From positions 62,001 through 126,000 of the forward strand of contig JAIPBM010000007.1 in the NCBI GenBank assembly GCA_021739695.1: 64,000 nt of DNA. Direction: 5' to 3'. The notes under the pieces are model-generated. The model saw only the letters and a list, made by a program, of their open reading frames with translations. It ran no database searches and was not told the DNA's origin. The DNA is from Flavobacteriales bacterium (GTDB taxonomy: Bacteria; Bacteroidota; Bacteroidia; UBA10329). Numbering within the stretch: position 1 is the first letter of the stretch; every line of letters starts with the position of its first letter. Made by a program: the position numbers and the translations under genes. Shown here piece after piece: positions 1-64,000 of the stretch.

Positions 1-1766
1 CCAGGAGCAGCCCAAAGCACAGCCAACGGTCCAATTCCATTTCCGTTGGTAATTGTTCCACCCACAAAATTCCATTGAAACTGAGCTGCAGCATTCGCAT
101 TTCCTGTATAATTTACCAACATAGGAGTGCCCGCGCAACCCACAGCTGGAAGATTGAAATCGGCCGTTGGTGGTGGCGTAATGGTTACAAGCACCGTATC
201 ATCATTGGAACAGCCATCGCTTCGGGTAACTGTTACGATGTATTCCATATCCACTTGAGGCGTACAAAGCGGATTGTAAATTCCCGTATTGGAAAGATCG
301 GTAGCTGGACTCCATTGAAATGTACTGTTCGGAGCGCTGGAACTCGCATTGAGTAGCACACTTCCACCAATGCATACCGAAACATCGTTTCCTGCAAAAG
401 GCGTTGGGCCGTCATCTACGGTTACGGTTACGGAATCTGAAACCGCAGCAGAACCGCAGTTATCGGTTACCGAAACGTGATAGACCGTAGTTTGCGTTGG
501 TGCTGGAGTGATATTCTGCGACACTCCAAGTCCATTGTCCCACGTATATGTAAAGAGACCTCCGCCACCTTCTGCAACGCACCATGAAATGGCGTTTCCA
601 ACACAAATGGTCGTGTCATTACTTGTGGTGGTACTGATGGGAGAAAGGTCATTAATGTAGATTCGAAATGTATCTGTAAGGCCACACGTGGATGTGACCA
701 CCACAAATTCAACGTACTCTATTCCTTCAGCAACATTATCGTTGATAGGAGAAATGGTAAACGAGACGCTATTCTGCCCAGCAGGAATAATGATCGTGCT
801 GTCGGTCTGATTAAGTTCTGGTATCGGATCGTAGTCAATTCCCCAACCTGCGGTCGAGCCAGAAATCCAAATAGGCACAGGGAAATCCTGTGTGATAACC
901 GAGCCATTGAGCGTAAGGGTCACTGTAGCATCGTTACAGCCTTCGTAAGCTGTAGAATCTGCAGCGGCAGTGGCTGTTTCAACCACGATACTTCCTGTCG
1001 TCAAACTATTCTCCTCAATAAAACAACTCGTGTCGAAGCTCTGATCAAATCCACCATCAGATTGCAAAAACCTTAGATGATACGTTTCTCCGCAGATCAC
1101 ATCTCTTGATGCTGTCATCACAGTTGTTATTCCTCCGAACACCAAAAGAGGATTACCTACATTATCAATGTAATAGGCGGGATTTCCGCAACCTTGGTTG
1201 TTGATGGTCGTGATCTGAATTGGGGTTGAAGTGCCAGGGATGAGGGCAATATTAGTCTCTGCCAACGGGACACTTACGCCAGTTATCGTGATGGCAAAAG
1301 GATCTACATAATTAGAACAAGAAAAATTTGGATGCTCTTCTGAACAGAAGACATACTTGAACTGTACGTAATCTGCATTTGGAACGAAATCAAACTCAAG
1401 AATAATGGCATCTCCAGATGTTTCCCCAGTAAGGTTGTCTAAATAGGCACTTCCAGGTGTTCCAAGATCGGTTGAAGCAAAATTGATCTCAGGTTGAGCT
1501 GCTTCCGTGACATCGCCATTGCTTAATCCAACGCCTGAAGAAATCCCCAGACCAGTTGGATTGGCTGCTGTTGTAAACGCGCCAATAGCCAGTGGCGAAC
1601 CTGTAATGGAAGCGTTACTAACCACAACTCCAGGGCCGGCAATGATCTCTGCTAATTGCTGTGCAGTCTGACCTGTTGTCACCACCATTTGCGCAGAAAC
1701 ATTGGCCACAAGCAAAAGCAATGAGACAAGAATAAAAAGGATGAATCTGTTGAACCTCAAGGTCAA
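1..1766 (-). CDS. Choice-of-anchor L domain secreted protein, 3' end beyond the left edge
   Basis: The minus-strand frame is open from 1766 to the window edge (about 588 residues, C-terminus missing). No ATG precedes the signal peptide; two in-frame TTG codons at 1766 and 1760 are the only sensible starts, giving a 26-residue signal peptide ending VSAQ. Residues ~27-250 match the choice-of-anchor L domain (motif YVFCSEEHPNF near residue 137), followed by a Calx-beta-like segment (~270-370) and PKD/Ig-like repeats with WSPATDL and FQWNF strands. By analogy with the two genes upstream it probably ends in a T9SS type B tail, but that part is not visible. It lies 40 bp after the gene at 1807 on the same strand, so the three genes are likely co-transcribed. 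Role: inferred surface or extracellular adhesin-like protein; no enzyme motif is seen. Confidence 0.8.
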   Translation of the reverse strand, partial: MTLRFNRFILFILVSLLLLVANVSAQMVVTTGQTAQQLAEIIAGPGVVVSNASITGSPLAIGAFTTAANPTGLGISSGVGLSNGDVTEAAQPEINFASTDLGTPGSAYLDNLTGETSGDAIILEFDFVPNADYVQFKYVFCSEEHPNFSCSNYVDPFAITITGVSVPLAETNIALIPGTSTPIQITTINNQGCGNPAYYIDNVGNPLLVFGGITTVMTASRDVICGETYHLRFLQSDGGFDQSFDTSCFIEENSLTTGSIVVETATAAADSTAYEGCNDATVTLTLNGSVITQDFPVPIWISGSTAGWGIDYDPIPELNQTDSTIIIPAGQNSVSFTISPINDNVAEGIEYVEFVVVTSTCGLTDTFRIYINDLSPISTTTSNDTTICVGNAISWCVAEGGGGLFTYTWDNGLGVSQNITPAPTQTTVYHVSVTDNCGSAAVSDSVTVTVDDGPTPFAGNDVSVCIGGSVLLNASSSAPNSTFQWSPATDLSNTGIYNPLCTPQVDMEYIVTVTRSDGCSNDDTVLVTITPPPTADFNLPAVGCAGTPMLVNYTGNANAAAQFQWNFVGGTITNGNGIGPLAVLWAAP

Positions 1767-1806
1767 AATTTTGGCGCGCGAATTTACTTAATCGTTTACG
1801 ATAATG

Positions 1807-3981
1807 CTACTTCAGCAATGTTACGTGCCCGGATTCCTTGATGATCGTGTTTTTCACGGAACGGGCTAGTATTCGATAGGCATAGACGCCCAAAGGCATG
1901 ATCTGGTTGCCTCGATTATTCAATGTTCCATTCCATTTTTCAAATGGGTCAGTTGAGTGAAAAATCAGCTTGCCCCATCGGTCATAAACCCACATTTCGT
2001 ATTCGCTGAAACCGAAAGCCTTCGGCCCCCACGTATCGTTAATGCGATCGTCATTCGGAGTAAATGCGTTTGGAATCCAAAACCGCACTTCCGGTTCCAC
2101 TCGAATCCAAACCGTGTCTGAAGTTTGGCAACCATTGTCATCGGTGAAGATCATGATGGCTTCATAGTTCCCTGTGTCAGTATAGAAATGCTCGTATTCA
2201 CACATGGGCACCTGATCAGAAAACGAAGCGCCATCTCCAGTAAAAAGAGCGCATTCTGTAGCGCTGGAAGTCGTTCCTGTGAAGTTGAAAACAGGATCGA
2301 ATACGAATTGAATATTGGTATCCACTGTCAATTCGCCATCTGGTATTGGCCAAACTTCCACAGGCTGCTGAACAAGATAAGTTGAAGTGTCCACGCAGCC
2401 ATTCGAAGTCCAAATGGTCAGCGAAACATCATAAATTCCCGATTCTAAATATTGATGCAGCTCACGTTCGCCTGTTGCAGATGTTCCATCTCCAAAATCC
2501 CAGCTCAACTCATAACTGGTTGCGGCATACGAACTATCGAGAAACAAAATCCCCAACGGGGCGCATCCACGCAGATCGCCCGATGGGAAATATGCATCTG
2601 GTCGCGGCAAGGTCTGAATGGTGGTGCTTGTCTGGTCGGAACAAATATTGTCCGTCACCGTCAGCGATATTTGAAACGTTCCCAAAGCTTCGAATGAAAT
2701 TCCAGTTGGATTTTGATCGGTGCTTGTGGCTGGCAACCCATTGGTGAATTCCCACTGGAATGTGGCGCCTCCGCCAAACGTACCCGAAGCCTGAAAATCA
2801 AATTCATTGGAATCTGAACAGACATCGCCATCAATCACGATATCGGCAACAATCTGTTCAAAAACTTCAACGATTGCCACGGTTGAATCAGCGCAGCCAA
2901 ACCCTGGATTGGCGACCAGCGTTACCACATAAGAACCCGTATCCGGATAAGTAAAAACAGGATCTTCCAAATTGGAGGTATCGCTTAATATGCCTTCAAT
3001 TCCAAAATCCCAATGAAAGTATTGAGCGTTGATGCTGTTGTTGCCAAATGAAACCTGCAATCCGCTGCATGGGTCGTGAAACGAAGATTGCACCGGAATG
3101 ACCGCTTGAATATTAGATGAACAATTGACCACGTTGAACTGAAAATCGCGCTTATTAATGCTGATGAGCTGTCCATTTCGATATTCTTCCACACAAACAC
3201 CCACCACGTATTGTCCTGCCTGAGTTGGAACGCCCGTAAGTTCTCCAGTCACGGGATCAATGGTCAATGCAGGTGAGGCATCTATCGGATAGGCATTCGA
3301 ATAGCCCGAATTCCAATTGATGTTGGTATATGGCGGTGCATCGGGTGGAACTGGTGCAGGCATTGCCTGACTACCACCATGAAAAGGCGTGCAAAGCGAA
3401 TAAACAAGTTGATCTCCATCAGGATCCGTAGCTGAATGATCAAAGATCAATTCATCTCCAATGCATAGCGCCAAAGGCGGGAAATTGTTGAAATACGGAC
3501 TGCTGTTGCAGGAATTCAGGGCTTCTTCTGGGATTTCAACGTAATACGTGGAGCCTTGAGACCCTGGCGAAGTTAGATTGATGATACTTTGGTTTCGGCA
3601 GCAACGCTGGTAAGCCACATAATATCCTCCTGCGATAAACGGCAGATGTGCCGTTATGGTGTAAATAGCCTCTTCCACACAAATATCAGGCGGTGCCTGC
3701 AAACATGGGTTGTTGATGACCACATCCAACAACTGAGAACCATTGTAAGGTGCTGAAAGGGTGGTGACAAGTGCTCCAGCAGCATTGAAAATGCCAATGG
3801 CAGCTGGGTCATCGAAAGGTGCACCAGAACTATAACAATCACGGTAAACTTTAAGCGTTATCCGATAATCATCACTTCCCAAACATTCGTAGAAAATTTC
3901 TCCACCAACCAAGTGCTCTGCTTTAACAAAGCTGGCAGATGAAAGGCAGATGAACAGAACGAAGAAAAATTTCAATCGCAT
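1807..3981 (-). CDS. PKD-domain protein with T9SS type B (gliding-associated) C-terminal domain
   Basis: A 724-residue secreted protein. Residues 1-21 are a signal peptide (cut near VKA-EHLV). Residues ~22-285 form the cysteine-bearing N-terminal region often seen ahead of PKD repeats in Bacteroidota (HLVGGEIFYECLG). PKD-type domains follow at about 295-375, 380-460 and 465-545, each with an FxWDFG or YELSWDFGDGTS signature. The last ~90 residues (from FWIPNAFTPNDDRINDTW, with WVYDRWGKLIF and LPLGVY-like GVYAYRI) are the gliding motility-associated, T9SS type B sorting domain. Export through the general pathway and then T9SS is therefore expected. It begins 15 bp after the stop of the 704-residue gene upstream on the same strand, so both are probably one transcript. 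No catalytic motif is seen; a binding or adhesive role is inferred. Confidence 0.85.
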   Translation of the reverse strand: MRLKFFFVLFICLSSASFVKAEHLVGGEIFYECLGSDDYRITLKVYRDCYSSGAPFDDPAAIGIFNAAGALVTTLSAPYNGSQLLDVVINNPCLQAPPDICVEEAIYTITAHLPFIAGGYYVAYQRCCRNQSIINLTSPGSQGSTYYVEIPEEALNSCNSSPYFNNFPPLALCIGDELIFDHSATDPDGDQLVYSLCTPFHGGSQAMPAPVPPDAPPYTNINWNSGYSNAYPIDASPALTIDPVTGELTGVPTQAGQYVVGVCVEEYRNGQLISINKRDFQFNVVNCSSNIQAVIPVQSSFHDPCSGLQVSFGNNSINAQYFHWDFGIEGILSDTSNLEDPVFTYPDTGSYVVTLVANPGFGCADSTVAIVEVFEQIVADIVIDGDVCSDSNEFDFQASGTFGGGATFQWEFTNGLPATSTDQNPTGISFEALGTFQISLTVTDNICSDQTSTTIQTLPRPDAYFPSGDLRGCAPLGILFLDSSYAATSYELSWDFGDGTSATGERELHQYLESGIYDVSLTIWTSNGCVDTSTYLVQQPVEVWPIPDGELTVDTNIQFVFDPVFNFTGTTSSATECALFTGDGASFSDQVPMCEYEHFYTDTGNYEAIMIFTDDNGCQTSDTVWIRVEPEVRFWIPNAFTPNDDRINDTWGPKAFGFSEYEMWVYDRWGKLIFHSTDPFEKWNGTLNNRGNQIMPLGVYAYRILARSVKNTIIKESGHVTLLK

Positions 3982-3996
3982 GGGCTGAGGTCATTC

Positions 3997-6111
3997 TCAC
4001 GGAAGCACGAACAGAGACCCTTTTTCCCTCACATCAATCCCAATTGGCGGATGAACCACAATGCTGTAGATGTACATTCCAGCAGGAACCAGACTTCCTT
4101 TGTAGGTGCCATCCCAAACTGTATCGTCTTTAAAACGACCGAACTTCAGCCTGTTTCCCCATCTATCAAAGATCTCCATATCGTAATAAAGGTAACCTTC
4201 TCCGATCATTCCGAACTCGTCATTGATACCATCGCCATTTGGCGTAAACGAATTCGGAACATAGACGTGCAACGGAGGATAAACGGTAACGGTGTCTTCC
4301 ACCGTAGCCTCGCAACCATTGCTGTTTGTAACGGTCAAGGTTACTATGTAAGTTCCTTCTTCAAGATATTCGTGCAATGGCGATTCTCGAAAACCAAAGG
4401 TTCCATCTCCAAAATCCCATGCAAAATCGGTTATATCTGTGGAGCTGCTAGTGAACTGAACAGTACTGTGAGCAGTCAACTTACTCGTGAAGGAAACATC
4501 CACCTCATCAACGATCACGTTTGCCTGACCGTCTTCTGTAATGCCGCAGCTATCGGTTACTTGCAGCAGAACGGTTGTGCTCGCAACAGGACTGACCGCG
4601 TATGTGGCATCGGTTCCAGAACCATCCCAGAGATAGGTGATATTGCCAAGACCGCCCGAAACCTGCGCTTCAAGAATGGCCTCTTCGCCATTACAAATGA
4701 TCGCGTCTGTTACATTCACTTGAATGGGTTGATAATTTGGAATAGTGATGGAAGTGGAAGCCGTAGCTGTAAAGCCGCAAGTATCGGTCACCATAACCGT
4801 GTACGTACTGCTTGAAAACGGATTTACCGTGACGCTACCAGTGCTTGAAGATGTTCCTGCCCATTGGTACTGATAAGTTGGATATCCCCCAGTAGGGACA
4901 ACACTTATGATCCTTTCCTCCGGACAGATAAGCGATACGTCTGGAGATATCTGCAAGGTCAATGGCAATGCATCTTGAATGGTGATGGTGACAGATGTGG
5001 CTGGTCCGGTTGCACACGGGTTAAGCTGATCGAGAACAATGGTCAAGTTTTCGGTACCTTCCAAAACACCATCTTCTATTACGTTGAAGCTAATTGTTGT
5101 GGTAGCTTGTCCTGCAGGAAACGTGATTGAACTCGGCAAGTTCGAAATATCGGCACCAACAGTTGCCGTGCCGCTGAACGCAAGTCCAACAGTCAAAGGC
5201 GCATCGAAAGGAGCAGACCGCTCGAAGGTCAGTGTCGTAGAACTACATCCCTCTACAAGATCTTGACCTCCGGAAGTAGCTGAAAAACTTGACTCCGCAC
5301 TCATACTTACCGTTGGGCTGCTAAAACTTCCGGCCTCTAGAAAAACGGCACTATCATAGGTGCCATCACCACCATCTGCAATTGCCAAACGAATATGATA
5401 GGATTGGCAAGGGGTTAGTACGGCCTGCGCTGTAAGTACCTTCGTAAATCCATTGTAACTTACCGTTGCACCGCCTGATTCGCCTGGATCATCTCCATTA
5501 TCTATGTAATACTGAGAATTGGTGGATGCGTTCACGTTCAACATCGTTATGGGCAACGTTGTACCCGGCAGAAGCGCAATATTCGATTCTCCCGAAATTC
5601 CAGGCCCGCTGATCAAGAAGGCAAAAACATCGTTGATAGAGACTGAAGTATCAACCCAAACCATGTATTCATCTGACGCAAATACGTATCTGAACTGAAC
5701 TGTATCTGACGAAGGGATAAAATCGAATTCAAGAATGGACGCATCGTAGGTTCCGACCGAAAGACCAGAAATGGCGGTAAGTGCCGCATCGCCAGGGGTT
5801 GAAAAACCTGTCCCATCTTCTGCCAAGGATCCAGCTTGTGTGTTATTCGGGCCTATTGCATCTATTACACGTCCAGTAGAGAGGATAACTCCAGATGAGA
5901 GACCGATGTTGGAAGCTGATCCATCAAAAAATCCTCGCGAAGCAGCATTTCCTGTGAATTGAAAATTACTTACCTGGACGCCTTGTCCGATCAATACGTT
6001 CTCTACAAGCTGCTGTGGTGTGTAACTGGCATCTATCTGAAGCTGCGCCAAGGCCGTTTGAACGGTCATGACCAAGATCAGCAAAAGACAATATGAACGA
6101 ATAAACGTCAT
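3997..6111 (-). CDS. Choice-of-anchor L / Calx-beta / PKD protein with T9SS type B tail
   Basis: A 704-residue secreted protein and first gene of a three-gene minus-strand unit. Residues 1-22 are a signal peptide ending ALA-QLQ. Residues ~28-265 are a choice-of-anchor L domain (FRYVFASDEYMVWV), closely resembling the N-terminus of the gene at the left edge, so these two look like paralogs. A Calx-beta-like domain (~280-375), two Ig-like stretches with paired cysteines (~385-540) and one PKD domain (FAWDFGDGTFGFRESPLHEY, ~550-605) follow. The last 90 residues (YVPNSFTPNGDGINDEF, IFDRWGN, LVPAGMYIYSI) are a T9SS type B sorting domain. A TATCTTTG box lies just upstream of the ATG. Function beyond surface display is not evident. 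Confidence 0.87.
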   Translation of the reverse strand: MTFIRSYCLLLILVMTVQTALAQLQIDASYTPQQLVENVLIGQGVQVSNFQFTGNAASRGFFDGSASNIGLSSGVILSTGRVIDAIGPNNTQAGSLAEDGTGFSTPGDAALTAISGLSVGTYDASILEFDFIPSSDTVQFRYVFASDEYMVWVDTSVSINDVFAFLISGPGISGESNIALLPGTTLPITMLNVNASTNSQYYIDNGDDPGESGGATVSYNGFTKVLTAQAVLTPCQSYHIRLAIADGGDGTYDSAVFLEAGSFSSPTVSMSAESSFSATSGGQDLVEGCSSTTLTFERSAPFDAPLTVGLAFSGTATVGADISNLPSSITFPAGQATTTISFNVIEDGVLEGTENLTIVLDQLNPCATGPATSVTITIQDALPLTLQISPDVSLICPEERIISVVPTGGYPTYQYQWAGTSSSTGSVTVNPFSSSTYTVMVTDTCGFTATASTSITIPNYQPIQVNVTDAIICNGEEAILEAQVSGGLGNITYLWDGSGTDATYAVSPVASTTVLLQVTDSCGITEDGQANVIVDEVDVSFTSKLTAHSTVQFTSSSTDITDFAWDFGDGTFGFRESPLHEYLEEGTYIVTLTVTNSNGCEATVEDTVTVYPPLHVYVPNSFTPNGDGINDEFGMIGEGYLYYDMEIFDRWGNRLKFGRFKDDTVWDGTYKGSLVPAGMYIYSIVVHPPIGIDVREKGSLFVLP

Positions 6112-6121
6112 TTAGAACGAA

Positions 6122-6129
6122 CAAAGATA
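6122..6129 (-). promoter_or_regulatory. Putative Bacteroidota -7 box (TATCTTTG) for the choice-of-anchor L operon
   Basis: On the minus strand TATCTTTG matches the TAnnTTTG -7 consensus of Bacteroidota primary sigma factors and ends 10 nt before the ATG at 6111. A clear TTTG -33 box is not visible, so the call rests on the -7 element and position. Confidence 0.5.
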
Positions 6130-6191
6130 GCTACGCGCGTTTCCAGCTTTGAACTCCATTCTGCCGCAGATGTTTCGCAATCATTAAAAAC

Positions 6192-6199
6192 TAAATTTG
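6192..6199 (+). promoter_or_regulatory. Putative -7 box (TAAATTTG) for the dipeptidase gene
   Basis: TAAATTTG matches TAnnTTTG and lies 11 nt before the ATG at 6211. A weak TTTC at 6173 could serve as upstream element, though the 15-nt spacing is short. It sits back-to-back with the opposite-strand box at 6122-6129, which fits a divergent promoter pair. Confidence 0.45.
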
Positions 6200-6210
6200 G
6201 GCGAATCAAA

Positions 6211-7590
6211 ATGTGTGAAATGGACATCAGAACAGTTGACAATTACATTGAATCCAACAAAGACCGATTTTTAGACGAACTGGTAGACCTTCTCAAGGTT
6301 CCGTCTGTCAGTGCCGATCCAGCGTTTAGTAAGGACGTGCACCGCGCTGCTGAGTTGCTCGCATCGCGACTTACAGAAATTGGGATTGATGCGGTGGAAA
6401 TCTGCCCAACAGCAGGTTATCCTATCGTTTATGGAGAAAAGATCTTGGATTCAAGCTTACCTACAGTGTTGGTCTATGGACATTACGATGTGCAACCAGC
6501 TGATCCTATTGAACTTTGGACTTCTCCTCCATTTGAACCTGTGATCAAAGACGGAAAGATCTATGCGCGCGGTGCCTGCGATGATAAAGGCCAAATGTAC
6601 ATGCATGTGAAAGCAGTGGAATTGATGATAAAAACCACTGGGCTTCCATGCAACGTCAAGTTCATGATTGAAGGCGAAGAAGAAGTCGGATCTGACAATC
6701 TTGGCTTATTCGTTAAGTCGAACAAAGAACGTTTGAAAGCCGATCTGGTACTTATTTCTGATACAGGAATGATTGCCAACGACATTCCTTCGATAACGGT
6801 CGGTCTTAGAGGATTGAGTTACATTGAAGTGGAAGTTACCGGCCCAAAACGTGACCTACATTCTGGACTTTACGGTGGCGCGGTCGGCAATCCGATCAAC
6901 ATTCTTTGCGACATGATTGCTTCGCTGCATGACGAAAACAAGAAGATCACCATTCCTGGATTTTATGATGATGTGATTGAAGTAAGCACGGAAGAACGCG
7001 CTCAAATGGCCAAAGCGCCTTTCAGCGAGCAGAATTACTGCGATGAACTGGACATGAAAGCAACTCAAGGAGAAGCGGGTTATTCCACACTGGAGCGAGC
7101 AACCATCCGTCCAACGTTGGATGTAAATGGAATTTGGGGCGGCTACATTGGCCAAGGAGCCAAAACAGTGTTGCCGTCAAAAGCGCACGCCAAAATCTCT
7201 TGCCGTTTGGTGCCAGGACAAGACCCTGATAAGATCACTGAACTCGTATTGAAGCATTTGGTGTCTATTGCACCATCTTCGGTGAAAGTAAAAGCAACGC
7301 CTCACCATGGCGGACAACCATACCTTACTCCAACCGACTTTCCAGGTTATCAAGCAGCACACAAGGCAATGGAAACCACGTTTGGAAAAGCGCCTCTTCC
7401 GATGCGCAGCGGTGGAAGTATTCCTATTGTTGCGATGTTTGAAGAAGAACTCGGATTGAAATCTGTGTTGATGGGATTCGGACTCGATTCAGATGCCATC
7501 CACTCACCAAACGAGCATTTTGGCGTTTTCAATTATTTGAAAGGCATTCAGACCATTCCGTTCTTCTACCAATATTTGGCCGAAGGGTAA
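6211..7590 (+). CDS. M20 family dipeptidase (CNDP2-like)
   Basis: A 459-residue cytoplasmic metallopeptidase of family M20, the group of carnosinase-like dipeptidases that use two metal ions, usually zinc. Visible ligands are H91 and D93 in GHYDVQP, the bridging D124 in ARGACDDKGQ, the EGEEEVGS block (residues 154-161, catalytic and metal Glu), and a C-terminal His in DAIHSPNE. The dimerisation-domain signature RDLHSGLYGG is present. There is no signal peptide. Start: ATG at 6211; a second in-frame ATG at 6223 (MDIRTVDNY) is equally possible. It is divergent from the T9SS operon on its left and is followed by an unrelated lipoprotein gene, so it is probably monocistronic. Substrate specificity cannot be read from the sequence. 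Confidence 0.92.
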   Translation: MCEMDIRTVDNYIESNKDRFLDELVDLLKVPSVSADPAFSKDVHRAAELLASRLTEIGIDAVEICPTAGYPIVYGEKILDSSLPTVLVYGHYDVQPADPIELWTSPPFEPVIKDGKIYARGACDDKGQMYMHVKAVELMIKTTGLPCNVKFMIEGEEEVGSDNLGLFVKSNKERLKADLVLISDTGMIANDIPSITVGLRGLSYIEVEVTGPKRDLHSGLYGGAVGNPINILCDMIASLHDENKKITIPGFYDDVIEVSTEERAQMAKAPFSEQNYCDELDMKATQGEAGYSTLERATIRPTLDVNGIWGGYIGQGAKTVLPSKAHAKISCRLVPGQDPDKITELVLKHLVSIAPSSVKVKATPHHGGQPYLTPTDFPGYQAAHKAMETTFGKAPLPMRSGGSIPIVAMFEEELGLKSVLMGFGLDSDAIHSPNEHFGVFNYLKGIQTIPFFYQYLAEG

Positions 7591-7701
7591 ATTGGAAGCT
7601 CTGCGATCTGAAAACTTCGCAAAAAAATTGTCCTTGAAATAAGAAAGCCACGCAATAATCGTGGTAATCCTACTGTTAGAATAACTACCAATTCCAAGCC
7701 G

Positions 7702-8277
7702 ATGGTAGCTGCTTCTCACGTTCGATTTCTGGTATTCTTGCCACTACTTTTTGCACTCGCTTCTTGCGAAGACAATCAGTTGGTTGTGGTTGAGAAACCT
7801 GTTACATCCATGTTTCTGACCCTGACTCCGGATTCTGGACAGGTGGTAGTGCTGAGCTGCCTTGATAACGATGGTCCAAGCGGCAATCCTCCGTATGTGA
7901 ATAACGTTCGCATTCGCGCAAATACCGTTTATCGAGGTCAACTCATCTTAGGGAATCAAATTCCGATATCGTCCGCTAAACTCGAACACATAATTGACAG
8001 CACCTCAGTAGAAGCACTGCCCGAAACGCACCAAATTTTCTTTACCGTATCAAACGAATTGAACCTACATGTGGCTTATGATGATGCTGACGCAAATGGA
8101 TTCCCCGTTGGGATGAACACCATTTTCAGCTCTGAATCCACTTCAAAAGGAGAACTGAAAATTCGAATCGTACATGAACCCAATAAATCTGCCATTGGCG
8201 CAGCAGCTGGAATTGATGTGCGAGTAGGTGGAAAAACAGACGCAGAAGCTACCTTTCAGATTGAGGTAATTGACTGA
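7702..8277 (+). CDS. Lipoprotein resembling the 'type 1 periplasmic binding fold' Bacteroidota family
   Basis: A 191-residue predicted lipoprotein: signal peptide with lipobox LASC (Cys near residue 22), then a compact beta-rich domain. The pattern VVLSCLDNDGP, an aromatic NTVYRG strand, ETHQIFF, YDDADANGFPVG and IRIVHEPNKS resembles short lipoproteins commonly annotated as type 1 periplasmic binding fold superfamily proteins, which in Flavobacteriia usually sit next to a TonB-dependent receptor. No such receptor is adjacent here. The name of that family is a legacy label; function is unknown. It is separated from the next operon by 105 bp containing a hairpin and a promoter-like box, so it is probably transcribed separately. 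Confidence 0.75.
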   Translation: MVAASHVRFLVFLPLLFALASCEDNQLVVVEKPVTSMFLTLTPDSGQVVVLSCLDNDGPSGNPPYVNNVRIRANTVYRGQLILGNQIPISSAKLEHIIDSTSVEALPETHQIFFTVSNELNLHVAYDDADANGFPVGMNTIFSSESTSKGELKIRIVHEPNKSAIGAAAGIDVRVGGKTDAEATFQIEVID

Positions 8278-8286
8278 CTACGAGAA

Positions 8287-8308
8287 ATTGGATTGAAACG
8301 AATCCAAT
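8287..8308 (+). terminator. Hairpin after the lipoprotein gene, weak terminator candidate
   Basis: A perfect 8-bp inverted repeat (ATTGGATT, 6-nt loop, AATCCAAT) starts 10 nt after the stop at 8277. There is no T-run after it, so it may be an mRNA 3'-end stabiliser rather than a true intrinsic terminator. Confidence 0.35.
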
Positions 8309-8351
8309 GTTAAACCTTTGTTGAATCAAGCCGTCCGAAGCTTAGACTTGT

Positions 8352-8359
8352 TATTTTTG
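8352..8359 (+). promoter_or_regulatory. Putative -7 box (TATTTTTG) for the Tat/lipoprotein operon
   Basis: TATTTTTG fits TAnnTTTG and lies 23 nt before the ATG at 8383, the first gene of five overlapping plus-strand genes. No convincing -33 element at the usual spacing. Confidence 0.4.
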
Positions 8360-8382
8360 GTTCAACCTTCTCTGTTGATACT

Positions 8383-9261
8383 ATGAAACATGTAATGGGA
8401 CGTTCGTTGATTTTGTTCTCAATTGTAATTGCGCTGGTTTCTGGCTGCACCAAAGACGAGATCATTATTGACGACAATACCGCACCACCAGATTCAACCA
8501 TTTCAGCCTTGGTCATCAAGAATTATGTGACCAAATGCTACATAAGCCTCCTTGGCCGCGAGCCACATGCGCAAGAACAGCAAGATGGAATTGCGTTGCT
8601 TGATGCAAATAATCTGAGCGTTGCAAGCCGCAAGTCCATGCTCGAAGACATCATGGACAATCAAGAATATCTAGACAAGGTTTTGGAGATCAATTCGCTG
8701 AAACTGCTGAATGGCCCTTTCGACACTTCGGCCGTTCAAGAACAGCTTTACCTATATAACTTGATCATTTTGGACCCACAATACGCTGATTTTGTGGACA
8801 TCATACAAGAAGGCATTGATAATCTGGAAGTGCTTTTGACCACGCCAACCGAATTCAGAAACGGCACCATTGGCATGCAGGAAATGCAGCGCAGATTGGT
8901 GTACAACGAAATTTACGATCAAATAAACATGGGTTCGTACAATTATGTACTTAGTCTGTTCAATAATTTCCTTTTCCGCGACCCAACAGAAGATGAGCAC
9001 AATTCGGGCATTACCATGGTAGATGGGTTTGTGGCAGTTCTCTTTTATCAGACAGGAAATTCGAAGGAAGCGTTCATCGACATCTTCCTTCATTCAGACG
9101 ATTATTATGAAGGACAGGTAAGAGAGCTTTACCAACGCTACCTCTTCCGCGAGCCGAGTTCTGAAGAACAAAGCTATCACTCAACCAGATACAAGGAATC
9201 GTCAGATTACGAAAGATTGCAAGAGGACATTCTATCATCAGATGAATTTGCCGGACTATGA
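8383..9261 (+). CDS. Lipoprotein with DUF4214-like helical repeats, first gene of a five-gene operon
   Basis: A 292-residue predicted lipoprotein (lipobox VSGC, Cys ~22) followed by an acidic linker and an all-helical body. Three repeats carry the same signature, aromatic-x-x-aromatic-L-x-R-(E/D)-P: CYISLLGREP (~50), LFNNFLFRDP (~197) and LYQRYLFREP (~250). This resembles the DUF4214 / phycobilisome-linker-like repeat and, more loosely, the DUF1549 segments found beside DUF1501 genes in Planctomycetota. The following gene starts inside its last codons (ATGA-type 4-nt overlap), so translation is coupled. Location is inferred as outer membrane or periplasm. The molecular role is unknown; scaffolding of the exported protein two genes downstream is one possibility. 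Confidence 0.75.
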   Translation: MKHVMGRSLILFSIVIALVSGCTKDEIIIDDNTAPPDSTISALVIKNYVTKCYISLLGREPHAQEQQDGIALLDANNLSVASRKSMLEDIMDNQEYLDKVLEINSLKLLNGPFDTSAVQEQLYLYNLIILDPQYADFVDIIQEGIDNLEVLLTTPTEFRNGTIGMQEMQRRLVYNEIYDQINMGSYNYVLSLFNNFLFRDPTEDEHNSGITMVDGFVAVLFYQTGNSKEAFIDIFLHSDDYYEGQVRELYQRYLFREPSSEEQSYHSTRYKESSDYERLQEDILSSDEFAGL

Positions 9262-9761
9262 CCATGCGTAAAATCATACCACAACTGCTGCTCGCAGGCA
9301 CGCTTAGCCTGATCCTATTTTCAAGCTGCCAAAAAGAGAAAGACATCATTTATAATGTGAATGATGTGAATGTTAACAAGCCTGACGCCAACAAGGATTA
9401 TGTAAAAAGCCTTTCGGAGTTCATCTCCATTGCCTATGCTGATCTGTTCGGACAGAATATCAGTCAGGCTCAATTGCAAACACTGGCCGTTCCTTATTCT
9501 GGTTTTGGAGATCTGAAATTGATTGAAGACCTCATCATCAAGAATTTCTTGAATTCTTCCTCGGTAAATGTTCCGACAGATGCCAACATGCGGGAAAACA
9601 TCAATCAGTTTCTTGCTGATACGTATCAGAAGTTTTTCAATCGAAACCCGAATGAATTTGAGCTGTGGTATATGAACAATCTCATTACCGAGAATGCAGA
9701 CATCACGCCCGAGTTGGTGTATTACGCGATTATGACATCAAACGAGTACCGATATTATTAA
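9258..9761 (+). CDS. Small lipoprotein with one DUF4214-like motif
   Basis: A 167-residue predicted lipoprotein: signal peptide with lipobox FSSC (Cys near residue 24), a polar linker rich in Asn and Asp, then a helical domain. It holds the same repeat signature as its upstream neighbour, TYQKFFNRNPNEFELWYMN (~residues 122-140), and a more divergent one, AYADLFGQN (~60), so it is a shorter relative. It overlaps the previous gene by 4 nt and is followed 10 bp later by the DUF1501-like gene. An alternative start at the second Met (two codons in) would change little. No enzymatic motif; a partner role in the same envelope complex is inferred from translational coupling. Confidence 0.75.
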   Translation: MTMRKIIPQLLLAGTLSLILFSSCQKEKDIIYNVNDVNVNKPDANKDYVKSLSEFISIAYADLFGQNISQAQLQTLAVPYSGFGDLKLIEDLIIKNFLNSSSVNVPTDANMRENINQFLADTYQKFFNRNPNEFELWYMNNLITENADITPELVYYAIMTSNEYRYY

Positions 9762-9771
9762 TTCCATCGCC

Positions 9772-11067
9772 ATGAAAAGAAGAGGATTCATTAAAAAGGC
9801 AACGGCTGCAACTGCGGGCGCATTCATGGCTCCATACATACTTCCTTCGGGAAGATTGTTTGCAGCAACTGGAGCTCGCGTTGTGGATCACGTGGTTTTC
9901 TGCCTGTTTGCCGGTGGCGTTCGAAATCTGGAATCTGTGCACAAAGCAGATGGAAATCTTATGCCAAACACACTTGTAGGCAACGAAAGCATTTCTACCG
10001 ATATTGCTTCTGGAGTTCAATCGCTTGGACAGGTTGGCACCACTCGCTTGCAAGAAATGGGAACGCTTTACAAGGAATTCCGATTTGCGCAAGGCCCGAC
10101 AGGTCACTTTAGCGGACATTCTTCGGTGATGACCGGAGTTTACAATCTCAACGACATCAACATTCGCCAACGGCCGCAAACGCCAACGGTTTTTGAGTAT
10201 TACCGCAAGCACAGCGATCCTGCAGCCAACGCGCTCAACGCTTGGTGGGTAAGCAATGCCTTGGGGCCTTATCCAGCACTGAATTACAGTTCGCATCCGG
10301 AATATGGTGCGCTTTATGGCGCCAACTACATTCAACCTGCATCCATTATCAGCAATGCAGGATATCAAGCATTGGGCAATCCGAAAACGTTCACGCAAAA
10401 TCAAAATAATCTGGTTGGCCAAATGCGTGGATTCTTTGACAACAATTTCGAAAGTCAGACCATTGCAGGTTCAGCGGGTATTTCCAATGCCAAGTCAGAT
10501 ATTCCGGAAGTGCAACAGTTTCTCTTGGATTCGTTGCAGGAAGCAGCCGGAGGACAATACGAAAACCCGTGGGGTTTAGGCGGTATGAGCCCAGACATGT
10601 TCAACATCTTCTTTGCTGAAAAGGTGATTCAGCGTTTTCAGCCTGAACTGTTGGTAGTAAACATGCAAGACGTGGATGTGTGTCATGGCAATTTCACGTC
10701 TTACGCCAACAACTTGATGCGAGCGGATTACGCATTGGCGCATTTGTGGCAAACCATTCAATCAACAGCAGGAATGGCCAACAATACCATTATGATCGCT
10801 TTGCCGGAACACGGACGAAACTTACTGCCAAACACGGTGATTGACCCATATGGACGCTATGCGCTAGACCATACGAATGATGACATGTCGCGAGAGATCT
10901 TCTGCTTAGTTGTGGGGCCAAACGGCAAGGTTGTTCAGAACCAAGTGATCAGTCAGGTTCAGGGACAAAGTATCGATGTGGTTCCGACCATTGCCAAAAT
11001 TCTTGGTTTCTATGATGATGTTTCAGGATTCTTGCCTGGCCAACCACTAAACGCAGCTTTAGCATGA
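9772..11067 (+). CDS. Tat-exported DUF1501 / alkaline-phosphatase-superfamily-like protein
   Basis: A 431-residue protein with a twin-arginine signal (MKRRGFIKKATAAT, hydrophobic stretch, cleavage near LFA-ATG), so it should be exported folded by the Tat system; a tatC gene lies at 28554. The body has features of DUF1501 proteins, which belong to the alkaline phosphatase/sulfatase fold: an N-terminal VVFCLFAGGVRN strand, GHFSGHSSVMTG, a central VVNMQDVDVCHGN, ALPEHGRN and LDHTNDD, where Asp and His are candidate metal ligands. I cannot identify a nucleophile with certainty, so activity is not assigned. It sits in the middle of an overlapping operon with four lipoproteins, which suggests an envelope-associated assembly. 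Confidence 0.75.
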   Translation: MKRRGFIKKATAATAGAFMAPYILPSGRLFAATGARVVDHVVFCLFAGGVRNLESVHKADGNLMPNTLVGNESISTDIASGVQSLGQVGTTRLQEMGTLYKEFRFAQGPTGHFSGHSSVMTGVYNLNDINIRQRPQTPTVFEYYRKHSDPAANALNAWWVSNALGPYPALNYSSHPEYGALYGANYIQPASIISNAGYQALGNPKTFTQNQNNLVGQMRGFFDNNFESQTIAGSAGISNAKSDIPEVQQFLLDSLQEAAGGQYENPWGLGGMSPDMFNIFFAEKVIQRFQPELLVVNMQDVDVCHGNFTSYANNLMRADYALAHLWQTIQSTAGMANNTIMIALPEHGRNLLPNTVIDPYGRYALDHTNDDMSREIFCLVVGPNGKVVQNQVISQVQGQSIDVVPTIAKILGFYDDVSGFLPGQPLNAALA

Positions 11068-12056
11068 TGAAAGCACGCTTAAAAAACAGCTTACTGGGTT
11101 TCACTCTTCTGATGATGAGCGGAATAGTCATATCCGTTGTTGGTTGCAAGGAAGATACCGTTATCCCACCAAACCCGTATGACGATATCGTTTACCCTAC
11201 TCCGCCATCTCCTATCGATACCCTCGACCCGAATACGATTGTGGCCATTCACCGCGACATTCTTCAACCTAGATGTGCGGTTCCCGGTTGTCATGATGGT
11301 AATTTTGAACCAGATTTCAGAACGGTTCAAAGTTCAAGCTCTACTTTGGTGTATGCGCGGCTCATAAAGAACAACGCTGACTCAACATTTGCATATCGGG
11401 TCATTCCGTTTGATACGGCCCAATCGGTATTGCACGAACGATTAACCAACTGCTGCTTTGCCAATACCAACGACAGAATGCCTCAGGATAATATAGGCGT
11501 GCCTCTCGAAAGTGCATTTATTAAGCGCATTGAGAATTGGATAATGAGTGGCGCCAAAAACATGTTCGGAGAAGTACCGAGCTATCCCAATCAAGCACCA
11601 CAGGTCACGTTTTATGTTGGCGCAGACACGATGAGTGTTGACGCAGTGATTGCTGCGGCCAATCTGAACTTTCCATTGACCTCGGCCGGAAATCGAATTG
11701 ATGGCGTGTATTACAATCCTTTCATACTTACATCAAGCCAAAATGCGGCATTGGTCATAGTGGTTGAAGATGACAGTACCAGCCTTGCCAATTTGCAAGG
11801 ATCGAAGATGAAATTCTCGTACGATCCAGACGATTTTTCGCCAAGCGCACCGGGTTTCCATCAGTTAAATGCGCAGTTCGTCAATTACCCAGGATTTCAA
11901 TATTGGTACGTTCAGTTCAACGCATCTTTATTCAACTCAGATAATGTTGTTTACATGCGCTATTATGTGAGTGATGGCGAAAATGAAACAGAAATGCCGC
12001 GCGATGAAATGGTAATTCAATACAAGACCTTCTGGTCGTTTTATATTCTACCATGA
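11064..12056 (+). CDS. Lipoprotein with a CxxxxCH motif (cytochrome-c-like domain)
   Basis: A 330-residue predicted lipoprotein; hydrophobic signal with VVGC lipobox, then a Pro-rich linker. The first domain has ILQPRCAVPGCHDG, a C-x4-CH motif, and a later NCCFANTNDRMPQ with a possible distal Met, then IENWIMSGAKN, which together match the cytochrome-c-like domains of Bacteroidota and Planctomycetota lipoproteins. Heme attachment through a four-residue spacer is unusual and not certain. The C-terminal ~170 residues look like a beta-sandwich (TFYVGADTMSVD through YYVSDGENETEMPRDE). It overlaps the DUF1501-like gene by 4 nt and the next gene by 4 nt. A redox or structural role in the same complex is inferred. 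Confidence 0.75.
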   Translation: MMKARLKNSLLGFTLLMMSGIVISVVGCKEDTVIPPNPYDDIVYPTPPSPIDTLDPNTIVAIHRDILQPRCAVPGCHDGNFEPDFRTVQSSSSTLVYARLIKNNADSTFAYRVIPFDTAQSVLHERLTNCCFANTNDRMPQDNIGVPLESAFIKRIENWIMSGAKNMFGEVPSYPNQAPQVTFYVGADTMSVDAVIAAANLNFPLTSAGNRIDGVYYNPFILTSSQNAALVIVVEDDSTSLANLQGSKMKFSYDPDDFSPSAPGFHQLNAQFVNYPGFQYWYVQFNASLFNSDNVVYMRYYVSDGENETEMPRDEMVIQYKTFWSFYILP

Positions 12057-12496
12057 TGAAAAATTCCGTTTGGGTATTATTGAGTTCTGTTGTTCTTCTT
12101 GCAGCTTGCCAGAAGGATACAAGCATTAGCGAAATCCCAGAGATTTCCTTCCAAAGCGTGGTTCCTAATGTGGTTAGCGAATATCAGGATTCGCTGTATT
12201 TCAGCATTTCTTATCGCGATGGCGATGGCGACTTGGGCGAAAACAACACGGAAGAAAACAATCTTTTCATTCAGGATTCGCGCAATCAGGTTACTTACGG
12301 ATTCCGTATTCAGCAATTGGCACCTGAAAATGCAACCATTACCATTCAAGGAACAATCAACGTGACTCTGGCAAATACGGCCATCATAAATGGAGGAGCA
12401 AGCGAGTCTGTAACCTATACAATTTGGGTTGTGGATAGGGCTGGAAATGAAAGCAACCGTGTAAGTTCAAGCACCGTTACGGTGAATGCCCAGTAA
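12053..12496 (+). CDS. Small Ig-like lipoprotein, last gene of the operon
   Basis: A 147-residue predicted lipoprotein: signal peptide with lipobox LAAC (Cys ~19), then a single beta-sandwich-like domain with SYRDGDGDLGENN, a motif common in short Bacteroidota lipoproteins that carry Ca-binding-looking Asp/Gly turns, and a C-terminal VVDRAGNESN strand typical of fibronectin/Ig-like folds. It starts within the stop of the CxxxxCH lipoprotein (4-nt overlap). Its TAA is directly followed, with no spacer, by the stop codon of the convergent YceI gene, so no separate terminator exists between them. Function unknown. Confidence 0.75.
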   Translation: MMKNSVWVLLSSVVLLAACQKDTSISEIPEISFQSVVPNVVSEYQDSLYFSISYRDGDGDLGENNTEENNLFIQDSRNQVTYGFRIQQLAPENATITIQGTINVTLANTAIINGGASESVTYTIWVVDRAGNESNRVSSSTVTVNAQ

Positions 12497-13093
12497 CTAA
12501 TCCTGTTTTCTGTAAGGAATAAAGCGGAAGAACATTTTCACTTCCACTTCTTTCGCCACATTGTCGAACACCACGCCTGGGATTTTCACAGCGTGATCAG
12601 CGAGTAGGATCTTAAAATCTGTGACAAGCGTAGCAATACTGTCTTCGCAGCTTATTACTCCGTTATACGTTCCCACTCGGTCAATTCCATGCACATTCAG
12701 CATTCCTGTGGCCTCAATCTTATAAACCGTATCAATGGAAAGATCTAGCGAGTCTGAAAGTTTACCTCGGAATGTGGCATAGGGAAATTTACTCGGCTCC
12801 AGATAACCTTCATTGAAATGCTCTTGCATCAATGTATTGTCAAACTGAAACGCTGCTATCGGAACCTGAAACCTTAGCGTTCTGGTAGACATCTCGATGA
12901 TGGCGGTAGAAGCCTCATTGTGTGCCTTGATATCTTCCAAAGGTGTGCTGGAAAAAAAGCTTACCGAGCTGGTATCGCTCGTATAAACCGACTGGCCGGA
13001 CGCTCGATCGACCCACGCGAACAGCAGCAAACCTGCCATCCAAAAATGGATTTTCTGTGCAACTGGAACAACAGATGAGTGCGGCTGAAACAT
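12497..13093 (-). CDS. YceI family periplasmic protein
   Basis: A 198-residue exported protein with an N-terminal signal sequence (ending RASG-QSV) and the YceI lipocalin-like beta-barrel: SSVSFFSSTPLEDI, then FQFDNTLMQEHFNEGYLE followed by FPYATFRGKL, and VHGIDR near the middle. YceI proteins bind isoprenoid-type lipids in an internal cavity; the native ligand here is unknown. The chosen ATG at 13093 gives a 34-residue signal; the Met at residue 19 would leave too short a leader. Upstream on the same strand is the choice-of-anchor V gene, but a strong hairpin separates them, so transcription is probably independent. It ends flush against the convergent lipoprotein gene. Confidence 0.88.
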   Translation of the reverse strand: MFQPHSSVVPVAQKIHFWMAGLLLFAWVDRASGQSVYTSDTSSVSFFSSTPLEDIKAHNEASTAIIEMSTRTLRFQVPIAAFQFDNTLMQEHFNEGYLEPSKFPYATFRGKLSDSLDLSIDTVYKIEATGMLNVHGIDRVGTYNGVISCEDSIATLVTDFKILLADHAVKIPGVVFDNVAKEVEVKMFFRFIPYRKQD

Positions 13094-13103
13094 GACTGCT
13101 AAA

Positions 13104-13139
13104 AAACAAAAAAGGTGCCGTTAAGCACCTTTCTTGTTT
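13104..13139 (-). terminator. Intrinsic terminator of the choice-of-anchor V gene
   Basis: An inverted repeat (AAAGGTGC, loop of 6, GCACCTTT) extends into flanking A/T tracts with one mismatch, and on the minus strand ends in a run of T. It begins 16 nt past the stop at 13155 and sits before the yceI start at 13093. Confidence 0.75.
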
Positions 13140-13154
13140 TGCAATTTGTATCAC

Positions 13155-13979
13155 TTATTTCACCAATAGCTTTTTCACGGTAGATTTTCCTCCAGCCTCT
13201 ATTTGCATGAAGTAAACGCCAGTATTTAAGCTCTTAGATTTCACATCAATCTTGATGTTACCACCCTGATGTTTTTCTTCCAACACTTTTCGGCCTTCTA
13301 CATCAAACATGGTGATCATAATTTCTTCGTCTACATCCTTAGCTGCAACGGTGATCTCATCAATTACTGGATTTGGATAAACAGAAAGCGAAGCTAAAGC
13401 TGCTTCGCTGAGACCCACACCAGTGGCTTCATTGATCGTAAGCGATTCTGTAGCAATGACATCACCATCTGTAGAACCATTGTTGTTAGCAAAATTTCCA
13501 ACTGCATAGAACGTAACTGCACCTGAACCAGAAATTGGTGCAGTCCATTGAAAATCCCACGACCTTGAACCAGAACCCGAGGTTCCATTGAAGCTGTGCG
13601 TCAAGTAGTCTCCTCCAACAATCTGCGAACCTGTGCCAGCAACAAGGTCACCCAAGACAGTTCCAAGTGAATTCTGTGGAGAGAGTTGAAATCCGAATTT
13701 TGCGCCACCCACCTTGATCAGCGTAAGAGTCATATTGTAAGTTGTTCCTCCCACATAGCCTGTTCCCGGCACATCCGATGAAAGTTCAATGGTCTCATTC
13801 GTCAAAGCAGGGCCACCGATATGACATCCCGACCGTGCACAGGTCTGACCATCTGCTGGTGATCCGGTGTGACCTGGAGGTCCTCCCGCATTGTTGGTGT
13901 GCGCCATTCTAAAATTGTAGTCGTAGACCATTCCTGTCGTCAAGAGCAACGATAGTATAAGGGTAAATTTTTTCTTCAT
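13155..13979 (-). CDS. Choice-of-anchor V (reeler-like) protein with T9SS type A tail
   Basis: A 274-residue secreted protein. After a short signal peptide comes the N-terminal signature of choice-of-anchor V domains, GHTGSPADGQTCARSGCH (residues ~35-52), whose C-x3-CH resembles a heme or metal site, then a reeler-like beta-sandwich through ~185. The last ~75 residues carry SVYPNPVIDEITV, MFDVEGRKV, LNTGVYFMQIEAGG and a terminal KKLLVK, which is a T9SS type A sorting domain. It is followed by a clear terminator and lies downstream of porU2 on the same strand, 171 bp away. Surface attachment or release by the T9SS sortase is expected; ligand unknown. Confidence 0.85.
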   Translation of the reverse strand: MKKKFTLILSLLLTTGMVYDYNFRMAHTNNAGGPPGHTGSPADGQTCARSGCHIGGPALTNETIELSSDVPGTGYVGGTTYNMTLTLIKVGGAKFGFQLSPQNSLGTVLGDLVAGTGSQIVGGDYLTHSFNGTSGSGSRSWDFQWTAPISGSGAVTFYAVGNFANNNGSTDGDVIATESLTINEATGVGLSEAALASLSVYPNPVIDEITVAAKDVDEEIMITMFDVEGRKVLEEKHQGGNIKIDVKSKSLNTGVYFMQIEAGGKSTVKKLLVK

Positions 13980-14150
13980 GTTGATGGTTTAAGATTTCTG
14001 GTTAAAGTAAAAGTTAAATTAATTTTTTGAAAGCCGCAGTACGGACAAATTCACAAAATGTTTGGGGGTAGACATGAATTAAATGGCAAGGTTGCTTTGA
14101 GAAGCACGCTTTCATATCAAAGAACTTTGGCATTGGGATGGCACAATACA

Positions 14151-17100
14151 TCACCTGATCAACATCATCTTGCCAAAGCCGCTTTCAATCCATTTATCGG
14201 CACCACTATCGCGGTGTTTGATGTAATCGCCTTGGAGGCGTGCCACCATACGGTAGAGGTAAACACCATTGGCGAGTTGGTCTCCGTAGGTGTCTTTCCC
14301 GTCCCATGCATATTGGGTCACGTTTCGGCCAATGTTCATCTGCCCAAGATCGTCCATCGTAATTTCTCTGACCACTTTGCCTGTAATTGTCATGATCTGG
14401 ATCTTGAAATAATCTGGCTGTTGTGAACCTGTAAGTGTAAACACGAATTGTGTTGAGGTCGAGAACGGATTAGGGTAATTGAGCACGTTGGATACCGTTG
14501 CTTCGTTGATCACCTCGAAACTGATTCGGTAATACTGATCACCAGCCGCATTGTTCGACTGGTCGTAGCCCTGCACCCAAAGTTCGTACACACCATCTAC
14601 CGCAAACTCGGCAGGCCATTCGATGCGTGCCTTATTGTCGGGTGCCTGTCCTGGATAAAATTGCATGTTGGTGAAATTCTTGAACCAGATACGCTTGAGC
14701 GACTCGGTGTCGGGCATTTTGAGGAATACCTGAAAATCGGAGGTATCGTTGAGTAATCGGAATTGGCTTTCGTCATCCAGCTCAATGACCACATATGGCT
14801 TGGCCGAAACGATATCTCCATCGAGAATATGGATTCCATCGAAAGTGACATCCATAATCGGATTGATGCCATCTCCATTTACCGCAAATTGTACGCTTGC
14901 CAAGTTGTTGAAATGGTATTGCTCCAATTGATCATAGCCATATTGCTGGTCTGGTCTGCGGGGGTTTACCTCTACCCAGAAGACGTTTCCGCCCAAAAAT
15001 TGGATTGGGTTGGTGACGATGGTATCGAGTAGAATGTCTCCTACAAGCAGGGGCGCTTGGCGTGGGTAAGGAATGTAATTCCGATTTCCCTGCGCATCCT
15101 CTATCCAATAATGCACCAGCAGACTGTCCATGTCGAACTCGCTGATATTCTCAATGGCCACGTGGAATTTGAGCAGGTCGCCATCATTGATTGTATCGCT
15201 TTCGAAAGAATAGGAAATGTGTGGATTGAGTGCAGCCTCCGGAACTCCAGCAAACAGCACTTGCCAACGATCCATTTGCGGAGGCGTGCTTGCTGAGCTA
15301 TCGTCCTGACAGTAGGCATTGAGTTTCAATCGTGGGAATTCAGTGGCATCAATGGAGTTGAAAAGGTCTAAGATGTCGGTGCTGTTGCCATCTATACCGC
15401 TCATCACCACTTCTTCTGCCCCACTTGGCCGCACACCAATCACGTTGATGGCAATGCTATCGAGCGTAGGGGTTTCTTTCGGATGAGATCGCACATGCAG
15501 CGATTTCCATTGAGATGTTGGTCCAATGTATTTGGTGGTGATGGTGCCTTGGTTGTAGCAACCTTTCATTTCGGCCGTTAGGCTGATCACATCGCTTAGT
15601 TGGCTACCGAACACCTCGATGGCTGTTGACGGATCACCTTTCTTGCAGAAGAAGGCATAAGGCACACCTGAAAGTGTATCGATGGCGGTGGCGCCCAGAT
15701 CGTGAAGCGTTTGCAATACGTTTGCCGGCAATCCTGCCAAGTTCACATTGAGCCAAGTGGCGATGCCAATATAGTTGCTATCAGGAACCGTAGTGGACAA
15801 AAAGGTGACCATGTTGTTCATGGAAGTACTGTTTGGCGTAGCCCATTGGTACCATTTTTCGGGACGTGTACGGCACGGCTCCAACTGTCCTTGAGCTCCG
15901 TTTCCAGGGTAGAAATCACCAGTTATCGGGTCGTTACCTGGAGTTTGCCAAGGTGCCAGCGTGCAAGCATCCATTACGGCAGTAAGTAACTGTGGCGTGT
16001 AGACGTTTCCGCCCGTACAGCCTAAATATTCCTCTCTTCCGTTATCTATGAAGAAGTTGATGGCTTCGCCTTGAGCTAAGGTGGTCGGATTCCCGAAATT
16101 GTTGATCTTGAACTGTTTGGCTGTTTGTACAAAATCCCAATCTCGTTGTGGGCGATCGTAGATCATATTCACATGAACATCTTCCTTGTATTGGAAATAA
16201 TGCGCTTGACCCCAACCATACTTATCGATGATGTACTGAAACGAACTTTCGCGCCATTTGTAGTAACCGTAGGTGGCCGAATCGATGCTGGCGCGCCAGA
16301 AATAGACCGTGCTATCTGGCATATTCTGAAGCAATGAAGGAGTCCAATTTACCACTCCCCCACCCTGCGTGATGGTGGTGAATTGCATCAACGGGCTATT
16401 GAATAGATCGGTGGTATCCAATTCTATTCTGTAGGTTTTGACGGGTGCAAACGGATTACCAGTAGAACACTTCAGTGTTGGTCCTTGATCGGGAATCACT
16501 GCAAATTTGTATGGCCAAATAGGAACAATATCTGGCGAAAGCACATTCACATCCACACACACATCATTATTCACTTCCAAAAGTTCTTCGATCAGCTGCG
16601 TATTATCGAGCGAAATGCAAAGCGTGTTGATGCCGAGTCCATCAATCAGATCGATCGGAATGAAAACCGTTACCGTATCGAGATAATAAACAGGCGGATG
16701 GAAAATAGTGATGGTCGTATCGGTTTCACCAGTTGGTAATTGCCGCGCAATTTCAATGGCGAATGTGTCCGTGAAGGCAGCACCAAGGTTGGTGATCTTG
16801 ATGTTCATCTCAAACTCCTGCATCTCGGTGGTGATCTCTTCGGGCTCAAACCACACACTCTGCTGATCCACCATCAGATCGGGCAATGGCCTATCAGAAA
16901 TATTGATGGCCGGGTCGCCATGCAGCGTGTATTCGAGATCATGAATCTTGGTTATGTCGTTGAATGGCTGCGCATTTTCTTTTATCGTGCGTTTCACCTG
17001 CCAGCCGATCGTATTAGCATATTCTAAATGGCTCAGGCTATGATAGAAATTGGTGCAGTAACTATTGAGGTAGAACTTGCTGCCTGGTCCGATGGTGGCC

Positions 17101-19193
17101 AAAAACGCCAAAGCTCCTCCCTGTGGCTCCAACACCCATTCTTCCGAAATGGAAGTTGGCACACTTGCAGGTTGATGAATGTCTCCAGCATAGCACGAGT
17201 TGGCCATCATCACTGGATATTTTCCATTGTCGTTTCCGAACAGGGATGGATGATCGATGCTGACATCGAATCCAACAGCTGAACCGTGACCAAAGAAATT
17301 GATGAGCTGAACGCCATTGTTTATCAGCTGCGTAATGGAATCGACCTGCGTAATTTGGAAGGGCTGCGAACTTGTTTTTTGAAAAGTCTGAACGCTTCCA
17401 CCAAAGAGTGTGTCTTCAATGATGTACTTATACGAATCCATGAATGCACGAATCTGCAATAATTCGGTTCCAGCTGTTCCACCAGAAAAATGAAGGATCT
17501 TCTTCATCCAAAAGGCATTGTCCAAGGCTTCAAATTCCTGAACCTTATCCATATAATCTGAAACCTGCTGTGGGGTTTTGGCAGCCAAACGTCCAACTGG
17601 AATTCCGGTTTCTTCCAAATACGTTCCTGTACCAAGAAATGAAGTCAACATATTATCGCTTGGTGGATAACCGAAAGAAGGCACGAGTATCTGTGAAAAA
17701 AGCGCTGGATTTGTTCGTGAGGAAACAGCATTTACCGCCTTTCCTACGAGGAAAATATGCTTCGGAGCGCTGAGGTTTGCCAAGGCCCAATCGGCAAATT
17801 TGCGAATGGCTAGCGGGTGTTTTTCGATTCCCCAACCGAATTGAGCGTAAAGTTCGTTCACATCAATTCCAATGGCCGTGTGACCTGAAATATTCCTGTA
17901 AGCCGCATATTGCTGCACTTCAGAATAAAAGGAAGGATGCCCAATGGCGAAGTAATCTGTATTTGGATCTAGGGCATTGAAATCGGTAAAAAAGACCGAA
18001 CCATTGGATCCAGCAGGTTCAATTTCGGTAATGGCATTTGATACGATCAGTGCTTCGTTGGTAAGATAGCATTGCTTGAGCGAACCATTATCAGGAATCA
18101 AAAATTGATAATTGCCAGATGTACCGCCAACATCGATGCGTCTGTGATTTGTAAGATCGTACAAGCGTGGATTGGCCTGCGAAAATCCACTCAACTGAAT
18201 ACGACTTTTTGCCTGCGTTGGATAACTCGGATTATCATCCACAATGAAACTGGCCGTTTGTCCATTGCCAACATTGGGAGTTTGCGGATAGCGAACTTTC
18301 ACATAAGCCACCGTTGCCCGATAGGCGAAGTTGGCCGGTGTATTGTTCATTGAGAACGTGAAATTGGATGTGTTGGCGCCAAGCGAAGAAGTCGGCACTG
18401 TAAAATTGTATCGGTAGGCATTATAACCGACCATCACTGTATCGAAGTTGATGGATGGTCCAACTATCCGTAGGTTCTTATTATCGGATGACTGACCTAC
18501 AATGCTAACCTCCACTTCAGCATCTGGCCCAGTAGCATATCTATAAGGTGTGGCCAAATTCCAGAAACTATCTGTCCAACCTGCATCAAAGTAGTAACCG
18601 TAAAATCCTTCGCCACCTGTGTACAACGGACTGGTGCTGCTTGTCTGCGCGTAGGTCAATCCATAGTAATACGTGTCGTGCAGCTCGTCTATCTCGTCCC
18701 GTAAAATGTATTGCGATGCTGTGTAAGCACTGAAATTGACATCCGATTCAGTTGTCATTCGGGCATTCGTCAACAAATTATTCCATGTAATGAAGTACCA
18801 AATGGTATCGTTGAATAAACTGTGGTACGGATTGGCGTTATTCAATGGATTGTCGAAATACACATCGGTATCAAAAACACCATCATTCTTTCGAGCGTAG
18901 AATTCAACGAAATCGGTTGGATCGAACACGCCATCCGATTCTCCCTCTACATAAATGAACTGTTGTTCGCCACGGGCAAAAACCTGAAGATTCCTTGGGT
19001 CGATATTACTCAAACTGATGCCTTGAGCCGCTAAGGCATCATTCAGCGCTTGGAAGCTGATGCGGTAAACGCCTTCTTGATAAATTTTAAACTTGAAATG
19101 AGGTTGAGAAGCATTCACCCATTCATTACCATAAGGTTGTGAAAGGGCAAATACGGACTGAAGCAAAAAGGCAATCAGTAAAAGTTTTCTCAT
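14151..19193 (-). CDS. porU2: Putative T9SS sortase PorU2 (C25 peptidase family)
   Basis: A 1680-residue protein of the gingipain-type C25 cysteine peptidase family, the family of the T9SS sortase PorU, which removes C-terminal sorting domains at the cell surface. After the signal peptide (ending LS-QPY) the N-terminal half holds beta-rich domains; the peptidase core shows a catalytic His in FFGHGSAVGF (~634) and a catalytic Cys in MANSCYAGD (~665). Ig-like domains follow, and the last ~100 residues (LNYPNPFSTSTQFVF, MTITGKVV, LANGVYLYRM) are a T9SS type A tail. It is much longer than PorU (about 1100-1300 residues) and is paired with a PorV paralog, which fits the PorU2 family. The start overlaps the end of porV2 by 4 nt, so the two are co-translated. 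Confidence 0.82.
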   Translation of the reverse strand: MRKLLLIAFLLQSVFALSQPYGNEWVNASQPHFKFKIYQEGVYRISFQALNDALAAQGISLSNIDPRNLQVFARGEQQFIYVEGESDGVFDPTDFVEFYARKNDGVFDTDVYFDNPLNNANPYHSLFNDTIWYFITWNNLLTNARMTTESDVNFSAYTASQYILRDEIDELHDTYYYGLTYAQTSSTSPLYTGGEGFYGYYFDAGWTDSFWNLATPYRYATGPDAEVEVSIVGQSSDNKNLRIVGPSINFDTVMVGYNAYRYNFTVPTSSLGANTSNFTFSMNNTPANFAYRATVAYVKVRYPQTPNVGNGQTASFIVDDNPSYPTQAKSRIQLSGFSQANPRLYDLTNHRRIDVGGTSGNYQFLIPDNGSLKQCYLTNEALIVSNAITEIEPAGSNGSVFFTDFNALDPNTDYFAIGHPSFYSEVQQYAAYRNISGHTAIGIDVNELYAQFGWGIEKHPLAIRKFADWALANLSAPKHIFLVGKAVNAVSSRTNPALFSQILVPSFGYPPSDNMLTSFLGTGTYLEETGIPVGRLAAKTPQQVSDYMDKVQEFEALDNAFWMKKILHFSGGTAGTELLQIRAFMDSYKYIIEDTLFGGSVQTFQKTSSQPFQITQVDSITQLINNGVQLINFFGHGSAVGFDVSIDHPSLFGNDNGKYPVMMANSCYAGDIHQPASVPTSISEEWVLEPQGGALAFLATIGPGSKFYLNSYCTNFYHSLSHLEYANTIGWQVKRTIKENAQPFNDITKIHDLEYTLHGDPAINISDRPLPDLMVDQQSVWFEPEEITTEMQEFEMNIKITNLGAAFTDTFAIEIARQLPTGETDTTITIFHPPVYYLDTVTVFIPIDLIDGLGINTLCISLDNTQLIEELLEVNNDVCVDVNVLSPDIVPIWPYKFAVIPDQGPTLKCSTGNPFAPVKTYRIELDTTDLFNSPLMQFTTITQGGGVVNWTPSLLQNMPDSTVYFWRASIDSATYGYYKWRESSFQYIIDKYGWGQAHYFQYKEDVHVNMIYDRPQRDWDFVQTAKQFKINNFGNPTTLAQGEAINFFIDNGREEYLGCTGGNVYTPQLLTAVMDACTLAPWQTPGNDPITGDFYPGNGAQGQLEPCRTRPEKWYQWATPNSTSMNNMVTFLSTTVPDSNYIGIATWLNVNLAGLPANVLQTLHDLGATAIDTLSGVPYAFFCKKGDPSTAIEVFGSQLSDVISLTAEMKGCYNQGTITTKYIGPTSQWKSLHVRSHPKETPTLDSIAINVIGVRPSGAEEVVMSGIDGNSTDILDLFNSIDATEFPRLKLNAYCQDDSSASTPPQMDRWQVLFAGVPEAALNPHISYSFESDTINDGDLLKFHVAIENISEFDMDSLLVHYWIEDAQGNRNYIPYPRQAPLLVGDILLDTIVTNPIQFLGGNVFWVEVNPRRPDQQYGYDQLEQYHFNNLASVQFAVNGDGINPIMDVTFDGIHILDGDIVSAKPYVVIELDDESQFRLLNDTSDFQVFLKMPDTESLKRIWFKNFTNMQFYPGQAPDNKARIEWPAEFAVDGVYELWVQGYDQSNNAAGDQYYRISFEVINEATVSNVLNYPNPFSTSTQFVFTLTGSQQPDYFKIQIMTITGKVVREITMDDLGQMNIGRNVTQYAWDGKDTYGDQLANGVYLYRMVARLQGDYIKHRDSGADKWIESGFGKMMLIR

Positions 19194-20302
19194 TCAGCCT
19201 TCGGTTTCTTCTTAAACATATCCTTGTGAATGTCAGCTCGCAAGGAAAACACGTTACTGAACAACGCTACCGACTGATTACCTACATCGGTCAGTGCGTA
19301 ATCAATGTAGAAATCTTTTATACGAACACCAATACCAACGTTGGGCTGCCATGTCCAAACTTTATCGCCCGTATCGTTGGTGTAATCCTGAATGTTGGTC
19401 ACGCCAAACCTTACAAAAACAAAATCGGAGTAGAACATTTCCATTCCCCAATGTGGTTCAATGCTTATTGGGTCGCCTTTTATGAGCACGGATCTTTTTC
19501 CGTCAAAAGTGAAATCGAAATCAAACTCTGTGTAAAGACCGAATTTCTTGTAAATATTGAATCTGCGTCCTGCTGCAAGAATCAACTTCGGAAGAGTTAC
19601 CTCCAGCGAATTTTTCGGGATTTCGTTACCTGTCTGTTGCCAAACTTCCTTGGTCTTATCATCTAGCGTGAAATTCCAAGCATTGAACGTTGAGGTTACG
19701 TCTCGCGCCATCAGACCGAATTTCCATTTTCCGCGATCGTATTGCACGCCACCATCCAATCCGAAACCCCACGAATGGGCAAATTTCCCCACGTGACGGT
19801 AGACAACTTTTACCGTTCCGCCATAGCGGAGCCCCGGAATCTTGGTGCTTCTTCGGCCAATACTGATAAGAAAGGCGTAATCTGCCGCGGTGAATGACGT
19901 GACCTTATCGTAATTGATATTTCCTTCATCATCCAACAACTGGGTTGTATTAGGAATATCATCAACACCAAAACGGATAAAACTGAAGGCTGCTTGCGTG
20001 TTCTCATCCACGATAGGTGCAGAAACAGCCGCATAATCGTATTTGGCAATGCCTGCAAAATATTCGGAGTGCATCAACGACACTTGCCATTTCTGCTCGG
20101 CCAATGGCAAGGCTGCTGGGTTCCAATATCCACCCGTGACATCGTTAACGCTAGCAATCATGCTGTTTGCCATTCCCATGCCTCGGGCTCCTACTCCGAT
20201 TGCGAGGAACTCGTTGCTGTATTTAGGTGCCTGAGCAAAAGCGCTACCAACAGCCATGAAAAAGAGTGAAAAAAGAAGGGAGACTTGGAGGGATCTCGTC
20301 AT
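19190..20302 (-). CDS. porV2: Putative T9SS outer-membrane protein PorV2
   Basis: A 370-residue outer-membrane beta-barrel protein of the PorV/PorQ (FadL-like) family. The signal peptide ends AFA-QAP; the N-terminus carries the family hallmark FLAIGVGARGMGMANSMIASVNDVTG split across residues ~30-55 and GGYWNPAAL, as in PorV, which shuttles cargo from the secretion pore to the sortase. The gene overlaps porU2 downstream by 4 nt. PorV itself is normally encoded next to porU, but here the partner is the long PorU2 form, so I assign the second paralog. A weak TAACTTTA sits ~20 nt before the ATG as a possible -7 box. The barrel end is KPKAE rather than the usual aromatic residue. Confidence 0.82.
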   Translation of the reverse strand: MTRSLQVSLLFSLFFMAVGSAFAQAPKYSNEFLAIGVGARGMGMANSMIASVNDVTGGYWNPAALPLAEQKWQVSLMHSEYFAGIAKYDYAAVSAPIVDENTQAAFSFIRFGVDDIPNTTQLLDDEGNINYDKVTSFTAADYAFLISIGRRSTKIPGLRYGGTVKVVYRHVGKFAHSWGFGLDGGVQYDRGKWKFGLMARDVTSTFNAWNFTLDDKTKEVWQQTGNEIPKNSLEVTLPKLILAAGRRFNIYKKFGLYTEFDFDFTFDGKRSVLIKGDPISIEPHWGMEMFYSDFVFVRFGVTNIQDYTNDTGDKVWTWQPNVGIGVRIKDFYIDYALTDVGNQSVALFSNVFSLRADIHKDMFKKKPKAE

Positions 20303-20460
20303 GTGTGCAATGAGGAATTAAAGTTATCAAAAATGGCATTCCAAATGGTTGCCGACACCGCTAACGGAATACCTTTCTGAAAATTGTGTCGAAAGTAGTT
20401 CTTAGGTTTTAACGACATCGGTTTGAAGTTGTAAAAATGTGCCCATTTTAGAGGCCGCCA

Positions 20461-21591
20461 ATGGGACAGAAAGTATTCTTCAAAAACCTTGATGCACTTC
20501 GGTTCATTGCGTTTCTGTTCATTTTCCTTGGACATGCGCTTGACACGGACAGTAGCGTAATACGTGATTCAGGGGCATATGGTTGGGTAAAAAACTACGT
20601 TTATATTTTCGGAAAAACCGGATTTAGCTTTGCTTTTGTGCTGTCGAGCTACATCAACACATGGGTTATTTTGGAAGAACGACACCAAGCGGGCACTTTC
20701 AAACCATGGCTTTACTATATAAGACGTGCGCTTCGGATCTGGCCGCTTTACTTCCTCGTTCTTTTCATCGGGTTCGTGCTTATCCCTCTAGGAATGGAGT
20801 TGATAGGAGAACCTTACAAGGAAATTGGAAACCCGTGGTATTTCATCCTTTTCGTTGGCAATTTCTTTCTGATTGAACACGGTTGGACTCATTCCCCCAT
20901 TATCAGTGTGCTTTGGAGTGTCTCGGTGGAAGAACAGTTTTACATTTTCTGGCCCTTTCTGCTCATCGTTTTTCGCAAAAATGAAAAGTGGCTGTTTGCT
21001 TTGATGCTCACCATTTTCATTAGCACAACTGTCCGTTTATTCGGAACAGATGTGAATCTGTGGTTTCACACGCTATTCCTTCTGGGCGACATCTGCCTTG
21101 GAGCCTTTTTCGCTTTCATATCATTCAATCGTAATTGCGGATTTGAAAGCTTACGGTCATTGAATCGAACTGTCATCATTTCCATCTATGCTCTTTTCGT
21201 CCTTTCGCTTCTGTTCTATCACTTTTTATTTGATGGCATTTGGCTTTCAGGAACCATCAGTCTTATTACAGAAAAGCTGTTCTATGCAGTCTTACTATCG
21301 TTCTTCATTTTTGAACAGAATTTCTGCGAAAACAGTTTTTTCAAGTTTGGGAAGCTAAAAACCTTGAGCTATTTGGGCACCATTAGTTACGGCCTGTTCT
21401 GTTTTCATGAAATCGGTTTGCTGGTGGCAAACCGAATTCTACTATGGCTAGACCTTAATAATGATGTGTGGGCTTTTCTGATGATGAAACCGCTGTTCGC
21501 TTTCGTTGCCATTGCCCCTTTTGCCGCATTGAGCTGGCATTATTTCGAGCTTCCAATTCTAGGAATGAAACGCTACTTCTACACCAAGTAG
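20461..21591 (+). CDS. Acyltransferase family 3 (OafA/YrhL-like) membrane protein
   Basis: A 376-residue integral membrane O-acyltransferase with about ten transmembrane helices and no SGNH domain. N-terminal LDALRFIAFLFIFLGHAL holds the catalytic-type His of the family; YYIRRALRIWPLYFLVL is the arginine-rich signature after the second helix; WSVSVEEQFYIFWPFLL is the conserved VEEQFY block. Such proteins transfer acetyl or other acyl groups to sugars of surface polysaccharides. It is divergent from porV2 (158 bp apart) and ends 7 bp from the convergent TPR gene, so it appears monocistronic. The acceptor is unknown; a role in modifying lipopolysaccharide or exopolysaccharide is inferred from the family. 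Confidence 0.88.
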   Translation: MGQKVFFKNLDALRFIAFLFIFLGHALDTDSSVIRDSGAYGWVKNYVYIFGKTGFSFAFVLSSYINTWVILEERHQAGTFKPWLYYIRRALRIWPLYFLVLFIGFVLIPLGMELIGEPYKEIGNPWYFILFVGNFFLIEHGWTHSPIISVLWSVSVEEQFYIFWPFLLIVFRKNEKWLFALMLTIFISTTVRLFGTDVNLWFHTLFLLGDICLGAFFAFISFNRNCGFESLRSLNRTVIISIYALFVLSLLFYHFLFDGIWLSGTISLITEKLFYAVLLSFFIFEQNFCENSFFKFGKLKTLSYLGTISYGLFCFHEIGLLVANRILLWLDLNNDVWAFLMMKPLFAFVAIAPFAALSWHYFELPILGMKRYFYTK

Positions 21592-21598
21592 CAGCTCT

Positions 21599-22603
21599 TT
21601 ATTTTCGTTGAAATTCCTTGATCAACTGACGCTGACGAAACTGTTCGTTTTTGCGTTGAACCGATAGCTGTTGTTCTTCTTTCTGACCATCCATGTAGCG
21701 CTGCAGGTATTCATTACCCTCGTTGTCTTCTCCCAGATCATGACAAACTTGGCTCAAACATTTGAGAATTTCGTACTCAGAGAATTTCAAGCCGATTGAC
21801 CTTGAATAGTTGAGCGCACTTTTAAGTTCCACTTTTGCTTTTTCGAGCTTTCCCATTCGGTGCAAGGTCACTCCAATATTCATCAGAGAAGTGGAAATTC
21901 CCCGTTTGTGTTGTTCTCGTTTATGCAACTCAAGCGCTCTACGCACCAGTTCCAATCCTTTATCATACTGACCCTGATACACGTAAACTCCGGCCATGCC
22001 GCCCAACATGTTTGCAGCTCCTTGATTTTGGTTGATCTCCTTGTAAAAATCGAGTGCGTGCTCAAAGCATTCCATGGCCTCGTCATATCTACCCAGTTTA
22101 AAGTAGATATGACCGATATTTCCAGTGATGGTAGCAGCGAAATGCTGTTTGTCTGCACGTCTGGCAGCCGAAAGCCCCTCATCAAAATACTCAAGCGCAA
22201 TCCGATATTCTTCCATGGTACCCGAAATGATGCCCATTCCGCAATAGCAACGAGCCGCACCATATAGATCTCCAAGACCAAGATATTTATCTAAAGCCCG
22301 TTCAAAATTCTCAATACTGCTAGAGAATTCGGCCAATTTCCATAGCATATTGGCCATGCTTTCGCGCGCACTTGCCATGGAATATCTGTCCTTCAGCATA
22401 GTTGCAAGTTCTAGCGCTTCATTCGCGCGCTTCCATCCCTCCACGTAATCATCATCCTTCAGCAATTCCACTAGCCGAAGCAATGTTTCCAATCGCGCGC
22501 TATCACCCAACGGTTCCCCGAGGGATTTTTCCAACTCAATAATATCTCGTTCCATTCCTGATTGATTGGTTTTATGTAGAAAGAGATGAAAAAGTTTCAG
22601 CAT
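21599..22603 (-). CDS. Cytoplasmic tetratricopeptide repeat protein
   Basis: A 334-residue protein made of about seven TPR units (for instance NIGHIYFKLGRYDEAMECFE and SLMNIGVTLHRMGKLEKAKV), with no signal peptide and no obvious effector domain; the C-terminus is a charged, Gln-rich helix (QRKNEQFRQRQLIKEF), possibly a coiled coil. This resembles the sensory half of Bacteroidota TPR regulators without the membrane helix and HTH. The first Met may be upstream of the true start; the Met at residue 17 (22555, MERDIIELEKS) removes a hydrophobic leader that does not look like a good signal and is a good alternative. Divergent from pssA. Partner proteins are unknown. Confidence 0.7.
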   Translation of the reverse strand: MLKLFHLFLHKTNQSGMERDIIELEKSLGEPLGDSARLETLLRLVELLKDDDYVEGWKRANEALELATMLKDRYSMASARESMANMLWKLAEFSSSIENFERALDKYLGLGDLYGAARCYCGMGIISGTMEEYRIALEYFDEGLSAARRADKQHFAATITGNIGHIYFKLGRYDEAMECFEHALDFYKEINQNQGAANMLGGMAGVYVYQGQYDKGLELVRRALELHKREQHKRGISTSLMNIGVTLHRMGKLEKAKVELKSALNYSRSIGLKFSEYEILKCLSQVCHDLGEDNEGNEYLQRYMDGQKEEQQLSVQRKNEQFRQRQLIKEFQRK

Positions 22604-22652
22604 TTATGGGCTAATCAAGCAATTGTCCTGAATCGGATAAAAAGGGCTTTGC

Positions 22653-22660
22653 TACCTTCG
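22653..22660 (+). promoter_or_regulatory. Putative -7 box (TACCTTCG) for pssA
   Basis: TACCTTCG differs from TAnnTTTG by one base and ends only 4 nt before the ATG at 22665, so the transcript would be leaderless or nearly so, as at tatC and mrp in this window. Confidence 0.4.
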
Positions 22661-22664
22661 GCAA

Positions 22665-23417
22665 ATGAATCCGATAAAGCATATTCCGAACTTCCTTACC
22701 AGCCTGAATCTGCTTTGTGGCTGCATCGCCATCATCTGTGTTGTATCAGGCAATCCGTTGCTTGCTGCTTTTTTGGTTATAGCTGCTGCAGTGTTCGACT
22801 TTTTTGATGGTTTCGCAGCACGACTACTGAAGGTTTCTTCTCCTATTGGAAAGGAATTGGATTCGCTTGCCGATATGGTGACATTCGGAGTTGTTCCTGG
22901 TCTGATGTTATTGAGTTATTTGGAAGAGAGTACCGGTTGGATGTTTACTGAACTTACGAGTTTTGTTGAACATCCGATGTTGATAGTTCCTTTTGCGATT
23001 CCCGTGTTTTCGGCTCTTCGATTGGCCAAGTTCAACATAGACACACGACAGACAGATAGTTTTCGTGGGTTGCCAACACCTGCCAGTGCCATGTGGGTCA
23101 TTTCCATTCCGTTGATGATTGAATACATGCCATTTCATTTATGGTGGAACCCAAGCCAAGTGATCGTAGACAAATGGTTCATTATCGGATCATCCATCGG
23201 ACTATCGGCATTGATGGTGTCTGACATTCCACTTATGGCCATGAAATTCAAACACTTTGGATGGAAAGGCAACAGAATGCGTTATGGTTTCTTGATAATT
23301 TCGCTGGTTCTGTTGATAATTCTGCGACCAGTTGCCATCCCTATCATCCTATCTTTGTACGTGATTGTTTCCATTATTGACAACCTATTTTTTTCTAAAG
23401 ATGAAGTTCAGAGCTGA
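22665..23417 (+). CDS. pssA: CDP-diacylglycerol--serine O-phosphatidyltransferase
   Basis: A 250-residue integral membrane enzyme that transfers phosphatidyl from CDP-diacylglycerol to serine, giving phosphatidylserine, the precursor of phosphatidylethanolamine. The CDP-alcohol phosphatidyltransferase motif is complete: D45-x2-D48-G49-x2-A52-R53-x8-G62-x3-D66-x3-D70 (DFFDGFAAR and GKELDSLAD). The N-terminal HIPNFLTSLNLLCGC is typical of PssA, and roughly seven hydrophobic helices are present. The gene overlaps purS by 17 nt, so pssA, purS and the GT39 gene form one operon. Confidence 0.93.
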   Translation: MNPIKHIPNFLTSLNLLCGCIAIICVVSGNPLLAAFLVIAAAVFDFFDGFAARLLKVSSPIGKELDSLADMVTFGVVPGLMLLSYLEESTGWMFTELTSFVEHPMLIVPFAIPVFSALRLAKFNIDTRQTDSFRGLPTPASAMWVISIPLMIEYMPFHLWWNPSQVIVDKWFIIGSSIGLSALMVSDIPLMAMKFKHFGWKGNRMRYGFLIISLVLLIILRPVAIPIILSLYVIVSIIDNLFFSKDEVQS

Positions 23418-23652
23418 GATTGATGTAATGCCTAAAAAAGAACTACTGGATCCACAGGGAAAAGCAGTGAGTTCAAGTATGAAAAATCTTGGTCTGCCTG
23501 AGGTTGGGAACGTTCGCATCGGAAAACACATTTCATTAGAAGTGGAAGCTGACAATGAAGCTTCGGCCAAATTGAAAGTGGAAAAAGCCTGCAAGGAACT
23601 ATTGGCCAATCAGATCATGGAAAGCTTTGAATTTGAGCTTTCGGAAGCTTAG
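23401..23652 (+). CDS. purS: Phosphoribosylformylglycinamidine synthase subunit PurS
   Basis: An 83-residue protein of the PurS family, the small dimerising subunit that links PurL and PurQ in purine synthesis. The start is the ATG at 23401 (MKFRAEIDVMPKK), which fits PurS length and the first beta-strand; a TTG 36 nt upstream in frame would lie deep in pssA. LLDPQGKAV, VGNVRIGKHISLEV and the final LLANQIMESFEFEL helix-strand match the family. The gene overlaps pssA by 17 nt and the GT39 gene by 26 nt. No purL or purQ is nearby. Many Bacteroidota use a single large PurL that needs no PurS, so its presence is informative. Confidence 0.88.
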   Translation: MKFRAEIDVMPKKELLDPQGKAVSSSMKNLGLPEVGNVRIGKHISLEVEADNEASAKLKVEKACKELLANQIMESFEFELSEA

Positions 23653-25198
23653 CCTTTGGGATTTAGCTGTTGCGCTGATCGGGATCTTCTTTGTTCTGAT
23701 CAAGATACCATATCTTAATCTTCCGTATTTCTGGGATGAAGCTTGGGTTTATGCCCCGGCTGTTTTCGACATGTATGAGAATGGCCCAAGCCTTTCTCCC
23801 GATTCGATAGCACCAGAGCTATCTCGAGGCCATCCTATCTTGTTTCATTTCTTGGCCGTTTGCTGGATGACGATTTTCGGAACAAGTTTCACGGTAGTGC
23901 ATCTTTTTCCGCTCTTTCAATCTGTATTGCTCCTTTGGACGATCTACAAACTAGGAAGTTCACTTGCTAATGAACAGGTTGGCTTTTGGGCTGCCGCGCT
24001 TCTTGCTCTACAACCAATTCTGATCCAGCAATCTGGATTTCTACTTCCAGAGGTCCAATTGGCACTCTTTGCCACACTTACCATTCTATTCTATCTGAAG
24101 CGAAAACCGTGGTGGTACATAGCAAGTGCTTCAGCTTTGCTCCTTACTAAGGAAACCGGAATCTTGGTGATTGCCGTAATCGGCATTTTGGAACTTGTAG
24201 ACTTCTTGCGGGAACGCACTTTAACGCGCAAACGAATTTGGGAATTCGTATCGGTAGGTATTCCCGTTGGATTGGCTGCGGTTTATTTCGGTGTGCAATA
24301 CCTGCAATTCGGCTGGTTCATGTTTCCAGAGCACGTAAATATGTTTGAACTAGAGCCTTCCGTTTGGGAGTGGAAACGTGGACTTGTGTATAGTTCCGTT
24401 TTTCTGGAACAACAACGGCCCATTATCATTAGTACGGTATTAGCTTCAGCGGTATTTGCATGGGTTGACGGACCTAAACTACTGCGTATACTTTTCCTAT
24501 TCTGTTTGTTGACTTTGGCCACCATGACAGGATTGGACAGTTGGCTTCCCGGATGGTATTACTATTACGTTTTTCCGGTAATTATTGCCATATCCTTGAT
24601 TTGGACAGGCGTGTTTCTTTTCAAACAAGGCACAAAAAACCACCTCTTTCTTCCCTACACAGGACTGATCTGTACGGTGATGCTGCTGTTCACCTCCACC
24701 CATTTTGTAATTGGGCGATATCTACTTTACCTGCTTCCGTTGGTACTGTTGAGTCTGGTGTTGGTAGCACATTTAGTACTGAAACGTTCGAAATGGCTTT
24801 TTCACGTTCTTATGCTTTGCCTTGGATTGATGTTCTATCACTTGGCCAATAAGGCAGATGCTCGCATGAGTACCAGCAACAATTTGAAATATGTAGATCA
24901 GATCATGGTCTTACAAGATGGCATCGGCTATTTGAGAGAAAACGGGCTTTTTGAAGAATGTATCGTTGGCAGCTTTTTGGTTCAAGAAGCTCTTGGCCAT
25001 CCAGTACAAGGCTATGTGGTAGAAAACTTTAAGCCTCGCTGTTTATTGAGTTCAATTCCTGATGACGTGGATAACGTTATGCTATTAAGCTTTGAAACGA
25101 ATGCTGAGTTGGAAGCAGTAAAAACCGACCAAGACTTCGAAATGACATTCGAAAGCCGTCACGGAGATTTCCGCTCGTGGGTTTACAAGAGAAAGTAA
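23627..25198 (+). CDS. Glycosyltransferase family 39 (ArnT/PMT-like) membrane protein
   Basis: A 523-residue GT-C type membrane protein with about eleven transmembrane helices. The first periplasmic loop has the acidic pair typical of the fold (YFWDEAWVYAPAVFDM), and LSRGHPILFHFL matches the ArnT/PMT loop that contacts the polyprenyl-phosphate sugar donor. Only TTG codons at 23627 and 23633 are available as starts before the first helix; both lie inside purS, giving a 20-26 nt overlap. It is the last gene of the pssA operon and ends 2 bp before the convergent lptB stop. The sugar and acceptor are unknown; lipid A, glycolipid or protein glycosylation are possible. Confidence 0.82.
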   Translation: MNLSFRKLSLWDLAVALIGIFFVLIKIPYLNLPYFWDEAWVYAPAVFDMYENGPSLSPDSIAPELSRGHPILFHFLAVCWMTIFGTSFTVVHLFPLFQSVLLLWTIYKLGSSLANEQVGFWAAALLALQPILIQQSGFLLPEVQLALFATLTILFYLKRKPWWYIASASALLLTKETGILVIAVIGILELVDFLRERTLTRKRIWEFVSVGIPVGLAAVYFGVQYLQFGWFMFPEHVNMFELEPSVWEWKRGLVYSSVFLEQQRPIIISTVLASAVFAWVDGPKLLRILFLFCLLTLATMTGLDSWLPGWYYYYVFPVIIAISLIWTGVFLFKQGTKNHLFLPYTGLICTVMLLFTSTHFVIGRYLLYLLPLVLLSLVLVAHLVLKRSKWLFHVLMLCLGLMFYHLANKADARMSTSNNLKYVDQIMVLQDGIGYLRENGLFEECIVGSFLVQEALGHPVQGYVVENFKPRCLLSSIPDDVDNVMLLSFETNAELEAVKTDQDFEMTFESRHGDFRSWVYKRK

Positions 25199-25200
25199 AG

Positions 25201-25923
25201 CTATCTCAGCACAAAATTCTGCCCCAAATAAACTCTTCGAACCTGCTCATCGTTGGCAAGATCTTCGGCTGAACCCGCTTTCAGAATATCACCTTCAAAA
25301 AGCAGGTAGGCGCGGTCGGTGATGCGAAGCGTTTCGTGAACGTTGTGATCGGTTATTAGGATGCCGATGTTCTTCTTTTTGAGTTTCGCCACAATCTCTT
25401 GGATATCTTCCACCGCAATCGGATCTACTCCAGCAAAGGGTTCATCTAGCAGAATAAAGTGAGGATTGACAGCCAAGCAACGAGCAATTTCTGTCCGTCT
25501 GCGCTCGCCTCCAGAAAGCAGGTCGCCACGGTTCGTGCGAACATGCTGAAGACCGAATTCATCCAGTAGCGATTCAAGTTTTCGGTGCTGTTCTTCTTTC
25601 GAAACCCCAATCATCTCGAGAACTGCCAGAATATTGTCTTCCACAGTAAGCTTTCGGAACACAGACGCTTCTTGCGGCAAGTAACCAATACCGAGCTGAG
25701 CTCGCTTATACATAGGCAAGGATGTAATGTCCTTATCATCGAGGTAAATGGCACCTTCGTTCGGTCTGATCAAGCCAACTATCATATAGAAAGACGTGGT
25801 CTTACCTGCTCCGTTCGGACCAAGAAGTCCAACAATTTCGCCTTGACTTACTTCAATGGAAACACCCTTTACAACCACTCGGCTGCCATACTTCTTCTTG
25901 ATGTTCTCGGCCCGTAGTTTCAT
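25201..25923 (-). CDS. lptB: LPS export ABC transporter ATP-binding protein
   Basis: A 240-residue ATPase that powers LptFGC-mediated lipopolysaccharide transport to the outer membrane. Walker [10 protein letters not shown] (35-43), Q-loop region PQEASVF, signature LSGGERRR, Walker [14 protein letters not shown] and switch His in ITDHNV are all intact. [20 protein letters not shown] is the LptB-specific stretch just after the Walker A region. I use the ATG at 25923 (MKLRAENI), which overlaps the TAA of the DUF5686 gene by one base; a longer frame to 25959 would add a non-homologous 12-residue tail within that gene. It forms an operon with the DUF5686 gene and tatC. Confidence 0.93.
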
Positions 25924-28526
25924 TAGAATCGGATTCCAGCCCTTACTCGGAAACCCCAACCACGTGCTGAACCCAGCGTAGACACATTAGGATTATCGAG
26001 ATACGTGAATCGTTTAACGAGGTCAACGCTTATCACCTTGAAAATATTCTCTATACCAACACTTGCCTCTACATAAGGCATTTTTTCAAGCGTATAAGTC
26101 ACCTGCTGATATTGCTTTTCTCCATACTGATCGAGAATCGGATTTCCCTTCTTGTCCTGTATCTCTCGACTTGGAAAATTGAAGATGCTATTATCGGTAG
26201 TAAGTCCAGGCGTATTTGCTACTGAAACGCCACCCCAAACGGCTTTCACTCCACTTGTGAGACGCCATTTCAACTTTTTCATGAATGGAATCTTATTGAA
26301 AAAGAAGCCATTGAAATGATGGTAATAATCTATTGAGATGTACTTGTCGCTCACGAATTCGAACCAATTCATCATGTTAAATGTGTTGGGATCGTGAAAG
26401 AAGGTCTGATTGCCACGATGTATGAAAAGCAGTGGAAAAGGTATGCTGCCAAGCATGTAGCCCGCTTCCCATTGTGTGTCGGCAAAACCAAGCGGACTCA
26501 TATAAAACCGTTTGAAAATACGGAGTCCGAACTTGTGATACTCGTATTGTGACCCTAGCAAACCTGGAATTGCATAGGTATAATTGAAGTCGATGATCGG
26601 GTATTTATTAAGCATTGGCACACGAGACGAGCGGCCTTCATAATACTTTACGTTGGGTGCATATCGTAAAGAAATGCCAACCTCGTTTGTAACTACTTGC
26701 TTCGGATCAGGAATGGTCGCATCAATCGGGTCGAAGGTCAAAGCTCCAGCCACTTCCCTCCTTCTGTGTTCGAGATTTAACCCAACACCAAGACCGAAAT
26801 TCCACTCCTTCAGGTAATTGAGTCGATACGAATCGTAATAGATCATCAGGTTGGCAATACCTCTACGGAACGAAAGGAAAATATTGTCATCGCTGGCCAA
26901 CAGCAACGCTTGACCAGGCATTTGGATGTCGCGCTGAAACTCGGCTGTGATCTGATGGTACGGGCGCTGTTTGAACAGGTACGTTACACCTCCACCACCT
27001 TTCAGTCGTTTGTCTTTGCGATCATCCAAACCATAGGCAACATAGGTTTGAAGATGCCAGTGCTCGCTGAATTTCTTGTTGGTTTTCACGCTCAATCTGA
27101 ATCGCCAATGCTCAACCGAGTTCAAACTCACCGCGTTGTAGAGTGGACCAATATCTACCGGACCAACCTCATAATATCCAGAAATGAGCAGGAACAAGAT
27201 GTTCATGGCACGCTTGAAGGCGGGCAATTCCTTCATTTCCTTGGTCATATCGTAAACGCCCTGCTCGTTCTTATTCAGATCCTCATGACGTTCAGTATCC
27301 CAAAATTCTTCTCCTTTCTGCTTGGCATCTTCCACCACAACGTATCTAGCAGGATTTGCCCAAACCGAATCGGGCGCGGGTTGGTTGACAATAATATCCT
27401 TGTAGGTAACGGTCTTCTTACCGTACATACCCATGTTATTTGTGAGGAGATTGTAATCGATGGTCATTTGATCTTTGACCAAATGCCAATTCAATTCTGG
27501 CGAATAATCGAATTCCTGAAGAATTTCCAATGCACTAACGAAGTTGATGTTGGCGCTTCGCGTAATTGACATCTGCACTTTTTTCACAGCGTAAGATGAG
27601 TCGAGCGCAATCCATAGATCGCCACGGAAGGCCAGATCGGCACTGTTCCGTGGTTGGAAAGCAAGTTGTACGCATTGCATTCCACTCACATCTACCGTAT
27701 CGAGAATGAAATACTTGTAAGAAATAGGAGCAATATTGGCGATGGGGCTTTTGAATTGCTTCTCCATCATTACAATGGTATTGTCATAAATATCAATGTC
27801 CTGATAGATCTTTTCCATGAAATAATCTATCCCTTCCGCATCCATGAAATCTTCGAAACCAACGGTTTTCAATCCGTAGGTGATCTCTTTTTCAGCCTTG
27901 GGCTCCTTCTTCAAATAAACCTTCGATTTGGTTTCGGTGAGGTAGAGTGGCAAGTAAGGCTTTCCGTTTACGGTAGAAGTATCAACATATTCCCACATGA
28001 AAGCGAATTTCTTGAAGGCCTTTCGGTTCATGAATTCCTCTGTGATGTTGTTGATGTCGAGTTGCATCTTCTCGTACTTATCGTATTGATAGAAATCGAA
28101 ACCTTCTTTTCTGTTCTTGTCGCGATTATCAACCACCTTTTGAATCAAGGCAACTGCTGGATTTTCCTTGTTCTTATAGCGGCCTTTGGCTTGAACAACC
28201 ACCTCATCGAGCTTGATCTGTTTAGGTTCTAAGGCAAAATCGATGGTGTTGGATTGCCCCTGAACCACAGCTTTCTCCATCATCTCGTAGCCCATGAAAG
28301 AAGCCTGAACTTTATCTGAACCCCATTTGGTGTCCATCTGATACTTGCCGTTGAAATCCGTGGTGGTTCCCACGCTTTTCCCCACAAAAGCCACATTTAC
28401 AAAAGGCAATGGCTCACCGGTTTGTGCATCGGTAATGGTTCCTTTCACCTTGGTTTTCTCCTGCGCGAAAACGACTGTGGAAAACAGGACAGAAAGCGCT
28501 AATAGGTAATATCGGAAATTGGTCAT
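25923..28526 (-). CDS. DUF5686 / CarboxypepD-regulatory-like outer-membrane protein
   Basis: An 867-residue protein with a signal peptide (ending VFA-QEK), a CarboxypepD_reg-like beta-sandwich (~25-110; [29 protein letters not shown]) and then a long DUF5686 region. DUF5686 proteins are thought to be outer-membrane beta-barrels related to the Omp85/TonB-plug architecture; the C-terminal half alternates short strands and ends in [12 protein letters not shown], a typical outer-membrane barrel terminus with a final Phe. It sits between tatC and lptB on one strand with gaps of 27 bp and minus 1 bp, so an operon is likely. Substrate unknown; the link with lptB hints at outer-membrane assembly. Confidence 0.87.
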
Positions 28527-28553
28527 AAGGTTGGCCGCGCTCTCAATCTAAAT

Positions 28554-29396
28554 TCAACTATCGGTGTTTGCCTTGTTCTCTCCTCTCACTACCAACGCAG
28601 AAACCCAAATGCTCAATTCGTATAATAACATAAGTGGGAAAAATACGAGTATTTGACTAGAAACATCAGGCGGAGTTATGACCGCTGCAAGAATAAGCGT
28701 ACCAACGACCGCATGCTTACGATATTGCCGTAGCGATGATGGCGTTACAAAACCGATCTTGGTCAGAAAATAGATCAGCACAGGAAGTTCGAAAACAACT
28801 CCACTTGCCAAAACCAATGTAGCGATGGTAGAGAAATAACTGTTCAGATCGATCTGATTCACGACCATATCGCTAACATGATAGCTGCCCAAGAAGTTGA
28901 CCGAAAGCGGAGCAATCAGATAATATCCGAACAACACTCCTATGATGAAAAGAAAGGAAACATAGAAAACCATTCCACGGGCATATTTGCGCTCTGTGCG
29001 GTGCAGACCGGGTTTCACAAACCGCCAGATCTCGAAGACCACATAAGGGAACGCGATCACAAAACCTGCAATAATGGAAACCACAATATGTGTACTGAAC
29101 TGCCCAGCCATTGAGATGTTGATCAAACTGAACGGGATATCGGTAATACACAACAGGTCTGAGAGTCCAAACTTATCGGACAACTTACAAAGCATTCGAT
29201 AAGTCCAAAAATCACCGTGTTTTGGTCCGAGCAGAACGGTATCGAACACAAACTCTTTTGCAATGAAAGCAACGATTGCAAAAACAAAAACCGCAGCAAC
29301 CGAACGCACCAAGTGCCAACGCAAAACTTCGAGATGCTCCAAAAAGGACATCTCGCCTTCTTCAATCAACTCGTCTTCTGGAAGCTCCTTGGTCAT
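28554..29396 (-). CDS. tatC: Sec-independent protein translocase subunit TatC
   Basis: A 280-residue six-helix membrane protein that recognises twin-arginine signals. Conserved parts include MSFLEHLEVLRWHLVRS near the N-terminus, the FPYVVFEIWRFVKPGLHRTERKYA block after helix II (split here: FPYVVFEIWRF, then KPGLHRTERK), and VFELPVLIYFLTKIGFV. The ATG at 29396 (MTKELPEDEL) is chosen over one at 29438 because a TACCTTTG -7 box occupies 29403-29410, which would lie inside the longer version. It heads the tatC-DUF5686-lptB operon. The Tat-signal protein at 9772 is a likely client. No tatA is visible in the window. Confidence 0.93.
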   Translation of the reverse strand: MTKELPEDELIEEGEMSFLEHLEVLRWHLVRSVAAVFVFAIVAFIAKEFVFDTVLLGPKHGDFWTYRMLCKLSDKFGLSDLLCITDIPFSLINISMAGQFSTHIVVSIIAGFVIAFPYVVFEIWRFVKPGLHRTERKYARGMVFYVSFLFIIGVLFGYYLIAPLSVNFLGSYHVSDMVVNQIDLNSYFSTIATLVLASGVVFELPVLIYFLTKIGFVTPSSLRQYRKHAVVGTLILAAVITPPDVSSQILVFFPLMLLYELSIWVSALVVRGENKANTDS

Positions 29397-29402
29397 GTGG
29401 CG

Positions 29403-29410
29403 CAAAGGTA
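29403..29410 (-). promoter_or_regulatory. -7 box (TACCTTTG) of the tatC operon
   Basis: On the minus strand TACCTTTGCGCC precedes the tatC ATG by 6 nt. With a start site about 7 nt after the box the transcript would begin at or beside the ATG. The same box with a following GC-rich triplet recurs at 43347, 62546 and 63968. Confidence 0.6.
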
Positions 29411-29450
29411 ATGCCCCATTGCTGTAATTTTCGACCATGATCTTGGTAAT

Positions 29451-30446
29451 TTGCGCAAGGTTGCCAACAGATTGAACAAACTAGTTTCCATATCGGTCTT
29501 CGCCATAGCAGCTGCGCTATTCTTTGCAGTTGCAGCATTCACGTTTAAGGATGTTGAACTCAGTTTGCTGATGCAACATGCTTCAATACCACAGGTTCTA
29601 CAATTGTTCGGAGTTGGTTTGCTATTTCACATCTCGTTCGGGCTGATCATGTGGGTTGGGTTTAAACTGCATTATCACCTCATATTGAAACGAAGTGAAA
29701 TCCTTGTACTACCACTGATGATGCACCTTTTCTTGTACTTGATGCCCGTGAAAGGTGGAATGCTTTTTCAGGTATTCTATTCAAAGCACAAGTATGGTCT
29801 AGACCTGAGCAAAGGTTTTTCTTTAGGCATGATGGTTTTCTTGAACAGCCTTATACTGACCATCATTCTGGGTCTCGCGCTTATCTACCTCATTCCAGTC
29901 GATTCGACCGAACTGAAAATTGCCATTTGGGGCATGGGTTTAGCGTTAACCGGGTTTATCGTTGGAATCAATTTTCTACCATCTACAGGTAAATCAGGAA
30001 GTGGATTTGCAACACGTCTCGTCAATTTTCTTATCAATGTTCGCGTTCAATTGGGAGAACAGATCAAAAACGGAAAATTGTTTATCGGACTTGCGACCAC
30101 AACATTGATCTCGACATTGATTCAAGCATTCTGGTTCTGGAAAACGGCTCAAGTCATTGACATACAGAGTTCATTTCCCGCTGTTCTACTTGTCGTGCTC
30201 GTTCTGCGCATCATTCTTCTGATACGATTTCTACCAGGAAACCTTGGAGTCCAAGAAGTGATGATCGGTGTTGTATTCGCTGCGGCAGGATTTCAATTGG
30301 AAGATGGACTTCTGATAGGCGTAATCACTCGATTGATCTCCGTTTTTTGGTCGGCCACAATTGGACTGCCGGCACTATATTCGAATCTTCATTATTTCGG
30401 CTCGCCAAGTTTGAGTGGGCTTATTGATAGAATCAAGAGAGAGTGA
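29451..30446 (+). CDS. LPG synthase TM-region / UPF0104 flippase-like membrane protein
   Basis: A 331-residue protein with about eight transmembrane helices, of the lysylphosphatidylglycerol synthase TM region (UPF0104) family. The family C-terminal block FLPGNLGVQEVMIGVVFAAAG and VITRLISVFWSATIGLP is intact; relatives such as AglD act with polyprenyl-phosphate sugars, and some members are proposed flippases. There is no ATG at the N-terminus: TTG at 29451 or TTG at 29472 (MNKLVSISVF) are the options, and the second is attractive because a promoter-like TAATTTGC overlaps the first. It is divergent from tatC and overlaps the next gene by a few bases, opening a five-gene glycan-related stretch. 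Confidence 0.8.
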   Translation: MRKVANRLNKLVSISVFAIAAALFFAVAAFTFKDVELSLLMQHASIPQVLQLFGVGLLFHISFGLIMWVGFKLHYHLILKRSEILVLPLMMHLFLYLMPVKGGMLFQVFYSKHKYGLDLSKGFSLGMMVFLNSLILTIILGLALIYLIPVDSTELKIAIWGMGLALTGFIVGINFLPSTGKSGSGFATRLVNFLINVRVQLGEQIKNGKLFIGLATTTLISTLIQAFWFWKTAQVIDIQSSFPAVLLVVLVLRIILLIRFLPGNLGVQEVMIGVVFAAAGFQLEDGLLIGVITRLISVFWSATIGLPALYSNLHYFGSPSLSGLIDRIKRE

Positions 30447-30448
30447 AA

Positions 30449-32383
30449 ATGAACCCGAATTCAAAGACATTTGCAGCAGCAGCCGCTTTTCTCCTAATCG
30501 GGCTTACCGCAGTTTATTGGAATCATTTCGACAACGGTTATCATTTCGATGATAGCCATACGATAGTCAACAACGGTTATATCCGCGACATCGCGAATCT
30601 ACCTTTGTTTTTTCAGGATGCACGAACGACAAGCACCCTGCCCACGAACCAGACCTACCGACCGATGGTCACTGCACTCAACACCATCGATTGTTGGATC
30701 GGTGGTTCCATCGACCCCAAGACATTCCATTGGCACATTTTCATCGAATTCCTGTTGCTGCTTGGGATGTTCTATCTTCTCCTACTCAAAATCTTTGAAA
30801 AGGCAGATGGACAAAAACACAGGCTGGTTGCATTGCTGGGAACGGCCTTTTTCGCATTTCATGCCGCCACAGCAGAAACCATCAATTACATCATTGCACG
30901 GTCTGATGAATTCTCCACGCTGATGGTGGTAATCGGAATACTGATCCATGTATCAAACAGCGGTTGGAAGAAGAAGCTGGGGTTGCTCCCGTTCGTCTTC
31001 GGATGCCTCACAAAGCCGACCACGCTGATGCTCGCTCCAATCCTTTTCATCTACGATCTTCTGCTGGAATCACCTTCAATTTTGATCAAAGAAGAAAAAG
31101 GAAAATGGCTGCCCAAACTTGTAATGGCCTTCAAGAACACGTGGCTCTATTTCGGATCTGGTCTGGCCATGTATTTTTTCACGCAGTCGATGGCTTCGGA
31201 TACGTGGGTCCGCAGCACCACGGCCTCGCCATGGGATTATCTGAACACCCAATTCTATGTGATTGCGCTGTACCTGAAGACTTTCCTTCTCCCAACTCAG
31301 CTTTCAGCGGATCCTGGACTTGAGCTTATCCAACAGCCTTTTGCTCCGAAAGTGATTTGCGGTCTGTTTGTGATTCTGTTGTTGTTGGCCGTGGCCTATC
31401 GAACTTCTAGGAAACGTACCATGCTGCCCATTTCATTCGGGATTCTGTGGTTTTTCGTGGCGCTTATTCCAAGTTCGAGTGTGGTGCCTTTGGCAGATGT
31501 AATGAACCATCACCGCACGTTCTTTCCTTATCTGGGTCTGGTTGTCGCTTTGAGTTGGAGTGGTTACCTGCTTTATCAGAAACTGAGCGGGGTAATTCCT
31601 TCAACTCTTCTCAGAACGGTGTTCACAACAGTAACTATCATTGTTTTGGCTGGAAATGCGTACGCAACATACCAGCGCAACGAGGTATGGGACAGTGAAG
31701 AATCGCTTTGGAAAGATGTAGCCGAGAAAAACCCAAACAAAGGCCGTGGACTGATGGCCTATGGAATGCAGTTGCTTGGGAAAGGGGAACGGCAAGCAGC
31801 CTTGGAAAATCTACTCAAGGCTCAGAAAACATCTTTCGGAAACCATCCGTATCTCATTTCAAATTTGGGCAGATGCTACGCTTCGCTGGGGAATAATGAA
31901 CTCGCCAAACAGCATTTTGAACTTGCTTTGACCGCTGGAGATAACTTCCCCGAATGTCATTACCATTTTGGGATCTGGTTGGCTGCGCAAGGCGATCTTC
32001 TGGGAGCGAAAAAGCAATTTGAAGAACTATTAAGGATAAGTCCATCACACCAAGATGCGCGAATGTTTGTGCAACAGATTGAACAAGAATTGGCTAAACG
32101 CGCGGCACAAAATGCTTCTTCCGTTTCGGCAGAAAAATACCTTGCCTTAAGTTTGCAGTATTATCGAATGAACCAGTTTGAAGATTGCATTGCCATGTGT
32201 GAGAAGGCCATTTCATTACGACCAGATTATGCGGACGCTTACAATAATATGTGTTCGGCATACAACAGATTGAAACAATTTGAGAAGGCTGCGGAATCCT
32301 GCGAAAAGGCATTGGCCATCAAACCAGATTTTGAACTGGCAAAGAATAATTTGAACTGGAGCAAACAGCAGTTGACGCAATGA
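30449..32383 (+). CDS. TMTC-like GT-C membrane glycosyltransferase with C-terminal TPRs (copy 1)
   Basis: A 644-residue protein with an N-terminal block of about ten transmembrane helices (to ~425) and at least five C-terminal TPRs (~435-640). The first extracytoplasmic loop has YHFDDSHTIVNN with an acidic pair, followed by TYRPMVTALNTIDCWIGG and FHAATAETINYIIARSD, the arrangement seen in TMTC/DUF1736 protein O-mannosyltransferases, whose TPRs face the lumen or periplasm. Start: ATG at 30449 (MNPNSKTF), supported by the matching start of the tandem paralog; a GTG six bases upstream overlaps the previous stop. It overlaps copy 2 by 4 nt. Predicted use of a polyprenyl-phosphate hexose donor; acceptor unknown. 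Confidence 0.82.
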   Translation: MNPNSKTFAAAAAFLLIGLTAVYWNHFDNGYHFDDSHTIVNNGYIRDIANLPLFFQDARTTSTLPTNQTYRPMVTALNTIDCWIGGSIDPKTFHWHIFIEFLLLLGMFYLLLLKIFEKADGQKHRLVALLGTAFFAFHAATAETINYIIARSDEFSTLMVVIGILIHVSNSGWKKKLGLLPFVFGCLTKPTTLMLAPILFIYDLLLESPSILIKEEKGKWLPKLVMAFKNTWLYFGSGLAMYFFTQSMASDTWVRSTTASPWDYLNTQFYVIALYLKTFLLPTQLSADPGLELIQQPFAPKVICGLFVILLLLAVAYRTSRKRTMLPISFGILWFFVALIPSSSVVPLADVMNHHRTFFPYLGLVVALSWSGYLLYQKLSGVIPSTLLRTVFTTVTIIVLAGNAYATYQRNEVWDSEESLWKDVAEKNPNKGRGLMAYGMQLLGKGERQAALENLLKAQKTSFGNHPYLISNLGRCYASLGNNELAKQHFELALTAGDNFPECHYHFGIWLAAQGDLLGAKKQFEELLRISPSHQDARMFVQQIEQELAKRAAQNASSVSAEKYLALSLQYYRMNQFEDCIAMCEKAISLRPDYADAYNNMCSAYNRLKQFEKAAESCEKALAIKPDFELAKNNLNWSKQQLTQ

Positions 32384-34353
32384 ACCTGAATTCAAAGACT
32401 TTTGCATCTGTCCTTGCTGCCTTGATGGTCGTTGCACTTACAGCAGTATATTGGAATCATTTTGATAACGGTTTCCATTTTGATGACAGCCACACGATCC
32501 AAAACAATGGCTTCATCAAAGACATCCACAATTTGCCGCTGATCTTTCAGGATGCGCGAACTACGAGCAGTCTGCCTCTCAATCAGGCCTATCGTCCCAT
32601 GATAACCAGTTTGAATGCGATTGATTTTTGGATTGCAGATTCGCTCGACCCAACGGTATTCCATTGGCACATTTACCTCGAATTCCTGCTTCTTCTTGCA
32701 ATATTGTACTTGGTGTTTCTTCATCTGTTTGAAATGGCCGATGGCCAAAAACACTATTTGTTAGCTATTCTCGGTGTCGGATTCTTTGCCTTTCATACAG
32801 CCACGGCCGAAACCATCAATTACATCATTGCGCGCTCGGATGGATTTTCCACGCTGATGGTGCTCGTTTCCGCCTTGATTTACATGAAAGCGAAAGGCAA
32901 TTTCAAGCAGCTAGCGCTGATTCCTTTTATTATAGGATGCTTGGCAAAACCGACCACGCTCATGCTGGCACCTATTTTATTTATGTACGAACTATTGCTT
33001 CAAAAGCCTTCATTGCTGGTGAAGGATGAGCAAGCAAAACTTATTCCGAAGATGGCAAGCGCGCTGAAAGGCACTTTCAGCTTTTTTGTTGTGGGAGTTG
33101 CGATGTACTTGTTCACTCGCTCCATGTTCTCAGCTACATGGAAGCCAAGCGATATCTCAGCTCTCAAGTATCTGAACACTCAACCTTACATTTTCTGGGT
33201 TTACATTAAAACCTTCTTTCTTCCGACCGGTCTTTCGGCCGATACGGACCTTAAACTGATTAGCGAATACTTTTCGCCTCAGGTTTTGTGGGGACTTCTG
33301 GTAATTGCAGCAAGCATTGGGCTGGCTTTCAAATTCGCCACCTTCCGCAAAACCTTGCCTATTGCCTTCGGAATATTGTGGTTTTACGTAGCGCTGGTTC
33401 CAAGCTCTAGCGTTATTCCTCTTGCGGAAGTTATGAATCATCACCGCACGTTTTTTCCATACATCGGTTTGGTGATGGCTGTTGTTTGGGCCGGGTTTCT
33501 ACTTGTTCAGAAAATCACGAAGGGAAAACCGTCAGCAATGTCTCGTGCCATTGTTACCGTTTTGTTGCTAGGACTGTTCGGAGCGCATGCCTATGGCACT
33601 TACCAACGTAATGAGGTTTGGGACAATGAAGAAACGCTTTGGTATGACGTGACGGTGAAAAGCCCAAAAAATGGCCGTGGACTGATGAATTACGGCCTCA
33701 CTGAAATGCAAAATGGCAACACGGAATCGGCCATCTCTTATTTTCAAAGGACGATGAACACTTCCTACGGTAGACATCCATATGTGTATCTGAATATGGG
33801 CATTGCCAAGAATGCACTAGGCATGAGAATCAACGACCAGAAACTGAAAAATGAGGGCGAAACGTACCTGAAACAAGCAGTGCAGATAGGCCCAGGATAC
33901 CCCGATTGCCACTATTATTACGCATTTTGGCTTGCCAATAATGGCCGAGTCGATGAAGCAGTTAAGCATTTGAGCAAAGCCTTGGAATTGAGTCCAGCGC
34001 ATCAACAGGCAAAATCGTTATTGGCATCGCTTACCACCACGGCCGAAGACCGAATTAAGAACATGGAAACGGAAGCAGCACGTCTCAAAACGCCAGAAGC
34101 TTACTTAGACCTAAGCCTCAAATATTACAATTTGGGTCAGTACGAAAACTGCATAAAAGCCTGCAACGAAGCGCTTCAACTGAAACCGGATTACGCGGAA
34201 GCATACAATAATATATGTAGCGCTTACAATCAGTTGAAGATGTTCAATGAAGCGATTGAAGCTTGCAATCGGTCGATTGAACTGAAGCCTAATTATGAAC
34301 TTGCCAAAGGCAATTTGAACTGGGCAAAATCTCAATTGGCGAAAAATCAATAG
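32380..34353 (+). CDS. TMTC-like GT-C membrane glycosyltransferase with C-terminal TPRs (copy 2)
   Basis: A 657-residue tandem paralog of the gene before it, alike from end to end: same N-terminus (MNLNSKTFASV versus MNPNSKTFAAA), same FHFDDSHTI loop, same ATAETINYIIARSDGFSTLM, same PSSSVIPLAEVMNHHRTFFPY and the same closing LKPNYELAKGNLNWAKSQL TPR. It differs mainly by a ~12-residue insertion between TPRs and by many substitutions, so the duplication is not recent. The ATG overlaps the upstream stop by 4 nt (translational coupling). Its own end overlaps the convergent sulfotransferase by 7 nt. Two similar enzymes may act on different acceptors or sugars. Confidence 0.82.
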   Translation: MNLNSKTFASVLAALMVVALTAVYWNHFDNGFHFDDSHTIQNNGFIKDIHNLPLIFQDARTTSSLPLNQAYRPMITSLNAIDFWIADSLDPTVFHWHIYLEFLLLLAILYLVFLHLFEMADGQKHYLLAILGVGFFAFHTATAETINYIIARSDGFSTLMVLVSALIYMKAKGNFKQLALIPFIIGCLAKPTTLMLAPILFMYELLLQKPSLLVKDEQAKLIPKMASALKGTFSFFVVGVAMYLFTRSMFSATWKPSDISALKYLNTQPYIFWVYIKTFFLPTGLSADTDLKLISEYFSPQVLWGLLVIAASIGLAFKFATFRKTLPIAFGILWFYVALVPSSSVIPLAEVMNHHRTFFPYIGLVMAVVWAGFLLVQKITKGKPSAMSRAIVTVLLLGLFGAHAYGTYQRNEVWDNEETLWYDVTVKSPKNGRGLMNYGLTEMQNGNTESAISYFQRTMNTSYGRHPYVYLNMGIAKNALGMRINDQKLKNEGETYLKQAVQIGPGYPDCHYYYAFWLANNGRVDEAVKHLSKALELSPAHQQAKSLLASLTTTAEDRIKNMETEAARLKTPEAYLDLSLKYYNLGQYENCIKACNEALQLKPDYAEAYNNICSAYNQLKMFNEAIEACNRSIELKPNYELAKGNLNWAKSQLAKNQ

Positions 34354-35273
34354 CCGTAAATGGCCATTTCTTCCCCACAGATTCGCTCAAACTGATTCTT
34401 CTGCTCCGTACTCCAATCTGCGTATGAAGGGAAAGTATAACGAGGAGTTGAATTATAAACCTGATTAATCTCTGCATACCAATCGTCAGGATTCATTTTG
34501 AGCTCTAGAAACTGAAGGACGTTCTCATCGAAATAATCAAAGTCTTTTCTCAGATTTTCGAAGAGAATGAGATGATCGGTATTCTCACGGATGAAACGAT
34601 TATCGGCAGCCCAAAGCCAACATAGTTTTTCGAAACGGGACATGGTTTTCCATTCACCGGAAAAAGGATCGTTTTCTGGCGGAAATATCACATCGCCCAT
34701 TGGGTCTTTCCGATTAAAAAGTTCGCGCGACATCAGAGACCGAAGTACATTTTTCGGGTCGCGTACCAGTTGAAATTGCTTCGCATTCGGAAATACTTCT
34801 TTCATAGCCACACAATGCCTTCTCAAAAACGGATTGATTTCTCCGTACACATCAAAATCGTTGTCTTTGATTCTAAAATATATTTCTGCCTTTCGGTACT
34901 CAGAAGCATATTCCTTTGCTGCAGAATCTGAATGCATGGCTTTGGCATAATACCAGTAATCATTCACATTCGCTTCGTGTTGCACTATCGCATTTTGCGC
35001 ATGGCGATTGAGAAAATCGGCCAAGAAAGTGGTGCCACTCCTGAAAACTCCGTACCCGAAAAAAAATCGCTTTGAATCAAGCCAAGCGTCAATTTCGTTT
35101 TGCAGCAATTGACCTTGTTTAGAAGTGCTTTCGACATGCGATTCTGCCTTCATCCGCAACATGGAACGAGCTGCGAAGTTGAATCCGGGAATATAAATAT
35201 CGTTGTGGCGGTACACGTCCATCAACCGTGTATAAAACCGCTTTTTTACCTGCGGATTTTCGTCACTCATCAA
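34347..35273 (-). CDS. Sulfotransferase family protein
   Basis: A 308-residue predicted sulfotransferase using PAPS. The 5'-phosphosulfate loop is GVFRSGTTFLADFL (residues 75-88) and the 3'-phosphate segment is QLVRDPKNVLRSLMSRELF (~166-185), which gives the conserved RDP-x-x-x-xxS pattern. No signal peptide or membrane helix, so it is cytosolic. It overlaps the GT2 gene upstream by 11 nt, hence the two are co-transcribed on the minus strand, and it converges with the second TMTC-like gene with a 7-nt overlap. The acceptor is not known; with the neighbouring glycosyltransferases, sulfation of a glycan or glycolipid precursor is the simplest idea. Confidence 0.85.
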   Translation of the reverse strand: MMSDENPQVKKRFYTRLMDVYRHNDIYIPGFNFAARSMLRMKAESHVESTSKQGQLLQNEIDAWLDSKRFFFGYGVFRSGTTFLADFLNRHAQNAIVQHEANVNDYWYYAKAMHSDSAAKEYASEYRKAEIYFRIKDNDFDVYGEINPFLRRHCVAMKEVFPNAKQFQLVRDPKNVLRSLMSRELFNRKDPMGDVIFPPENDPFSGEWKTMSRFEKLCWLWAADNRFIRENTDHLILFENLRKDFDYFDENVLQFLELKMNPDDWYAEINQVYNSTPRYTFPSYADWSTEQKNQFERICGEEMAIYGY

Positions 35274-36141
35274 CGCTATCCTTTCTTATCTGTGAAAGTT
35301 GTTCGGCAATCAGTCCAAGAAAAAAGAACAAAAGGCCCGTTGTAAAACCGAGCATAGCTCCAGTACTTACTCCTCTACCTCTCAATGCAATCGGAATTCC
35401 CCACGTAAGCGCCACCGCAATGCTTAAAAACGCTATTGGAAAGAAAACACGCATTGGATTGAACAGAATAACGATGTTCAGAATTTCCTTTACGGTTTCA
35501 ATGGCAGTTAGTGTACTTATCGTGCTCACCCCGGCAGTTCTTGGTTTGATATTTATTGGTTGTTCTAAAACCAAATGCCGCTTACTGATAAACACCATTG
35601 CGATAATATCGCTGTAAGCCATGTGATCTGGACACAATCGGATATAGCGCTTGGCCATTTCCGTATTGTAAATTTTCATGCCCGAGTTGATATCATTTAT
35701 GTGAATAGGCAACAGCAATTTGGCAAACCAACGGATCAGCCTTTTTCCAAGACCTCTATATAAGGATGCATCTTTGTGTGCCAATCGACTACCAACGACC
35801 ATGTCAGCATCTGAGTTCTGGATGCTTTGATGCAATGCCAGAACGTCTTTCAGATCATGCTGTCCATCGGCATCAATGGTGATCACATAAGTGGTATCCG
35901 CATTTCTGACACCTGTTTTTATTGCACCTCCATAACCTCTGTTCACCTTGTGCGAATAAAACCGAAACGCATCAGCACCTTCATGCTCCTTCAGCACCTG
36001 AAGCGTGTTGTCTTTTGACCCGTCATTTACAATGATCAACTTCATCCCGTTCGCTTTTACAAAAATCAAAAGTTCGGGCAGAAGCACACGTAATGAAGCT
36101 TCTTCGTTGTACGCAGGAATGATAATTGAAAGGTCGTTCAT
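35263..36141 (-). CDS. DPM1-like family 2 glycosyltransferase with two C-terminal membrane helices
   Basis: A 292-residue GT2 enzyme. LSIIIPAYNEEASL at the N-terminus, IVNDGSKDNT (residues ~37-46), the DxD motif D90-A-D92 in TIDADGQHD, and NSGMKIYNTEMA near 165 match polyprenyl-phosphate mannose/glucose synthases (dolichol-phosphate mannosyltransferase type). Two hydrophobic helices (~232-252 and ~260-284) anchor the C-terminus, as in the GtrB/DPM1-like variants. The likely product, a polyprenyl-phosphate hexose, is exactly the donor that GT-C enzymes such as the TMTC-like pair need. It is first in a two-gene minus-strand unit with the sulfotransferase and is divergent from recQ. Confidence 0.87.
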   Translation of the reverse strand: MNDLSIIIPAYNEEASLRVLLPELLIFVKANGMKLIIVNDGSKDNTLQVLKEHEGADAFRFYSHKVNRGYGGAIKTGVRNADTTYVITIDADGQHDLKDVLALHQSIQNSDADMVVGSRLAHKDASLYRGLGKRLIRWFAKLLLPIHINDINSGMKIYNTEMAKRYIRLCPDHMAYSDIIAMVFISKRHLVLEQPINIKPRTAGVSTISTLTAIETVKEILNIVILFNPMRVFFPIAFLSIAVALTWGIPIALRGRGVSTGAMLGFTTGLLFFFLGLIAEQLSQIRKDSVDE

Positions 36142-36374
36142 CTATCAAAAAAGGGTTTCTCAACTCGCAAAGCCGTTGTATTCAATTTGTTTAGAGGCAG
36201 TAAATGTAGTTCTCGTTGCAATAATCATAAAAGTAGGCGTTACATGCTTGCATTTACGACTAGAAATGGAGTTTAATAACCAATTTTGCGCGCCAAATTT
36301 CAGGGGTTTATCGGGCAAAATAGCCGCTTCGGATAAAAACAAAAATTATCGAATCACGGTTTTACGTAAATCCC

Positions 36375-36382
36375 TATCTTTA
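36375..36382 (+). promoter_or_regulatory. Possible -7 box (TATCTTTA) for recQ
   Basis: TATCTTTA differs from TAnnTTTG at the last base and ends 21 nt before the recQ ATG, in a 262-bp AT-rich divergent region. The -33 element is not clear. Confidence 0.35.
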
Positions 36383-36403
36383 GACAACACGGGAAAAAAT
36401 TGA

Positions 36404-38608
36404 ATGGAAATAGAAGTTGGATCAGATCTAAAGGAAGCGCTTAAGAAGCACTTCGGCTTTAACAAATTTAAAGGGGAGCAAGAGCTCATTATTAAAAGTG
36501 TGCTCGAAGGAAAGGACACATTTGTCATCATGCCAACTGGCGGTGGCAAATCGTTGTGTTATCAATTACCTGCATTGCTTTCGGAAGGAACAGCTATCAT
36601 CGTTTCTCCACTTATTGCCTTGATGAAGAATCAGGTGGACTCCATCAGAAGCTTTGGCAGCGAAGACGGAATCGCACATTTTCTCAACTCATCATTAAAT
36701 AAGAGTGAGGCAGAAAAAGTTCGCACAGACATAAAGAACGGTGTGACCAAATTGCTTTATGTTGCTCCTGAATCATTGAACAAGCAAGAGAACATCGATT
36801 TTTTCAGAGATGTGAATATTTCGCTTGTCGCCATTGATGAAGCGCATTGCATCTCCGAATGGGGTCACGATTTCAGACCTGAATACCGCAAACTGCGCCC
36901 AATGATTGAGGCGATTGGAAATGTACCTGTGATGGCCCTGACCGCCACGGCCACTCCTAAGGTGCAGCAGGATATCCAGAAGAATTTGGGAATGACGGAT
37001 GCGAGTGTATTCAAGTCATCTTTCAATAGAGATAACCTGTACTACGAGATTCGTCCGAAATCGAAAAATGTGGCGCGCGATATCATTCGCTACATCAAGC
37101 AGCACGAAGGAAAGTCAGGTATTGTCTATTGTCTCAGCCGAAAAAAGGTAGAGGAAATGGCAGAAACACTGCAAGTAAATGGAATCAAAGCGCTTCCATA
37201 TCACGCAGGATTAGATGCTTCGTCAAGGGCTAAAAATCAGGATGCATTCCTAATGGAAGACGCGGATGTGATCTGTGCTACCATTGCTTTCGGAATGGGC
37301 ATTGATAAACCAGACGTTCGATTTGTCATTCACCACGACATTCCAAAAAGTTTGGAAGGCTACTACCAAGAAACTGGAAGAGCCGGAAGAGATGGCGGAG
37401 AAGGAAATTGCGTTGCCTTTTACAGCTATGACGACATTACCAAGCTTGAGAAATTCATGCAAGGCAAACCGATCTCGGAGCAAGAAATCGGCAAGCAACT
37501 ACTTGGAGAAGTTGTTTCTTACGTAGAAACATCTGTTTGCAGAAGGAAATTCATCCTTCACTATTTCGGGGAAGAATTTGATGCAAAACGATGCGATGAA
37601 CATTGCGATAATTGCAAGCATCCGAAAAAGCAGGAAGAAGCACAAGCAGAACTCACCACGTTCATCCAAACTGTTGCAGACGTGAAGGAGAAGTTCAAGA
37701 TCAAGCACTTAGTGAACATCATGCTTGGTGTGAATTCAACACAGATCAAATCGTACAAGCACGATACGCTTGAAGCATTTGGAGAAGGTGCTGATAAGGG
37801 AGAGCGCTACTGGCAATCGCTTGGACGTCAAGCTATCATCAATGGTTTCTTGTCAAAAGACATTGAGAATTACGGTCTTTTGAAGGTAACGGATGCCGGT
37901 CACGCCTACTTGGCCAAACCAACTTCGTTCATGTTGACCATTGACCATGATTTTGAAGCTGCTACAGAAGCAGAAGATGCCATGCCGATGGGAGCCATGA
38001 AAGGTGGTGGCGCTTCAGATGAAGTCTTGCTGAAAATGCTTAAGGACCTGAGAAAGGATATTTCCAAAGAAGAAAACCTGCCTCCGTTTGTCATTTTCCA
38101 AGATCCTTCGCTAGAAGATATGGCGTTCCGCTATCCGATCACGATGGATGAGTTGAAAGACATCACCGGTGTTGGAGCTGGAAAAGCCAGAAAATACGGT
38201 GAACCATTCTTGGAACTTATTCAGGAATATGTAGAAGAGAATGAAATTGAGCGAGAGCAGGACATGATCGTAAAAACGGTTGTGAACAAATCGAGCAATA
38301 AGGTTTACATCATCCAAAGTATTGACCGCAAACTGGACCTAGAAGATGTAGCAGACGCGAAAGGTCTTACAATGGATGACCTTTTAACGGAGATCGAACA
38401 CATCGTAAGTTCAGGCACAAAAGTGAACATCGACTACTACATTGATGATGCCGTTGATGAAGACAAGCAGGATGAGATCTACGAGTATTTCCAAGAGGCC
38501 GAAACAGAAGGTATTGAAGAAGCACTTGCAGAACTTGGCAATGAGGACTACACTGAAGAAGAGATTCGATTGGTCCGCATCAAATTCATTTCCGAATTCG
38601 GACATTGA
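36404..38608 (+). CDS. recQ: ATP-dependent DNA helicase RecQ
   Basis: A 734-residue 3'-5' DNA helicase of superfamily 2, for recombination and fork repair. Walker A MPTGGGKS (43-50), DEAH in VAIDEAHCISEWGHDFRPEY (~142), motif VI YYQETGRAGRDG (~322), zinc cysteines in CRRKFILHYFGEEFDAKRC and HCDNCKHP (~374-404), winged helix (~415-520) and HRDC (~540-612, ITGVGAGKARKYG) are present in order. A further ~120-residue acidic C-terminal extension with helix-turn-helix character follows, as in many Bacteroidota RecQ proteins. A strong terminator lies 22 nt downstream. Length is above the ~600 residues of E. coli RecQ because of this extension. Confidence 0.95.
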   Translation: MEIEVGSDLKEALKKHFGFNKFKGEQELIIKSVLEGKDTFVIMPTGGGKSLCYQLPALLSEGTAIIVSPLIALMKNQVDSIRSFGSEDGIAHFLNSSLNKSEAEKVRTDIKNGVTKLLYVAPESLNKQENIDFFRDVNISLVAIDEAHCISEWGHDFRPEYRKLRPMIEAIGNVPVMALTATATPKVQQDIQKNLGMTDASVFKSSFNRDNLYYEIRPKSKNVARDIIRYIKQHEGKSGIVYCLSRKKVEEMAETLQVNGIKALPYHAGLDASSRAKNQDAFLMEDADVICATIAFGMGIDKPDVRFVIHHDIPKSLEGYYQETGRAGRDGGEGNCVAFYSYDDITKLEKFMQGKPISEQEIGKQLLGEVVSYVETSVCRRKFILHYFGEEFDAKRCDEHCDNCKHPKKQEEAQAELTTFIQTVADVKEKFKIKHLVNIMLGVNSTQIKSYKHDTLEAFGEGADKGERYWQSLGRQAIINGFLSKDIENYGLLKVTDAGHAYLAKPTSFMLTIDHDFEAATEAEDAMPMGAMKGGGASDEVLLKMLKDLRKDISKEENLPPFVIFQDPSLEDMAFRYPITMDELKDITGVGAGKARKYGEPFLELIQEYVEENEIEREQDMIVKTVVNKSSNKVYIIQSIDRKLDLEDVADAKGLTMDDLLTEIEHIVSSGTKVNIDYYIDDAVDEDKQDEIYEYFQEAETEGIEEALAELGNEDYTEEEIRLVRIKFISEFGH

Positions 38609-38629
38609 TAAACTCAGTTTTGAATCAAG

Positions 38630-38656
38630 AAAAAGGACGGCAATGCCGTCCTTTTT
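38630..38656 (+). terminator. Intrinsic terminator after recQ
   Basis: A perfect 12-bp inverted repeat (AAAAAGGACGGC, 3-nt loop, GCCGTCCTTTTT) lies 22 nt past the recQ stop and ends in five T. It also overlaps the longest reading of the next gene, which argues for that gene starting at 38693. Confidence 0.85.
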
Positions 38657-38692
38657 CATTTGTCAGATCGCCTAATTAATAGCTTTGTCTTC

Positions 38693-39790
38693 ATGACCGT
38701 TTCATCTACACGCAGAAAGCAAAATCGCTTTCGAAGTCTTTTGAAAATATCCATCTTCTGCACATATCTGGTGATATTGGCAGGTGCTGTGGTCCGAATG
38801 ACAGGTTCTGGAATGGGCTGTCCAGATTGGCCCAAGTGCTTCGGAAGTTACATTCCGCCTACCGACATAAGTGCGCTTCCAGACGGCTACGAGCAGCACT
38901 ACATTGAACTACGAAAGTCTAAAAATGAGAAGCTGGCCAAAATGATCCGTCCACTAGGTTGGGACGAATTGGCCACCAAGATCAGCGAAGACCCTGCAGT
39001 TTATGAAGGCACTGAGTTCGTGTGGCAGAAAACGTGGATTGAATATGTGAATCGATTGGCAGGAGCAGCACTCGGCATTTTCCTTTTGGCCGCTTTTTTC
39101 ACATCACTGCTTTACTGGAAAAAGCGAAAAAAAATTCCATTGATCGTTTTGGGCATTATCATCGTCACAGGGTTTCAGGGTTGGATGGGATCTGTGGTTG
39201 TAAGCACCAACCTGCTTCCTGGAGTACTAACGGCTCACATGGTATTAGCATTTGTGCTGATTGCAGGTCTCATTTATCTCTATGTGAAAACTGCTCCTGG
39301 TATTCGAACTGCCTCGAGTTTCAACATGGATAATACAATGCGCTACGCACTTGGTGTTCTTATCGGACTGACATTGGTGCAGGTGCTACTCGGAACGCAA
39401 GTGCGACAACAAATAGATGTGATTGCAAAGAGTTTTGACCTTCAGCAACGCGGCCTTTGGATTTCTCAGCTCGATTGGATATTCAAAGTCCATCGGTCGT
39501 TCTCTATTCTGATTCTACTGGGCAATGCGTGGATCTGCTATCAGATCTTTAAATATCTTCATCACTACTTTGCCGTTTTTAGAGCAGGAGTCTATTTGGC
39601 TGTATTTGTTGGAGTAGCCACCATTTCCGGAATTATCATGGCCTACTTTGGCGTTCCAGCATGGGCACAACCAATTCATCTAGTGCTTTCTTGCCTGATA
39701 TTCGGGGCTCAGGTGTACCTGTTTGTTGCAATTGGAAGAAAGACCCGTATTCAGACGGTTTCTATGACTTCCACTGCAAGGTCTCGATAA
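38693..39790 (+). CDS. ctaA: Heme A synthase (COX15/CtaA family)
   Basis: A 365-residue membrane protein with eight helices that oxidises heme O to heme A for cytochrome oxidase. MTGSGMGCPDWPKCFG after helix I is the family hallmark; paired heme His residues occur in NRLAGAAL-proximal helix II, LTAHMVLAF, KVHRSFS and QPIHLVLS. The ATG at 38693 (MTVSSTRRK) is chosen because upstream TTG codons fall in the recQ terminator. The loop after helix I is long and charged, as in other Bacteroidota forms. Its end overlaps the convergent gldD by 29 nt. No ctaB is seen in the window. Confidence 0.9.
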   Translation: MTVSSTRRKQNRFRSLLKISIFCTYLVILAGAVVRMTGSGMGCPDWPKCFGSYIPPTDISALPDGYEQHYIELRKSKNEKLAKMIRPLGWDELATKISEDPAVYEGTEFVWQKTWIEYVNRLAGAALGIFLLAAFFTSLLYWKKRKKIPLIVLGIIIVTGFQGWMGSVVVSTNLLPGVLTAHMVLAFVLIAGLIYLYVKTAPGIRTASSFNMDNTMRYALGVLIGLTLVQVLLGTQVRQQIDVIAKSFDLQQRGLWISQLDWIFKVHRSFSILILLGNAWICYQIFKYLHHYFAVFRAGVYLAVFVGVATISGIIMAYFGVPAWAQPIHLVLSCLIFGAQVYLFVAIGRKTRIQTVSMTSTARSR

Positions 39791-40361
39791 GATGCATCAC
39801 ATCTTCCTTTAAGAAGTCTATGACCGGTGCCAACGAGTCGTTGTTGGGCACCACATTGAAATAGAGTGCTCCGCGAAGAAAATGCTTTGTGCTATCGGTA
39901 AGGTGAAATTGTAAAGGTGACGCTGCACGGCTTCCTTCAACGGTGTAAAGCGTGCCGTAAACGTGCGTATCATCCTTTAGGATCAAGGTTTCGTCAATCC
40001 CCGAAGCCTTACTGATGTGCTTATTTGTAAGCTCGCGCGAATCTTCAAGAAAGGCTGCCAAATTGCCATCAATCTCCTTATAACTGAAATAGAGTTTTGC
40101 CTTGAATTGAGGATACTCGATATCAAACCAACATGACTCTGATTCTGGTCTGGTATCAGGTATGAACTTAGAATATGTGGCCATTTCAAACGAATACGGA
40201 CAAGGCGTTTCTATGAGCGCATACTCCTTTTGGGGCAGATCAATTCGGATGTAACCTCTTGGTTTTGGCGTGTAATCCTGATTGCAGGAAGCCAAAGCAA
40301 TTACCGTGGCCAACATCCCGACAAAGGTTATCGCTCTCATCTTAAACGTTTTCATTCTCAT
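39762..40361 (-). CDS. gldD: Gliding motility lipoprotein GldD
   Basis: A 199-residue predicted lipoprotein (lipobox LASC, Cys ~26) required for gliding and T9SS function in Flavobacterium. The mature N-terminus NQDYTPKPRGYIRIDLPQKEY is the GldD signature (shown here in part: YTPKPRGYIRIDLP), followed by CPYSFEMATYSKF and a C-terminal FLRGALYFNVVPNNDSLAPV. The annotated ATG at 40361 overlaps gldE by 20 nt; Met codons at 40355 and 40340 are alternatives, the last one sitting 1 nt after the gldE stop and still leaving a good 19-residue lipoprotein signal. Part of the mutY-ssb-gldE-gldD operon. Confidence 0.9.
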   Translation of the reverse strand: MRMKTFKMRAITFVGMLATVIALASCNQDYTPKPRGYIRIDLPQKEYALIETPCPYSFEMATYSKFIPDTRPESESCWFDIEYPQFKAKLYFSYKEIDGNLAAFLEDSRELTNKHISKASGIDETLILKDDTHVYGTLYTVEGSRAASPLQFHLTDSTKHFLRGALYFNVVPNNDSLAPVIDFLKEDVMHLIETLQWKS

Positions 40362-41709
40362 GTTGAAAGCGCGTAACCTTTACCCGTTTGATGCGCCTTT
40401 TATCCACACTTTCAATAGTGAATTCAAAATTCTCGAATCCTACTTTCTGATTCTTTCCGGGCATTTTCCCTACCTGTTCCAAAATAAAGCCCGCTAATGT
40501 GTCGGCTTCGCCTTTGTGCTTCTCAAACGATTCACCATCAATCTTAATGGCACGATAGAATTGCTTCAAATTTGTCTTTCCTTCAAATATGAAGTTGTCG
40601 TTATCCAACTTGGAATATACCACTTCGTCATCATCAAACTCATCCGAAATATCACCCACAATTTCTTCGATGATGTCTTCGAGAGTCACCAATCCTTCAC
40701 ATCCGCCATATTCATCCACAACAATGGCCAAGTGCACCTTTCTAGCTCGGAATTCCTCCAAAAGATCATCGATCATCTTGCTTTCAGGAACGAAGAAAGG
40801 TGGTCGCATAAGGTCTTGCCATTTAAAATCGTCCGGTTGATCCATGTGAACCAACAGGTCTTTGACGTGGATGATTCCAACGATTCTATCTAAGCTTTCC
40901 TGATAAATCGGAACGCGCGAAAAGCCAGACTCCAACATATCAGCAAGCAGTTCGTGGTATCCACATGAACTTTCTACCGCTTCCACATCGGTCCGCGGCT
41001 TCATTATCTGCTTTACATCCGTGTTACCGAACTTGACAATACCTTCCAATATCTTCCGATCTTCCTTCTCTCGAATGGATTCGGCCTTTGTGAGATCAAG
41101 CGCATGGCTTAGCTCATCAACCGAAATCTGCCCATTATTGGCTGATGCCAAGCGATCAACCACTGTGGTCAATTTAATAAGCGGCACGCTTAAAAAAGTA
41201 AACGCGATGGATAGATAATACAAAGGGAACGACATGATGCTTGAAAACATGATGGCGTATTGATTAGCGTACACCTTCGGTATGATCTCGCCAACCAGCA
41301 GAACGATCAGTGTAATTCCGAAAACCTCAATTACTCTACCTATCGGAATGATTCCAGCAAGTTGGTAATTCAGAATCTCAGGCCCAATGTACTTGGCCGT
41401 TAAGAAAGTGGAAAGGATAACGATTCCCACATTGACGAAGTTGTTCGCCACCAAAATGGTTGCCAACAGTTTCTTTGGTTTCTTAAGCAGCGTAAGTGCC
41501 TGCTTCCTGATCTTAAGATCAGATTCTTCCATTTCATCAAGTTCTGTTCGAGATAGCGAGAAATAAGCAACCTCAGCACCAGAGATCATGGCCGAACATG
41601 CCAATAGCGCAACAAGGACCGCAAGCCCTAGAATCAGATCAATCTGAAGCCAACTCGAAAGCATGACCAGATGAATGAAATTGTAAACCGGTTCCGGAGG
41701 TTCTTCCAA
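40342..41709 (-). CDS. gldE: Gliding motility-associated protein GldE (CNNM/CBS/CorC family)
   Basis: A 455-residue membrane protein: CNNM-type transmembrane domain (~15-200; CSAMISGAEVAYFSLSRTEL), two CBS domains (~215-335) and a CorC_HlyC domain at the C-terminus (~350-440). GldE is encoded beside gldD and interacts genetically with it in Flavobacterium johnsoniae. Relatives take part in magnesium or cobalt efflux, but ion transport is not established for GldE. The signature VDEYGGCEGLVTLEDIIEEIVGDI (here VDEYGGCEG, LEDIIEEIVGDI) is intact. It follows ssb by 38 bp. Confidence 0.92.
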   Translation of the reverse strand: MEEPPEPVYNFIHLVMLSSWLQIDLILGLAVLVALLACSAMISGAEVAYFSLSRTELDEMEESDLKIRKQALTLLKKPKKLLATILVANNFVNVGIVILSTFLTAKYIGPEILNYQLAGIIPIGRVIEVFGITLIVLLVGEIIPKVYANQYAIMFSSIMSFPLYYLSIAFTFLSVPLIKLTTVVDRLASANNGQISVDELSHALDLTKAESIREKEDRKILEGIVKFGNTDVKQIMKPRTDVEAVESSCGYHELLADMLESGFSRVPIYQESLDRIVGIIHVKDLLVHMDQPDDFKWQDLMRPPFFVPESKMIDDLLEEFRARKVHLAIVVDEYGGCEGLVTLEDIIEEIVGDISDEFDDDEVVYSKLDNDNFIFEGKTNLKQFYRAIKIDGESFEKHKGEADTLAGFILEQVGKMPGKNQKVGFENFEFTIESVDKRRIKRVKVTRFQHENENV

Positions 41710-41747
41710 TTCAGGATGGATTCGTTAAAACAGAACCGTTCAAGGTA

Positions 41748-42194
41748 TTAAAACGGAAGGTCATCGTCAATATCGTCTAAAGAAGATGCGTGTGGTTCGT
41801 TTACCTGATTTTGCTGTGGTTGAGATGGCGAAGATGATTGCGCGCTACCAGATGACGAACCCGCTGGGCCACCAAGCATTGTCATATTATCTGCAAGCAC
41901 TTCTGTTGTGTATCGCTTGTTTCCATTCTGATCATCCCAAGAACGCGTTCTGAGTTTACCTTCTATAAAAACCTGCGAACCTTTTTTCAGGTACTTCTCG
42001 GCAATTTCAGCCAAACCGCGCCACATAACGATGTTGTGCCATTCCGTCCGATCAACTGCATTACCATTTTTATCTTTGAATCTTTCTGTGGTAGCAATGC
42101 TAAAATTGGCCACTTTAGCCCCACTTTCGATGGTTCTTGTTTCAGGATCTGAGCCCAAATTGCCCACCAAAATCACTTTATTTACTCCTGCCAT
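41748..42194 (-). CDS. ssb: Single-stranded DNA-binding protein
   Basis: A 148-residue SSB: OB fold in residues 1-110 ([50 protein letters not shown]), a Ser/Gln/Pro-rich linker and the acidic tip DDIDDDLPF that recruits partner proteins. It lies 34 bp after mutY and before gldE. Placement between mutY and gldE/gldD is a conserved Bacteroidota order. Confidence 0.95.
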
Positions 42195-42228
42195 GATGTT
42201 TGATTTTTTTGGTTAATACTCAAAGATT

Positions 42229-43293
42229 CTAAACTTCTCCGTAAATAACAAGGTTTTGCTGATCCAAATAGCGATTTATCAACCTTGGAAAGGCAAAATC
42301 TTTCAATTTTTCAACTTCCACACTCACAAAATTCGCGAGTTCAAAGCTATTGCTTTTCACCAATATAAACTTCGCAAAGATGCGCTGATGTGAAAGGATG
42401 TGCTTGTACTCATTCGATACTTCCATTACCACGTCATCATTCCTCAAATTAAGTTCCGAAAGCATTTCAGTTTCGTCAAGTCTCCTTGCTGTTTCAAGCA
42501 ACGGGAATTCATAAAGCCCATGCCAAATATCTCCTGATCCGCGTCTGGTGATGGGCACTCCTGCATCTGAAAGCACAACCATATAATAGAAGAAACGCTC
42601 TCGAACCTTTGTTTTCTTGGAACGAACTGGCAATTCGTTCTGATTTTGATTTGAAAAAGCGGAGCAACCAATGGCCAACGGGCACACTTCACATCGAGGC
42701 TTTGTGGGCGTACAGATAATAGCGCCCAACTCCATCATTGCCTGATTATGATCTCCGGAATTTTCTTTAGGCAATACATCATTCGCCATCTTCGTAATGG
42801 CATTCTTAGTAGCAGTTTCATCAATTGATTCCAAAATGCCATAATACCTAGACAACACACGGAAGACATTACCGTCTACTGCGGCATTTGGAAGTCCGAA
42901 CGAAATGGAACCGATCGCTGCTGCAGTATATGGTCCAACTCCTTTCAAACTAAGTAAACCATCGTAACTGTCCGGAAATTTTCTACCCAAATTGCTGGTG
43001 ATGTGCTTTGCGGTGTAATGAAGATTACGAGCCCTAGAATAGTATCCCAACCCTTCCCAGAGTTTGAGAACTTCATCCTCCGATGCACTTGCAAGCGCTT
43101 CAACAGTCGGAAAAGCCGTCACGAATCGCTCATAGTATGGAAGTCCTTGATCAACTCTTGTTTGCTGCAGTATGATCTCAGAAAGCCACACCGAATAAGC
43201 GTTTTTGCTTTCGCGCCAAGGCAGGTCGCGCTTTACCGAATGATACCATTCAAGTAGCTTTGTTCTTGGAAATAGGTTTATTTCGTCTTTCAA
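42229..43293 (-). CDS. mutY: Adenine DNA glycosylase MutY
   Basis: A 354-residue glycosylase that removes adenine opposite 8-oxoguanine. Catalytic Glu in LSEIILQQTRVDQG (E39), the helix-hairpin-helix LKGVGPYTAAAIG (~116-128) with D140 in AAVDGNVFRVLSRYYG, and the 4Fe-4S ligands C194-x6-C201-x2-C204-x5-C210 are all present. The C-terminal NUDIX-like domain starts ~225. The start is TTG at 43293; no ATG precedes the conserved LLEWYHSVKRDLPWR. A TAATTTTG -7 box is 11 nt upstream. First gene of mutY-ssb-gldE-gldD. Confidence 0.94.
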   Translation of the reverse strand: MKDEINLFPRTKLLEWYHSVKRDLPWRESKNAYSVWLSEIILQQTRVDQGLPYYERFVTAFPTVEALASASEDEVLKLWEGLGYYSRARNLHYTAKHITSNLGRKFPDSYDGLLSLKGVGPYTAAAIGSISFGLPNAAVDGNVFRVLSRYYGILESIDETATKNAITKMANDVLPKENSGDHNQAMMELGAIICTPTKPRCEVCPLAIGCSAFSNQNQNELPVRSKKTKVRERFFYYMVVLSDAGVPITRRGSGDIWHGLYEFPLLETARRLDETEMLSELNLRNDDVVMEVSNEYKHILSHQRIFAKFILVKSNSFELANFVSVEVEKLKDFAFPRLINRYLDQQNLVIYGEV

Positions 43294-43304
43294 TTTCAGT
43301 CCCT

Positions 43305-43312
43305 CAAAATTA
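43305..43312 (-). promoter_or_regulatory. -7 box (TAATTTTG) of the mutY operon
   Basis: On the minus strand TAATTTTG fits TAnnTTTG and precedes the TTG start of mutY by 11 nt, which supports that start. The HU promoter lies 34 bp away on the other strand. Confidence 0.5.
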
Positions 43313-43346
43313 AGAAGCCAACTGTTTCAAGTTTAAAATATTAATA

Positions 43347-43354
43347 TACCTTTG
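43347..43354 (+). promoter_or_regulatory. -7 box (TACCTTTG) of the HU gene
   Basis: TACCTTTG is an exact match to TAnnTTTG; TGTTTC at 43323-43328 stands at about -33 spacing (18 nt). The predicted leader before the ATG at 43400 is roughly 40 nt, unlike the near-leaderless transcripts at tatC and mrp. Confidence 0.65.
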
Positions 43355-43399
43355 CCCGCCCTTTTAAAGAAGCAGTAATCGGCTCATAATCAAGCACTA

Positions 43400-43684
43400 A
43401 TGACAAAAGCTGACATCGTAAACGAGATCTCCGAACAGACAGGGATCGAAAAGCTACAGGTACAACACACCGTTGAAGCCTTTATGACCTCCGTTAAGAG
43501 TTCCTTGACCAAAGGAAACAACGTTTATCTGAGAGGTTTCGGAAGTTTTGTGGTAAAGAAACGCGCCCAAAAAACGGGACGTATCATTTCCAGAAACACA
43601 ACCATTGTGATTCCTGAACACAACGTTCCGGCATTCAAGCCTGCAAAAACCTTCGTGAGCAAGGTTAAAAAGAGCGTGAAATAG
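43400..43684 (+). CDS. HU/IHF family DNA-binding protein
   Basis: A 94-residue nucleoid protein of the HU/IHF family. MTKADIVNEISEQTGIEKLQV at the N-terminus (first helix pair), the central GNNVYLRGFGSFVVKKRAQKTGR (here LRGFGSFVVKKRAQKTGR) and the Pro-containing arm RNTTIVIPEHNVPAFKPAK, with the DNA-kinking Pro, are all typical. It binds bent DNA as a dimer. It is divergent from mutY. The next gene starts at the base after its stop codon, so both are probably co-transcribed. Confidence 0.94.
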   Translation: MTKADIVNEISEQTGIEKLQVQHTVEAFMTSVKSSLTKGNNVYLRGFGSFVVKKRAQKTGRIISRNTTIVIPEHNVPAFKPAKTFVSKVKKSVK

Positions 43685-44509
43685 TTGAAATTACCTCAGG
43701 TCATATTGGTTTTGTTGGCAGTAGCGGTGGGTGTTATCCTGTATTTAACTCCTATAGCTCCAATTGCACACGAAACAGAAGAAACCGAAGCTGCTTCTAC
43801 AGAAGTGGCCTACGATATTCTTGACGATATAACCGAGATAAAAAACGGATTGGACAGTGCTTCGTTGGCCGAGGTCAACAAGTGGGAAGTTTCCGATAGC
43901 GAATCTGCCAACGACAGCATCATTGCTTTCTACGATATGCTCAGAAAGCCAGTTGGAGCTGCTTTCCATTCTCTAAAGAGAGCCGAAGCCAGCAACACGG
44001 CAGAAGCTTGGACAGAAGCAGGCGAACGTTTTCTTCTGAACGCCAAATACATGGGCGACCAGCCGCGAAAAGCAAGTTGGTTTACGCAAGCCAGAAGCTG
44101 TTTTGAAAAAGCAGTAGAACTTGACCCTGAGGATCTTGACATTCAAGTTGACCTAGGAGTTTGCCTGATGGAAAGTGCCACATTCCTTGGCACTCCTCCG
44201 ATGGAAGGAATTGGTATCCTTAAGGGCGTTGAGCAAAAAGACCCTAAGAACATCAAAGCATTGATCAATCTTGGTTACTTCGCCATCCGTTCTGGTCAGT
44301 TCGACAAAGCGGAAGAACGGTTCAATCAAGTACTTGCAATTGATGGCGCGTATGCAGAAGCGTACCTCTATTTGGCCGATCTACACGAACGTCAAAAGAT
44401 GTACAAAGAGGCAGTTGCCGACCTAGAGAAATTCAAAACACTTATTGATGACCCTAAAAAGTCTCAAGAGGTGGACGATTACATATTAGAACTTAATAAG
44501 AACATTTAA
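43685..44509 (+). CDS. Membrane-anchored TPR protein
   Basis: A 274-residue protein: one N-terminal transmembrane helix (PQVILVLLAVAVGVILYL), an acidic linker (EETEAASTEV), a helical region and four TPR-like units (~120-265; ALINLGYFAIRSGQFDKAEERF, YLYLADLHERQKMYKEAVADL). The start must be TTG at 43685, directly after the HU stop, since no in-frame ATG precedes the helix. Topology is probably N-in with the TPRs in the periplasm. The same gene order, HU then TPR then the tiny basic peptide then RNase G, is familiar from other Bacteroidota, but the TPR protein's function is not known to me. Confidence 0.83.
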   Translation: MKLPQVILVLLAVAVGVILYLTPIAPIAHETEETEAASTEVAYDILDDITEIKNGLDSASLAEVNKWEVSDSESANDSIIAFYDMLRKPVGAAFHSLKRAEASNTAEAWTEAGERFLLNAKYMGDQPRKASWFTQARSCFEKAVELDPEDLDIQVDLGVCLMESATFLGTPPMEGIGILKGVEQKDPKNIKALINLGYFAIRSGQFDKAEERFNQVLAIDGAYAEAYLYLADLHERQKMYKEAVADLEKFKTLIDDPKKSQEVDDYILELNKNI

Positions 44510-44520
44510 AACTCACGATC

Positions 44521-44613
44521 ATGCCTTGCGGTAAGAAAAGAAAGCGACATAAGATGGCCACTCACAAGCGTAAAAAGCGTTTGAGAAAGAATCGTCATAA
44601 GAAGAAAAAATAA
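44521..44613 (+). CDS. 30-residue basic peptide, AURKAIP1/COX24 (mS38/bS22-like) family
   Basis: An intact 30-codon frame (ATG to TAA) of extreme basicity: MPCGKKRKRHK, then MATHKRKKRLRKNRHKKKK, about 20 Lys/Arg. The KRKKRxRKxRHK pattern is the core of the AURKAIP1/COX24 domain, found in mitochondrial ribosomal protein mS38 and in the mycobacterial ribosomal peptide bS22. Near-identical 30-residue peptides are annotated in many Bacteroidota just before RNase G. Binding to rRNA as a small ribosomal component is inferred from the family. The frame has an in-frame second Met at residue 12 (44554), an alternative start that would remove a third of the basic cluster. It lies 11 bp after the TPR gene and 128 bp before rng. 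Confidence 0.85.
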   Translation: MPCGKKRKRHKMATHKRKKRLRKNRHKKKK

Positions 44614-44638
44614 TCAACCTTTGAGATAAGGTTCACAG

Positions 44639-44653
44639 GCCGCCTCACGCGGC
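44639..44653 (+). promoter_or_regulatory. Short GC hairpin in the leader of the RNase G gene
   Basis: GCCGC, a 5-nt loop and GCGGC form a small stem ~90 nt before the GTG start of rng. It lacks a T-run, so it is not a terminator. RNase E/G leaders can hold cleavage or autoregulatory stems; that role is only a guess here. Confidence 0.25.
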
Positions 44654-44741
44654 AGTGCCAACACCTTTTAGAGCATTGGGTTGCGAAAGCGCCCGATGCT
44701 CTGTTGTACGCTATGCGGTAGGCGGCATTAAAACGCTATCC

Positions 44742-46310
44742 GTGAATTACGACCTGGTAATCTCATCACAACCTTCTAAGGTTGATATTGCCCTTTTAAA
44801 GGACAAAAAACTAGTAGAGCTACACGAGGAGACGGGCAACAGCGCGTTTCAGGTTGGAGACCTATACCTAGGCCGCATCCAAAAAGTGATGCCCGGCCTA
44901 AATGCTGCTTTCGTTAACGTTGGTTACGAAAAAGACGGCTTCCTTCACTATTTGGACCTTGGTCCGAAGGTGAAGACACTCATGAAGTTTATTGACCTCA
45001 CAAGGGCCGGTAAACTCAAATCCCCTATGCTCGAGAAATTCAGACTAGAAGCTGAAATTGAGAAGAATGGGAAGATCGATGATGTGATGAAGCAGGGAAA
45101 AGAGATCCTGATCCAAGTTGCGAAAGAGCCCATCTCTACTAAAGGACCAAGATTGACCACCGAACTTTCCTTCGCTGGAAAATTCATGGTGCTTGTTCCT
45201 TTTTCTGATAAGGTCAACATCTCTCAGAAGATAAAGAGCAAGGACGAAAGCAAGCGGCTGAAAGACATCTTCAGAGACATCAAGCCAAAAGGGTTTGGAC
45301 TGATTGTACGAACAGCTGCTGAAAACAAAAAGGTGCAAGACCTAGAGGCCGACCTGAACGATCTTGTTGACCGATGGGTGAAAATGGTTGAAAAGGTAAG
45401 AGATGCCGCTCCGCCACATCGCGTTATGGGCGAATTGAGCCGAACATCTTCCATGATCCGTGATATGCTCAGCTCAAACTTCGATAGCATTCATGTGGAC
45501 AGCAACGAAGTTCATGATGAGATCAGCAAGTATTTGGCCGGCTCACCAGACAAACTCAAGAAACTGAAGTTCCACAAAGGCACGCAGCCGTTGTTCGAAA
45601 CGCTTGGACTGAACAAGCAGATCAAGGCATCATTCGGCAAGCATGTCACATTTAGGAGTGGTTCATACCTCGTTATAGAGCATACCGAAGCCTTGCACGT
45701 CATTGATGTGAATTCTGGCCCGCGTACCAATGCTGGACAAGACCAGGAAACGAACGCGCTGGAATGCAACATTGAAGCTGCAAGAGAAGTAGCACGCCAA
45801 CTGCGCTTGCGCGATATGGGCGGCATCATCGTGGTCGATTTTATTGACCTTCATAAAGGCGAGAACCGCAAAGAGCTGTTCAACGTGTTGAAGGAAGAAA
45901 TGAAGGACGACCGTGCTAAGCACAATATCCTCCCTCCTTCCAAATTCGGATTGATCCAGATAACGCGGCAACGTGTGCGTCCGGAAATGAATGTGAAGAC
46001 AAAGGAGAAATGCCCGAGTTGTGATGGATCTGGCGAGATTGAAGCTTCCGTACTTTTTGACACCGAAATTGAGAATAACGTCAGTTTTGTGATGAAAGAG
46101 CAGAACGAGAAGAGCATCACGCTGAAAGTGCATCCATACATCGCAGCCTATCTTACCAAAACAGAAAGTTGGCTGCCTTGGTCAAATAGTGTGATCAAAG
46201 AATGGAAAAAACAATTCGGTGGAGAGATAAAGGTGGAATCATCTACCAATTATCACTTTATGGAATATCACATTTACAATAGTCGTGGCGAGGAGATTCG
46301 ACTTAACTAA
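44742..46310 (+). CDS. rng: Ribonuclease E/G family protein
   Basis: A 522-residue endoribonuclease for rRNA maturation and mRNA decay. S1-like domain at ~35-125 (VGDLYLGRIQKVMPGLNAAFVNVGYEKDGFLHY); catalytic Asp residues in VIDVNSGPRTN (~321) and VVDFIDLHKGENRK (~365); zinc-link CPSCDGSGEI (~422). The GTG at 44742 gives MNYDLVISSQPSKVDIALL, the normal N-terminus in Bacteroidota; a frame extending to 44655 would add an unlike 29-residue tail. It overlaps trmB by 26 nt. No arginine-rich scaffold domain as in RNase E. Confidence 0.92.
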   Translation: MNYDLVISSQPSKVDIALLKDKKLVELHEETGNSAFQVGDLYLGRIQKVMPGLNAAFVNVGYEKDGFLHYLDLGPKVKTLMKFIDLTRAGKLKSPMLEKFRLEAEIEKNGKIDDVMKQGKEILIQVAKEPISTKGPRLTTELSFAGKFMVLVPFSDKVNISQKIKSKDESKRLKDIFRDIKPKGFGLIVRTAAENKKVQDLEADLNDLVDRWVKMVEKVRDAAPPHRVMGELSRTSSMIRDMLSSNFDSIHVDSNEVHDEISKYLAGSPDKLKKLKFHKGTQPLFETLGLNKQIKASFGKHVTFRSGSYLVIEHTEALHVIDVNSGPRTNAGQDQETNALECNIEAAREVARQLRLRDMGGIIVVDFIDLHKGENRKELFNVLKEEMKDDRAKHNILPPSKFGLIQITRQRVRPEMNVKTKEKCPSCDGSGEIEASVLFDTEIENNVSFVMKEQNEKSITLKVHPYIAAYLTKTESWLPWSNSVIKEWKKQFGGEIKVESSTNYHFMEYHIYNSRGEEIRLN

Positions 46311-47004
46311 ACCGAACCTCACCAAAAAGCTCGCGCGCTTTGCAGACATTGGTAAGTTCTCCAATTGTGTGGAGGTTCCGCTTGCACATGAACTTCAGGA
46401 TTTCCCGCTAAAGGGAAAGTGGGCCACCGACCATTTCAAGAACGATAATCCCATCACCTTGGAATTGGCCTGCGGAAAAGGCGAATATTCTATTGGACAG
46501 GCAACGCTTTATCCTGAACGGAATTTTCTCGGAGTCGATATCAAGGGCAATCGTATTTGGATAGGTGCCAAACATGCCCTGGAGAACAACTTGACGAACG
46601 TTGGTTTTCTTCGAACGCGCATCGACCATATTGCCAATCTGTTTGCTGCAGAAGAAATAGCCGAAATCTGGATCATCTTCCCCGATCCGCAGTTGCAGGC
46701 AAATCGCGAACGCAACCGACTTACTTCAGCCAACTTCATCGAGCGCTATCGTCAGATTCTGAAAAAGGATGGCATCATTCAACTTAAAACCGACAACTTC
46801 CCCTTGTTTCAATACACACAGGATGTGATTGCTGAGTTGGGTTTGAAAACCCTTTGCGAATCAACCGATGTGTACGCTGATCTGGAAAAAGGCGAGAACA
46901 AATTCCTCTGCGAACGCGAACGCGAACTTCGCATACGAACTTACTACGAAGGACTCTGGCTGAACGAAGGCCGCAAGATCAATTACATCGCCTTTACGCT
47001 TTAA
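46285..47004 (+). CDS. trmB: tRNA (guanine-N7-)-methyltransferase TrmB
   Basis: A 239-residue SAM-dependent enzyme that makes m7G46 in tRNA. Motif I LELACGKGEYSIGQATL (~57-73), FLGVDIKGNRIWIGAKHA (~84) and IFPDPQLQANRERNRLT (~130-146, matching the PDPW-x-K-x-R-H-x-K-R-R region with Q replacing W-x-K) are present. Start: GTG at 46285, inside the last codons of rng; no later start gives a full domain. Next gene begins 4 nt after its stop. QLQANRERNR is less basic than the usual WHKKRHHKRR version, so the tRNA-contact loop is divergent, yet the SAM fold is clear. Confidence 0.9.
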   Translation: MARRFDLTKPNLTKKLARFADIGKFSNCVEVPLAHELQDFPLKGKWATDHFKNDNPITLELACGKGEYSIGQATLYPERNFLGVDIKGNRIWIGAKHALENNLTNVGFLRTRIDHIANLFAAEEIAEIWIIFPDPQLQANRERNRLTSANFIERYRQILKKDGIIQLKTDNFPLFQYTQDVIAELGLKTLCESTDVYADLEKGENKFLCERERELRIRTYYEGLWLNEGRKINYIAFTL

Positions 47005-47007
47005 GCC

Positions 47008-47355
47008 GTGGCTGAGAAGAAAGACAGTTTCTTCCAAGATGTTTGGGATATCGTAAAGCTTATTCCCAAAGGTCGTGTTACGTCTTACGGTGCCATTGCC
47101 AAATACCTGGGAAGTCCTGGTGCGGCACGGATGGTTGGCTGGGCCATGAATGCGAGCCATGCCGCTAGCGAAAGCATTCCAGCCCAGCGTGTAGTTAACC
47201 GCATCGGAATGCTCTCCGGAAAAACACACTTCCAAGGACCGAACCTCATGCAGGAATTACTCGAAAGCGAAGGCCTGAAAGTAGAAAACAACCAAGTGGT
47301 CGATTTCCAAAAACACTTTTGGGACCCGATGGTTGAATTGGACCTGGACCGCTAA
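47008..47355 (+). CDS. MGMT-family alkyltransferase-like protein (Cys replaced)
   Basis: A 115-residue protein of the alkyltransferase-like group. It has the DNA-binding helix-turn-helix and wing of O6-alkylguanine transferase (IPKGRVTSYGAIAKYLG, RMVGWAMNAS), but the active-site segment reads IPAQRVVNRIG: Ala59 replaces the alkyl-accepting Cys and Gln60 the His of PCHR. It therefore cannot transfer alkyl groups, and by analogy with Atl proteins (where Trp replaces Cys) could flag alkylated guanine for nucleotide-excision repair. Start GTG at 47008 (MAEKKDSFF) lies 4 nt after trmB. It ends 11 bp from the convergent cytochrome gene. Confidence 0.85.
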   Translation: MAEKKDSFFQDVWDIVKLIPKGRVTSYGAIAKYLGSPGAARMVGWAMNASHAASESIPAQRVVNRIGMLSGKTHFQGPNLMQELLESEGLKVENNQVVDFQKHFWDPMVELDLDR

Positions 47356-47365
47356 AACCTAAGTG

Positions 47366-48406
47366 CTACTTCTTGCTCTCTGCAAGAATATAAGCTGCCA
47401 GATCCTCTATCTGCGAATCGCTCAATTTCTCTTTAGAGTAGATCGGCATGTACTCAGGCGTTTTCTCTGAGGAAGATGTACCATGACGTGTGATAAAGTA
47501 AACCGACCCGCCATTGCTCTTCTTGAAATACTTCACCAACCAATCAAAACCTTTCTGACCATCCTTTGGTCCAAAAACAGTTTTCTTGGTCACTTTTCCT
47601 TCTCCGTGGCAATGCAAGCAGCTCTTTTCATAAACCCATTTGCCGTTTTCGAGATTCCCTTCCACGCCCATTTTTCGCTCTGCAACAGGTAACTCATCTA
47701 CAAAAGTGGCCGGATAGCCTTGAATATACTTGGATTTGATCAGAGCAATACTGGCAAGCTTCTCCTCTTCCGTCTGACCAACCTTGGTGATCTGGTCCAA
47801 TTCCAGTTCGTTTAAGTTCAGGTCTCTCATCTTCAATTCCATGGCGCCCAAATAGTGCAACACAGCCTCCATTTCATCATCAGTCAGTTCGCGTCCAACC
47901 GAACATTCTTTAGAACATAGTTGAATCGCGTTCTTCAAGCTATGACGTGCAGGACCGATCAACTCTATGCCGTATTTTTTCTCATTGTCGCCATTGAACC
48001 AACTCGTTCTGTTGGTAATACCATAGAAAGTAGATCCAGGTAAATATGGTTGATTGAACTCTTTCGAATATTGTAAGCGGCTGTCTGGATCATTATCGTC
48101 TGCAAAAGGTGCCTCTGGCAGCACATTATGACAATCGACACACACAAAATGCTGAGATAAACGGTATTGCGTTGTGCCATTCATAAACGGACCGCCCGAT
48201 TGAATCAAGTCTTTTCCAAGGCCTATCTTTTCCATATCCTGGGTTCCGACATAATGCTCAGGAGCCTCATCGCCCAAAGCAAGAAGCACACTGCTTACAG
48301 GCATGTTCTCATCATAACTATTAGCAGGATTTAAAAACAGGCTGGCGGTAAATCCAGTGCACACCACAAATGCAATAATGGCTATCGAAAATCTATACAT
48401 GATCAA
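47366..48406 (-). CDS. Periplasmic c-type cytochrome, two heme sites plus one degenerate site
   Basis: A 346-residue exported cytochrome with a hydrophobic N-terminus (signal anchor or signal peptide, ~5-25). Heme sites: CVDCH (C89-H93) and CLHCH (~262). Between them RHSLKNAIQLCSKECSVGRELTDDEMEAVLHYLG has a cytochrome-c fold signature but CSKECS in place of CxxCH, so no heme should attach there. The last domain (~245-346) ends in the usual DLAAYILAESKK helix. PEYMPIYSKEKLSD gives a likely distal Met. It may carry electrons in the periplasm, partner unknown. It is on the minus strand, downstream of a strong terminator, so it needs its own promoter. Confidence 0.83.
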   Translation of the reverse strand: MIMYRFSIAIIAFVVCTGFTASLFLNPANSYDENMPVSSVLLALGDEAPEHYVGTQDMEKIGLGKDLIQSGGPFMNGTTQYRLSQHFVCVDCHNVLPEAPFADDNDPDSRLQYSKEFNQPYLPGSTFYGITNRTSWFNGDNEKKYGIELIGPARHSLKNAIQLCSKECSVGRELTDDEMEAVLHYLGAMELKMRDLNLNELELDQITKVGQTEEEKLASIALIKSKYIQGYPATFVDELPVAERKMGVEGNLENGKWVYEKSCLHCHGEGKVTKKTVFGPKDGQKGFDWLVKYFKKSNGGSVYFITRHGTSSSEKTPEYMPIYSKEKLSDSQIEDLAAYILAESKK

Positions 48407-48473
48407 TCGTTTGTTTGAACATCAATTTTAATCAATTTGTAGCCATTCTCTATTCCGATATCAGATTTAAACT

Positions 48474-48510
48474 AAAAAAAGGGGCAACGATAGTTGTAAC
48501 CCCTTTTTTT
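48474..48510 (-). terminator. Strong intrinsic terminator downstream of the 47-residue peptide gene
   Basis: A long hairpin: A7-GGGG and CCCC-T7 arms enclose CAAC-GATA-GTTG with a 3-nt bulge. With T-runs on both sides it can act in either direction; on the minus strand it follows the peptide stop (48528) by 18 nt. Confidence 0.75.
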
Positions 48511-48527
48511 GTCCATTATTCCTTAAC

Positions 48528-48671
48528 TCACCTCCACCACCTCAGCGGATTCAGCTTTTTGATGACTGATGCTTCAGGGTCGCCACTCGGGCCGAAGGAC
48601 ATCATTACCATGCTGATCTCGTTGTCGATGGTTACTTTTTTGATAGCGGGTTTTGTGTATTTCCTTTTCAT
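48528..48671 (-). CDS. 47-residue peptide of unknown function (MKRKYTKPAIKK type)
   Basis: An open frame of 47 codons followed by TGA and then by a strong terminator. The N-terminus MKRKYTKPAIKKVTIDNEIS has the lysine-rich start, K-P and hydrophobic/acidic pattern of short Bacteroidota peptides that begin MKKxYxKPxI and are annotated as hypothetical. Then MVMMSFGPSGDPEAS and a positively charged, aromatic end KKLNPLRWWR. No signal peptide or membrane helix. It lies 67 bp after the 1297-residue T9SS protein gene on the same strand, with a hairpin repeat between them. The placement before a terminator and the family look support a real gene; coding is otherwise unproven. A role as a secreted or modified precursor peptide is only a possibility. 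Confidence 0.65.
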   Translation of the reverse strand: MKRKYTKPAIKKVTIDNEISMVMMSFGPSGDPEASVIKKLNPLRWWR

Positions 48672-48700
48672 AGTTGTCAGTTTCAAGTTACGAGTTACGA

Positions 48701-48728
48701 GTAGGGGCGTATGGCGATACGCCCTTAC
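48701..48728. repeat. Palindromic hairpin element (12-bp stem, GGCG loop)
   Basis: GTAGGGGCGTAT pairs with ATACGCCCTTAC around a GGCG loop, with one G-T wobble. No T-run follows, so it is not a classical terminator. Short palindromes of this GTAGGGGCG type occur as dispersed repeats in several bacterial genomes; only one copy is in this window. Confidence 0.6.
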
Positions 48729-48738
48729 GGACAATTGT

Positions 48739-51700
48739 TTAGTTAAGTATTACGCGGTGTGTATCTGTTCCTTTTTCGGTTTCTATGCGAATGAGGAAAA
48801 CGCCAGCGTTCGCGTTCAATCCGAAGGTGGTTCGGTTGGTGTTTAGGTTAGACGTATGAACGATTCGTCCAGTCATTTCCAGCACCTGAACGTTTCCTTT
48901 CTCGATATTCTCAGAAAGAATAATGTTCAGTTGGTTTCCGTTGGAAGTGTAAACGCGAGAGCTTGCCTCTGCTCCATCTTCAATTCCAACTGCGGTCATC
49001 CCAAAATGCAGCACAAAACGGTCTCCGATGTTGCCAGCATCTGACGTGAAAGCGTAGTTCTGTTCCACATTCAGATCTTGGAAGATATTGAGGTAGGTGT
49101 CTTCGAGGTGAACCGTTTCACCCACTACGGTGATATCGTTTGCGTTGAGCGTGTAGTTTCCCTGAGATGGAATCTTTACTCCCAACGGAACAGTAGGGTT
49201 GTTCTCGGTGCTGGTCAGTCCGTTGATCACCAAGGTGTCGTTGTCCTCTGTGGTGTACAATTGCGGAATGGCGGTATAAAGCTGCGGTACGTTTGCTCCT
49301 GCCCAATATTTACGCGAGTCGTAATCATCATACGCATCCTGTGCAGCAGCATCGAACATTACGATGGTCTCATCGCTTACCGTTCCGTTACTGAGGGTCA
49401 TTCTTACCAGACCTTCCTGTACGGAGGTCTTGTAAATACCTGCTTGGGTTCCGTGGCTTCTATCGTTCAGATCGAAGCCGAGCGAGCCCGTGTTGCCATC
49501 TGCATCTACCCGAACCCAGAATGACTGTGTAGGCGGAATATCGCCCGTTACATCACCATTGCCATTGTTGTTAGTGCCAATGCCGCTGGTGGCATTGTAC
49601 GTATCGTAAAGCATGGTGCTTCCATTGTGGGTGCGATACCAGATGGTCGGTTCCAAGTTGGTACGATTGGCGGTGTTCCAACTTAATGTGCTTGGGTAAG
49701 GATTACCAACCAGATTGTAGCCTCTGTTCGTGGCCGTTGTACCTGTTCTGGTAAGACCTGATGCGGTCTGCGCTCCGTTGTTGAAGGTTGTTCCTTCAAA
49801 AGTGACTGTTCCGGTTACCCCCATTCTGGCAACGTAGCCAGTTGTTGGCTGCAGCGTTGTACTTCCATCGGTTATCTGAGTATAGCTTTGCGATGTTTCG
49901 TTCGCACTCCACAGTTTGTTGCCATTCAGTAGGTCGTAAGTTTCGGCATCGGCTCCCGTTACCGGAGTGCTTACGTACCAGAAAAGCCCATCAGGTACAA
50001 ACCCTCCCGAACCGGTCAGGTACTGCTCCATCTGGCAAGAACCTGAACCTGTTATTGTTCCTTCGGTGATGAGCGAACCGATTCCTGTAGCATCTGCTTT
50101 CACCATAATGGTTCCATCGTTATCCGTATTGCCAGTGATGGTCAAAGCTTTTCCAGCATTTACGGTAAGCACCGCACCGTTCTCAACCAGAAGATCCGCA
50201 CATGTGGCAGGCGAAGCGGGGTCGTTTTCGATACTCGGCTGATTGACCGCTGAACTCGGAATGAACGCGTTCTCCGAACCGTTGGGCACTGTACCAAAAC
50301 TCCAGTTTCCTGTATTTGACCACGTAGAGTTCGTTGCTCCCGTCCATTCATTGTAAACCAGAACATCAACAGTGATCGTCATTACACTGTCCAAACCGCA
50401 TTGGTTCGGAATGGTATCCATATACGTTCCCGATATTGTGTAGGTCTCGTCTCCACTTGGTACCGTGTACGAGTTGATGGCCGTAACGGAATATGCGGAA
50501 CTGTTATCCACGCATCGCGAATAGACCGCGAAATAATCGTGTTTGAATGGGGAAGAAACGTCCCGAACGAAGAGACCGCCAATGTAGATGATGTTCTCAT
50601 CTGCCATCAATACCGTAACCTGATTGTATGGGCTCGGATTCCAAGTCTGTGCTGCAGCCGTTGTCGAATCCAACTCGGCCAACCAATCGCGAGACTGGCC
50701 TCCAATCGCGTCAAAAGCACCGCCCACAAACACGCTTCTATCTCCAGATGCAACTGCCCGAGCTACACTGGAAGCGTTCGGGTTCCAAGAATCCAGACCA
50801 TCTGTTGCAAGATCGATGGCAGCCGTGTTGTTCCTTGTGTTGAAATCGACACTACTGAATGATCCGGCAATGAAGAGCTTGGAATCGCTTGCATCCATGG
50901 CGTAAACACTTGGAACCATCCCCGTAATGTTCTTGGAAAATGCATCCAACGTTCCCGTACCCAATTCAAAAGCGGCCAGACATGTTCTGCCCGTTCCGTT
51001 CATAGTTGTGAATTCGCCTCCAGCAAAAACACGGTTGCTGGCAACTTCCAAGCTGCGTACAAGGCCATTCGGATTCGGATTCCAAGCAATTGGGTTGATG
51101 CTGTTTGTCAAAGCAGCAGCCAAGTAGTTTCTAGACTGACCGCCAATGGATGTGAAATTACCGCCAATGTAGAGCGTGTCCTGACTGAACTTCAGCGCGC
51201 GCACATCATCATTTGCCCCAGCCGGCATCCAAAAAACCAGATTTCCTGATGCATTAATGGCTGCAAGGTTATTACGCGAAGTGAAATCGACATTATTGAA
51301 AGCTCCGCCCACATAGACGATTCCATTTCGCTTTTCGATGGCGTAAACGGCACCGATCACTTGCGGATTCCAGCTGATCGGAACTCCAGTTGCTTCATCC
51401 AGCGCTACGATTCCTTGTCTTTCGGTTAGGCCAAGATTGGTGAATTCACCACCTGCATACACACGATCTCCGTCCACCGATAGCGTGTGAACGGTATTGT
51501 TTGCCCGGGGATCCCAACTCTGAACCGTTCCTGAAACACGGTTGGCCGCGGCCAATCGATTACGGTCCCATCCACCTACAACGTTGAACTCGCCTCCGAA
51601 ATATGCGTTGCCGCCAGAAACCTGAACCGTTCGCACAATGCCGTTCGAATTAGGATTGAATGTGGTAACCGTTCCATCTGTCTTGATCGCTGCAATTCGG

Positions 51701-52632
51701 TTACGTGCAGAGAATCCAACGGAGTTGAAAGCACCCCCGAAATAGAGCGTATCGTTCACCAATTCCATGTCGTAAACCGCTCCATTCGCGTTCGGATTCC
51801 AGCTGGTTTCGTTACCCACACCTGTGGTGGAGAATGCTGCAATATTATTGCGCGTTACGCCTGATGCGATATTGAATGAACCGCAGGCATAGACTGTACT
51901 TCCGTCAACAATGACATCGTAAACGTCTCCGATAACCTGAGGATCCCAAGATGTGGCAACTCCCGTAGTTGCGCTCACTGCCCCCAGTTTGAATCTGCTC
52001 ACCCCCGCCAACTGGGCAAAGTTGCCACCCACATAAACTGTGGTTCCACTCACCGCAATGGTGCGCACTGCCAAGTTTGCTCCAGGATTCCAAGAATTGA
52101 CCGCCCCTGTTGTGGCGTTCAACGAAGCAATATTCATTCTAGAACTGCCGCCTATATTCACAAACTGACCTCCAACATAAACGGTGCTTCCACTCACCGC
52201 AATATCATACACGAAGCCAGATGATACGTTCGGATTCCAAGATGTGAGTTGGCCATCTCCATCGATATGCGCCAGCCTGTTGCGCGTTTGTCCATCAATG
52301 TTGGTGAAATCGCCACCAATGTACCAACCACCGTTTCCGTCCTTCTCGGCCACGTAAATGTTTCCATTGGTTACCGGAAACCCCATATTGGGATTACCCG
52401 AATTCAAACTGATGGGAACACCATAAGGTCGATTGGCCGCTACGTTATCAAAATCGCCACCAACGTAAACAATGCCATCTGCTTTGTGAATGGCGTGCAC
52501 CGGGCCATCGGGCTCCCACCATTTGGGTTCTACCTCAATGTTCTGAGCTATGGATGAAAAACAAGTGGCCAACAACAGCACAAAGACTGCGATAACGTGC
52601 ATACTTTTTCGGGTTGGATTGGTATGTTTCAT
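48739..52632 (-). CDS. Giant beta-propeller-repeat protein with T9SS type A tail
   Basis: A 1297-residue secreted protein. After the signal peptide (ending SIA-QNI) residues ~35-680 hold about 13 repeats of ~45-50 residues with the core VYVGGxFxxIGG-xSRNxLAAI and SWNPN, the delta-60/WD-like repeat that folds as a beta-propeller or solenoid. A T-P-S-G-D-E linker and a ~500-residue module follow (NTGNWSFGTVPNG, LTITGNTDNDGTIMVKAD, SYTQITDGSTT, NRGYNLVGNPYPSTLSW), ending in a T9SS type A domain (QLNIILSENIEKGNVQVLEM, GVFLIRIETEKGT). The same module closes the next gene upstream. Surface display is expected; adhesion or matrix binding is inferred. Confidence 0.87.
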   Translation of the reverse strand: MKHTNPTRKSMHVIAVFVLLLATCFSSIAQNIEVEPKWWEPDGPVHAIHKADGIVYVGGDFDNVAANRPYGVPISLNSGNPNMGFPVTNGNIYVAEKDGNGGWYIGGDFTNIDGQTRNRLAHIDGDGQLTSWNPNVSSGFVYDIAVSGSTVYVGGQFVNIGGSSRMNIASLNATTGAVNSWNPGANLAVRTIAVSGTTVYVGGNFAQLAGVSRFKLGAVSATTGVATSWDPQVIGDVYDVIVDGSTVYACGSFNIASGVTRNNIAAFSTTGVGNETSWNPNANGAVYDMELVNDTLYFGGAFNSVGFSARNRIAAIKTDGTVTTFNPNSNGIVRTVQVSGGNAYFGGEFNVVGGWDRNRLAAANRVSGTVQSWDPRANNTVHTLSVDGDRVYAGGEFTNLGLTERQGIVALDEATGVPISWNPQVIGAVYAIEKRNGIVYVGGAFNNVDFTSRNNLAAINASGNLVFWMPAGANDDVRALKFSQDTLYIGGNFTSIGGQSRNYLAAALTNSINPIAWNPNPNGLVRSLEVASNRVFAGGEFTTMNGTGRTCLAAFELGTGTLDAFSKNITGMVPSVYAMDASDSKLFIAGSFSSVDFNTRNNTAAIDLATDGLDSWNPNASSVARAVASGDRSVFVGGAFDAIGGQSRDWLAELDSTTAAAQTWNPSPYNQVTVLMADENIIYIGGLFVRDVSSPFKHDYFAVYSRCVDNSSAYSVTAINSYTVPSGDETYTISGTYMDTIPNQCGLDSVMTITVDVLVYNEWTGATNSTWSNTGNWSFGTVPNGSENAFIPSSAVNQPSIENDPASPATCADLLVENGAVLTVNAGKALTITGNTDNDGTIMVKADATGIGSLITEGTITGSGSCQMEQYLTGSGGFVPDGLFWYVSTPVTGADAETYDLLNGNKLWSANETSQSYTQITDGSTTLQPTTGYVARMGVTGTVTFEGTTFNNGAQTASGLTRTGTTATNRGYNLVGNPYPSTLSWNTANRTNLEPTIWYRTHNGSTMLYDTYNATSGIGTNNNGNGDVTGDIPPTQSFWVRVDADGNTGSLGFDLNDRSHGTQAGIYKTSVQEGLVRMTLSNGTVSDETIVMFDAAAQDAYDDYDSRKYWAGANVPQLYTAIPQLYTTEDNDTLVINGLTSTENNPTVPLGVKIPSQGNYTLNANDITVVGETVHLEDTYLNIFQDLNVEQNYAFTSDAGNIGDRFVLHFGMTAVGIEDGAEASSRVYTSNGNQLNIILSENIEKGNVQVLEMTGRIVHTSNLNTNRTTFGLNANAGVFLIRIETEKGTDTHRVILN

Positions 52633-52676
52633 TTCAATTGGTTTTTACTTTTTGAAGGACTTTAGAATAGAGCGCA

Positions 52677-55600
52677 TCAATTCAAGAACACGCGGTGCGT
52701 TTCAGTTCCGTTTAGCGATGCTATTTGCACGAGGTAAACTCCAGTGTTCACACTCAGATCAAGAACCGTTCTTGTTGCATTCATAGCAGTTGCTGCAACA
52801 ACACGGCCCGTGAGGTCAAGCACCTGAACATTCCCATTATCTACATTTTCAGGAAGGATGATATTCAACTGATGGTTGGAAACATATACCCGTGAATACT
52901 GCGTCAACTCGTCAATTCCCGTAACACTCATTCCGAAATGAAGAACAAAGCGGTCACCGATGTTGCCTGCAGCTGAATTGAAGCTGTAGTTAGGTTCCAC
53001 GTTCAGGTCTTGGAAATGATTGAGGTAGGTGTCTTCCAAGTGAATGCTTTCTCCAACAACGGTGATGTCGTTGGCGTTGATGGTGTAGCTGCCCTGTGCG
53101 GGTAGCTTCATCCCTAATGGAACTGTTGGGTTGGTATTCGAGCTGTACAATCCGTTGATCACCAGCGTATCTTCCTGTAAATTCATGTACAGCTGAGGAA
53201 CGTTACTCGACCAATACTTGTGGCTATCGTAATCATCGAAACCATCTTGGGCAGCCACCTCGAATAGGATGATGGCCTCGTCAGAAACGGTCTCATTGCT
53301 CAGTGCTATTCTCACCAAACCTTCTTGCGCTTCCGTCTTGTAAATACCCGCCAATGTTCCGTGGCTTCGGTCTGCATTCGCAAAGTCCAATTGGCCTGTA
53401 AGTCCGTCTGCCGAAACACGTACCCAGAACGCCTGAGTAGGCGGAATACTTCCATCCACAGCACCACCACCGTTATTGTTGGTCCCGATCATACCACTCG
53501 CGTTGTAGGTATCGTAAAGCATGGTGCTGCCTTGGTGTGTGCGGTACCAAAGGGTGGTTTCGAGGTTGGTCTTTACGGCATTGTCCCAACTTACGGTTGA
53601 TGGATACGGATTGCCTACCAAGTTGTATCCTCGGTTCGCGGCCGTTGTGCCTGTTCTTGTGAGACCTGAAGCGCTTAGATTGCCGCTGTTGAAGTGAATG
53701 TTCTGGTCCACCTCATTGAATGTGATTGTCTGCGTGCTTCCCATTCGGGCAACATACCCAACCGTTGGCACCATTGGAACTGCACCCACGGTTTGCAGAG
53801 TATAGGATTGCGTTGTTTCGTTTGCCGTCCAAAGTTTATCGCCCGTATCCACATTATAATCGTAGATGTAATTTCCGTTAACTGGACTACTCACGTAGTA
53901 GAAAACACCGTTAGGGGTTGCTCCTCCAGAACCCGTTAGGTATTGCTCCATTTTGGAGGCACCACTTCCGGAAATGGTTCCTTGGGTAATGAGCGAGCCG
54001 ATGCCCGTGGCGTCTGCTTTCACCAGAATGGTTCCATTGTTCACAATATCTCCCGTTACAGTAAGCGCTTTGCCTGCATCAATGGTCAGAATTGCCCCTG
54101 CATCGAGAAGAATAGACTGACATTGTACCGGTGAAGCAGGCAATGACGTGATATGTGGTTGATTGACTGGAATAGAAGAAATGCTTGCCACATCCAGAAG
54201 ACCAGGCACAAGACCTGAACCCCAGTTGGTGGCATCGTTCCAATCTGTTGAAGTAACGCCCAACCAAGAAATGGCAATTGGAAGAATAGTTACGTTGATG
54301 GCCATCACGCTATCGCAACCAGCAACGTTGGCAATCGTGTCCATTACCACTTGCGTGCCGAGGTTGGTAATGGTCTGGTTTCCGCTCGGAACGGTGTATG
54401 ATACCGTTTCCGTTACGCTGAAAGTTGAGGTCGTTTGGAGTTGATTCTCCGCTGCACCAACGTCTCTTCTTCCATCTGAAAGTGACACATTCTGAGCATC
54501 AGAAGCATCTGCCGGATTGCCTGAATTGATGGCAATACTTCCGCAGCCTGGAACCATCGTAAAAGTTAATCCTCCATTGTTTTGCAACGTTCCGAGGTTC
54601 AATTGCAGATCGGTTGCACCCAGAATGTCCGTTGCCGTGCTGCCGCTAATGGATACATCATCAAAAATGTTGTGGCCCAGGGAAGTGATGGTCGGGCTGT
54701 GACTGTGGTAAATGTTGCTAGAACCGTTGAGCGCCACAATGCTGCTTTGCAGATTGAGGTTGGAGGTTGTACCTGCCGATGCAATGGTATTGGCGTAAAT
54801 ACCGCCACCGTTGGAGGATGCGGAATTGTCCGTGAGCGTAGAATTGGTTACTGTAAGCGCTTGCGTGGCCGTTTGGTTTGATGATGAGACCGAAGAGAAT
54901 ATGCCACCTCCGTTGCTACCAGCGGCATTTCCTGTTATAGTGCTTGTATGGATATTGACAGTGGCAACCGTTGCGGTACTGACCGAGCCACTGTTAATGA
55001 ACATACCACCGCCATTGAAGGTCGCCTGATTGTTGGAAACGGTTGAACTGGACAACGATACGGACGAAGTCCCCGTGCCGAATGAGGCCTGAATGCCACC
55101 ACCGTTGGTGCCTGATGAATTTCCATCAATGGTTGAATTCGACACACGCAATTCCACACCACCCTGAAATGCCAGGCCACCACCGAAACCATCGGCCATG
55201 TTGTTGTTGATGACCACATTCTCAAGAATAAGTTTTGCGGTATTGGATGAGAAGATTCCACCGCCCATAGCAGCTGTACCCGAACCCGTGGCTTGTCCAT
55301 TCTGTACGGTTAGATTTCTGAGAATCGTACTGTCCGTCCCCGTTATCTCGAATATTCTTGACGAGGCATTTCCATCAATGATGGTGTTGTCAGGTCCATT
55401 TCCGATGATCACCAGATTGTTGCTGAAAGAAATATCTCCTGACGTAAGCACTATCGGATTGCCATTCGTACTCGCATCGAAAATGATCGTATCGCCATCG
55501 CAGGTTGAGGCAACGGCATCGCGCAGCGAACCGGGACCCGAATCGTTGGTGTTGCTTACAACTCCTACTGTTTCGAGAACGGTGAGCGTGATGGTCAGGA

Positions 55601-58469
55601 TGCTATCGGCTCCACAAATGGTAGTGAGCGTATCGGAATAAACGCCTGAAACGGTGTAAGTCTCATCGCCACTTGGCACGGTATAATCAGTGCAGGTTGA
55701 AACGCTGAAACTTGCATTGACCTCTGGCAATTCTGACGATTCGAAAGCACCCATATCGATGGTGGTCATTCCGATATTATCACCATCAACAATTCGCGCA
55801 TTTCCGTCCAGGTCATTGGCGGTTGCATTCAGGGCATTGCTTCCTGCATCGATCACAACCGATGCTGGGCAGGAACTTACCCGATAATCTCCGGCCGTGG
55901 TAGGAGTTGAGCTTGCCGTGATCGGATTTACGAAAAGTGGGTCGTTTGATGAAAGGGTCCCGTCAAGGTTACCAGTTCCCGTGGGGGTTTCATCCTTGAT
56001 GAGCGAATAGGTTGCAGTAATGATACCAAAAGCATCGGGCGAAAAGGATGAAGCACCATTGCCCCAAACAACGCTGTTCCTCGAAGTGAAGTTGCCCGCA
56101 ATGCCTCCGCCTCCCAAGGCATAGTTACCTGCAATGGTCGTATTGACAAGCGTAAGTGAACCTCCTGCACCCTTCATTACTCCACCCCCTTGCGATGCGC
56201 TAACGTTTCCGCTTATCAGCGCGTTGGTGATTGTGCAAGTTGTATTCGTCACGTGCAAGCCACCCCCAAGGTTGGTGGACCGATTACCGCTAACTACACA
56301 GTTCTTTATCTGCAAATTGCCCGAAGCCGAATAGACGCCACCTCCGTTGTATCTTCTGAAGGCTACGCCATCAACCATTCGGTCGGTACCTGCCCCCGAA
56401 GCACTTCCGTTGCGAATGGCAAAACCATCCAACACATTGGTTCCGGTTGAACTTTTTGAAAGAACTACCGAATAGACCTTTTGTCCTCCGCCCAAATCGC
56501 CATCCAGAATGCTCGGGTTCGAATAATCCTGAAGCCCTGTAGATGGGTTATAGCCTCCTTTGAGCACGATGCCATCGTTCAGCAGGAAATAATGATCGAG
56601 ATTGCCGCTGCAAGTGCTGCACAACCGCGAGGCCGAGGGCGTGTAGGTGCCCGATGCCACCAGTATCTCCGTTGCGCAATCGCTGATCTCCAGTGCACTT
56701 TCCAAAGAGGTGAATGCATTTGCCCAACTCAGGCCCGTGTTGGTTCCAGTTGCATCCGGGTCAACATATAGGCTGTAATATGGAGTGGAGGAGACAACCG
56801 TGTATTCGAGGTCAATGACCCGCTGATTGCCGCTCTGATCGGTTGCCGTTACCTGCCTTGTAATATTGGTGCCAACATCTTCGCAGGTAACTGTGAAGGG
56901 CTCCGATACCACGCTTGAAACGGAGCAGTTGTCTTCGAATGTTAACGTTGGCGGAATGACGGTAAGTTGTGTGTTTCCAGTGAGGTCTATGACACCGAAA
57001 TTGGGTGCGCTAATGGTGTTCCACGAAGCATATGTCGGGGTTGGTGCAAAGTCGTCAACAACCGTAACCTGTGCCTGACAGGTGCTGGTCAATCCCACGT
57101 AATCGGTAACGGTAAGCGTAACGGTGTTTGCCCCCAAATTGGAACAATTGAAGCTGCTGGGCGATACCGATATGCTAGCGATTCCTGTATTGTCTGTTGA
57201 GCCACCGTTGACTGCCGATACCAGCAGCGTTGCCTGACCAGCAATTCCTGATGCTAGGACGATATTTCCATTCTCATCAAAGTATTGTCCGACACCAAGG
57301 GTGACTGATGCGCTCTGACAAACAGCCACTGGTGGTTGTGAGTCATAGATTACCCGATAACCTATGCTTCCGTTGTTGGCGTTTGTGTTGGTTGATGTGG
57401 TGCCGCCCAAAATGTAGGTATAGATCAATACCTCATTCGCAACCCACGATGACCCTCCTCCTCCGCCATATTCCTGTCCGCCACCGCCACCGCCTTCATA
57501 CCCAGCGCCACCGCCTCCTCCTCCATAGAAACCAACAAATTCCATTGTGCATTCTGTGTATGGAGTTATACCAGAATGAAATGGTCCTCCAGCTCCACCA
57601 CCACTATAACCCGTACCACCTCTACATGCATCACGAGTTGTCACCGTTGTACATCCGACTCCAAACGGGTTCAATGGGTCGCAGGCATTTCCGTATTGAT
57701 AGGTTGCCTCTGGGTGATGACCTCCTGCACCCCCAATCGCAGGTGTTTTCCCTTGAATTTCACATTGGTGCAGATCGGGTGATGATTGGCAGACAGAGCC
57801 ATAGTAACCCCCACCACCTCCAGCTCCTATAAATAATCTATTGGAGTATTCGTTGACAATATAATTGACGAGAGTAAGAGCAGGACCGCCCGTGGAGTAA
57901 GGATCCCCACCTAAACCACCGTCTCCGCAGCCATCAATTCCATTTGAAGGATATTCTCCACCTCCAGGTAATCCGTGCGACTGGTGGGTCTCAACAGCAC
58001 TGCCACCGCCACCGCCACCAGCAATGCACAACAGCGACCCATTGTGATCGACAATTGCCGTTGAGGCGCCACCGCCACCGCTTGCTATCCGATCATGTAT
58101 GTCGGATGATCCCCGTTTACCTTGATAGAAAGTGAACTCCCGACCTTCGTTGTCAACAGTTATCGGTATTTGAAAAGTGACTGTTCCTCCCTGGCCACCT
58201 TTGGCCATCAGGTCAACGAATATCCCGTCCCATGTGGCCGTTCCGCCATCGGCACCTTTAACGGTGAATACAATATCGGTTGCGCCTGTGGAGAGAAGCG
58301 GTATTGTTCCAGTTGCTGTCGATCGCACCCACGGGTCACCATTTGAGAATTCTATTGGCGTAGTAACAGAATTGCTCAAAACTCCGTTATCTAATTCGGT
58401 GGTTATCTGCGCACTAGCAAGTACTGGGAAAAGCAGAATTGCAATAAGACGGGTTGCATTCATCATCAT
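52677..58469 (-). CDS. Giant glycine-rich / beta-helix protein with T9SS type A tail
   Basis: A 1930-residue secreted protein. Signal peptide to ~21 (LASA-QIT); a ~340-residue glycine-rich domain with GGGGG clusters (IAGGGGGGSAVE, FYGGGGGGAGYEGG); HYR/Ig-like repeats (AVCQSASVTLG, STCQAQVTVVDDFAP); two right-handed beta-helix domains (YNGGGVYSASGNLQIKNCVVSGN; NTNDSGPGSLRDAVAST), the second followed by a choice-of-anchor-Q-like close (PGCGSIAINSGNPADASD); three T-V-P-S-G linkers; then the ~500-residue module shared with the downstream gene and a T9SS type A domain. Three Met codons open the frame; the first is used. It follows a 56-residue membrane peptide by 12 bp. Function as adhesin is inferred. 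Confidence 0.87.
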   Translation of the reverse strand: MMMNATRLIAILLFPVLASAQITTELDNGVLSNSVTTPIEFSNGDPWVRSTATGTIPLLSTGATDIVFTVKGADGGTATWDGIFVDLMAKGGQGGTVTFQIPITVDNEGREFTFYQGKRGSSDIHDRIASGGGGASTAIVDHNGSLLCIAGGGGGGSAVETHQSHGLPGGGEYPSNGIDGCGDGGLGGDPYSTGGPALTLVNYIVNEYSNRLFIGAGGGGGYYGSVCQSSPDLHQCEIQGKTPAIGGAGGHHPEATYQYGNACDPLNPFGVGCTTVTTRDACRGGTGYSGGGAGGPFHSGITPYTECTMEFVGFYGGGGGGAGYEGGGGGGQEYGGGGGSSWVANEVLIYTYILGGTTSTNTNANNGSIGYRVIYDSQPPVAVCQSASVTLGVGQYFDENGNIVLASGIAGQATLLVSAVNGGSTDNTGIASISVSPSSFNCSNLGANTVTLTVTDYVGLTSTCQAQVTVVDDFAPTPTYASWNTISAPNFGVIDLTGNTQLTVIPPTLTFEDNCSVSSVVSEPFTVTCEDVGTNITRQVTATDQSGNQRVIDLEYTVVSSTPYYSLYVDPDATGTNTGLSWANAFTSLESALEISDCATEILVASGTYTPSASRLCSTCSGNLDHYFLLNDGIVLKGGYNPSTGLQDYSNPSILDGDLGGGQKVYSVVLSKSSTGTNVLDGFAIRNGSASGAGTDRMVDGVAFRRYNGGGVYSASGNLQIKNCVVSGNRSTNLGGGLHVTNTTCTITNALISGNVSASQGGGVMKGAGGSLTLVNTTIAGNYALGGGGIAGNFTSRNSVVWGNGASSFSPDAFGIITATYSLIKDETPTGTGNLDGTLSSNDPLFVNPITASSTPTTAGDYRVSSCPASVVIDAGSNALNATANDLDGNARIVDGDNIGMTTIDMGAFESSELPEVNASFSVSTCTDYTVPSGDETYTVSGVYSDTLTTICGADSILTITLTVLETVGVVSNTNDSGPGSLRDAVASTCDGDTIIFDASTNGNPIVLTSGDISFSNNLVIIGNGPDNTIIDGNASSRIFEITGTDSTILRNLTVQNGQATGSGTAAMGGGIFSSNTAKLILENVVINNNMADGFGGGLAFQGGVELRVSNSTIDGNSSGTNGGGIQASFGTGTSSVSLSSSTVSNNQATFNGGGMFINSGSVSTATVATVNIHTSTITGNAAGSNGGGIFSSVSSSNQTATQALTVTNSTLTDNSASSNGGGIYANTIASAGTTSNLNLQSSIVALNGSSNIYHSHSPTITSLGHNIFDDVSISGSTATDILGATDLQLNLGTLQNNGGLTFTMVPGCGSIAINSGNPADASDAQNVSLSDGRRDVGAAENQLQTTSTFSVTETVSYTVPSGNQTITNLGTQVVMDTIANVAGCDSVMAINVTILPIAISWLGVTSTDWNDATNWGSGLVPGLLDVASISSIPVNQPHITSLPASPVQCQSILLDAGAILTIDAGKALTVTGDIVNNGTILVKADATGIGSLITQGTISGSGASKMEQYLTGSGGATPNGVFYYVSSPVNGNYIYDYNVDTGDKLWTANETTQSYTLQTVGAVPMVPTVGYVARMGSTQTITFNEVDQNIHFNSGNLSASGLTRTGTTAANRGYNLVGNPYPSTVSWDNAVKTNLETTLWYRTHQGSTMLYDTYNASGMIGTNNNGGGAVDGSIPPTQAFWVRVSADGLTGQLDFANADRSHGTLAGIYKTEAQEGLVRIALSNETVSDEAIILFEVAAQDGFDDYDSHKYWSSNVPQLYMNLQEDTLVINGLYSSNTNPTVPLGMKLPAQGSYTINANDITVVGESIHLEDTYLNHFQDLNVEPNYSFNSAAGNIGDRFVLHFGMSVTGIDELTQYSRVYVSNHQLNIILPENVDNGNVQVLDLTGRVVAATAMNATRTVLDLSVNTGVYLVQIASLNGTETHRVFLN

Positions 58470-58481
58470 AGCGGGAGTTGA

Positions 58482-58652
58482 TCAGAATGTTTGTTTGGAT
58501 AGAAGGTTCATGGAGTTTTCGATCTCCTCCAAACGCAATTCATACCACAGATAGATCCCAAGCACGATGGCCAAGAAGACCATCAGCATACCGATGAAAA
58601 GGATGGTTCCTTTGGTCAGTGGGAAGTGTCCGTGGAGTGCGCTCGAATCCAT
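58482..58652 (-). CDS. 56-residue single-pass membrane peptide
   Basis: An intact frame of 56 codons: a short polar N-terminus (MDSSALHGHFPLTKG), one strong transmembrane helix (TILFIGMLMVFLAIVLGIYL) and a charged C-terminal tail with a helical look (YELRLEEIENSMNLLSKQ). It ends 12 bp before the 1930-residue T9SS protein, on the same strand. A CACCTTTG box lies 5 nt before the ATG, mirroring the near-leaderless promoters elsewhere in the window. It has no family I recognise. Topology and operon position suggest an accessory for export or regulation of the giant protein, but this is inference. Confidence 0.6.
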   Translation of the reverse strand: MDSSALHGHFPLTKGTILFIGMLMVFLAIVLGIYLWYELRLEEIENSMNLLSKQTF

Positions 58653-58657
58653 GTGCC

Positions 58658-58665
58658 CAAAGGTG
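58658..58665 (-). promoter_or_regulatory. Possible -7 box (CACCTTTG) for the 56-residue peptide and giant T9SS gene
   Basis: On the minus strand CACCTTTG differs by one base from TACCTTTG and ends 5 nt before the ATG at 58652. Confidence 0.35.
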
Positions 58666-58703
58666 GAAAGGAGGTCCGGAAGAAAACGAAATTCAGGTGT
58701 GAC

Positions 58704-58723
58704 AAGAGCGTGACAACGCTCTT
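58704..58723 (-). terminator. Hairpin after the TPR-HTH regulator gene
   Basis: A perfect 8-bp stem (AAGAGCGT, GACA loop, ACGCTCTT) starts 17 nt past the regulator stop at 58741. The T-run stands on the plus-strand side, so termination on the minus strand is uncertain. Confidence 0.45.
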
Positions 58724-58740
58724 TTTGAACTCAGAACCGC

Positions 58741-60432
58741 TTAAATCCGAGCGATAAGCTCAAGCAGTTCCTCCACCGTTTCGATGTTCAATTTACGCCT
58801 CAGTCTGGAGCGCGTCTGGCGGATGGTGTTGTCGCCAACACCAAGGATCTGGGTCATCTGTTTAGCAGATACGTCCATTTTCGTCAATAGGATGAAACGC
58901 TTTTCCGCCTCGCTGATGTTGGGATACTTTGCCTCCAACCGTTCGATGTATCCGGCATGCACGTTCTCGAACAGTTGTTTGAAACGGGCCCAATCTTCAT
59001 CAGTCAGGATCTTGGCCTCTTGTAGTTGTTGCAGGTTGGAATCGTTTTCAGTCACATCCCCCAATGGAATGTTCTTCGTTTCCATTTCCTGAACAAACTC
59101 GAGCAATTGTTGCTTGGCCAGCTTCAGTTCGTGCTCCGCATCTTCCTTTTCTTGAACCAGTAATGCCCGCTGCCTGTTTCGCTTTGCGCGGAAACGGATG
59201 AACATCACGGAAAGCACGGTGAGCACCAGCACCATCAGACCGATAAGCACATTCCTGCGCTGTATCTGCAGCTTCCGTTCTCCTTCCAATTTGGCGGTCT
59301 GGGTGGCAATGCGTTCCAGTTCCAGTTTCTGCTCCGCTCGGGCCAGCATCACACGGTCGTATTCGCGCTCAATGCCATCCTTCATCAATAGGGAGGAATC
59401 CACGTATGCCTTCACCATTTCTGCATTGCCCAATGCGCCATATAGCTTGGCGGCTATCGGATACACGAATGCCTTGCGTGTGAGTTCGCCCGTGGAACAG
59501 GCGTGCTGCAAAGCTTCTGTCAAATAACCTGTAGCGAGTTTGGTTCTCCCTGTCTGGAGGGCGATATCCGCCAAAATGGTCAGCGCGTTTGATGCTCGAC
59601 CTAGATCATTCACCCTTTTAGCCTCTTTCATGTCCTCTAGCAACAGCAGCTCGGCTCTAGCAATATCACCCTGCAGGTAGTAGTTCTCTCCCAAATTCCC
59701 TTTGGAAAGTATCGGATAGACCGTGTCCTTGGTCTCCAGCGCAAAGTCATAAACCCGCTGAAACCAAGCGTTGGATGAATCCAATTGTCCCAACCTTCTA
59801 TAGGTAATTCCCATCATGTTGAGCGCAAACATGCGGTAGTAATGCCTGTAACCGACAGACATGCTTTCCACCGCCTGTTGGTATCTCCTTATTGCCTCAT
59901 CATATTCCCTGAAATCGTAATGAACATGCCCCAACTGGGTAAGGCAAATGCTTTTGATGGGATATTCGGCCGGATCCTTGTCCTCAAGCAGACGGACAGA
60001 ATTGCGGATGTGCAGGAGTCCCGACTCGTATTGTCCTCGGTCATAGAGCCGCGTACCTATCAGACTTTCGCAGCGCGCTTCCAGCCAAATGGCGTTGACT
60101 TCTCTTGCTTTTTGGATGAGTTCCAATGCCTTTTCAGTGAGCTCTGGTAATCGGTCGTCAGACCGGTAATTGTAATAATGAAGTTCAATGAGGTCGGCTT
60201 CAAGAGCAAAATCCGGATCATTGTGTTTCTCTGCAAGTTCTCTAACGCGTTGGAGGTCATTGAAGATCGCCACCGAATCCTGATAGCGCACAAATTGCTC
60301 GTAATAATCGAACAGCGCCAAGGTGCGCTCCGTGTGGGTTTTCCCTACAAGCTGCGTAAAATCAATGGGTGATTGGGCAAGAGTGGCTTGCCAAAGGGAT
60401 ATGAAGAGAAGTAGGATGGTAAAACGCTTCAT
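58741..60432 (-). CDS. Membrane TPR regulator with C-terminal LuxR/winged HTH
   Basis: A 563-residue regulator of a Bacteroidota-specific layout: signal peptide (ending TLA-QSP), about eight periplasmic TPRs (~30-370), a coiled linker, one transmembrane helix (VLIGLMVLVLTVLSVMFIRF, ~395-415), a cytosolic coiled coil (VQEKEDAEHELKLAKQQLLEF) and a C-terminal HTH (SAKQMTQILGVGDNTIRQTRSRLRRKL, ~515-545, shown partly). Such proteins sense periplasmic cues and bind DNA directly. Start ATG at 60432 gives a proper signal peptide; the frame is open 93 nt further but the extra residues do not fit. It is upstream of the 56-residue peptide and giant T9SS gene on the same strand, so it may control them. 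Confidence 0.85.
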   Translation of the reverse strand: MKRFTILLLFISLWQATLAQSPIDFTQLVGKTHTERTLALFDYYEQFVRYQDSVAIFNDLQRVRELAEKHNDPDFALEADLIELHYYNYRSDDRLPELTEKALELIQKAREVNAIWLEARCESLIGTRLYDRGQYESGLLHIRNSVRLLEDKDPAEYPIKSICLTQLGHVHYDFREYDEAIRRYQQAVESMSVGYRHYYRMFALNMMGITYRRLGQLDSSNAWFQRVYDFALETKDTVYPILSKGNLGENYYLQGDIARAELLLLEDMKEAKRVNDLGRASNALTILADIALQTGRTKLATGYLTEALQHACSTGELTRKAFVYPIAAKLYGALGNAEMVKAYVDSSLLMKDGIEREYDRVMLARAEQKLELERIATQTAKLEGERKLQIQRRNVLIGLMVLVLTVLSVMFIRFRAKRNRQRALLVQEKEDAEHELKLAKQQLLEFVQEMETKNIPLGDVTENDSNLQQLQEAKILTDEDWARFKQLFENVHAGYIERLEAKYPNISEAEKRFILLTKMDVSAKQMTQILGVGDNTIRQTRSRLRRKLNIETVEELLELIARI

Positions 60433-60646
60433 TTCGGCTAAAATAAGCCAACATCTGAGATGAGGTATTAAGGAATAAGCGAAAAAAAGAAGCCGTGCCT
60501 CCACCTTGGTATTACGGGAGACCATTGGCTCACCACTTATAGTTTGCGGCTTACAACTTCATTCAGCCATCCTTTATCTGTTCAGGGTCTGTTCAAAGTA
60601 ATTCCAACCTTAAACTTTGAACTCGGCACCTTCAACTTTCTTCAAC

Positions 60647-60768
60647 CTACCTCCCATTCCCTTTCCTCATCTCCTCCAGCTGTTTCATCAGCCGTTCCAC
60701 CTCTGCCTGAGAAAGGTTCTCCAATAGATCCTGTGGACTGTGAACAATTGGACCACGCGTTAGCGCTG
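60647..60768 (-). pseudogene. 3' remnant of a duplicated HTH regulator gene
   Basis: About 110 bp match the end of the HTH gene at 61827-62171, roughly 90 percent identical by eye. The frame is kept and ends in TAG at 60647-60649: GPIVHSPQDLLENLSQAEV, then ERLMKQLEEMRKGNGR, versus MRSRK in the intact copy. The HTH part is missing and no start is present, so it is a fragment. Similarity stops at about 60768, 6 bp from the stop codon of the T9SS protein gene. It is either the footprint of a tandem duplication or of a replacement event that put the T9SS gene between the two copies. Confidence 0.75.
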
Positions 60769-60774
60769 AACGAA

Positions 60775-61755
60775 TTACTTCACTAGAAGCTTCTGTCTGA
60801 ACACAGCTTTATCAGTAACCAAAGCTATGATGTAGTTTCCTGCATCAAGCATCGAAACGTCTAAGTTCAAATGAAATGGGACAGATAGAACAACTCTCCC
60901 CGCCATATCATAAACCAAAGTACTGGTTGGTGTTTCTATCCCATCTGGAATTAGGAAACGAACCATGTCAGAAGCCGGATTGGGATAAACATCAATCGGA
61001 CTCTTCACGTATTCACCAACTGCCCCTGGGAAATTATCAAGCCCAATGATCATATTCCTGATCATCCAGCCATCCTTACCGGTTTCCATACTATCGCTTT
61101 CAAAGACAAAGCGAACGTAAACAGTATCCATATTTTCCCAATCACATCCATTAGAACGGCTTTCATTTCCCTGAAAAACAGAAACGTACCAGATAAACTG
61201 AACAGCACTCCAGGTCCATTCCGATTGATTCCCAGAAAAACCATAAACTGTGTCGTGAATGATACTCGGGAAATTGAATATTTCTGTCTCCAGAGGTAGA
61301 TTTAACTGAGACCACGTCCAAGCAATCGATTGCCAATTGACACTATCACAAGAATATTCCAGATAACCACCATCCACCAATGTATCTGTAGAATACTTAT
61401 GTTCAAACGCAATCCACGAGGTTTGATAGGAATAATTATCGTTAGACGGAATCATCACCACCAATTCACTTCTAAGACTATCAGCATAGGAATTAACTGA
61501 ATCGGTTACCCAGCCGATTTCGTTATCAAAAAACGACTTCGATGTGGTTCCATAGACCCATGCATTACTCGAATCACTCGTGTTCACCGAAAACAGGTGC
61601 GGTTCATTGATCGGAGAAATATTGGCAGCAATTCCGCCATCATAACCATCAATTTCAACCAACGGAACATCTCCGGGATTAACGTGATACCATGTTTGGG
61701 ATTTGACTGTTGTAAAACAAAAAACAAAAAGAAATACCGATGTAAGAAGTCTCAT
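60775..61755 (-). CDS. T9SS type A sorting domain-containing secreted protein
   Basis: A 326-residue secreted protein. Signal peptide MRLLTSVFLFVFCFTTVKS-QTW from the ATG at 61755; a TTG six codons earlier (61773) is less likely. The body is rich in Trp, Ser and Asn with beta-sandwich character (SYQTSWIAFEHKYSTDT, VDGGYLEYSCDS, VYVRFVFESDSMETGKDGW), resembling a jelly-roll of the choice-of-anchor/MAM-like type found in Bacteroidota. The last ~80 residues (VYPNPASDMVRFLI, VYDMAGRVVLSV, LDAGNYIIAL, FRQKLLVK) are a T9SS type A domain. It lies between an HTH remnant and the intact HTH gene. Function unknown. Confidence 0.8.
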   Translation of the reverse strand: MRLLTSVFLFVFCFTTVKSQTWYHVNPGDVPLVEIDGYDGGIAANISPINEPHLFSVNTSDSSNAWVYGTTSKSFFDNEIGWVTDSVNSYADSLRSELVVMIPSNDNYSYQTSWIAFEHKYSTDTLVDGGYLEYSCDSVNWQSIAWTWSQLNLPLETEIFNFPSIIHDTVYGFSGNQSEWTWSAVQFIWYVSVFQGNESRSNGCDWENMDTVYVRFVFESDSMETGKDGWMIRNMIIGLDNFPGAVGEYVKSPIDVYPNPASDMVRFLIPDGIETPTSTLVYDMAGRVVLSVPFHLNLDVSMLDAGNYIIALVTDKAVFRQKLLVK

Positions 61756-61826
61756 ACAGTCAAAAATACTCAATCTTAGAACGAGTTGTTATTGCTTGTA
61801 TCTATCTCTTTCGCAAAACCCACCCG

Positions 61827-62171
61827 TCACTTCCGGCTCCTCATCTCCTCCAGCTGTTTCATCAGCCGTTCCACCTCTGCCTGAGAAAGGTTCTCCAATA
61901 GATCCTGTGGACTGTGAACAATCGGACCTCGCATTAGCCCTGCGAGGTAAGACAACTGCTCATTCCCGTCAGGTTCATACCTGAACAATTCATTCGGTGT
62001 GCATTCAAAGGCCTTGCACAGTTTAAACAAATGGTCAATTCCAACCGATTTCGCAGATCCATCAAGTAGTCTTCTAGCCTGTTTGTAGCTGAATCCACGT
62101 TTGGAAAGCCACACGTTTCCAAATTTTACTCCGCGCATTTTTAGTAGTCTATTCACATCCAATCGTATCAT
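61827..62171 (-). CDS. XRE-type helix-turn-helix regulator
   Basis: A 114-residue protein: short N-terminal IRLDVNRLLKMRG, then an HTH of the XRE/Cro fold (WLSKRGFSYKQARRLLDGSA and IDHLFKLCKAFECTPNELF, ~20-70) and a C-terminal helix LENLSQAEVERLMKQLEEM likely to dimerise. The ATG at 62171 is preferred; the frame stays open to a GTG at 62291 but those residues would lie inside the 21-bp repeat array. The gene's 3' end is duplicated at 60647-60768. The repeat array begins 55 bp upstream of the start, so it may be its own operator. Confidence 0.8.
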   Translation of the reverse strand: MIRLDVNRLLKMRGVKFGNVWLSKRGFSYKQARRLLDGSAKSVGIDHLFKLCKAFECTPNELFRYEPDGNEQLSYLAGLMRGPIVHSPQDLLENLSQAEVERLMKQLEEMRSRK

Positions 62172-62225
62172 AACAGTATCATTTAAACACAAATACAACG
62201 GCCCACCCCCTTCTTTAGTGTGCTC

Positions 62226-62456
62226 AACCAACGCTTCCTGTCTCCCAAAAGATGGCACTTGCCTCTTATGGGCCACTCTTTGCCAATCCACTTCTGCTCA
62301 GTGCCTCGCTAAAGACACTTTAAGTCTCACCACAGATTCTTTCTGCCTCCCTACCGATGCTTTCTGCCTCGCCACTCATACTCTTTGCCTCGGAATTTCT
62401 ACTTATTGCCTCGCCACTTCTGCTCAATGCCTGGCCATAGACGTTCTTAGCCTCCC
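62226..62456. repeat. Array of eleven degenerate 21-bp tandem repeats
   Basis: Eleven consecutive 21-bp units without a gap. The 3' half of each unit is well kept, with the core CTTTGCCTCGC (variants TGCCTCCC, TGCCTGGC, AGCCTCCC); the first ~10 bases drift around CAC-n-GATGCT. Units start at 62226, 62247, 62268, 62289, 62310, 62331, 62352, 62373, 62394, 62415 and 62436; a twelfth, mostly decayed unit may begin at 62457. The period is two turns of B-DNA, so the conserved cores face one side of the helix. The array fills the space between the divergent HTH gene and mrp. One plus-strand frame is open through it with a repeated xxxxCLx heptad, but no start or domain supports translation. Confidence 0.85.
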
Positions 62457-62545
62457 CACTTCCACCCGTCACATCATCATTTCGTCATCATCATTACAGT
62501 TCAAATCTTCATCACTTCAGGTCCTCACCACTTCAAACCGATCAC

Positions 62546-62553
62546 TACCTTTG
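62546..62553 (+). promoter_or_regulatory. -7 box (TACCTTTG) of the mrp operon
   Basis: TACCTTTG ends 8 nt before the mrp ATG at 62562, so the mRNA would be nearly leaderless. It lies 90 bp right of the 21-bp repeat array. No -33 TTTG is obvious. Confidence 0.6.
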
Positions 62554-62561
62554 CCTTTAGA

Positions 62562-63662
62562 ATGAATCTAAATAAGCAGAGTGTAGCAGAGGCCCTTCAG
62601 GCCGTAAAGTCGCCAGCTGGTAATGTCAGCATTACAGAAAGTGGCGAATTGAAGAATATTCAAGTTTTCGGAAAAGAGATCGACATTGATCTGGAAGTAA
62701 AGAGTCCAGCACTCAACATTCGGAAGAAACTCGAAAGCGACATCAATACCGTGCTTTTCGAAGCATTTGGTAATGTGACGGTCCGTATAAACATTGCTGC
62801 CAAACCCATTCAGCAAGGACCGCAAGGACCACCCACATTAAGCAAGGTCAAAAACATCATTGCTGTTGCTTCGGGCAAGGGCGGAGTGGGAAAAAGCACC
62901 GTCACAGCCAACTTGTCCGTTGGCCTCGCAAAGCAGGGCTTTAAGGTCGGATTGATAGATGCAGACATCTACGGACCAAGCATGCCGCTGATGTTCGATA
63001 TCGTCAGCGAAAAACCAAAAGTTACGGTCATCGAAGGCAAGCAATACATGCTTCCTGTAGAAAGTTATGGCGTGAAGGTGATGAGCATCGGCTTCTTTTC
63101 CGACCCAACACAGGCCATTGTGTGGCGCGGACCCATGGCTACCAAAGCCCTCAAGCAAATGTTTGGCGATGTGTGGTGGGATGAACTCGACTACCTCCTA
63201 CTCGACCTGCCTCCCGGAACGGGAGATGTGCACTTGACCATTGTGCAAGCAGTTCCTGTAACGGGAGCCGTTGTTGTTAGCACGCCACAGGAAGTTGCAT
63301 TAACGGATGCCCGTAAAGGTGTGGCGATGTTCCGCCTTGATAGCATCAACGTGCCCGTTCTGGGATTGATAGAGAATATGGCGTGGTTCACCCCTGCCGA
63401 ATTGCCCGACAACAAGTATTACATCTTCGGAAAAGATGGCGTAAAAGGCTTGGCAGAACAGATCAATGTTCCTTTACTCGGACAGATTCCGTTGGTTCAG
63501 TCCGTTCGCGAAGCGGGAGACGTAGGAAGACCTGCCCTGCTTCAGGATTCAACCCCGATTGCACAGGTTTTCAAAGACCTTGCCCTTGCTGTCAATCACG
63601 AAGTTGAAAAGCGCAACGCAACACGCGAAGCCACCAAGCGTGTAGAAATCACTACACGATAA
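62562..63662 (+). CDS. mrp: Mrp/NBP35 family Fe-S carrier ATPase
   Basis: A 366-residue P-loop protein that carries or inserts Fe-S clusters. Residues ~5-80 are a MIP18/DUF59 domain (SVAEALQAVKSPAGNVSI); the deviant Walker A ASGKGGVGKST is at ~103-113, Walker B DYLLLDLPPGTGDVHLT at ~210, and IDADIYGPSMP at ~130. The usual CxxC cluster-binding pair before YYIFG is absent: the sequence reads FTPAELPDNKYYIFG, as in other Bacteroidota. The gene is followed 10 bp later by a NifU-C domain gene that also acts in Fe-S assembly, so a small Fe-S operon is likely. Confidence 0.93.
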   Translation: MNLNKQSVAEALQAVKSPAGNVSITESGELKNIQVFGKEIDIDLEVKSPALNIRKKLESDINTVLFEAFGNVTVRINIAAKPIQQGPQGPPTLSKVKNIIAVASGKGGVGKSTVTANLSVGLAKQGFKVGLIDADIYGPSMPLMFDIVSEKPKVTVIEGKQYMLPVESYGVKVMSIGFFSDPTQAIVWRGPMATKALKQMFGDVWWDELDYLLLDLPPGTGDVHLTIVQAVPVTGAVVVSTPQEVALTDARKGVAMFRLDSINVPVLGLIENMAWFTPAELPDNKYYIFGKDGVKGLAEQINVPLLGQIPLVQSVREAGDVGRPALLQDSTPIAQVFKDLALAVNHEVEKRNATREATKRVEITTR

Positions 63663-63672
63663 ACAAAGTAAG

Positions 63673-63912
63673 ATGGATATGGAACTACGAGATAAAGTGG
63701 AGGAAGCATTGGAAACGATGCGTCCTTTTCTTGCTGCCGATGGTGGCGACATGGAACTGGTGAACATAACCGATGATATGGTGGTTCAATTACGTCTGCT
63801 CGGTTCTTGCAAAAGCTGTAACATGAGCGAAATGACGTTGAAAGCAGGTGTTGAAGAAGCCGTAAAACGTTCTGTACCTCAAATAACTGCCGTAGAAGCC
63901 ATCGATCACTGA
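63673..63912 (+). CDS. NifU C-terminal domain Fe-S scaffold protein
   Basis: A 79-residue stand-alone NifU-C (Nfu-like) domain that holds a bridging 4Fe-4S cluster in a dimer. FLAADGGDMELV and the cluster-binding C46-x2-C49 in LLGSCKSCNMSEMTLKAGVEEA (here LLGSCKSCNMSEMTL) are intact, and the protein ends soon after. The start is ATG at 63673; the ATG two codons later is equivalent. It is 10 bp downstream of mrp with no terminator, supporting one operon for Fe-S cluster delivery. Confidence 0.93.
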   Translation: MDMELRDKVEEALETMRPFLAADGGDMELVNITDDMVVQLRLLGSCKSCNMSEMTLKAGVEEAVKRSVPQITAVEAIDH

Positions 63913-63967
63913 TTCAATTACTCATCATTTTACTGATAACCGTCAAGGTTTTCCTCGTTTAGCAAAC

Positions 63968-63975
63968 TACCTTTG
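63968..63975 (+). promoter_or_regulatory. -7 box (TACCTTTG) before the gene at the right edge
   Basis: TACCTTTGCGCC is the same 12-mer as at tatC (minus strand). It stands 17 nt before an ATG at 63993. Confidence 0.55.
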
Positions 63976-63992
63976 CGCCCTCAATAAAACGT

Positions 63993-64000
63993 ATGTCTGC
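63993..64000 (+). CDS. Start of a gene cut by the right edge
   Basis: ATG TCT GC follows the TACCTTTG box at an ordinary distance. Only two and two-thirds codons are visible, so neither frame nor product can be judged. Confidence 0.35.

Follow-up and report, generated by a model that had tools for sequence, protein, structure and literature searches.

In the window, i.e., the whole stretch of 64,000 nucleotides that was analyzed, an array of tandem repeats is surrounded by the genes for an XRE regulator, the Mrp ATPase, and a T9SS-sorted protein (60775-61773). The features of the locus are given in Table 1.

Table 1. Features of the repeat array and its surroundings, in window coordinates.
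Feature	Position	Strand	Remarks
XRE regulator, 114 aa, Pfam HTH_26 (PF13443)	61827..62171	-	presumed array binder
Gap between the array and the XRE start	62172..62225	-	XRE promoter presumed inside; inferred from position only
Array, eleven 21-bp units, core GTGGCGAGGCA	62226..62456	-	other half drifting
Decayed continuation of the array towards mrp, same register	62457..62523	-	units score below zero in the matrix
TACCTTTG box, fits TAnnTTTG	62546..62553	+	8 nt before the mrp start codon
mrp (Mrp/NUBPL P-loop ATPase)	62562..63662	+	divergent neighbor, outside the conserved pair

An earlier note on this DNA had described eleven uninterrupted 21-bp units, and this description was borne out. The units are contiguous over 62226-62456, with a match fraction of 0.56 at lag 21 and of 0.54 at lags 42 and 63. 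When 2000 dinucleotide shuffles were analyzed as a control, taking the best lag between 8 and 63, the match fraction was 0.35 ± 0.016 and never exceeded 0.446. The array is the strongest periodic stretch in the whole window, and no other comes near; the output of Tandem Repeats Finder contained only the best 3.5 units (62365-62437). With a leave-one-out matrix, nine of the eleven units scored 8 to 22 bits, the 99.9th percentile of the window being 3.9, and the units at 62247 and 62268 were found to be decayed (-0.2 and -2.4 bits, respectively). In the direction of mrp, the same register could be traced further, though more weakly, as far as about 62523. The division of the units into a kept core and a drifting half, also part of the earlier description, was retained, with the core better written as TGCCTCGC(CAC), which on the XRE strand reads GTGGCGAGGCA. 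The array does adjoin the XRE gene as claimed, but 54 bp, and not 55, separate it from the start codon at 62171. A search with the array sequence through the genome of this organism (4.24 Mb, 53 contigs) matched only the array itself, and the pattern TGCCTC-N15-TGCCTC was found outside the array at chance level. A translated search with the array found other 21-bp arrays, with E-values that rest on low-complexity similarity, and was taken as a lead only. Two repeat classes were considered and discarded: the 7-bp-type degenerate repeats common in Bacteroidota, and CRISPR arrays, which have near-identical repeats with unique spacers, whereas the units in the window are contiguous and half-conserved.

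The box in front of mrp agrees with the Bacteroidota -7 box consensus, TAnnTTTG (PMC9723704), and an identical or similar box was observed at the corresponding place before mrp in same-genus genomes. Together with the T9SS sorting domain encoded in the window, a promoter box of this type marks the genome as Bacteroidota-like. On the other side of the array, a 112-nt direct repeat of the XRE 3' end, 94% identical, was found at 60657-60768 and 61831-61942, flanking the gene for the T9SS-sorted protein; this repeat is the trace of a rearrangement, duplication, or insertion.

The XRE protein matched PF13443 with 37.5 bits (cut-off of 22), and HTH_26 was its sole Pfam match, while NCBIfam and PADLOC provided no name for it. 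A structure model built from the single sequence had moderate confidence (pLDDT 74.7; the other four models, 40-47), and its fold matched mostly Cro/C1-type proteins, e.g., P22 c2, C.AhdI, and HigA, all with weak E-values. The likeness to PDB entry 8q86, which is SaPI2 Stl (PMC11846896), is that of a generic HTH only, and this candidate was set aside. Searches for the protein in PHROGs gave weak generic repressor matches only, and those in phages gave weak partial HTH matches only. Plasmids gave no DNA match and, when the protein of a relative was used, only short partial HTH matches.

Relatives were then gathered by XRE protein search alone, blind to repeats, and for the 600 bp upstream of each XRE gene the best of all periods from 8 to 40 was determined. 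The first set, obtained from genus, phylum-wide, and class-wide samples, contained 42 loci, 39 of them distinct, that were clear family members. The best upstream period was exactly 21 at all 39 distinct loci, with a match of 0.52-0.88, and no 21-bp signal as strong as this was found downstream. Generic XRE genes from the search margin served as a control, and period 21 was best upstream in none of 18; a nineteenth gene had too little upstream DNA and was left out. To obtain the second set, we scanned the GTDB species, each represented by a single genome, with a sub-alignment; an initial contig scan with P0001 alone as the query had given no matches. It contained 80 loci, 78 of them with enough upstream DNA, a few of which probably repeat first-set genomes. 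The best upstream period was 21 in 67 of the 78, with a match of at least 0.50 in 61, and none reached 0.50 at this period downstream of the XRE gene. In the other 11, 21 was not the best period; no array was seen at L295, L296, and L322, and a family member in a Pyrinomonadaceae MAG (L290) had a clear 20-bp array upstream of position 2501. The second set covered Bacteroidota, Acidobacteriota, and Ignavibacteria, some of them by the record labels Acidobacteria and Ignavibacteria, and included the cultured strains Flavobacterium aquatile LMG 4008 (two loci), F. psychrotolerans, F. gelidilacus, F. tegetincola, and Epilithonimonas arachidiradicis.

All first-set arrays are situated 5' of the respective XRE gene, at a distance of about 0-200 bp from its start codon, and family arrays hold about 5-19 units. 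A module of this kind, defined by an array directly 5' of the XRE gene, is present in the window and at 38 other distinct loci. Several different modules can be found per genome, and the repeat sequence varies between loci. Genes with two fused XRE domains (L035, L043, L049, and L039) have 21-bp arrays before them too. Since nearly every relative of the XRE protein, in three phyla, has its own 21-bp array before its gene, the array very probably represents a row of docking sites for this regulator.

The array sequence also followed the protein. Across the 39 loci, the similarity of array consensuses rose with XRE identity (Mantel r = 0.55), and none of 5000 permutations was as high. When the reverse-complement similarity was subtracted from the same-strand similarity, a measure that controls for base composition, the correlation with XRE identity was 0.36, and again 0 of 5000 permutations were as high. 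Twenty-one pairs had XREs with an identity of at least 0.70; among these, the core correlation was 0.66-0.98 and the spacer correlation -0.21 to 0.62, bar one near-identical pair, and this difference between core and spacer among close XREs points to selection. At XRE identities from 0.40 to 0.66, core and spacer were often alike and the contrast was mixed; shared descent is, besides co-evolution, a contributor to the core correlation. In agreement, the window array and the array of a 36%-identical XRE paralogue in the same genome have a common GTGGCGAGGC core. In the earlier note, the array had been taken for a multivalent site at which the neighboring XRE protein binds, 21 bp being two helical turns, and this proposal is strongly supported by the comparison, given that 21 was the best period at 39 of 39 and 67 of 78 loci, that generic XRE genes behaved otherwise, and that the core tracks the protein.

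The analysis of unit anatomy over the 39 loci placed the conservation in one contiguous half of ~10 bp. The 21-bp harmonic of unit conservation was 0.211 versus 0.100 ± 0.014, and a weaker 10.5-bp component of 0.136 was also detected. No dyad symmetry was found in the window array (p = 0.27), and only 2 of the 39 family arrays showed it at p < 0.05. Half-unit conservation, the 10.5-bp term, and the lack of palindromy fit an asymmetric protein site that recurs in head-to-tail orientation at intervals of two helical turns. An array of palindromic dimer operators was rejected because the units as a class have no dyad symmetry.

Taken together, these data make it likely that the array consists of operators for the adjacent XRE regulator, about eleven in number, arranged head to tail and two helical turns apart, with autoregulation as the most likely function. 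Each 21-bp unit would contain one asymmetric recognition core of ~10 bp, to be bound by the XRE protein, and, as 21 bp amount to two turns of B-DNA, the bound copies would sit on the same face of the helix and touch their neighbors. These contacts would result in a cooperative, switch-like occupancy that is steep with XRE concentration. That all first-set members have the array 5' of their XRE gene suggests that its most likely role is the control of the XRE gene's own promoter. A divergent gene on the far side may be controlled too, this being a partner gene at some other loci and, by accident of insertion, mrp here. In the window, the array extends at its far end towards the box before mrp, and thus mrp could come under its control.

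We consider it unlikely that the array is first of all a DNA-level landmark (centromere-like, iteron-like, or nucleoid-organizing) to which the XRE protein binds, with transcription control being secondary. Direct, asymmetric repeats spaced by two turns do recall iterons, and up to 19 units are seemingly more than simple repression needs; however, a landmark accords poorly with a sequence that varies by locus, with several different modules per genome, and with a constant placement 5' of the XRE gene, like a regulatory region. An iteron origin was discarded as well, as neither a Rep initiator or origin among the array neighbors nor a plasmid DNA match was seen.

As another possibility, the divergent gene, i.e., the partner elsewhere and mrp here, might be the owner of the array, with another regulator binding the array and the XRE gene being only a frequent neighbor. 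The partners form a multicopy family of about 310-400 aa, and about 15 of 21 assessable copies have 21-bp arrays upstream, including eight array-bearing copies with no member of this XRE family nearby, as expected if the divergent gene were the owner. Against this, the array is present at 39 of 39 XRE loci, whereas a conserved divergent partner accompanies 12 of about 38 loci in the first set and 5 of 80 loci in the second, and the core tracks the XRE protein, so that ownership by the divergent gene seems very unlikely. The partner proteins start with MTDxQSNxLDMY, some have a CarboxypepD_reg C-terminus, and their genes are divergent from the 21-bp arrays; examples are L033:177-1142, L041:930-1868, and L190-L214, with up to nine copies in genome G011. 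With regard to mrp, neither the array nor the XRE gene was found upstream of it in the seven same-genus genomes that cover its start, and in one same-genus locus (L004) a gene resembling that of the T9SS-sorted protein directly adjoins mrp. Both being missing at mrp in relatives, the XRE gene and the array came or went together, and the array is apparently not ancestral at this position. Absence from close relatives had been named in the earlier note as an observation that would refute its interpretation; it was indeed observed at mrp, where the XRE gene is missing too, whereas elsewhere in related genomes gene and array occur together.

Slippage is a common origin of tandem direct repeats in non-coding DNA, yet a neutral minisatellite with no function is highly improbable here. 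The orthologous arrays L063, L270, L272, and L303 agree in the order of their units and have kept the register with respect to the start codon, the hosts of this one locus being Epilithonimonas, Chryseobacterium, a Flavobacteriaceae bacterium, and genome G366; a fifth orthologous sequence, L267, has a single-base gap within the array. Orthologous units of L063, L270, and L272 were 87% identical, versus 51% between units of one array. The ordered units and the higher orthologous identity therefore indicate old, individually inherited sites and not a mutable minisatellite. Moreover, 17 non-coding arrays of period 21, about one per 95 kb, were found in 1.62 Mb scanned of the genome that contains the window, and none of period 19, 20, 22, or 23. 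Near-absence of neighboring periods in the same genome, persistence of period 21 in three phyla, the tie to one gene family, and the inheritance of unit order across genera all oppose a neutral origin by slippage. The other reading of the earlier note, a remnant of a translated heptad repeat, is just as improbable, as is a live repeat of this kind, and both were abandoned: 21 bp do equal seven codons and one plus frame is open across the array (62101-62565), but unit conservation has no 3-bp component (p = 0.74), a fully open frame occurs in 13 of 39 arrays versus 13.7 expected after column permutation, so that a coding tandem repeat is not needed to account for it, and one family array (L290) has a period of 20.

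Arrays of this period were also found apart from the XRE family. In the genome of the window, three 21-bp arrays (L147, L177, and L154) had no XRE gene seen nearby, and these, together with the arrays at partner genes devoid of the XRE family, indicate that the array class is wider than the XRE protein. In a second XRE family, five of the six members from the genus are preceded by 21-bp arrays of palindromic units of the CTATG...CATAG type; this family has a coiled-coil-like tail (L159:5059-5762, L184-L187, and L189), with CTCTGT...ACAGAG units in G007. Other 21-bp arrays lie near a LytTR protein (above the Pfam cut-off), an AraC protein (clear), and a LuxR-like protein (below the cut-off). 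Two arrays in the genome of the window, L171:6348-6672 and L180:4745-5069, are closely similar (match up to 0.93), as if copied recently. The regions L154:1248-1478 and L113 are seemingly corresponding intergenic regions with 21-bp arrays unrelated in sequence, and the XRE gene is present there in G004 and absent from the genome of the window. A broader reading, which we put forward tentatively as somewhat less likely than not to hold, is that 21-bp operator arrays are a general regulatory architecture of Bacteroidota and some other phyla, used by several unrelated regulator families with private sequence codes, in which a phased filament would create a sharp switch. The families would be this XRE family, the second one with palindromic units, and possibly the LuxR-like, LytTR, and AraC proteins.

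No published description of such arrays was found in the open-access literature that was searched. If the XRE protein binds the array, this would be a widespread autoregulatory device based on many private sites spaced by two turns, and not on two or three strong palindromes, and this one protein family would be a natural source of dozens of regulator-operator pairs that differ in their codes. The recognition of DNA by the protein, the cooperativity, and the role of helical phasing could then be tested directly, and the modules might be developed into orthogonal switches for use in Bacteroidota, a phylum with few genetic parts.

Autoregulators of the Cro/C1 (XRE) type, e.g., P22 c2, C.AhdI, and HigA, use two or three palindromic operators. 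The module described here has the same DNA-binding fold and a regulator gene beside the operators, but it differs in having about 5-19 units, which as a class are not palindromic. Iterons of plasmid origins are direct, asymmetric units of roughly two turns, and their initiator is often autoregulated. The units of the window array are likewise direct, asymmetric, and two turns long; however, the protein encoded next to them is an XRE regulator and not a Rep initiator. A further parallel is offered by BldC of Streptomyces, a MerR-like winged-helix protein that forms head-to-tail oligomers on direct repeats in variable unit number, with the consensus AATTXXXX(C) of about one helical turn (PMC5859096). 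Membership in the BldC family (MerR-like winged-HTH, about 68 aa) was rejected, as the window protein matches only HTH_26 in Pfam. The two systems differ in the protein, which here is of the XRE/HTH_26 type, in the two-turn spacing, and in the position of the array next to the regulator's own gene. They share asymmetric sites, direct repeats, a variable number of units, and, as is to be expected for the XRE protein, multimeric binding, and the XRE-array module may work like BldC.
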